A DNA stretch of 28,227 nucleotides from contig CALXGC010000097.1 in assembly GCA_944387755.1 (NCBI GenBank), forward strand, positions 1-28,227, in the 5' to 3' direction. This DNA comes from an uncultured Oscillospiraceae bacterium. Lineage in GTDB: Bacteria; Bacillota_A; Clostridia; Oscillospirales; Oscillospiraceae. The notes beneath the pieces were generated by a model, which was given only the letters and a program-made list of their open reading frames with translations, had not been told where the DNA came from and made no database searches. The position numbers and the translations under genes are program-made. Shown in pieces: positions 1-28,227 of the stretch (its first letter is position 1; each line of letters begins with the position of its first letter).

Positions 1-532
1 CGGCGGTGCGGGCGGCCAGGTCCTTGATGGTCCGGCCCATGAGGGCCACCGCGTCCATGTCGATGCCCGCCTTGGTGGAGCCCACGTTGACGCTGGCGCA
101 CACCAGGTCGGTGGTGGACAGGGCCTCTGGGATGGAGGCGATAAGCTTCCGGTCGGCGTCGGTCATCCCCTTCTGCACCAGGGCGGAGAAGCCGCCGATG
201 AAGTTGACGCCGGTTGTTTTGGCCGCCCGGTCCAGGGCGGCGGCGAAGGGGGCGTAGTTGTCCGTCTCCGCCGCCGCGGCCACCAGGGCGATGGGGGTGA
301 CGGAGATGCGCTTGTTGACGATGGGGATGCCGAACTCCTTCTCGATGGCCTCGCCGGTGGAGACCAGCTTCTCGGCGTACCGGGTGATCTTGTCGTAGAT
401 GGCGTCACAGGCCTGCCTGGGGTCGCTGCGGGCGCAGGAGAGCAGGGATATGCCCATGGTGATGGTGCGCACGTCCAGATGCTGCTGGTCGATCATCTGG
501 ATGGTCTGCATGATTTCGTGTTGACTGAGCAT
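1..532 (-). CDS. PFL-family protein UPF0210 (DUF711), C-terminus off the window
   Basis: The first 177 residues are present and the frame runs off the left edge. The protein shows the family's conserved N-terminal half: a stretch reading DVRTITMGISLL, then IYDKITRYAEKLVSTGEAIE, the segment EFGIPIVNKRISVTPIAL, and GGFSALVQKG followed by NVGSTKAGIDMDAV. Members are about 450 residues long and related to glycyl-radical (PFL-like) folds, but their biochemical role is unsettled. The ATG at 532 is preceded by AGGAGG at a good distance. The gene lies 150 bases downstream of an ACT-domain gene on the same strand, an arrangement that is very common for this pair and suggests the ACT protein senses a ligand for the same process. 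Family assignment is firm; function is not. Confidence 0.9.
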   Translation of the reverse strand, partial: MLSQHEIMQTIQMIDQQHLDVRTITMGISLLSCARSDPRQACDAIYDKITRYAEKLVSTGEAIEKEFGIPIVNKRISVTPIALVAAAAETDNYAPFAAALDRAAKTTGVNFIGGFSALVQKGMTDADRKLIASIPEALSTTDLVCASVNVGSTKAGIDMDAVALMGRTIKDLAARTA

Positions 533-682
533 TGGGCGGTCCTCCTAAATGATGTCACGCTGCGGATTGGGCGCGCGGCCGGGTCGCTTTCGCTGCGGTT
601 CGGGCTGGCCTCCGGGCCGCCCCGCGGCCCTGTGCTCGCCCTCACTCCGCTCCAAGCTCCCCTGCGCGCCTATCCTCCGCGC

Positions 683-952
683 TTAGATTCGATGCATGGC
701 GTTGAAGATGTCCTCCCGCTGGATGCGGATGGACAGGTTCCGCTCCTGGCCCGCCTTCTCCAGCAGGCCGGCAATCTCCACGATGGACTTGTCGCAGGCG
801 GCGGTGTCCACCAGCATGACCATGGTGAAGTACTCCTGCAAAATGGTCTGGCTGATGTCCAGGATGTTGATGCTGTGCTGGGCCAGCAGGGAGCACACCG
901 CGGCGGTGATGCCCACCTGGTCCTTTCCAATGACCGTGACAATGGCTTTCAT
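683..952 (-). CDS. ACT domain-containing protein (UPF0237 family)
   Basis: This 89-residue protein is one ACT domain and little else. The N-terminal strand and first helix read MKAIVTVIGKDQVGI, matching the GcvR/UPF0237 type, where the loop after the first strand binds small molecules, usually amino acids. The length is typical of the family. A purine-rich ribosome site (AGAGGAAGA) lies just upstream of the ATG at 952. It precedes the PFL/UPF0210 gene on the same strand, its usual partner, so the two are probably co-transcribed, with the ACT protein acting as a ligand-responsive regulatory subunit. The actual ligand cannot be read from the sequence. Confidence 0.9.
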   Translation of the reverse strand: MKAIVTVIGKDQVGITAAVCSLLAQHSINILDISQTILQEYFTMVMLVDTAACDKSIVEIAGLLEKAGQERNLSIRIQREDIFNAMHRI

Positions 953-1017
953 ATGCAATCTTCCTCTCTTGTGTGATGTGCGCGCCCTGCCGGGGGCCCC
1001 TTCTGGGCGCTTTTTGT

Positions 1018-1596
1018 TTACCGCTGGAGCTCGTCCAGGGTGAGCTGGAAGCCGGGGAGAAATTCCTCCATAAAATACTGGAGGGCGGGGAGGGGGTTCT
1101 GCTTCAGGGCCGCATAGGTCTGTTCCTCGGCGTTTTTGAACTCCAGGTTGCCGGCCTTGCGCTCCTCCACGCATTTCAGATAGGCGGACAGCTTGTCCGC
1201 CGCCTTCACCAGGGCGCGGATCTCCGGGTCCGGGATGGAGAGCGCCGGCTCGTACACCGGCCGGAACTCCTCCGGGAGCATGGACAGGAGCTTCCGCTCC
1301 GCCATAGCCTCCACCGACTTATAGGCCCCCTGGATGTCGGGGTTGTCGTATTTGATGGGGGTGGGCAGGTCGCCGGTGAGGATCTCGCTGGCGTCGTGGT
1401 CGAGGGCGGCCACCGCCGCCGCGCCGGGATCCACCTGGCCGCCGAATTTCTCGTTCTGAATCACGGCCAGGGCGTGGGCCAGCACAGCCACCATGTGGGA
1501 GTGCTCCTGAATATTCTCCGGGTCTGTGTTGCGCATCAGCCCCCAGCGGGTGATGTATTTCATGCGGGCAATCATGGGGAAAAAGCCGCCGGACAA
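1018..1596 (-). CDS. yfbR: HD-domain 5'-deoxynucleotidase, YfbR-like
   Basis: The 192-residue protein aligns by eye along its length with Escherichia coli YfbR, a metal-dependent phosphohydrolase that removes phosphate from deoxyribonucleoside 5'-monophosphates. Visible signatures are RWGLMRNTDPENIQEHSH near the N-terminus (the EHS histidine is a metal ligand), the HD pair in ALDHDASEILTGDLPTPIKY, KAADKLSAYLKC, and a C-terminal YFMEEFLPGFQLTLDEL. I chose the TTG start at 1596 because it gives SGGFFPMIARMKYITRW, restoring the residues before the RW motif seen in YfbR, and because AAGGGGGCG sits six bases upstream. An ATG at 1575 would shorten it by seven residues. It has its own promoter at 1628-1656 and is divergent from the MATE gene. 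Confidence 0.88.
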   Translation of the reverse strand: MSGGFFPMIARMKYITRWGLMRNTDPENIQEHSHMVAVLAHALAVIQNEKFGGQVDPGAAAVAALDHDASEILTGDLPTPIKYDNPDIQGAYKSVEAMAERKLLSMLPEEFRPVYEPALSIPDPEIRALVKAADKLSAYLKCVEERKAGNLEFKNAEEQTYAALKQNPLPALQYFMEEFLPGFQLTLDELQR

Positions 1597-1627
1597 AGCA
1601 AACGCCCCCTTTTTTGAAGTCTCTGCT

Positions 1628-1656
1628 ATTTTACCACAGCTCTCCCGGGCTGTAAA
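1628..1656 (-). promoter_or_regulatory. Sigma-70 type promoter of the yfbR-like gene
   Basis: Read on the minus strand, TTTACA and TAAAAT are separated by exactly 17 bases and lie about 30 bases upstream of the proposed TTG start at 1596. Confidence 0.6.
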
Positions 1657-1681
1657 CCAAAGCCGGGCCTTTTCTTTTTCG

Positions 1682-1710
1682 TGGACTTTTTCCCCCTGCT
1701 GATGTAAAAT
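1682..1710 (+). promoter_or_regulatory. Sigma-70 type promoter of the MATE gene
   Basis: TGGACT and TAAAAT are separated by 17 bases, ending about 50 bases before the MATE start. The intergenic region therefore carries two divergent promoters back to back. Confidence 0.5.
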
Positions 1711-1762
1711 AAAGAAAATAAATTGGATTTCAGGCGGATTCCGCCGGGGAGGAGAGAACGCA

Positions 1763-3127
1763 ATGGTCAAGAACCTGACGGAGGGGCCGCCGCTGAAGCT
1801 GCTCTTTTTCTTCGCGCTGCCCATGGTGGCGGGCAACCTGTTTCAGCAGCTCTACAACATGGTGGACACCATGGTGGTGGGAAAGTTTGTGGGGGAGGAC
1901 GCGGTGGCGGCCGTGGGGTCCTCCTTTCCCATCGTGTTTTTGTCGGTGGCGGTGGCGTCGGGGCTGTCCATGGGGTGCAATGTGGTGGTGTCCCAGCTCT
2001 TCGGGGCGGGGCGCATTCACGAGATGAAGTCCACCATCTCCACCGCCATCCTGTCCCTGAGCGGTCTGGGCCTGCTGATTATGCTGCTGGGGACCCTGCT
2101 GTCCGGCCCGCTGCTGGAGCTGCTGGGCACAGACCCAGATATTATGACCGACTCCAGGCTCTATTTGCAGATCTACTTCGGCGGAGCGGTGTTTTTGTTC
2201 CTCTACAACACCCTCAACGGCATCTACAACGCCCAGGGGGACAGCCGGACGCCGCTGATTTTCCTGATGATCTCCAGCCTGACGAACATTGTGCTGGACC
2301 TGGTTTTCGTCATCAACTTTGAAATGGGAGTGGCCGGGGTGGCCTGGGCCACGCTGATTGCCCAGGGCCTGTGCGCCGTGTGCTCTCTGCTGGTGCTGTT
2401 CCGGCGGCTGAAGCGGATGCCCTGCGAGGAGGGGCGGCGGGGGGAGAGGATCCCCCTCTTCCACCCCCTGGCGGTGCGCCGCATCGCCCGCATCGGCCTG
2501 CCCTCCATGCTTCAGCAGTCCCTGGTGTCCCTGTCCATGATGATGATGCAGGGCCTGGTGAACTCCTATGGCAAGGTGCTTGTGGCCGGCTACACCGCCG
2601 CCACAAAAATCGACAGCCTGGCCATGCTGCCCAACATGAACTTCTCCAACGCTATGTCCAGCTACACCGCCCAGAACATCGGCGCGGGGAAGTATGAGCG
2701 GGTTAAGGAGGGGCTGAAGGCCAACCTGCTCATGGTGGTGCTCTTCTCCCTGACCATCACGGCGCTGATTTTCCTCTTCGGCAACCAGCTGCTGGGGCTG
2801 TTTCTGGACCCGGAGGACGCCTCCGGGGCGCTGGGGTACGGTCTGGCCTATATGCACACCGTGTCCGTGTTCTACATCCTCATGGGCCTGCTGTTCGTCT
2901 CCAACGGAATGCTCCGGGGGGCGGGGGATATGGGGGCCTTCACCCTGAGCTCCATGTGCAACCTGTTCTCCCGGGTGGGCGTGGCCTACGCCCTGGCTTA
3001 TCTGACGCCCCTGGGGGTCAACGCCATCTGGTGGTCCATCCCCGCCGGATGGGCGGTGGGGGCAGCCGTCTCTCTGTCCCGGGTGCGCAGCGGCCGCTGG
3101 AAAAGGAAGGCCGTGGCCGACCGGTAA
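1763..3127 (+). CDS. MATE-family multidrug/cation antiporter
   Basis: The 454-residue integral membrane protein has the length and twelve-helix hydrophobic pattern of the MATE (NorM/DinF-like) exporters, which use sodium or proton gradients to expel cationic drugs and metabolites. Diagnostic stretches are the N-terminal PLKLLFFFALPMVAGNLFQQ followed by YNMVDTMVVGKFVG, then ALSIPIVF-like helices and the half-repeat copy beginning GLPSMLQQSLVSLS in the middle. The second half repeats the first in layout, as expected for this family. GGGGAGGAGAG precedes the ATG at 1763. The gene stands alone between divergent promoters at its 5' end and a strong terminator at its 3' end, so it is a single-gene transcript. 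Substrate cannot be predicted. Confidence 0.93.
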   Translation: MVKNLTEGPPLKLLFFFALPMVAGNLFQQLYNMVDTMVVGKFVGEDAVAAVGSSFPIVFLSVAVASGLSMGCNVVVSQLFGAGRIHEMKSTISTAILSLSGLGLLIMLLGTLLSGPLLELLGTDPDIMTDSRLYLQIYFGGAVFLFLYNTLNGIYNAQGDSRTPLIFLMISSLTNIVLDLVFVINFEMGVAGVAWATLIAQGLCAVCSLLVLFRRLKRMPCEEGRRGERIPLFHPLAVRRIARIGLPSMLQQSLVSLSMMMMQGLVNSYGKVLVAGYTAATKIDSLAMLPNMNFSNAMSSYTAQNIGAGKYERVKEGLKANLLMVVLFSLTITALIFLFGNQLLGLFLDPEDASGALGYGLAYMHTVSVFYILMGLLFVSNGMLRGAGDMGAFTLSSMCNLFSRVGVAYALAYLTPLGVNAIWWSIPAGWAVGAAVSLSRVRSGRWKRKAVADR

Positions 3128-3130
3128 AGA

Positions 3131-3162
3131 AAAAACAGCCGTCTCTCCGGACGGCTGTTTTT
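3131..3162. terminator. Bidirectional intrinsic terminator
   Basis: A perfect 13-base-pair hairpin (arms 3131-3143 and 3150-3162, six-base loop) has an A run on one side and a T run on the other. It ends the MATE transcript on the plus strand and azlCD on the minus strand. Confidence 0.9.
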
Positions 3163-3165
3163 TTG

Positions 3166-3492
3166 TCAGAAGACGGTCTGCACCAGCAGCATATAGCATA
3201 CGGTTCCCCCGGCGATGGAGAGCAGCATCTGCCGCTTCCACAGGTGGAGGGCCGTCACCAGGGCGATGGAGAGGGCCTCCGGAATGCCGCAGCCGCCGGA
3301 GAACAGGTCCACCGACCGCAGGCAGTAGACCACCAGCAGGCCGAACACCGCGCCGGGGAGCACCCGGCCCAGGTATTGAATGTACCTGGGCGTCTCCCGC
3401 CCGGCGGGGAAGATCAGAAAGGGGAGAAACCGGGTGAGCATGGTCCCCAGCACCACCATAGCGATGGTGAGAATCTGTTCCGTCAAGGTCAT
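3166..3492 (-). CDS. azlD: AzlD-family branched-chain amino acid exporter small subunit
   Basis: This 108-residue hydrophobic protein has about four membrane segments. The AzlD signature is seen in the start: [20 protein letters not shown] followed by PFLIFP, and then [21 protein letters not shown]. AzlD is the small partner of AzlC in a two-part permease that exports branched-chain amino acids or analogues (BrnFE/AzlCD). Its ATG overlaps the stop of azlC by four bases (ATGA at 3489-3492), a classic sign of translational coupling and a fixed subunit ratio. A bidirectional terminator follows it immediately. Confidence 0.93.
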
Positions 3493-4199
3493 GCCGGGTT
3501 CCCCTCTCTGTCCAGCGCCCCCCGCAGCAGGGAGAGGGCGCCCAAAATGGCCAGCATGGCCGGGATGAGAAAATTGTCCGGGCCGAACAGCGCCAGGCAC
3601 GCCCCGGAGGCCCCCAGTCCCACCAGGGCGCTGGTGTGGTTTTTGTCCTTCAGCCACTGCTCCAGGAAGATGACCACGAACATGGCGGTCATGACAAAGT
3701 CCAGCCCCTCGGTGTCAAAGTGGAGGAATCCCCCGAAAATGCCCCCCAGAGTGGAGCCGGAGAACCAGTAGAAGTGATTCAGCAGGGTGACGAAGAACAT
3801 AAACCACCCCCGGTCCACTCCCTCCGGAATCCGCGCGGTGTAGTTGATGGAAAAGCTCTCGTCGCACATGCCGAAAATCAGATAGAGCTTCTTCCACCCC
3901 AGCCCCCGGTACTTGTCCAGCATGGACAGGCCGTAGAACAGGTGCCGGGCGTTGACCATCAGGGTCAGAAACAGCGCCTGGAAAGGGTTGAAGGCCCCCA
4001 GCAGCAGGTTCACCGTGATAAACTCCACCGACCCGGCAAAAATCGTCAGGCTCATAGCCATGGGATAGACGAAGGAGAACCCGGACACGTTCATATAGAT
4101 GCCGTAGGTCAGGCCCAGAAACCAGAACCCGGCGAAAATGGGAATCGTATAGGGAAACGCAGCCCGGAGCGCCCGGAGCTGCACCGCATAGCGGCTCAT
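3489..4199 (-). CDS. azlC: AzlC-family branched-chain amino acid exporter large subunit
   Basis: The 236-residue membrane protein contains the AzlC family features: [20 protein letters not shown] near the N-terminus, [29 protein letters not shown], and GMCDESFSI. With AzlD it forms a permease that exports branched-chain amino acids, first seen through azaleucine resistance in Bacillus. GAGGTGA lies six bases before the ATG at 4199. I see no convincing promoter directly upstream, only a GC-rich inverted repeat (4256-4320), so the pair may be expressed by read-through from mgtE. Confidence 0.94.
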
Positions 4200-4255
4200 A
4201 AAAATCACCTCGGCGGGGCGGACTGTGGCCGCCTGTGAATCAAATGTTTTCCAAT

Positions 4256-4320
4256 CCTCCGCCGCCCCCTCACCCGGCCCTTCGGGCCGCCTTCCCCCCG
4301 GCGGGGGAGGCTTTGGGAAA
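4256..4320. repeat. GC-rich intergenic inverted repeat between mgtE and azlC
   Basis: The stretch holds two adjacent palindromes: CGGCCCTTCGGGCCG and a larger CCCCCGGCGGGGG element next to CTCCC/GGGAGG arms. The style (paired palindromes with CTCCC and GGGAG ends) is like the repeat array at 17422-17732 but the sequence is not the same unit. On the minus strand it could also act as a weak terminator for mgtE, though no T run follows. Confidence 0.5.
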
Positions 4321-4332
4321 AGCGGGCGCGCT

Positions 4333-5703
4333 TTAAATTCCCAAAATCCGGGTGGCAAAGAAGAAGTAGATGAGCAGGGACAGGGCGTCCACGATGGTGG
4401 TGATGAAGGGGGAGGCCATGACGGCCGGGTCGATGCCGATTTTTTCGGCGGCCATGGGGAGGGTGCAGCCCACGATTTTGGCGCACAGCACGGTAAACAC
4501 CAGGGTGAGGCACACCACCAGGGGCACCAGAGGCGTCACCTCCGGGTTGTTCATCAGCCAGCGGTCCACCAGCATCATTTTGACAAAGTTGGCGCAGGCC
4601 AGGCACACCCCGCACAGCACGGCCACCCGAATTTCTTTCCACACCACGGCGGCGATGTCGGCAAACTCAATCTCGTCCAGGGACAGGGCGCGGATGACGG
4701 CCACGGAGGACTGGGAGCAGGTGTTTCCGCCAGTGCCGGAGAGCATGGGGATAAAGGAGGACAGCACCACGCAGGCGGTGAGGGCGCTTTCGAATTTGGT
4801 GATGATAATGCCGGTGAAGGTGGCCGACAGCATCAGCAGCATCAGCCAGGGAATGCGGGAGCGCCAGGTCTCAAAGACGCCGGTCTTCAGATAGGGCTTG
4901 TCGGAGGGGAGGATGGCGGCCATCTTCTCAAAGTCCTCGGTGGTCTCCTCCTCGATGACGTCCATGGCGTCGTCGAAGGTGACAATGCCCACCAGCCGGC
5001 TCTCTCCGTCCACCACGGGGATGGCGGACAGGTCGTACTTGTTGAGCATCTGGGCCACGTCTTCCTTGTCGTCGTGGGTGTTTACCGACACCACGTTGGT
5101 CTCCATAATATCCCGGATTTTTGTCTCATAGGCGGACAGGAGCAGGCGCTTGACGGTGACGACCCCCAGCAGCACCCGGTTTTGGGTGACATAGCAGGTG
5201 TAGATGGTCTCCTTGTCCATGCCCTCCTTCCGGATGCGGGCGAAGGACTGCTCCACGGTGGCGTCCGGGTGGAGGAAGATGTACTCCGTGGTCATGATGG
5301 ACCCGGCGGAGTCCTTGGGGTAGTTGAGCAGCTGGTTAATCTGGCTGCGGGCCGCCGGGTCGCTGTTGCGCAGAATCCGGGAGACCACGTTGGCGGGCAT
5401 ATCCTCAATGACGTCCACGGTGTCGTCCAGGTACAGCTCGTCCAGCACCTCCCGCAGCTCCTTGTCGCTGAGGGCGTTGATGAGGCGCTCCTGGTCGTCG
5501 GAGTCCTCCAGCTCGGTGAACACCTCGGCGGCCAGCTCCTTGGGCAGCAGGCGGAAGACCAGCACCGTCTCCTCCGGCCCCAGCTCGTCCAGAAACTCGG
5601 CGATGTCCACCTCGTTCATTTCCAGCAGAATGTCCCGCAGCTTGCGGAACTGTTTGGTTTGGACCAGCCCGGCGAGCTGCTCCGCGTCGTATTTCTCCTG
5701 CAT
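4333..5703 (-). CDS. mgtE: Magnesium transporter MgtE
   Basis: The 456-residue protein has the full MgtE order: a superhelical N domain (about residues 1-130, with DDQERLINALSDKELREVLD), two CBS domains (about 135-260, including NVVSVNTHDDKEDVAQML), a connecting helix, and five membrane helices in the last 180 residues. The pore region carries SGTGGNTCSQSS and PMLSGTGGN-type residues typical of the channel. It imports Mg2+ and closes when the N and CBS domains bind Mg2+ in the cytoplasm. I chose ATG 5703 because AAAGGGGAGAG is placed correctly before it; a TTG at 5721 would put that site inside the gene. A promoter and a terminator lie in its 320-base leader, implying control by premature termination. 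Confidence 0.96.
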   Translation of the reverse strand: MQEKYDAEQLAGLVQTKQFRKLRDILLEMNEVDIAEFLDELGPEETVLVFRLLPKELAAEVFTELEDSDDQERLINALSDKELREVLDELYLDDTVDVIEDMPANVVSRILRNSDPAARSQINQLLNYPKDSAGSIMTTEYIFLHPDATVEQSFARIRKEGMDKETIYTCYVTQNRVLLGVVTVKRLLLSAYETKIRDIMETNVVSVNTHDDKEDVAQMLNKYDLSAIPVVDGESRLVGIVTFDDAMDVIEEETTEDFEKMAAILPSDKPYLKTGVFETWRSRIPWLMLLMLSATFTGIIITKFESALTACVVLSSFIPMLSGTGGNTCSQSSVAVIRALSLDEIEFADIAAVVWKEIRVAVLCGVCLACANFVKMMLVDRWLMNNPEVTPLVPLVVCLTLVFTVLCAKIVGCTLPMAAEKIGIDPAVMASPFITTIVDALSLLIYFFFATRILGI

Positions 5704-6022
5704 CAGGCTCTCCCCTTTCAAGCTTTTTTGTAGGCGTCTGGGTGAAAGCGGGACGCAAAAAAACCACAGAGCGCAGGGCGCCTGTGGCTGTTACGGACGG
5801 CAAAACGCGCCACGGGACCGCCGGCCGGACCTCCGGCCGTCCGCTCCCCTGGCGGGCTATGGTGCGGCGGAGCGGGAGCCCCCAGGCTTCGGCTCCGCCG
5901 CGTACCGTTCGTGACAGCAGTCTTTTTGCTCCCGATTGGAACTTCGGCCCTCCATGGAGGCTCCACATCCTTTCCGCGCCGGTATATCCGCTCCGTCCGG
6001 GGGAGCGGCGCTTCGCCTGCTC
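5704..6022 (-). promoter_or_regulatory. Long structured leader of mgtE, candidate riboswitch/attenuator
   Basis: Between the mgtE promoter and its start lie about 310 nucleotides with no supported gene. In transcript order there is a 5' domain with GGAGCCTCCATGGAGG, a hairpin with a 10-base-pair GC-rich stem (5864-5901), a CGGCCGGAGGTCCGGCCG palindrome, and then the terminator at 5757-5787 shortly before the ribosome site. This layout is that of a transcription-attenuating leader. The conserved GGTGAGGCTCC core of the known Mg2+ M-box is not visible, so I do not assign it to that class. Confidence 0.55.
5757..5787 (-). terminator. Intrinsic terminator (attenuator) upstream of mgtE
   Basis: Read on the minus strand, a stem with CCACAG-GCGC pairing to GCGC-T-CTGTGG is followed by seven T residues. 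It sits between the promoter and the coding region, so it must be bypassed for mgtE expression. Confidence 0.8.
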
Positions 6023-6052
6023 AGTATAGCACAGCCTCCGGCGCAAATTCAA
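6023..6052 (-). promoter_or_regulatory. Promoter of the mgtE leader
   Basis: Read on the minus strand, TTGAAT and TATACT are 18 bases apart. The -35 box touches the 5' end of the decayed aldehyde dehydrogenase on the other strand. Confidence 0.7.
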
Positions 6053-6077
6053 GAAAAATCTATGCAAAGCGGCGGCG

Positions 6078-7169
6078 GTGATTGAGACCTATGACCAGGA
6101 GCGGGTGGACCGCCTGTGCCAGGCGGTGACGGCGGCCCTGTACGACCTGAAGGTCTGGGCGCAGCTCAGCGACGAGGCAGTGGACGAGACCGGCCTGGGG
6201 GACAAGGCGACAAAGCGCAACAAGCGCAACAAGCTGAAGCTGATTCTCCGGGACTGCCTGCGGGCCAGGAGCGTGGGCGTCATCGAGGAGATTCCGGAGA
6301 AGGGCCTGGTGAAGTACGGCAAGCCGGTGGGGGTGATTGCCTCCCTGGTGCCCACCACCAACCCCTGCCTGACCCCGGCGGGCCAGGTGATTTACGCCAT
6401 CAAGGCCCGCGACGTCATCATTTGCAGCCCCCACCCCAGAGCGAAGGCCGTCACCAACCGGTGCATTGACATCATCCGGGACACCCTGATCCGGGAGGGC
6501 GCCCCCGCCGACATCATCCAGGGCATTGAGCAGCCCAGCATCGCCCTCACCCAGGAGCTGATGAAGCGCTGCGACCTGGTCATCGCCACCGGCGGCCGGC
6601 CCATGGTGAAGTCCGCCTACTCCTCCGGCACGCCGGCCTACGGCTCCGGCGCGGGCAACGCCACCGTCATCATCGACGACACCGCCGACACCCCGGAGCG
6701 CCAGGCGGAGGCCGCCCGGAACACCCGCATCTCCAAGACCTCCGACTTCGGCTCCGGCTGCTCCTGCGACGGCAACCTGGTCATCCACGCCTCCGTCTAC
6801 GGCCAGATGGTGGAGGCCCTGAAGGCCGAGGGGGGCTATCTGGCCAGCGAAGAGGAGGCCGAAAAGCTCAAAGACGTCATGTGGGACGAGACGGGACACC
6901 GCCTGCCCGCCACCGTGGCCATCAGTCCCCAGAAGCTGGCCGAGGCCGCCGGCTTTACAATCCCCGCCGGCTGCAAGTTCATCATGGTGACGGGGGGCGG
7001 CATCGGCCAGATCGGAAAAGAGCACTTCTTCTCCTCCGAGAAGCTGACCACCCTGCTGGCCCTGTTCAAGTACGAGGAGACTATCTGCGCCCTCTGTCTG
7101 CTGGCCTTATTATCTCATCTGGCTGATGAAACAACAAGTGGGTTTCATGCGGTTCCCCACCACATCTAA
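6078..7169 (+). pseudogene. CoA-acylating aldehyde dehydrogenase, truncated at both ends
   Basis: The reading frame encodes 363 residues of an acylating aldehyde dehydrogenase (the AdhE N-half / EutE / sulfoacetaldehyde dehydrogenase group), which convert an aldehyde, CoA and NAD to acyl-CoA. Visible are KPVGVIASLVPTTNPCLTP, PHPRAKAVT, VIATGGRPMVKSAYSSGTPA, GAGNATVIIDD and a SGCSCDGN segment that should hold the catalytic cysteine. Homology already starts before the only possible start (GTG at 6078): the upstream in-frame codons read CKAAAVIETYDQ. No ribosome site is present, and the mgtE promoter occupies the upstream DNA. At about 7079, after LLALFKYEE, the family sequence stops and unrelated residues run to the stop; the last 90-100 residues of the family are missing. 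I therefore call it a remnant, although a shortened expressed protein cannot be excluded. Confidence 0.75.
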
Positions 7170-7199
7170 ACCGTAAATCCATTATACGAGGAGAACGCT

Positions 7200-8141
7200 A
7201 TGTCCATGGAACTGGTATCCGATGTAATTCTCTGCGAGGTAGGCCCCAGGGACGGCCTTCAGAACGAGAAGAAGCTTTTGACCACGGAGGAGAAGGTGGA
7301 GCTGATTCAGGGCTGTGTGGAGGCGGGGTTTCAGGTGATTGAGGCCGGCTCCTTCGTCCACCCCAGGGCGGTCCCTCAGATGGCGGACACCGGCGAGGTG
7401 TTCCAGCGGCTGGAGAAGCGCCCCGGCGTGGAGTACCGCGCCCTGATTGCCAACCTCAAGGGGGTGGAGCGGGCGGCGGCCTGCGGCTGCAAAAAGGTGA
7501 AGCTGAACGTCTCCGCCAGCAGGGCCCACAATTTGGCCAATCTGAACTGCACGCCGGCGGAGACGGTGGCCGGCTTCCGGCGCTGTGCGGAGGCGGCCCG
7601 CAGCGGCGGCCTTGAGGTCTCCGGCTCCATCTCCATGGTCTTCGGCTCCCCCTGGGAGCGGGAGATTCCGCTGTCCGACGTCAAAGAGATTGTGGAGGCC
7701 TATCTGGCGGTGGGGGTGGAGGAGATCTCCCTCTCCGACGCCTCCGGCCAGGCCTATCCCACCCAGGTGTACCGGATCTGCACCCAGATGGCCGCCGCCT
7801 ATCCCCAGGTGACGTGGTGGCTCCACTTCCACAATACCCGCGGCCTGGGAATGGCCAACATTCTGGCCGGAATGCAGGCGGGCTTCCGCCGCTTTGACAC
7901 CGCCTTCGCCGGGGTGGGGGGCTGTCCCTTCGTCCCCGGCGCGGCGGGCAACGTGGCCACGGAGGACGTGCTCCACCTGTGCGGCGAGATGGGGGTCCGG
8001 ACCGGCATTGACCTGGACCGTGTCCTCCAGGTAAGCCGGCGGCTGGTCTCCATTCTGGGCCACTCCACAGACAGCTATCTGCTCCGGGCCGGAAAGTCCA
8101 GAGCCCTGATTCTGGACCTGCCTGCGGGGCGGAAAAAATAA
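7200..8141 (+). CDS. Hydroxymethylglutaryl-CoA lyase-type enzyme
   Basis: The 313-residue protein is a TIM-barrel member of the DRE-TIM/HMGL family. It carries EVGPRDGLQNE at the N-terminus (catalytic Arg-Asp), SDASGQAYP, the metal-binding HFHNTRG, and AGVGGCPFVPGAAGN, whose cysteine and asparagine match the active-site loop of HMG-CoA lyase. The reaction expected is cleavage of 3-hydroxy-3-methylglutaryl-CoA to acetoacetate and acetyl-CoA, as in leucine breakdown. Some bacterial relatives act on other acyl-CoAs. AGGAG lies seven bases before the ATG at 7200. The gene immediately follows the decayed dehydrogenase and, in another frame, what seems to be the tail of a lost gene, so it may be the last intact member of a former catabolic operon. 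Confidence 0.85.
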   Translation: MSMELVSDVILCEVGPRDGLQNEKKLLTTEEKVELIQGCVEAGFQVIEAGSFVHPRAVPQMADTGEVFQRLEKRPGVEYRALIANLKGVERAAACGCKKVKLNVSASRAHNLANLNCTPAETVAGFRRCAEAARSGGLEVSGSISMVFGSPWEREIPLSDVKEIVEAYLAVGVEEISLSDASGQAYPTQVYRICTQMAAAYPQVTWWLHFHNTRGLGMANILAGMQAGFRRFDTAFAGVGGCPFVPGAAGNVATEDVLHLCGEMGVRTGIDLDRVLQVSRRLVSILGHSTDSYLLRAGKSRALILDLPAGRKK

Positions 8142-8207
8142 CCGGCGGCCGGCGTCTCAGCCGTGCGCCTGTAAAATGAAAGTAGACGCTCACAAAAGTG
8201 TGTATTT

Positions 8208-9128
8208 TTAGAAGGTCCACAGAGACGACTCGTCCTCCTGGGCCTGCTCCAGGTCCTCCGGCTCCTTCGGAGCGGCCCGCTGGAGGCGGCCGGCCTGTCC
8301 GCCGGACCGGCGGGCGGCTCTGGGGAGCGCCAGAGGGATCTCTCTCAGATTCTCCGGAAGCTCCTCCAGCATTTGGGCGTCAATCTGGAATTTTTCCTCC
8401 AGGATTTTCCCCAGCGCGGCCAGCAGGGCGGCCGCGGCGGAGAGGCAACCGAAAACGCCCCCGCTTCCGGCCAGCAGCGGGGTGAATCCGCCGGCCAGGG
8501 CGGCGCCGGCCAGCAGCGCCGTGGTCTGGAAGGCAGCGGACAGGGCGTTTTTTCTGCCGTCCGTCTCCCGCTGGGAGAGCCGGCCGGTCTGGGCCTCCCG
8601 GCGGATGCGGTGCGTCAGGTCCTCGGCGCAGAGGCAGAGGGTGGTCTGGGCCAGAGAGGCGTCTCTGGGGAGGCCGGACAGCTCGCCCCGCTTTCCCATG
8701 GCGTAGAGCGTCATGGCGTTCACGGCCAGAACCAGCTCCCCGGCGGCGTTCACCCGCCGCCGGTTCCGGGCGGCCGCGCCGTCCTCCGGGGGCAGCAGCC
8801 GGTCCGGCGCGGCGGCCTCTCCCGCGGCGGAGAGCTGCGCCAGAATCTGGTTCCGCTGCTCCGGGGGCAGAGGGGCCAGGGCCGCCTCCAGGGCCTCCGG
8901 ACAGCCCTGGGGGTCCCGCAGCGCCCCGTCGTAGCAGTCCTGAAAGCGCGCCATCCAGAGCAGAAGCTCCTGGGCCATCTCCCCGCCCTGCTGCGGGGAT
9001 TTGTCCGCCAGACTGCCGCAGTACAGCGCCTGGAGCAGCTCCTGGGCGCTGAGGTCCTCCTGTAAATAGCTCCAGGCGCGGGCCGAGCGCCGGATGAGGG
9101 CGGCGCGTTCCTGTTGGGTGAGATTCAC
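8208..9128 (-). CDS. Membrane protein with acidic C-terminal tail, last gene of the AAA/Hsp70 cluster
   Basis: I do not recognise this 306-residue protein. Residues 1-195 are mostly helical and soluble-looking. Residues 199-241 are a glycine/alanine-rich hydrophobic hairpin with room for two membrane passes (ALLAGAALAGGFTPLLAG is part of it). The last 60 residues are charged and end in acidic residues plus an aromatic tip, EDESSLWTF. The GTG start at 9128 is chosen because AGGGGGTG lies just before it and the gene then begins 13 bases after the stop of the AAA+ gene; the frame itself is open further upstream. Its position as the seventh gene of one tight block says it is a membrane component of the same machine. 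No function is proposed beyond that. Confidence 0.75.
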   Translation of the reverse strand: MNLTQQERAALIRRSARAWSYLQEDLSAQELLQALYCGSLADKSPQQGGEMAQELLLWMARFQDCYDGALRDPQGCPEALEAALAPLPPEQRNQILAQLSAAGEAAAPDRLLPPEDGAAARNRRRVNAAGELVLAVNAMTLYAMGKRGELSGLPRDASLAQTTLCLCAEDLTHRIRREAQTGRLSQRETDGRKNALSAAFQTTALLAGAALAGGFTPLLAGSGGVFGCLSAAAALLAALGKILEEKFQIDAQMLEELPENLREIPLALPRAARRSGGQAGRLQRAAPKEPEDLEQAQEDESSLWTF

Positions 9129-9141
9129 GGCGCACCCCCTG

Positions 9142-11115
9142 TCACTGGCACAGGCGGCGGAGGGCGTTGGACTCCAGCCGGGAGGCAATCCGCTCAATCC
9201 GCCCCCGGAGGGCGTAAAACAGCGCCCGGTCATAGGGCCGCTGCATGGCGCAGGGCCCGGTATATTTTGCCTCCGCCTCGTTCTGTTCGTGAAAGGCGCA
9301 GGTATAGAACTCCTTCCGGAAGAGAAGCTGGTCCGGGCTGGAGACGGGGGTGAAATTCTCCCGCATCAGCTGCACATAGCAGGCGGCGATTTTGTCCAGG
9401 CTGGCGCTGCTGCTGCCCAGGGTGGTGATGGCGGGGTCCTCGACGGCGGCCTTCAGGGCCTGGAGCCAGGCGGTCAGGCTGATGGGGGCCCGGAGCTGGT
9501 CCTGGGGGATTCGAATCAGGGCGTTGACGGTGATTTTCTGGATGTCCGCCCCGGAGAGGAATTTAATGCCCTCAGGGTGTTCGGGGTCCCTGCCCTCCAT
9601 CAGCAGGTCCATAATTTTTTGCAGGGCGTTGTCGGTGAAGCAGCCCATCACCTCGTCGTCCTGGAACAGGGGGTGCAGCTCGCCGGCCATGCCCTGTTCG
9701 CTGGCCGTCTGCCTGCGCAGGCGCTCCGCCCGGCGCATCTGTTCCCGGAAGATCTCCCTGCACTCGTCGTTGGTGGGCATATAGACGGAGAAGAGGGCGT
9801 CGAAGCGGCCGCTGCGGAAGAACTCCGCCGGGAGCTGGCTGATGTCGTTGGCGGTGGCGAAGATGAAGCAGGGCTTTGTATTTTCCTGCATCCAGGTCAG
9901 CAGGCGGCCGAACATCCGCTTAAAGGTCCCGCCGTCGCCGCTGCCGGACGCCGCGCCGCTGAAGCCCTTCTCCAGCTCGTCAATCCAGAGGATGCAGGGG
10001 GACATGGCCTCCGCCTGGGCCAGGGCCTGGCGGAGATTCCGCTCCGAGTCGCCCACCAGTCCCCCCATGAGCTGGTCCATATCCATCCGCACCATGGGGA
10101 CGCCCCACCGGCGGTACAGAATCTTGGCGGCCTCCGATTTGCCGCAGCCGGGCACGCCGCACAGCAGCACGCCCTTGGGCGCGGGCACGCCCCGGTTCAG
10201 GGCGTACTCGTGGCGGCTGTTTTTGCCCATGCGTTTGCCGGTCTCGTCCGCCCAGCGCTTATAGGCGGCCATGCCCCCCAGGCTGTCCTGGGCGGCGCGG
10301 GCCTGCCGCTCCCTCTTTTCGCGGTAGAGCTGTAAAAGGCCGCCGGAGCTGCCGATGGCCTGGGCCTTGGCGTCCAGCAGCAGCTCCTCCCGGACGTCCC
10401 GGAAGAGCAGGGGCTCTTCGTCCCCGCTGTCCACCCACAGCAGCCGCTCCACGCAGCGCTCCGCCTGAATCAGGCTGAAGCCCGTCATCTGCAGGGCGAT
10501 CTCGCGGGCGTAGTCCGGGTCCTCGAAGGGGTGGCCGTTTTCCTCGGCCAGGCTGCGGACGATCTCCATGATCTCCCAGGTCTGAGGGTATCCGGCGGCG
10601 AACACCTCGGTATAGGGCTTCAGGTCCCTGGGGAGCAGGGCGGGGTCGCCGTAGAGGAGCACGCAGCTGTTCCGCAGGGCGGAGGAGACGTTCCGGCAGG
10701 CGGCGTAGCTGCGGGCATACCGGCGGAGGGCGGAGATCATGCCGGCCTCCCCCCGGCCTCTCCCGCTCCAGGAGGCCTGGGTGAGGTGCAGCAGGACCAG
10801 GCAGGGGGGCTTCTGATAGGACATCAGCCCGCCCTCCGCGCTCAGCTCCTCCAGGGCCTCCGGCTCCTCGAAGAAGTTTCCGCAGGCCTCCAGGCCGTCG
10901 GGCCGCATCCCCACATAGGCGTAGTAGTGGGCGTCGTGGCCGTCCCAGCCGCCGTCCTCCGGCCTGAGCAGGTCCACAAATTTTCCCTCCAGGGCCAGCC
11001 GGCGCATCAGGACAATCTCCTCGGTGTCCACCATAATCAGCGGCGTTTTGGCCTGATAGGCCTGGCGGCATTGTGCAATCAGCCTGTCCAGCACCTTTGT
11101 GCGGCTGCTGTCCAT
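9142..11115 (-). CDS. AAA+ ATPase, Ycf46-like
   Basis: The 657-residue protein has one complete AAA+ module in its middle: Walker A GVPGCGKS (320-327), Walker B CILWIDELEK (374-383), sensor 1 ATAND (420-424) and an arginine-finger motif SGRFD (435-439). The N-terminal 270 residues resemble the Ycf46 family, in which a domain opening with a phrase like LIMVDTEE (26-33) precedes the LGG-linker and the AAA+ module. The remaining 200 residues after the module are family-atypical. Such ATPases form hexamers and remodel protein partners using ATP. AGGAGG precedes the ATG at 11115, which I prefer to an upstream ATG at 11202 inside the previous gene. It lies between the unknown 375-residue protein (19-base gap) and the terminal membrane protein (13-base gap). 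Confidence 0.88.
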   Translation of the reverse strand: MDSSRTKVLDRLIAQCRQAYQAKTPLIMVDTEEIVLMRRLALEGKFVDLLRPEDGGWDGHDAHYYAYVGMRPDGLEACGNFFEEPEALEELSAEGGLMSYQKPPCLVLLHLTQASWSGRGRGEAGMISALRRYARSYAACRNVSSALRNSCVLLYGDPALLPRDLKPYTEVFAAGYPQTWEIMEIVRSLAEENGHPFEDPDYAREIALQMTGFSLIQAERCVERLLWVDSGDEEPLLFRDVREELLLDAKAQAIGSSGGLLQLYREKRERQARAAQDSLGGMAAYKRWADETGKRMGKNSRHEYALNRGVPAPKGVLLCGVPGCGKSEAAKILYRRWGVPMVRMDMDQLMGGLVGDSERNLRQALAQAEAMSPCILWIDELEKGFSGAASGSGDGGTFKRMFGRLLTWMQENTKPCFIFATANDISQLPAEFFRSGRFDALFSVYMPTNDECREIFREQMRRAERLRRQTASEQGMAGELHPLFQDDEVMGCFTDNALQKIMDLLMEGRDPEHPEGIKFLSGADIQKITVNALIRIPQDQLRAPISLTAWLQALKAAVEDPAITTLGSSSASLDKIAACYVQLMRENFTPVSSPDQLLFRKEFYTCAFHEQNEAEAKYTGPCAMQRPYDRALFYALRGRIERIASRLESNALRRLCQ

Positions 11116-11134
11116 AAAATAGCCTCCTTCTCGC

Positions 11135-12262
11135 TCAGCGCCGGAACGCCTCCAGGGCGGCGACGCGGTGTTTGCTGACGGGATAGAAATTGGAGTGCAC
11201 ATACCCCCGCTGGTCCAGCAGCAGGCACTCCGCCTGGCGGAATTCCACCTGGACGATGGGCTCCTCCGGCAGGGACGCGCCGTAGGTCAGCCGGTGGGAG
11301 TACGCCGCGCAGTCGAGTCCATACTCGCTGAGCAGAATCCACCCCTCGTCCTCGTACTCCGGGGCGAACCCGATGATTTTCAGGCCGGAGCAGTCGAAGG
11401 CGCGGGCGCCGTCCCGGCCGGAGACCACCAGACAGCCGCCGGTGCGCTCCATCCGGCAGGCCGGCGTCTGGGCCGCCACGGGGTGGAGCCACACCGGGAC
11501 GCCGCCCACAAAGTTGAGGTACCGGTAGTCCCCCGGCGCAATCCGCGCCTCCCTGGGAGCGGCGTCCTGGGGGCCGTCGTACAGAAGAAGGGTGACGGGG
11601 ACGTTCCGGCTGCCCTGGCGGTGGGGCGCGGCCAGGATTCTTCTGGGGGTAATGACCGCCCCCGCCTCCAGAAGCTGCGCCGCCCCCTGGTTCATCAGAA
11701 TGCGGTAGGGCCGCTGCCGGGCCGGAAGCACAATGTCGCCGCCGCCGTCCAGAACCAGCCAGCCCTCGCCGGCGGCGGTTGGGGCGTCTTGGCGGAGATA
11801 GGCGCGTTTGGCCTCCTCCGGCGTCAGGGGGCAGGCCTTCAGGTCCTTGCCGGCCAGGCCGTAGCCCGCGGCCAGCAGGCAGAACAGCCGCTGCCAGTCC
11901 GCCTCCGGCAGGCCGGAGGCGCGGGAGAGCGCCCAGAGCTCCTCCAGCCGCTGCCGCTGGACGGGGCTGGAGAAGTGCTCCCGCAGGCGGGCCCTCTGCC
12001 AGTACTCCGGGAGGCTGCACAGGGCCCAGTCGTCCCCGGCGTACTCCATGGGGGAGGCGTAGCCATACGCCTTCTCCGGGTAGAAGGCGGCGAAATAGAA
12101 CATCTCCGTGTGGTACATGGCCACGGGGGACAGAAAGCGGCACTGCTGCTGAAAGAAGCCGGCGGCCAGCTCCCGGCTGCCCAGCAGGTCCTGGGGGCGG
12201 AAGCAGTCCCGGTACCGCATGGGGCCGGTGACAGCCCGTCCCCCCATCATAAACTGTTTCAT
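11135..12262 (-). CDS. Unknown protein with beta-rich C-terminal half
   Basis: The 375-residue protein is not recognised. Its first 150 residues are rich in aromatic residues and helices (for example AMYHTEMFYFAAFYPEKAYG). The second half alternates short strands and turns, with a pattern such as GWILLSEYG and VQVEFRQAECLLLDQRGYVHSN-like blades that loosely recall RCC1/propeller repeats; this is a weak impression only. No signal peptide, membrane segment or catalytic motif is obvious. AAGGAAGGGTGAC precedes the ATG at 12262. It starts 51 bases after the Hsp70-like gene and ends 19 bases before the AAA+ ATPase, so it may be an adaptor or substrate-recognition part linking the two ATPases. Confidence 0.75.
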   Translation of the reverse strand: MKQFMMGGRAVTGPMRYRDCFRPQDLLGSRELAAGFFQQQCRFLSPVAMYHTEMFYFAAFYPEKAYGYASPMEYAGDDWALCSLPEYWQRARLREHFSSPVQRQRLEELWALSRASGLPEADWQRLFCLLAAGYGLAGKDLKACPLTPEEAKRAYLRQDAPTAAGEGWLVLDGGGDIVLPARQRPYRILMNQGAAQLLEAGAVITPRRILAAPHRQGSRNVPVTLLLYDGPQDAAPREARIAPGDYRYLNFVGGVPVWLHPVAAQTPACRMERTGGCLVVSGRDGARAFDCSGLKIIGFAPEYEDEGWILLSEYGLDCAAYSHRLTYGASLPEEPIVQVEFRQAECLLLDQRGYVHSNFYPVSKHRVAALEAFRR

Positions 12263-12313
12263 GTCACCCTTCCTTTCCGGTTCCGGCTCCGGTCCGGTCT
12301 CTGAAGGCCCCAC

Positions 12314-14398
12314 TCAGGAGGGCTTGCTGTCATAGACCAGGAACAAAACCTTGCCCAGGGCAATCTCGGCCTGGTCCTGGAGGCCGGAGACAAACTCCGG
12401 CTGGAGAATCTCCACCTTCCCCACGGCCTGTTCCGTCTTGGCGGCGGCTTTTTTCTCAATTTCGCTGCGGGAGGCGGCCGCCGTGAGCCTGCGGGCAATC
12501 TTGCCCAGGAATTTGGCGCTGAGCTTTGTGTTGTTCTTCCGGACGAAGGCCGTCACTTTTTCCTGAAAGCCATCGCTGTCCAGCGTCACGGCCAGGGCCA
12601 GGAGGGCCGCGGCGGCCAGGGGCTGGAGGGCGATCAGGCCAAAGGCGAAGGCGTACAGGACGGAGCTGAGGGTGGAGAACAAAATGCCGGGGACGATGGC
12701 GGTGATCCACGTCTGGTTGATGAGGCTGGCCAGATTCAGATTCTGGAGGATGGCCTCCTTCTGGGCGGCGGTCAGCTGGGAGAGCCTTGGGGCCGCCGTC
12801 AGGCTGACGCCGTAAATGCCGTCGGAGATTTTGTTGACTTCCTCGTGAATTTTGCCCACGGCGTCGGAGAAATGCCGGCTGAACAGCTCCTGGATGGCCT
12901 GCTGGCCGGCCTCGCCCACCAGACGCCCGTCCTCTCTGGTCCGCTGGTTGACGCTGTCGGTAAACTGTCCTACGGTGAGGGGCCCGACGGCGCTGGCGGA
13001 GGCGGCGCAGTCCCGCATGTCGTCGCACACCACCTGGACGATATGGGCGGAGAGCTCCCGGACGAAGGCCTGATACTGGTCCGCGCTCAGCTTCTCCGCA
13101 AAAGCCCGGTACTCCTCCACATAGTCCCTGCCCCGAATTTCCAGGCTCTTGCCGTAGCACAGGCCCTTGGCCACGGAGGAGGACGGGTCCCGGCTCTGGA
13201 GGACCTGGACGCCGTAGATCTGCTGGACCATATCCCGCATCCCGGAGACAAAGCTGGTCCCGCCGGTGAGGATGATGCCGCCGCAGGGGCCGGCGAGGGC
13301 CTTGGTATACTGTACGAACTCCCGGCAGAGCTCCAGCCAGGACTGCTTTGGGGAGAAGTGTCCGTTGAGCTGAATACTCTTCCGGTTCAGCGCCCGGCCC
13401 ATAAAGGCGGCGTTCATGGTGAACTGGAGCTGAAGGCCGCTGGGGGACTCCGGATTCACACGGCCTTCGCTGTCCACGCCCCAGATGGGGATGACCTGCA
13501 CGCCCAGGGAGTCCTGGCTGGGGTAGAAGGCCTCCTTCATCTCCCGGAGCTGGACCAGGAGCATCTGCCGCTGTTCCTGGGGGATCTGCGCCCTGGTCAG
13601 CCCGCTGTCCTCCAGGGCTGTTTCCAGCATCTGCTCGTCCAGGTCGTAGCCGCCCAGCCGCAGGCTGCGGGTGATCAGCCGCTTTCCCATCTGTACATAG
13701 GTAAAATCCAGGGTGGAGGAGCCGGCGTCCAGCACCGCGACGCCCTCCTCCATGGGGAGGGCCTTGGACTGGGTCTCCTCCGCGCTGAGGACGGCGGCCA
13801 TGATGGCCGCGGTGGACTCTGGCAGCACCGACACATGGGGGCACTGGGTAGCCCGCCGCAGCAGCGCCTGATAGCGCTCCATGGCCGGGAGGCTGGCCCA
13901 GGTCTCGGAGGCGGGGCAGCCGGCGGTGAGCAGGACCCGGCCCCGGGCCGCCGCCTCCGCCAGCTTGGGCTGATAGTGCAGAATCTGCCTCCAAAGGGCG
14001 CCGATGAAGGCCTCCAGCAGATGCTGGTGGGTGTGTTCCGCGTCGATTTTTGTCTCCCACTTGGCGGGCTCCACCTTGAAGTGCTGGAAGAATCCGGGGG
14101 CGTTCCTGGCCTTCCTGCCGATGACAGCCCCGCCGCTGGTAAATCGAATCAGGGTGGGCAGCTTGGCGTCGTCCTCATAGTTCATGCGCAGCCGCTCCAC
14201 AGCGGCTCCGCCGTTTTCCCCCGCCGCCTGGAGGCGGCGGAACAGGTAGGCCACGGTCTCCCCGTGGCCCACGTCAATGCCCACCACATAGTCGTATTGG
14301 GCGCACAGCATCCGGTCATAGACCAGGGACCGCTGAAAGGGGCTGCCCATGAACCAGCAGGCGGGACGGGCGGCTTCTGCTGTTGTTGACTGTACCAT
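12314..14398 (-). CDS. Hsp70/actin-fold ATPase with C-terminal membrane anchor
   Basis: The 694-residue protein has the three nucleotide-binding motifs of the Hsp70/actin superfamily in the right order: phosphate-1 VVGIDVGHGETVAY (38-51), phosphate-2 VAVLDAGSSTLDF (220-232) and adenosine GGIILTGGTSFVSGM (373-387). After residue 420 it does not look like a DnaK substrate-binding domain. A helical region runs to about 560, followed by a strongly hydrophobic stretch (about 565-606, two probable membrane passes) and a basic, lysine-rich helical tail. So the ATPase head should be cytoplasmic and tethered to the membrane. It has no DnaJ or GrpE gene beside it. AAGGAGATG precedes the ATG at 14398; an extra 35-residue N-terminal extension lies before the ATPase core. 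Hsp70-family membership is firm; the role is unknown. Confidence 0.88.
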   Translation of the reverse strand: MVQSTTAEAARPACWFMGSPFQRSLVYDRMLCAQYDYVVGIDVGHGETVAYLFRRLQAAGENGGAAVERLRMNYEDDAKLPTLIRFTSGGAVIGRKARNAPGFFQHFKVEPAKWETKIDAEHTHQHLLEAFIGALWRQILHYQPKLAEAAARGRVLLTAGCPASETWASLPAMERYQALLRRATQCPHVSVLPESTAAIMAAVLSAEETQSKALPMEEGVAVLDAGSSTLDFTYVQMGKRLITRSLRLGGYDLDEQMLETALEDSGLTRAQIPQEQRQMLLVQLREMKEAFYPSQDSLGVQVIPIWGVDSEGRVNPESPSGLQLQFTMNAAFMGRALNRKSIQLNGHFSPKQSWLELCREFVQYTKALAGPCGGIILTGGTSFVSGMRDMVQQIYGVQVLQSRDPSSSVAKGLCYGKSLEIRGRDYVEEYRAFAEKLSADQYQAFVRELSAHIVQVVCDDMRDCAASASAVGPLTVGQFTDSVNQRTREDGRLVGEAGQQAIQELFSRHFSDAVGKIHEEVNKISDGIYGVSLTAAPRLSQLTAAQKEAILQNLNLASLINQTWITAIVPGILFSTLSSVLYAFAFGLIALQPLAAAALLALAVTLDSDGFQEKVTAFVRKNNTKLSAKFLGKIARRLTAAASRSEIEKKAAAKTEQAVGKVEILQPEFVSGLQDQAEIALGKVLFLVYDSKPS

Positions 14399-14422
14399 CT
14401 TTGCATCTCCTTACCGCTGTTT

Positions 14423-14983
14423 TTATGGCTGCTCCGCCGGCGGGCGGTATACGTCCAGAAGCTGTCCGCACAGCGCCTCCGCGTAGGAGCGGACGGCCCG
14501 GCGGTAATCCTCCGCCGTCCAGCCGGCCTCCTGGTCCAGCCGCCCGGCGCGGGCCAGCGCCGCCATAGCCCGCATGGCCTCCAGAAGCTGTGCGTTGTCC
14601 AGCTCCAAAGGCTCGCAGCCCAACCGGGCGGAGAGGTCCTTCAGCGCCTCCTCCAGCTTGTCCAGCTGCCGCAGCATGGGGCGGATGTTGGTGTTGTACG
14701 CCCCCGCCCGCATCAGGGGGAGGCTGTCCTCCCGGTCCAGGGCGGACGCGGCGTACTGCCGCAGGGCGCAGCCGAAGAAGCGGAAGCCGCCGTCCTGGTA
14801 GTAGGCCCTGTGGATCTCCCGGTCCATCAGCTCCGTCAGCCGCCGCCGGCTCTCCGGGGCCTCTCCGGGCCCCGGAGGAGGCGGGCCGCCGCGGCAACGC
14901 TGTGCCAGGAGGGCCAGCTCCCGCTCCAGCTCCTGGAGCTCGCCGGCCTTTTTCCGGACCCAGATTTGAATTCTTTCCCTCAT
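14423..14983 (-). CDS. Small helical protein of the AAA/Hsp70 cluster
   Basis: The 186-residue protein is not recognised. It begins with a charged helix (RKKAGELQELERELALLAQR) likely to form a coiled coil, then a short proline-glycine linker (PPPPGPG), and a second helical part from about residue 45 to the end. No membrane segment, metal motif or enzyme motif is seen. TGAGGCGG lies before the ATG at 14983. It sits 24 bases upstream of the Hsp70-like gene, with the membrane protein gene 24 bases further upstream, which suggests a co-factor or scaffold for the Hsp70-like ATPase, comparable in position, though not in sequence, to a nucleotide-exchange or J-type partner. Confidence 0.75.
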   Translation of the reverse strand: MRERIQIWVRKKAGELQELERELALLAQRCRGGPPPPGPGEAPESRRRLTELMDREIHRAYYQDGGFRFFGCALRQYAASALDREDSLPLMRAGAYNTNIRPMLRQLDKLEEALKDLSARLGCEPLELDNAQLLEAMRAMAALARAGRLDQEAGWTAEDYRRAVRSYAEALCGQLLDVYRPPAEQP

Positions 14984-15007
14984 AAAAGCCGCCTCACAGT
15001 ACCGGCC

Positions 15008-16201
15008 TCAAAAGAACGCGGGGGCGGTCTCCGCCGCTTCCTCTTCTTCCTCCCGGAGGTCCGGCGCTCCGGCCGGCGCGGGCCGGGCCGCCTCCGCGGC
15101 GGCGGTCTCCGCCCTGTCCCGCCGGGTCAGGATGGAGAGCTGGCCCACCAGGGCCGCCGTCTTGTCGGAGAGGACCGCCATCGCCGCGCCGCCGGCGACG
15201 GCCGCCGCGCCGATGACCTGGTGGACCAGGGCCTCGTGCCGGATGTTGGCGACCCAGCCGGCAACCATGTCGGCGTCCGCTATGGCGTACTGGATGCCGG
15301 GTGCGCCGGAGGCGGTGGTTGCCGTGGCGAACTCCGAGAACACGGCGGGAATCTCCAGCACGGCGTTGGCGTTGACCGCCTCCGCCATCGCCGCCGCCGT
15401 CTGCGCCGCCGCCATCGCCGCCCCGGTGTTAAAGACGAAGATTCCCACGCCGATGATCACCGCCGCAATGGCGGCGGCCAGCAGGATCTTTCGGGCCATA
15501 TCCCTGGAGAGGAAGCCCCTGGAGACGGCGTCCGCCGCCGCCTGGGCCTGTACGCCGGCGCAGGCGAGGTTGGCGGCCTCGTGGATGGTCATGGAACCGC
15601 CGCTGTTCAGGTAGAGCTCCATGGCGGCGATGCACTTGTAATTTGTGCCGTTTTCCCCCAGGGCCGCCGCCGAAGCGAGGTAGTCGCCGGAGGCCGCAAG
15701 CTTTCTGGCCAGGGCCTGCATGGCCTCCGGGGGCAGATAGAAGTTCTGAACGGCCTGCCGGACGGCCTTCTCCAGGTCCTTCGGGGAGGCGGGATGACGG
15801 CTGCGGAGCTGCCGGGAGTAGTAGCGCCAGAAGAGCTCGTCCGTGGAGACGCCCCGCTCCAAATCCTGCCGCAGGCCGGGGTCCTGGTGGGCGGTCAGGC
15901 CGAAGTACAGCTTGTGGAGGGCCAGCGTCCGCTGCTCGCCGCCCAGGTCCTGAAGGCTCTCCAGAAGCTGATTGAGCACCGCCATAGCGTCCGCGCTGAC
16001 CGCGTCCCGGATTCCCTCGCAGCTGGCCGCGGCGGCAATGCACTGCTGGGCCGTCTCCCCGGCCTGGTCGGGGTCAACGCCCCTGCTGGTCTGCATCTGG
16101 ATCAGCGTCTCCGTCAGGCTGCCCGTCTCCGCCGCCTGAAGCATCCGGGTGTAGATCTGACGGGAGAAGGTCTTGGTGAAAAAATTCTCCTGCTGTTTCA
16201 T
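15008..16201 (-). CDS. Membrane protein with acidic C-terminal tail, second gene of the cluster
   Basis: I do not recognise this 397-residue protein. Residues 1-235 are helical with a cluster of Tyr/Phe/Trp (DELFWRYYSR, 121-130). A first membrane helix lies at about 239-259 (AAAIAAVIIGVGIFVF), a second at about 326-345, and the alanine-rich loop between them would be outside if the ends are cytoplasmic. The tail after 360 is charged and ends DLREEEEEAAETAPAFF, that is, acidic then aromatic, like the seventh gene of the cluster. AAAGGAG precedes the ATG at 16201. A 117-base gap separates it from the first gene and contains a possible internal -10 box. Confidence 0.75.
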   Translation of the reverse strand: MKQQENFFTKTFSRQIYTRMLQAAETGSLTETLIQMQTSRGVDPDQAGETAQQCIAAAASCEGIRDAVSADAMAVLNQLLESLQDLGGEQRTLALHKLYFGLTAHQDPGLRQDLERGVSTDELFWRYYSRQLRSRHPASPKDLEKAVRQAVQNFYLPPEAMQALARKLAASGDYLASAAALGENGTNYKCIAAMELYLNSGGSMTIHEAANLACAGVQAQAAADAVSRGFLSRDMARKILLAAAIAAVIIGVGIFVFNTGAAMAAAQTAAAMAEAVNANAVLEIPAVFSEFATATTASGAPGIQYAIADADMVAGWVANIRHEALVHQVIGAAAVAGGAAMAVLSDKTAALVGQLSILTRRDRAETAAAEAARPAPAGAPDLREEEEEAAETAPAFF

Positions 16202-16262
16202 AAGCTTGCCGCTCCTTTTCTTTGTTTTTGGCTTCAGGGGTTCCGCCCTGAGCTTTGACTAC

Positions 16263-16268
16263 AGTATA
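16263..16268 (-). promoter_or_regulatory. Possible internal -10 box before the second cluster gene
   Basis: TATACT on the minus strand lies in the only sizeable gap of the cluster (16202-16318). The -35 at 17-base spacing is poor (TATCTT), so activity is doubtful. Confidence 0.3.
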
Positions 16269-16318
16269 GCGGCGGGGCGCCGGGAAAGATACCGCCCGGC
16301 GGGAAAAAGAATGCGCGT

Positions 16319-17203
16319 TTAAAGGGGGTAGAGGTTGACATAGCAGGGCTGTCCGTCCCGGCCGGCGGAGAAGTGGTCCAGGATTTTCTGCATCTCCATG
16401 GGCCGGCAAAAGCCGCAGCGGATGCCGGCGAGGACCACCAGGTCCCGGCGCACGGCAAAGGCGCTGCCGGCGGTCTCCATGAACGTTCTGGCGGCGGACT
16501 CCTTCAGGCTGTATCCGATGACCAGCTTCAGCAGGGTCTCCTGGCTGGTTCTTCTGGCCTGGCTCTCTCCGCGGACGGGGTAGAAGGCCTCCCAGGCGTC
16601 TGTGCTGATCCAGGCGTAAATCAAAAAGCTGGAGACGTTCATCCCTGTGGCCGCCTGAAGCCGGTGGACCTCCGCCCGCAGGACCTCGCCGACCGGGAAG
16701 ACCTGGCGGATGACCCGGCGCTCGAACTCCGGCAGCTCCTCAGGTGTCAGGGCAAGGCCGCGGCGGATTTTTTCCAGGGTGGCCTCGCCGGTGTAGTTCC
16801 GGCAGTTCAGAAAGTTCAGCCACGCTTTGGCCGGAATGCCCGCCTCCTTCCGGAAGCGGATTTGTTCCCTGGACGCAAGGGCCTCCTCCAGAAAGTCCAG
16901 ACCGCTTTTCCGGTCCGCCCTGGAGAGCATCCGAAATTCCAGAAACATCCGGCCGGACAGGCCCAGGGCGGTCTGGTTTTCCTGCACAATCTGAAACAGC
17001 CGCGTGTCCGCCGCCGGAACGGCGGACAGGAATTCCTCCCGCGCGGCGGCGTCGAGGCCGAGCTCCTCCAGCCGCGCCAACCCGCGGCGCAGCAGCTTTC
17101 CGGCAACATAGTCCGGCAGGGCCCTCCGCAGCTTCTGAATTTCAGGGTCGTACAGCAGCTGGTTGAGATGCTCCTCCAGACGGACAAAATCAAATTCAGC
17201 CAT
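16319..17203 (-). CDS. First gene of the AAA/Hsp70 cluster, two degenerate HTH-like units
   Basis: The 294-residue protein opens the seven-gene block. Residues 1-100 are helical and unassigned. About 103-170 and 190-294 each resemble the small HTH-like module often seen at the ends of Firmicute proteins, whose usual pattern is roughly 'KRAxIxRxxFSKIR...PSKxTxLALAIxLxLxxxExxxLLxxAGYAxSxxxxxDLIIxYFI'. In unit one RKEAGIPAKAWLNFLNCRNY and LEKIRRGLALTPEELPEFE fit; in unit two RRTSQETLLKLVIGYSLKES and the following METAGSAFAVRRDLVVLAGI fit well. A CGFC pair lies at 263-266. It could be a regulator of the operon or a recognition subunit of the machine. The ATG at 17203 has only a weak, very close AGGAAG, so translation may be low. 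Confidence 0.75.
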   Translation of the reverse strand: MAEFDFVRLEEHLNQLLYDPEIQKLRRALPDYVAGKLLRRGLARLEELGLDAAAREEFLSAVPAADTRLFQIVQENQTALGLSGRMFLEFRMLSRADRKSGLDFLEEALASREQIRFRKEAGIPAKAWLNFLNCRNYTGEATLEKIRRGLALTPEELPEFERRVIRQVFPVGEVLRAEVHRLQAATGMNVSSFLIYAWISTDAWEAFYPVRGESQARRTSQETLLKLVIGYSLKESAARTFMETAGSAFAVRRDLVVLAGIRCGFCRPMEMQKILDHFSAGRDGQPCYVNLYPL

Positions 17204-17291
17204 CTTCCTGGTTTTGCGCCGCCTCTCTTTTGTTCATCACACGTTCCTGCCTTCTGGAAACTGTGGCGGATGTTTCCTCTGCTTGCCGTTT

Positions 17292-17297
17292 ATTATA
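17292..17297 (-). promoter_or_regulatory. -10 box upstream of the seven-gene cluster
   Basis: A perfect TATAAT reads on the minus strand about 90 bases before the first gene. No good -35 is seen at 16-18 bases, which suggests activator dependence or a weak promoter. Confidence 0.45.
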
Positions 17298-17369
17298 TCA
17301 AAAAGACAGCGGAATGGCCACATGCAAAAAGGAAAATGCGGCTTTTTTGTTCGGACAGGCAAATGGAAA

Positions 17370-17398
17370 TTGACGGGGCCGGAAGGCTCTGATAAACT
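17370..17398 (+). promoter_or_regulatory. Promoter reading into the repeats and the DUF559 gene
   Basis: TTGACG and TAAACT are 17 bases apart on the plus strand. Its -10 context (TGATAAACT) is the same as in the asnB promoter at 18184-18212. Confidence 0.5.
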
Positions 17399-17421
17399 GG
17401 AGGCGTGATAGTTTGGACGGG

Positions 17422-17732
17422 GCTCCCCCAGCCGCCTGCGGCGGCAGCCCCCTCAAAGAGGGGACCGGCCTCCCTCTCTGAGGGAGGTGGCGCGGAGCGC
17501 CGGAGGGAGCCGTTTCCCCGGCCTCCCTCTCTGAGGGAGCTCCCCCAGGCGCCTGCGGCGCCAGCCTCCTCCAAGTGCCGGCCAGCCTCCCTCTCTGAGG
17601 GAGGTGGCGCGAAGCGCCGGAGGGAGCCGTTTCCCCAGCTTCCCTCTCTGAGGGAGGTGGCGCGGAGCGCCGGAGGGAGCTGTTTCCCCGGCCTCCCTCT
17701 CTGAGGGAGGCGGCGCGAAGCGCCGGAGGGAG
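17422..17732. repeat. Cluster of REP-like palindromic repeats
   Basis: Four nearly identical 42-base units lie at 17468-17509, 17585-17626, 17638-17679 and 17691-17732. A half unit at 17521-17539 is joined to a second repeat type (17539-17574), which also occurs at 17422-17463. Each 42-base unit contains CCTCCCTCTCTGAGGGAGG, then GGCGCGGAGCGCC or GGCGCGAAGCGCC, then GGAGGGAG. The first and second parts are each hairpins, and the final GAGGGAG can also pair with CTCCCTC to close a cloverleaf. Units are separated by short, related spacers (CGTTTCCCC). The array ends 20 bases before the DUF559 start. All units point the same way. Confidence 0.85.
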
Positions 17733-17752
17733 TTTTAAGAAAGGAGGCCGCC

Positions 17753-18151
17753 ATGTCCCTGCCATACCGCCATCAGTTAATTCCCCGGGCGAAAGAACTG
17801 CGAAAAAATGCGACCCGGCAGGAAAACCATCTGTGGTACGATTTTCTTCGTACATATCCGGTTCGTTTCCAGCGGCAGAAGGCAATTCAGCAATTTATTG
17901 TCGATTTTTACTGTCATAAAGCGGGACTGGTGATTGAGCTGGACGGTTCCCAGCACGACGGGGCGCAGGGGCAGGCCTATGACAGGGAGCGGGACGCCGT
18001 GCTGTCCGGTCTGGGGCTGAAAATTCTGCGGTTTTCCAACGCCCGGATTGACCGGGAGTTTGCGGCTGTCTGCGCCGGCATTGACCGGGCCGTACAGGAG
18101 TCCCGCTGCCTGGAGCAGGAAAAGAATGGGTATCCCAAACAAAAATTTTGA
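17753..18151 (+). CDS. DUF559 family, Vsr-like endonuclease domain protein
   Basis: This 132-residue protein is a single DUF559 domain, a compact PD-(D/E)xK nuclease fold related to the very-short-patch-repair enzyme Vsr. Signatures are the N-terminal ARELRKNATRQE-type helix (here AKELRKNATRQENHLW, 13-28), RFQRQKAIQQFIVDFYC with the first acidic residue D51, VIELDGSQH with E62, D64 and H68, and the C-terminal GLKILRFSNARI (88-99). These residues suit metal-dependent DNA cleavage, but activity is unproven for the family. AAAGGAGG precedes the ATG at 17753, giving a strong ribosome site. The gene sits directly behind the REP-like array, which is a recurrent arrangement, as I recall it, in gut Firmicutes. 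Confidence 0.9.
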   Translation: MSLPYRHQLIPRAKELRKNATRQENHLWYDFLRTYPVRFQRQKAIQQFIVDFYCHKAGLVIELDGSQHDGAQGQAYDRERDAVLSGLGLKILRFSNARIDREFAAVCAGIDRAVQESRCLEQEKNGYPKQKF

Positions 18152-18183
18152 ATGTAAAAGATTCGATTTTGGAAAAATTTCTG

Positions 18184-18212
18184 TTGACATCTGGTTTCTC
18201 TGGTGATAAACT
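18184..18212 (+). promoter_or_regulatory. Promoter of the asnB T-box transcript
   Basis: A consensus TTGACA is followed after 17 bases by TAAACT. Transcription would begin just before the T-box structure. Confidence 0.7.
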
Positions 18213-18233
18213 CTTGCACATAAATTTGAAAAA

Positions 18234-18512
18234 ACTTCAAAGGCGTTGATGGAGAAAAGTACCGCGGAAGTTCCGGGACAGTGAGCGGGGGAGAGTGAGA
18301 ACCCCGTACCAAAGAGTCCGCGGGAAGAACACTCCGAAGCCGCGACCTGAACGCAGGAAACTGTCAGTAGGTGAGACGGGTTGTGACCGTTACATCACAG
18401 GGGCTTGTTAGAGCCTTTCAAAGGGGCCCCCTCCGGGGGCAAATCAGGTGGCACCGCGGATCGCAGCTATTCGTCCTGGAAATCAGGACGAGTAGCTGCG
18501 ATTTTCATTTTG
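18234..18512 (+). promoter_or_regulatory. T-box leader, asparagine specific
   Basis: The leader has all T-box parts in order: GATGGAGAAAAGTA at the start of stem I, the AGTGAGC element and GAGTGAGAAC loop, the specifier region GAAGAACACTCC, and the T-box sequence GGTGGCACCGCGG at 18447-18459. The specifier reads AAC (18328-18330), an asparagine codon. The variable base of the TGGN bulge is C, which pairs with the G discriminator of tRNA-Asn. Uncharged tRNA-Asn binding should favour the antiterminator and let transcription continue into asnB, which encodes the enzyme that makes asparagine. Confidence 0.95.
18460..18512 (+). terminator. T-box terminator hairpin
   Basis: A long stem (TCGCAGCTATTCGTCCTG paired with its complement at 18484-18501, one G-T pair) is followed by TTTTCATTTT. 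It overlaps the T-box sequence, so it and the antiterminator exclude each other. Confidence 0.9.
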
Positions 18513-18524
18513 GAGGTGCTGTTT

Positions 18525-20108
18525 ATGTGCGCAATCATGGGATTTTCCCGCAAAACGCTCTCCCGGGCGGAGCTGCTGCCCTTCTTTGAGCGGACCCGGT
18601 CCAGAGGGCCGGACATGTCCAGGGTGGTGGAGACGCCGTCCGGCTGGCTGTGCTTTCACCGGCTGGCCATTATGGGCCTCTCGGAGGAGGGAATGCAGCC
18701 CTTTGAGCTGGACGGAAGTTATGTGGTTTGCAACGGCGAGCTCTACGGCTTCCGCCCGCTGAAGCGCCAGCTGGAGGCGCGGGGCTACACGTTCCGCAGC
18801 GGCAGCGACTGCGAGATTCTGCTGCCCCTCTACCGGGAGTATGGCCTGGAGATGTTTTCCAAGCTGGACGCGGAGTTTGCCCTGATTCTCTACGACGGAG
18901 AGAAGGACGAGCTTATCGCCGCCAGAGACCCCATCGGCATCCGGCCGCTGTACTACGGCTATGACAGCGCCGGGGCCATCGTCTTTGCCAGCGAGCCCAA
19001 GAACCTGGTGGGGCTGTGCGCCGAAATTTGTCCCTTCCCGCCGGGGCACTACTACGCGGGGGGAAAATTCGTCCGGTACGCAGACCTGACCACCGTCTCC
19101 CAGTATTCCACAGACGACCTGGAGACCGTGTGCCGGACCATCCGCCGGAAGCTCATCAACGCCGTGGACAAGCGGCTGGACGCGGACGCGCCTCTGGGCT
19201 TCCTGCTCTCCGGCGGGCTGGATTCCTCCCTGGTGTGCGCCATCAGCTCCAAGATTCTCAACAAGAAAATCCGCACCTTTGCCATCGGCATGGACACGGA
19301 CCCCATCGACCTAAAGTACGCCAGAGAGGCGGCGGACTATATCGGCGCCAGCCATACAGAGGTGACAATGACCAGACAGGAGGCGCTGGACGCGCTGCCG
19401 GAGGTGATTGCGGCCCTGGGCACCTGGGACATTACGACCATTCGGGCCAGCATCGGGATGTACCTGTGCTGCAGGGCCATCCACCGGCAGACGGACGTCC
19501 GGGTGCTGCTCACCGGGGAGATCAGCGACGAGCTCTTTGGCTATAAGTACACAGACTTTGCCCCCAGCGCCGGGGCGTTCCAGGCCGAGAGCAAGAAGCG
19601 CGTGGATGAGCTGCACATGTACGACGTGCTCCGGGCGGACCGGTGCATCTCCGTCAACTCCCTGGAGGCGCGGGTCCCCTTCGGCGACCTGGACTTTGTG
19701 AGGTATGTCATGTCCGTGGACCCGGCGCTGAAGCTGAACACCTACGGCATGGGCAAGTACCTGCTGCGCCGCGCCTTTGAACAGGACCATCTGCTCCCGG
19801 ACGCCATCCTCTGGCGGCAGAAGGCGGCCTTCTCCGACGCGGTGGGGCACTCCCTGGTGGACAGCCTGAAGGCCTATGCCGAGGAGAAGTACACCGACGA
19901 AGCGTTTGAGGCCCGCCGGAAGCAATATGACTACTGCCCGCCCTTTACCAAAGAGAGCCTGCTCTACCGGGAGATTTTTGAGCAGTTCTATCCCGGCCAG
20001 GCCCGGATGATCCGGGACTTCTGGATGCCCAACAAGTCCTGGGCGGGCTGCGACGTGGACGACCCGTCCGCGCGGGTTCTCGCCAACTACGGTCAGAGCG
20101 GAGTGTAA
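18525..20108 (+). CDS. asnB: Asparagine synthetase, glutamine-hydrolysing
   Basis: The 527-residue protein is a two-domain AsnB. The N-terminal class II glutamine amidotransferase begins MCAIMGF, with Cys2 as nucleophile after removal of Met1, and continues with HRLAIMG, CNGELYG and RDPIGIRPLYYG. The C-terminal synthetase has the PP-loop LSGGLDSS, TFAIGMD, and LLTGEISDELFGY. It transfers ammonia from glutamine to an aspartyl-AMP intermediate, giving asparagine and glutamate. The length fits the short bacterial AsnB. The ATG at 18525 follows GGAGG and is required for Cys2; the frame open upstream is the T-box. It is the first gene of the nitrogen cluster and is under the Asn T-box. Confidence 0.97.
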   Translation: MCAIMGFSRKTLSRAELLPFFERTRSRGPDMSRVVETPSGWLCFHRLAIMGLSEEGMQPFELDGSYVVCNGELYGFRPLKRQLEARGYTFRSGSDCEILLPLYREYGLEMFSKLDAEFALILYDGEKDELIAARDPIGIRPLYYGYDSAGAIVFASEPKNLVGLCAEICPFPPGHYYAGGKFVRYADLTTVSQYSTDDLETVCRTIRRKLINAVDKRLDADAPLGFLLSGGLDSSLVCAISSKILNKKIRTFAIGMDTDPIDLKYAREAADYIGASHTEVTMTRQEALDALPEVIAALGTWDITTIRASIGMYLCCRAIHRQTDVRVLLTGEISDELFGYKYTDFAPSAGAFQAESKKRVDELHMYDVLRADRCISVNSLEARVPFGDLDFVRYVMSVDPALKLNTYGMGKYLLRRAFEQDHLLPDAILWRQKAAFSDAVGHSLVDSLKAYAEEKYTDEAFEARRKQYDYCPPFTKESLLYREIFEQFYPGQARMIRDFWMPNKSWAGCDVDDPSARVLANYGQSGV

Positions 20109-20228
20109 GGCCTGTGCCGGCGCTCTGTTTTGATAGACCCAATTCTTTTGCGTGTTCCCGCCCCCCCGCAGGGGAGGAATGCCGGAGGAAAAGCTGCGGG
20201 AAAAATATGTGATAGGAGGCTATGTGTC

Positions 20229-22316
20229 ATGCGTAAGGAAAAGAAGCTGCCGGAGCTGTTTGGGAGCCTGGTATTCAACGAGGAGACCATGAAGGAGCGC
20301 CTCTCCGCCGCGTCTTACAGCGCCTGGAAGAGGTGCGTGACGGAGGGGACCTCTCTGGACCTCTCCACGGCCAACGAGATTGCCGAGGCCATGAAGCAGT
20401 GGGCGGTGGAGAAGGGAGCCACCCACTACACCCACTGGTTCCAGCCCATGACCGGCGTCACCGCCGAGAAGCACGACAGCTTTATCGCCTCAGCCGGCGG
20501 CGGGAAGATTGGGATGGAGTTCTCCGGCAAGGAGCTCATCCGGGGCGAGCCGGACGCCTCCTCCTTCCCCTCCGGCGGACTGCGGGCCACCTTCGAGGCC
20601 AGGGGCTACACCGCCTGGGACCCCACCTCCTTCGCCTTTATTAAGGAGGATTCCCTGTGCATTCCCACCATCTTCTGTTCCTACTCCGGGGAGGCGCTGG
20701 ATAAGAAGACGCCGCTGCTCCGCTCCATGGACGCGGTGAGCCGGCAGGCCGTGCGCATCCTGCGGCTCTTCGGCGACACGGAGACCAGGCGCGTCACCGC
20801 CCAGGTCGGGCCGGAGCAGGAGTACTTCCTCATTGACAAGGCCCTCTATGAGCAGCGGGAGGACCTGCGTATGTGCGGCCGCACGCTGTTTGGGGCCAAG
20901 CCGCCCCGGGGCCAGGAGCTGGAGGACCACTACTTTGGGGCCATCAAGCCCCGTGTGGCCGCCTTCATGCAGGATCTGGACGAGACGCTCTGGGCCCTGG
21001 GGGTCCTCTCCAAGACCAAGCACAACGAGGTGGCCCCCTCCCAGCATGAGATGGCGCCCATCTTCACAGACGCCAACGCCGCCTGCGACCAGAACCAGCT
21101 CACCATGGAGATGATGAAGAAGGTGGCGGACCGGCACGGCCTGGTGTGCCTCCTCCACGAGAAGCCCTTCGCCGGCGTCAACGGCTCCGGCAAGCACGAC
21201 AACTGGTCCCTCTCCACCGACACGGGCCGGAACCTCTTCAAGCCCGGCTCCACCCCCAGCCAGAACGCCCAGTTTCTGCTGTTTCTGGCGGCCTTCGTCA
21301 AGGGGGTGGACGACTACCAGGAGTTCCTCCGGGCCACCGTGGCCTTCCCCGGCAACGACCACCGGCTGGGGGCCCAGGAGGCGCCGCCCGCCGTGCTGTC
21401 CATCTTCCTGGGAGACGAGCTGACCGGCGTTGTGGAGGCGATTATCCAGGGCACAGAGCACCAGGATTCCGGCAAGCGCACGCTGAAGGTGGGGGTGGAC
21501 GTGCTGCCCGCCATCCCCCAGGACAACACCGACCGCAACCGCACCTCCCCCATGGCCTTTACCGGCAACAAGTTTGAGTTTCGGATGCTGGGCTCCTCCC
21601 AGTCCATCTCCGGCCCCAACATCGCCCTGAACACCATCATGGCCGAGGAGCTGGAGCAGTTCGCCGGCGAGCTGGAGGGCGCCGCGGACTTCCAGGACGG
21701 CCTGGAGAAGCTGATCCGCCGGGTGTTCACCGAGCATCAGCGGATTATCTTCAACGGCAACGGCTATGACGGCGCCTGGCTGGAGGAGGCGGAGCGCCGG
21801 GGGCTCTCCAACCTGGTGTCCGCCGCCGACGCCCTGCCCAAGTACACCGCCCCCAAGAACATGGAGCTGTTCATCAAGCACGGCATCTACACCAGGGAGG
21901 AAATCGAGGCCAGGGCGGAGATTCACGTGGAAAACTACGCCGCTGTAATCGCCATCGAGGCCAGGACAATGGCGGACAGGATTCGCCGCCAGATTCTGCC
22001 CGCGGTCTCCGCCTCCGCGGGGGAGCTGTGCCGCCAGGCCATGACGAAAAAGGGGCTGGGGGTGCCCTGCCGGTATGAGACGGACACGGCGTACAAAACC
22101 GGCTGTCTCACCGACGCGCTGGCAGACGCCTGCGGCAAGCTGGAGGCGGACCTGGACGCCATCCCCGAAGACGCGCTGGCGGCTATGCACTACTGCCACG
22201 ACGTACTGCTCCCCGACATGGCGGATGCCCGGAAGGCGGCCGACCAGCTGGAGGCGCTGTCTGACAAACGCAGCTGGCCCTTCCCCACCTATTCGGAACT
22301 GCTGTTTTCCGTCTGA
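20229..22316 (+). CDS. glnN: Glutamine synthetase type III
   Basis: The 695-residue length and motifs mark the GSIII class, much larger than GSI (about 470 residues). Visible are HYTHWFQPMTG in the N-terminal beta-grasp region, VGPEQEYFLID, NEVAPSQHEMAPIF, GSGKHDNWSLST, GNDHRLGAQEAPPAVLS and NRTSPMAFTGNKFEFRMLG in the catalytic barrel. These carry the metal- and ATP-binding glutamates and arginines. It condenses glutamate and ammonia to glutamine using ATP. AGGAGG lies ten bases before the ATG at 20229. The next ATG upstream (20222) is out of frame. The gene follows asnB after 120 bases without an obvious terminator, so it may be read from the T-box promoter, but an own promoter cannot be excluded. 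Confidence 0.96.
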   Translation: MRKEKKLPELFGSLVFNEETMKERLSAASYSAWKRCVTEGTSLDLSTANEIAEAMKQWAVEKGATHYTHWFQPMTGVTAEKHDSFIASAGGGKIGMEFSGKELIRGEPDASSFPSGGLRATFEARGYTAWDPTSFAFIKEDSLCIPTIFCSYSGEALDKKTPLLRSMDAVSRQAVRILRLFGDTETRRVTAQVGPEQEYFLIDKALYEQREDLRMCGRTLFGAKPPRGQELEDHYFGAIKPRVAAFMQDLDETLWALGVLSKTKHNEVAPSQHEMAPIFTDANAACDQNQLTMEMMKKVADRHGLVCLLHEKPFAGVNGSGKHDNWSLSTDTGRNLFKPGSTPSQNAQFLLFLAAFVKGVDDYQEFLRATVAFPGNDHRLGAQEAPPAVLSIFLGDELTGVVEAIIQGTEHQDSGKRTLKVGVDVLPAIPQDNTDRNRTSPMAFTGNKFEFRMLGSSQSISGPNIALNTIMAEELEQFAGELEGAADFQDGLEKLIRRVFTEHQRIIFNGNGYDGAWLEEAERRGLSNLVSAADALPKYTAPKNMELFIKHGIYTREEIEARAEIHVENYAAVIAIEARTMADRIRRQILPAVSASAGELCRQAMTKKGLGVPCRYETDTAYKTGCLTDALADACGKLEADLDAIPEDALAAMHYCHDVLLPDMADARKAADQLEALSDKRSWPFPTYSELLFSV

Positions 22317-22443
22317 CTGGACGCTCCCCGGCTCCCAGGCGCTGTGCGCGGGGGCCGGGGAGAGGCCGTGCCTGTCAATCTTTTGTACCTTCCCGCCCCA
22401 GGGACGGGAACCGTAAAATTACGCGTGTAAAGGGGGAAGCGTC

Positions 22444-23859
22444 TTGTCTATCCATGAGGCGTGCGGAATTTTTGGCGTCTGGGACCCGGCCGGGGACTGC
22501 GCCCGCACGGTTTACTACGGGCTCTTTGCCCTCCAGCACCGGGGCCAGGAGGCCTGCGGCATCGCGTCCATCCGGGACCGGGAGCTCTCCTTTCAAAAGG
22601 ATGTGGGGCTGGTAAGCGAGGTGTTCCGCCCGGAGGACCTCCGGCGGCTGGACGGAACCTTGGCCATCGGCCACGTCCGCTATGGCACAGCGGGCGGGAG
22701 CGGACGGGAAAACGCCCAGCCGCTGACCCTGAAGTATGTCAAGGGTACCCTTGCCGTGGCCCACAACGGCAATCTGGCGGACGCCCAGGCGCTGCGCACA
22801 GCCTTTGAGTACCGGGGGGCCATCTTCCAGACCACCACGGATTCAGAGCTCATCGCCTACGCCATCGCCCAGGAGCGGCTGCGCTGCGGCTCGGCGGAGG
22901 AGGCGGTGTGCCGCGCAATTCCCACCCTGCGGGGGGCCTACTCCATTCTGGTCCTGTCGCCCCGGAAGCTAATTGCCGCCCGGGACCCCTGGGGGTTCCG
23001 TCCGCTGTGCATGGGGCGGCGGGGGGAGGCGGTGCTGTTCGCCTCGGAGAGCTGCGCCCTGAGCGCCGTGGGCGCGGAGTTTGTCCGGGAGGTGGAGCCC
23101 GGAGAGGTGGTCGTGGTGGAGGAGGGGACCGTCACCTCCCTGCGGGAGAACTGTGCGAAGGGTCCGGGGCACATGTGTATCTTCGAGTATATCTACTTTG
23201 CCCGCCCCGACTCCGTCATCTGCGGCCAGTCCGTCCACGAGGCCCGGCGGAACGCCGGCCGGCTCCTGGCCAGGGAGAGCCCGGCGGAGGCGGATGTGGT
23301 CATCGGCGTCCCGGACTCCGGCCTGGACGCCGCCATGGGGTACGCCGAGGCCTCCGGGCTTCCCTACGGCGTGGGCCTGGTGAAAAACCGGTACATCGGG
23401 CGGACCTTTATCACCCCCGGACAGGAGAGCCGGGAACAGGCGGTGCGCATCAAGCTGGGGCCGCTGAAGAGCTGTGTGGAGGGCAAGCGCCTGGTGCTCA
23501 TTGACGACTCCATCGTCCGGGGCACCACCTCCCGGCAGATTGTCTCCCTCCTGCGGGAGGCGGGGGCCAGAGAGATTCATGTGCGCTCCTCCGCGCCCCC
23601 CTTCATTGCGCCCTGCTACTTCGGCACGGACATCCCGGACCGGAGGGAGCTGATTGCCTGCCGCCACTCAGTGGAGGAGATCCGGGCGCTGATTGGGGCG
23701 GACAGCCTGGCTTTTTTGAGTACAGACGGGCTTGAAAAAATCGCGCCGGACGCCCGCTGCGGCTTCTGCAAGGGCTGCTTTACCGGCCAATATCCAATCT
23801 GCGTGCCGGAGGCCGGCGGGGCGGCGGACCGGTGGGCGGGCGCTGAGACTGAAGTGTGA
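22444..23859 (+). CDS. purF: Amidophosphoribosyltransferase
   Basis: The 471-residue protein is PurF, the first committed step of purine synthesis: PRPP and glutamine give phosphoribosylamine. The class II amidotransferase nucleophile is Cys7 in HEACGIFG, so a short six-residue propeptide must be removed. [20 protein letters not shown] and HNGNL follow. The C-terminal phosphoribosyltransferase shows the PRPP loop [12 protein letters not shown]. Cysteines in [16 protein letters not shown], in APCYFGTD and in RCGFCKGCF fit the 4Fe-4S cluster of the Bacillus-type enzyme. The start is a TTG at 22444 with AAAGGGGGAAG well placed upstream. It lies with nitrogen genes rather than a purine operon, so it may be a second copy or a relocated one. 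Confidence 0.96.
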
Positions 23860-23875
23860 AATGGGGAACAAAGCG

Positions 23876-25483
23876 ATGGCAAAGTATATTTTTGTGACAG
23901 GCGGCGTGGTGTCCGGCCTGGGAAAAGGCATTGCGGCGGCCTCTCTGGGGCGGCTGCTGAAGGCCCGCGGGCTGCGGGCGGCGCTTCAGAAATTCGACCC
24001 CTATCTGAACATCGACCCGGGCACCATGAGCCCCTACCAGCACGGGGAGGTGTTCGTCACGGAGGACGGAGCGGAGACGGACCTGGACCTGGGCCACTAT
24101 GAGCGCTTTACCGACGAGGACCTGACGGTGGACTCCTCCGTCACCTCCGGAAAGATCTTCTGGTCCGTTCTCAGCCGGGAGCGGGCCGGGGATTTTTTGG
24201 GGGGCACCGTCCAGGTGATTCCCCACATCACCAATGAGATTAAGGACCGGATCTACCGGGTGGGCCGCCGGGAGGGCGTGGACGTGGTCATCACCGAAAT
24301 TGGCGGCACCGTGGGCGACATCGAATCCCAGCCCTTCCTGGAGGCCATCCGGCAGGTGGCCTCCGAGGTGGGGCGGCAGAACGTGCTGTATATCCACGTC
24401 TCCCTGGTGGTCTCCATCCCCGGCACCGGGGAGCTGAAGAGCAAGCCCACCCAGCGCTCGGTGAAGGAGCTGCTGGGCCTGGGCATTCAGCCGGATGTGA
24501 TTCTCTGCCGGTCTGACGGCGCCATCCCCGACGAGGTGCGGGACAAGATCTCCCTGTTCTGCAACGTGCCCCCTGAGCGGGTGATTCCCAACGAGACCGC
24601 GCCCATTCTGTACGAGGTTCCGCTGATGCTGGAGCGGGCCGGACTGGCCAGGGAGGTGTGCAGGGCGCTGCATTTGCCGGCGGCCAGGCCGGACCTGGAG
24701 GCGTGGCAGGCCATGGTGGAGCGGGCCAAGCACCCGGAGGGCTGGGGGGAGGTCGCCTTGGTGGGGAAGTATGTGGCCCTCCACGACGCCTATCTCTCCG
24801 TGGTGGAGGCGCTGACCCACGGCGGCATTGAAAACGGGGTGCAGGTGGAGATCCGCTGGATTGATTCGGAACGCCTGGACGACGCCAATGCCGGCCGGCT
24901 TCTGAGCGGGTGCGCGGGGGTTATCGTGCCCGGCGGCTTTGGAAGCCGGGGAATCGAGGGGATGATTTCCGCCGCCCGCTGGGCGCGGGAGAACAAGATC
25001 CCCTATTTCGGCATCTGCCTGGGAATGCAGGTGGCGGTGATAGAATTTGCCCGCCATGGGGCCGGTCTGGCCGACGCCCACTCCAGCGAGCTGGCCGCCA
25101 CCGCCCACCCGGTTATCGACCTGATGCCGGACCAGCGGGACAAGAAGGACAAGGGCGGCACCATGCGGCTGGGGGCCTGCCCCTGCCATATCACGGGGCG
25201 AAATACAAAGGCCTTCCGGGCCTACGGCCAGGAGGACGTCTCCGAGCGCCACCGGCACCGCTATGAGTTCAACAACGATTTCCGTTCCCTGCTGACGGAG
25301 CGGGGGCTGGTGCTCTCCGGCCTGTCCCCCGACGGGAGGCTGGTGGAGATGGTGGAGCTGCCCAACCACCCCTGGTTCGTGGGGGTCCAGTTCCACCCCG
25401 AATTTAAGTCCCGGCCCAATAAGGCCCACCCGCTGTTTCGGGAATTTATAAGGGCGTGCAGGGCGTGCCGGGAACAGAGATAA
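23876..25483 (+). CDS. pyrG: CTP synthase
   Basis: The 535-residue protein has the full PyrG architecture. The amidoligase domain begins [20 protein letters not shown] with the P-loop and continues through [20 protein letters not shown] and [13 protein letters not shown]. The class I glutaminase domain has VALVGKYV, the nucleophile cysteine in FGICLGMQ, and the His-Glu of FHPEF. It makes CTP from UTP using glutamine and ATP. I chose ATG 23876, which gives the standard N-terminus; an in-frame ATG at 23861 would add five residues. The stop of purF is only 16 bases upstream, so these two are surely co-transcribed. A terminator hairpin follows at 25508. Confidence 0.97.
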
Positions 25484-25507
25484 AGCCGGTAAACCGCGCG
25501 CAAAAAT

Positions 25508-25541
25508 AATCCGCTGGAATCAGACGGTTCCAGCGGATTTG
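25508..25541. terminator. Terminator between pyrG and the anti-sigma gene
   Basis: A 12-base-pair hairpin (AATCCGCTGGAA paired with TTCCAGCGGATT, eight-base loop) lies between the convergent genes. The T run is better on the minus strand (ATTTTTG) than on the plus strand. Confidence 0.75.
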
Positions 25542-25570
25542 CGGTTTGGGCCAGGAGGCCGGGAGACAGT

Positions 25571-26608
25571 TTAATCTCCCGCAGGCTGAAGGCCCTCCAG
25601 GGGTAAGGTCTGGCTCAACAGAGTGACTGAAACCACATTTTCGGGTTCTATGATCTGCTCTGTCTGAAATACGAGCCACCCCTCTCCGGACTCCGGGTTA
25701 TAGGACTGGCTCACGGACTGGCTCATAGCCACCGAAGTTCCGTTTGCCATATTTAACATCAGGCTTTCATATATGCCGGACAGTCCCGGGGGTCCCCACA
25801 TCCGGGAGTCATTTGGAGTTCCATTTACGAAGCAAGCCACGCTGATGGGAGAAATGTAGATGCTTTCCAGTGTCATGGTTTCCTCATCCACTTGAAGCGG
25901 ACATCCCAGTTGGTAAGTCCATCCGCTGTCCTTTTCGGGCAATTGAATGGTAAAAGTTCTTTTATCTTCCCGGAAATCCGCAACTGTCCCTTGGCTTCCT
26001 CTCTGTGTCAACCATGTGGGCCGCAGCGTTATCTCGCAACCGATCATGCTCTGCGTACCAGACTTTAGAAAAGAGGATGGGCCCCGCTTCCAGAGTAAGG
26101 AAATCCGGTTGTCTCCGGGGTTTTCATCCTCCAAAACGGTTGACCCGCTGACATAACTTCCTACTCCTTCCCCGTTCTCCGGTACGATTTTAGTGGCAAA
26201 ATCAATAAAATAGTCATCTCCATTCAAGTCTGTTCCCTCCGGGCCAATTAGTTCTACCAAAACGGCCAGCGAGTATCGATCTACCAGCACTTGATCAATT
26301 TCCACGGTCCAGCCATTGTCATAGGTGTAGCTTTCCCCAACCGAAACAACTCCTTCGGCAATCTGCTGTGCATCTTGTTTATCTCCCCCAAACAGAGACA
26401 GCAACCGCTGATCCACACCTGTAACTACTGTGAAAGCACAGGCCATCAGCAGCAGGGCGGCGGCCGCCAGCACGGCGGTCATCTTTTTCCTCCCACTCAC
26501 AGGCTTAACCCCTTTCTGTTCCCGGAGGAGGCGGTCCAGCATGGCCTGCTCCTGCTCCGGTGTGGGCTTCACCTGGTCTAGGACCCGATTGAGCTTACAT
26601 TTGTCCAT
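25571..26608 (-). CDS. Membrane anti-sigma-like protein with DUF4179-type N-terminus
   Basis: The 345-residue protein has a cytoplasmic N-terminus of about 42 residues (LDQVKPTPEQEQAMLDRLLR), one membrane helix at about 43-63 (MTAVLAAAALLLMACAFTVV), and a 280-residue outside part that is beta-rich, with paired strands such as SYTYDNGWTVEIDQVLVDR. This is the layout of the DUF4179-type partners that accompany ECF sigma factors in Clostridia. The start at 26608 overlaps the end of the sigma gene by 14 bases, so the pair is translationally coupled. The likely role is holding the sigma factor at the membrane until an outside signal, not identifiable here, is sensed. Its base composition is lower in GC than the nitrogen cluster. 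Confidence 0.82.
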   Translation of the reverse strand: MDKCKLNRVLDQVKPTPEQEQAMLDRLLREQKGVKPVSGRKKMTAVLAAAALLLMACAFTVVTGVDQRLLSLFGGDKQDAQQIAEGVVSVGESYTYDNGWTVEIDQVLVDRYSLAVLVELIGPEGTDLNGDDYFIDFATKIVPENGEGVGSYVSGSTVLEDENPGDNRISLLWKRGPSSFLKSGTQSMIGCEITLRPTWLTQRGSQGTVADFREDKRTFTIQLPEKDSGWTYQLGCPLQVDEETMTLESIYISPISVACFVNGTPNDSRMWGPPGLSGIYESLMLNMANGTSVAMSQSVSQSYNPESGEGWLVFQTEQIIEPENVVSVTLLSQTLPLEGLQPAGD

Positions 26609-27089
26609 ACTCTTCCACCTCCAAAATTTCTTTCAGCTTCCATCTGGCCTGCACCAGCCAGGTGCGGACGGTGGAGGGGTTCTTCCCCAATATTTCCGCC
26701 GTCTCCAGGGATGTGTACCCCTGGTAATAGTGGAGATAGAGTACCATCCGGTATTTCTCCGGCAGAGAGAGGATATACTCCCAAAGCGCTCCGTCCTCCG
26801 GCTGCTCCCAGGTCAGATGTTCCAATGCTTCCTCGCCTGCCCGGTTTTTCCTCCACCAGTGCTTCAGCTGATTTTTGCACTCGTTTCGGGCGGTGACGAT
26901 GAGCCAGGCCTTTTCATGCTCCGGATCACGAAAGGGCTTGCCGTACTCCATCACCTTGCGAAAGACATTTTGGGTGGCGTCTTCCGCGTCAGGCACATTT
27001 TTCATCAGCATCAGGCAGATCTGATAGACCATGCCCATATGCCGCCGGTAGAGGGCGGCCACTTCCTCTCCGGTACGAATGGGTTCCAT
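26595..27089 (-). CDS. ECF-type RNA polymerase sigma factor
   Basis: The 164-residue protein has the two domains of an extracytoplasmic-function sigma factor. Region 2 covers about 10-70 (RRHMGMVYQICLMLMKNVPD, then AEDATQNVFRKVM, then AWLIVTARNECKN, which binds the -10). Region 4 covers about 108-155 (LPEKYRMVLYLHYYQGYTSL with the helix-turn-helix TAEILGKNPSTVRTWLVQAR, which binds the -35). AAAGGAGG is well placed before the ATG at 27089. It overlaps the downstream membrane partner gene. It should direct RNA polymerase to its own promoter and a small regulon, released by the membrane protein on some envelope signal. Confidence 0.93.
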   Translation of the reverse strand: MEPIRTGEEVAALYRRHMGMVYQICLMLMKNVPDAEDATQNVFRKVMEYGKPFRDPEHEKAWLIVTARNECKNQLKHWWRKNRAGEEALEHLTWEQPEDGALWEYILSLPEKYRMVLYLHYYQGYTSLETAEILGKNPSTVRTWLVQARWKLKEILEVEEYGQM

Positions 27090-27120
27090 CCGGGATACCT
27101 CCTTTTTTGTCTCTCTGCCC

Positions 27121-27150
27121 TATACACAATTGGGAAGCGCAGAATGTTGC
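27121..27150 (-). promoter_or_regulatory. Possible ECF-type autoregulatory promoter of the sigma operon
   Basis: On the minus strand CAACATT is followed about 15 bases later by GTGTATA, 32 bases before the sigma start. An AAC-containing -35 is typical of ECF promoters; this is a candidate only. Confidence 0.3.
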
Positions 27151-27202
27151 GCCGAATCAGAAATCCGCTGGCCCGTCTCTCTTTACAATATGTGCATACC
27201 GT

Positions 27203-27307
27203 ACTTAATAAGTGAATGCAGGATGTGATATTGCATAACTTATTAAGTGAATATTTGTTTGGTTTTTCACTTGTTAAGTGCTGCGTTTTATAGTACACTT
27301 AATAACA
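27203..27307 (+). promoter_or_regulatory. Four palindromic operator-like sites before the RHH gene
   Basis: Copies of the palindrome ACTTAATAAGT and close variants lie at 27203-27213, 27238-27248 (ACTTATTAAGT), 27269-27279 (ACTTGTTAAGT) and 27297-27307 (ACTTAATAACA). Starts are 35, 31 and 28 bases apart, near three helical turns. The third overlaps the promoter and the fourth lies just after the -10, as expected for repressor sites of the downstream DNA-binding protein. Confidence 0.7.
27266..27294 (+). promoter_or_regulatory. Promoter of the RHH-Uma2 pair
   Basis: TTCACT and TATAGT are separated by 17 bases, about 30 bases before the RHH gene start. The palindromes flank and overlap it. Confidence 0.55.
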
Positions 27308-27324
27308 ATAGAGGAGGTGTGTAT

Positions 27325-27528
27325 ATGTCGGAATCCCCCAAATACACCGAAGCAAGGAAGCGTGGTAATCGGAAATGGGACGCTGCCAACCTGGACAGAA
27401 TATCCATAGCAATGCCGAAGGGCAAGAAGGACGAAGTCAAAGAAGCTGCGTCTGCTGTCAGTGAAAGCATGAACCAGTATATCATAACTGCTATTGACCA
27501 ACGCATGGAGCGGGATAAGGAGGGTTGA
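27325..27528 (+). CDS. Small ribbon-helix-helix (Arc/CopG-like) DNA-binding protein
   Basis: The 67-residue protein has a basic N-terminus (EARKRGNRKWDAAN) then a strand-helix-helix pattern: LDRISIAMPKGKKDEVKEAA followed by SVSESMNQYIITAIDQRM-type helices, here AVSESMNQYIITAIDQRM. This is the usual ribbon-helix-helix shape of Arc-type repressors and antitoxins, which dimerise and bind short palindromes with the beta strand. GAGGAGGTGTG precedes the ATG at 27325. Four palindromes lie directly upstream, so self-repression is likely. The Uma2-type gene follows at once, three bases after the stop. Confidence 0.82.
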   Translation: MSESPKYTEARKRGNRKWDAANLDRISIAMPKGKKDEVKEAASAVSESMNQYIITAIDQRMERDKEG

Positions 27529-27530
27529 CC

Positions 27531-28106
27531 ATGCCGCTACCAGCCCCGAAAGACCGATACACCTTCGCTGACTGCCTCACCTGGGGCGAGAGTGAGAATA
27601 TCGAGATCATCAACGGGGAGGCTGTTATGATGGCCCCGCCCGCCCGCATTCACCAGGAAATCAGCGGAGAGTTGTTCCGTCAGTTTGCAAACTTTCTGGA
27701 GGGGAAGAAGTGCAGGGTCTACGCTGCCCCCTTCGCTGTCCGCCTGTTCGAGAAGGACGGGGACACCCCGGAAAATGTGGACACGATGGTAGAGCCGGAC
27801 ATCTCCGTTGTGTGCGATTCCTCCAAACTGGATGATGCAGGGTGTAAGGGAGCGCCAGACCTGATAATGGAGATTCTGTCCCCCTCCACCATGCGGCACG
27901 ACAGATTCACAAAGTTCAATCTCTATCAGCGTGCCGGGGTACGGGAATACTGGATCGTTGATCCGTCCTCCAAGTCAGTACAGGTCTTTGTCCTGGAAGA
28001 TGGCAATTACAAGGCCCAGGACTTCGGCACTGTAGGAGATATTATCAAGGTGAACGTCCTGGACGGCTGCTTTATTGAGCTGTCGAAGGTGTTCCCATCC
28101 GAATAG
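27531..28106 (+). CDS. Uma2-family (DUF820) endonuclease-like protein
   Basis: The 191-residue protein is a Uma2/DUF820 member, a PD-(D/E)xK-type nuclease fold common in cyanobacteria and some Firmicutes, of unknown biological role. Typical features are FADCLTWGESENIEIINGEA near the N-terminus, PPARIHQEISGELF, VEPDISVVCD with the first catalytic Asp, PDLIMEILSPST with the Glu, and DRFTKFNLYQRAGVREYWIV with the Lys and the closing strand. I chose the ATG at 27531, with AAGGAGGG six bases upstream; a TTG at 27525 overlapping the previous stop would add two residues. Coupled to the RHH gene, it resembles a toxin-antitoxin-like or regulated-nuclease pair, which is inference. Confidence 0.9.
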   Translation: MPLPAPKDRYTFADCLTWGESENIEIINGEAVMMAPPARIHQEISGELFRQFANFLEGKKCRVYAAPFAVRLFEKDGDTPENVDTMVEPDISVVCDSSKLDDAGCKGAPDLIMEILSPSTMRHDRFTKFNLYQRAGVREYWIVDPSSKSVQVFVLEDGNYKAQDFGTVGDIIKVNVLDGCFIELSKVFPSE

Positions 28107-28208
28107 TTCTTAAGATTGCAAGAGGCGTAGCTGATAGTTAAAACAGAAAAGAACACTATAAAAAAGCATAAATATGTCGCACACTAAAGTTTTTAGAGGT
28201 GATATTTT

Positions 28209-28227
28209 ATGCAATATGCAATTTCTA
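28209..28227 (+). CDS. Start of a further gene, cut by the window end
   Basis: AGAGGTGA lies eight bases before an ATG at 28209, and the six visible codons read MQYAIS. Nothing more can be said. The 100 bases before it are AT-rich with a TATAAA stretch that could be a -10. Confidence 0.4.

Follow-up and report, generated by a model that had tools for sequence, protein, structure and literature searches.

The window analysed here, a stretch of 28,227 nucleotides from an uncultured Oscillospiraceae bacterium of the gut, carries on its minus strand, at 8208..17203, a cluster of seven genes (g1 to g7) that is conserved but uncommon and is not named in the family libraries searched. The cluster, which is accessory and is probably a single transcription unit, encodes an Hsp70-like ATPase and an AAA+ ATPase together with membrane proteins and small helical proteins. 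Of the mechanisms considered for this cluster, the remodelling of proteins at the membrane has the best support, and effector handling is the most interesting alternative.

Organization of the cluster and its surroundings

All seven ORFs were confirmed. Their starts were set by the ribosome site and by comparison with relatives, which places g5 at 12262, g6 at 11115 and g7 at a GTG at 9128. The features of the block are the following.

g1, 16319..17203, minus strand: soluble helical protein of 294 amino acids with HTH-like units (recognized by eye)
g2, 15008..16201, minus strand: membrane protein of 397 amino acids, hydrophobic segment 234-266, acidic C-terminal tail ending in FF
g3, 14423..14983, minus strand: coiled-coil/helical protein of 186 amino acids, directly upstream of g4
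g4, 12314..14398, minus strand: Hsp70-like ATPase of 694 amino acids, Hsp70 nucleotide-binding domain followed by an all-helical C-terminal half, hydrophobic segment 563-607
g5, 11135..12262, minus strand: protein of 375 amino acids, helical in the N-terminal ~160 residues and beta-rich in the remainder, weakly beta-propeller/RCC1-like
g6, 9142..11115, minus strand: AAA+ ATPase of 657 amino acids
g7, 8208..9128, minus strand: membrane protein of 306 amino acids with a GTG start, acidic tail ending in WTF, distant relative of g2
Promoter-like site upstream of g1, 17292..17320, minus strand: TGGCCA-17-TATAAT with TG, consensus match only
Terminator-like stems 3' of g7, 8141..8163, minus strand: consensus match only

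The first-pass annotation had described seven minus-strand genes separated mostly by short gaps, and these are indeed present, with 13-51 bases in five of the six gaps (24 between g2 and g3, 24 between g3 and g4, 51 between g4 and g5, 19 between g5 and g6, and 13 between g6 and g7); the description holds from g2 to g7 but not for g1 and g2, which are 117 bases apart. Between 7900 and 18500, six promoter-like sites were found against 0.8 expected from shuffles. The terminator signal is weak on its own because 13 such sites were found in the same interval against 7.6 expected.

The flanking genes lie on the plus strand and are, as originally reported, unrelated to the cluster: aldehyde-dehydrogenase-like and HMG-CoA-lyase-like ORFs (both identified by eye), a DUF559 gene (Pfam), and an asparagine-synthase-like gene (asnB, by eye) that is preceded by a T-box. 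The T-box leader, at 18237-18481, matches Rfam RF00230 with 98.2 bits, and it is at about this point that the synteny shared with relatives starts. Inspected by eye, the aldehyde-dehydrogenase-like ORF (6078-7169) seems to be shortened and to have an unusual C-terminal end. The interval that separates the cluster from asnB contains, at 17416-17732, five listed copies of a 45-53-base repeat with the palindromic core CCTCCCTCTCTGAGGGAGG, one of them only 67% alike, which adjoin the DUF559 endonuclease-like gene at 17753-18151; the repeats and this gene are perhaps a REP-like element with its partner nuclease. The repeat core was not found among the 186 fetched loci.

The Hsp70-like ATPase

The predicted structure of g4 begins with an Hsp70 nucleotide-binding domain; the half that comes after it consists of helices only and lacks the usual substrate-binding beta domain. 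The assignment of an Hsp70/actin-fold ATPase made from the sequence is thus upheld. In the numbering of the shortened query, the model contains only helices from residue 376 on, with block pLDDT values of 57-94 in this part, and D10, E162, D192 and D199, which we take to be the catalytic positions, are invariant in 30 of 30 alignment rows. Identity in structural alignments with Hsp70s is 14-21%. At the level of sequence families, g4 falls below the curated Pfam HSP70 cut-off (13.0 vs 20.6 bits) and weakly exceeds that of MreB (32.0 vs 27 bits); MreB chains also occur among the Foldseek matches, and the structural alignment rows listed are all of the Hsp70 type. Compared with Hsp70/DnaK, g4 has the same nucleotide-binding fold and motif positions but differs in its C-terminal half, which is all-helical in the model, in the absence of the beta substrate-binding domain, and in the hydrophobic segment. 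The latter supports the proposed membrane anchoring of g4 in the window, but this trait does not extend across the family, since only 3 of 10 window-type relatives show a clear segment of this kind in the C-terminal half of g4.

Searches of plasmid and phage records with g4 yielded no match, none of the 22 pattern matches of the g4 profile in viral contigs is a relative, and a weak PADLOC match to Cas8a is chance-like.

The AAA+ ATPase and the beta-rich protein

The AAA+ assignment of g6 is confirmed by a clear Pfam match (PF00004, 4.3e-25, 89.1 bits vs the cut-off of 21.2). A pattern search identified the Walker A motif GVPGCGKS and the sequence FRSGRFD in the second region of homology, and WIDELEKG, for Walker B, was read directly from the sequence. 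The matches among PDB sequences are AFG2 and CDC48/p97 (best 2e-36), the PADLOC matches are the ATPase models IetA (1.7e-18) and TRIP13, and among PHROGs, g6 matches phrog_8638, whose function is not annotated (1.7e-71). Nevertheless, g6 is far under all NCBIfam equivalog and subfamily cut-offs (at best 57.5 of 500 bits). We presume g6 to be Ycf46-like; none of the family libraries searched names Ycf46. No pattern match to g6 was detected in viral contigs. The ATPase domain of g6 resembles those of the CDC48/p97 clade and FtsH, but g6 differs from these in having a single AAA+ domain, an N-terminal region of its own, and no peptidase in the chain.

The fold of g5 is approximated by weak propeller-type matches only, and its N-terminal half is barely covered by the comparison. 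In one genome (G008; L159, 855-3836, in reversed orientation), g5 and g6 are fused into a single ORF of 993 residues, of which residues 1-338 match g5 and 359-991 match g6. Because the two are a single gene in this genome, as known from one metagenome assembly, g5 is probably an adaptor of the AAA+ ATPase.

Membrane proteins and small helpers

The proteins g1, g2, g3, g5 and g7 match no family above the curated cut-offs of Pfam and NCBIfam. Indeed, for g1, a possible regulator or adaptor, there is no match in these libraries even at E<=1, and its weak PADLOC match to REase_II is chance-like. Profile relatives of g1 were detected in 11 of the 13 other genomes that carry window-type loci (the match in L008 being weak, 2e-21, and that in L100 cut by the contig end), and in the two remaining ones (L001 and L157) the contig begins downstream of the g1 position; relatives also occur in L009 and L010. 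The profile of g3 detected no counterpart in L004, L005, L101 and L109.

The two membrane proteins are related, g2 and g7 matching each other in a profile-profile comparison (hhalign 84.5%, 7e-6), and g2 also matches the Bacteroidales b0 profile (96.4%, 1.4e-9). The g2 family comprises 25 database proteins including that of the window. The hydrophobic segment of g2 is found in 8 of 8 window-type relatives, whereas that of g7 (216-235, mean 1.81) is weaker than those of g2 and g4, and a clear segment is seen in only 5 of 9 relatives. In the window, g2 and g7 are, as first noted, both membrane proteins with acidic tails, each closed by phenylalanine. In the loci that were read, the last residue is Phe or Tyr in 10 of the 12 g2 proteins that are complete, compared with none of the 136 complete ORFs of other families (four loci being counted twice), and 3 of 10 complete g7 proteins of relatives end in Phe. 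A universal acidic, Phe-ended tail of g2 was considered and rejected: because only 8 of the 25 database g2 proteins, the window included, end in Phe, the Phe tail is a subgroup feature, and most of the others end hydrophobically without a strongly acidic tail.

Conservation and distribution of the window-type cluster

The g1 to g7 order is kept in 13 other genomes (L001, L002+L158, L003-L007, L008+L159, L100, L101, L102+L160, L109 and L157, the pairs being two contigs of one genome), with minor swaps and losses, and most of the contigs end inside the cluster. The variants include a swap of g1 and g2 (L006 and L007), a doubled g2 (L002 and, weakly, L008), and the lack of g2 between g1 and g4 (L004). 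Wherever the DNA reaches, the order g4-g5-g6 is found in 9 of 9 tabulated loci, with which L160, outside the table, agrees, and g7 follows g6, again in 9 of 9. This recurrence of the set and its order, with varied flanks, in the genomes in which co-occurrence was checked supports the suggestion that the seven genes form one system.

The distances between loci agree closely for g5-g6 (rho 0.89), g5-g7 (0.86) and g6-g7 (0.88), each exceeded in 0 of 2000 permutations, and for g4-g6 (rho 0.61, 1 of 2000), although shared ancestry by itself yields some agreement of this kind. Agreement is not significant for g2-g4 (rho 0.16, 374 of 2000), g3-g4 (206 of 2000), g2-g7 (197 of 2000), g2-g3 (153 of 2000) and g3-g5 (419 of 2000).

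The family of G002 was represented by 350 genomes; a g4-like gene (E<=1e-10) is found in 26 of them and g5 (E<=1e-5) in eight. All eight of these carry a g4 sequence as well. It lies directly adjacent to g5 in seven of them, where G505 (4e-4) and G517 (8e-12) show only a contig-end fragment of g4, and in the eighth, G002, the two genes are at contig ends. Within the genus of G002, a g4-like gene is present in two of 86 genomes, G1021 and one in which it is of the window type; such a gene occurs in one of 394 genomes in the order of G001 and in 14 of 247 in the family of G007. The asparagine-synthase-like protein is up to 87% identical to proteins of the G002 genus, where 62 of 86 genomes match at E<=1e-100, so that the host of the window is probably related to G002; the same query matched none of the 14 genomes of the G001 genus.

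The cluster is thus accessory because it is rare and patchy, with g5 in eight of 350 family genomes and a window-type g4 in one of 86 genus genomes. The view of the first-pass annotation that this is a resident system does not survive these counts and the break of synteny near asnB: in six relatives, synteny with the window starts only at 18,184-18,282, beside asnB (in L182, the contig end cuts there). On the left flank, the HMG-CoA-lyase-like protein is matched in 3 of 12 genomes (E<=1e-60) at 41-42% identity; because this flank has no close orthologue, a clean empty insertion site cannot be demonstrated.

Downstream of g7, an EcsC-family gene is present in L100 (9455-10276) and L157 (88-969; PF12787) and, by eye, in L109, L158 and L159. 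Altogether, 3 of 62 flanking ORFs match EcsC; the window itself contains no EcsC gene.

A wider family of Hsp70 modules

In species genomes, the g4 profile identified 58 loci, of which L001-L010 are from Bacillota and L011-L058 from Bacteroidales. In 26 of the 29 other Bacillota loci that were read with their flanks, the Hsp70-like gene follows a gene for a membrane coiled-coil partner (type D); a partner match is absent in L105, L112 and L117. Where read, type D loci are surrounded by ordinary genes (by eye), with no adjacent AAA+ gene. Within the sets L103-L119 and L143-L155, a hydrophobic segment is present in all 26 type D Hsp70-like proteins tested. In Bacteroidales, too, the gene ahead of the Hsp70-like one encodes this partner (hhalign 98.2 and 96.0%, with 98.5% between the two Bacteroidales forms). 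By eye, the partner of type D and of both Bacteroidales forms resembles GrpE; no GrpE was listed when its profile was compared with PDB sequences. The possibility that g3 is the counterpart of this partner was rejected (hhalign 0.2-1.2%).

Form A, assigned by a size and distance rule, comprises 39 Bacteroidales loci in which the partner is followed by the Hsp70-like gene, an ATPase of ~920 residues that is HerA-like where tested (L021, PF01935, 3.2e-8), and a slot gene. The motif HE[GSTA][REK]H is present in 28 of 36 ORFs in this fourth slot. In L017 (14439-15245) the slot encodes an LHH nuclease (PF14411, 4e-27), and in L049 (14999-15823) a non-specific endonuclease (PF13930, 6.4e-24); the N-terminal ~83 residues of the L017 protein are common to the peptidase versions (5e-16 to L030). 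By eye, the other slots without the motif include MORN-like proteins (L032, L051 and L054), short ORFs (L012 and L034), and a cut peptidase with an HNH-like part (L050, 14223-15386). In L021 (14578-16293), a nuclease or other domain appears in place of the usual peptidase, on a weak or by-eye reading.

Form B (L027, L046, L048, L055 and L056) contains an AAA+ gene, a gene in the position of g5, the partner, and the Hsp70-like gene. The match of the g5-position protein to g5 is weak (hhalign 60.4% over 28 columns). A g2-like protein (96.4%) is encoded in L046, L048 and L056, and a zinc-peptidase-like protein in L027, L046, L048 and L055, with a hydrophobic segment in 4 of 4 tested. The peptidase-like proteins of the two forms are related (98.7%). 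The types are joined in L010, a Bacillota locus that combines g1, a g5-like gene (81.7%), g3, g6, g4, a peptidase-like gene (2e-23) with its small partner protein immediately after g4, and a g7-like gene. A second pair of Hsp70-like and AAA+ genes, with different neighbours, was observed in G005 (L156, 9591-14030).

Comparison with known systems

The earlier statement that the cluster matches no described system stands: none is named in Pfam, NCBIfam, PADLOC or PHROGs, and a literature search confined to an open-access library listed no paper that describes these genes together. Several systems are partially similar. The AAA+ protein of the IetAS anti-phage system is matched by g6, as noted above, but at 57.4 bits compared with the IetA equivalog cut-off of 510, and no protease family is matched among the seven proteins. 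Chaperone-type NTP-dependent conflict systems combine chaperone and AAA+ or GTPase modules with variable effectors and, in some cases, contain HSP70 and GrpE (eLife 2020, PMC7159879); their core, however, is either MoxR together with vWA or a GTPase, and no vWA or GTPase family was detected among the seven proteins (Pfam, E<=1), the best AAA match being PF00004. CoCoNuTs likewise include an Hsp70-like protein in a multi-gene system, in some cases with added ATPases, but are built on the McrB GTPase and McrC with an Hsp70 NBD/SBD unit (eLife 2024, PMC11090510); the McrC family was not found in the seven proteins (Pfam), and g6 scores only 14.9 of 22 bits with AAA_5. Finally, FtsH-type AAA+ zinc proteases have HExxH in the chain or operon, whereas this motif is absent from all seven window proteins and a peptidase-like gene is found only in relatives.

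Proposed mechanism

We consider it reasonably plausible that the accessory operon encodes a membrane-bound, ATP-driven machine that remodels a particular client protein. In this machine, g6 would be a ring unfoldase with g5 as its dedicated adaptor, and the related membrane subunits g2 and g7 would anchor the complex at the membrane, their acidic tails with hydrophobic ends possibly being presented to an ATPase or to the client. The Hsp70-type switch g4, lacking the peptide-binding beta domain, would use its helical half to gate binding and release, g1 and g3 would serve as a regulator or adaptor, and the complete machine would strip, activate or hand over its client. The disassembly, folding or delivery machine envisaged at the outset is borne out as regards the two ATPases and the membrane partners, whereas export, activation or destruction of the client can only be inferred.

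The machine model is supported by the conserved gene order, the intact motifs of the two ATPase folds, the membrane segment kept in g2, the g5-g6 fusion, and the agreeing distances among g5, g6 and g7 and for g4-g6. Further support comes from form B, where counterparts of g2 and g6 accompany the Hsp70 module together with a gene for a zinc-peptidase-like protein, and from L010 with its peptidase-like gene next to g4. Several observations count against it: the g5-g6 fusion comes from a single assembly, form B shows little similarity to g5, a number of relatives lack g3, acidic Phe-ended tails are not universal, distances do not agree significantly for the other pairs named above, the seven proteins contain no HExxH, and the type D Hsp70 module is a two-gene unit without a neighbouring AAA+ gene. 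Because related operons pair the Hsp70 module with a zinc-peptidase-like protein or a nuclease, the ancestral function, judging from sequence comparison, most likely lay in driving a partner of this kind or the substrate of that partner. Since the window contains no recognizable enzyme of the peptidase or nuclease type, its client is probably encoded elsewhere, or else the machine only remodels.

Alternative functions

A less likely possibility, although one deserving attention, is a conflict system that handles an effector or toxin, which its ATPases would hold, load, export or activate. The place of the effector would be taken by a peptidase or nuclease in the relatives and, in window-type clusters, by a protein that is not recognised. 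This reading is in line with slot 4 of form A, which has the peptidase motif in most ORFs and nucleases in two, and in particular with L017, where the same leader precedes a swapped enzyme; this pattern, typical of effector systems, is seen outside the window type. The sporadic distribution is also compatible. However, no effector domain, toxin or immunity gene was recognised in the window type, and enzyme swapping rests on few loci: of the eight slot ORFs without the motif, two were tested (L017 and L049), both of which are nucleases. Nor did PADLOC give a specific match: there was nothing specific to a defence system in the seven proteins; in the proteins of 10 relatives, the matches were confined to ATPase domains (HerA, mad8, IetA and weaker ones), and there were, in 62 flanking ORFs (E<=1e-10), only one match to mad3 and two viperin models with one member each. 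The role in defence that was initially listed among the options accordingly gains no positive support.

Quality control of envelope proteins, in which an AAA+/Hsp70 machine of the stress type would act like a split FtsH and fold or remove membrane proteins that are damaged, appears unlikely. The zinc-peptidase-like protein beside the AAA+ and Hsp70 genes in form B and L010, the hydrophobic segments of all the form B peptidase-like proteins tested, and the EcsC-family genes that follow g7 in some of the relatives are in its favour, but the cluster is rare in the genus and family, unlike core proteostasis genes, and the window has no peptidase motif.

An actin-like filament system in place of an Hsp70 machine is highly improbable; this reading is suggested by the passing MreB and failing HSP70 scores of g4 and by the MreB chains in its Foldseek list. 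A chance neighbourhood of unrelated genes, conceivable for one window viewed alone and given the 117-base gap after g1, is refuted by a gene set and order that recur across many loci with varied flanks, leaving it virtually no credence.

Implications

Tentatively, the window and its relatives could belong to an undescribed superfamily of Hsp70-based membrane machines in gut Bacillota and Bacteroidales. In these, an Hsp70 switch would be combined with motors that can be exchanged (HerA-type, or AAA+ plus a beta adaptor) and with equally exchangeable effectors (zinc peptidase or nucleases), which it would deploy or control at the membrane, and the window would represent a branch in which no peptidase is recognised. 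Ordinarily, Hsp70 and AAA+ machines come together only in general protein folding. If the proposed reading is correct, a reduced Hsp70 tied to an AAA+ unfoldase and dedicated membrane proteins would be a new design for targeted protein handling, one whose relatives exchange the motor and the effector around the Hsp70, and a function would be assigned to a set of proteins that no searched family library describes.
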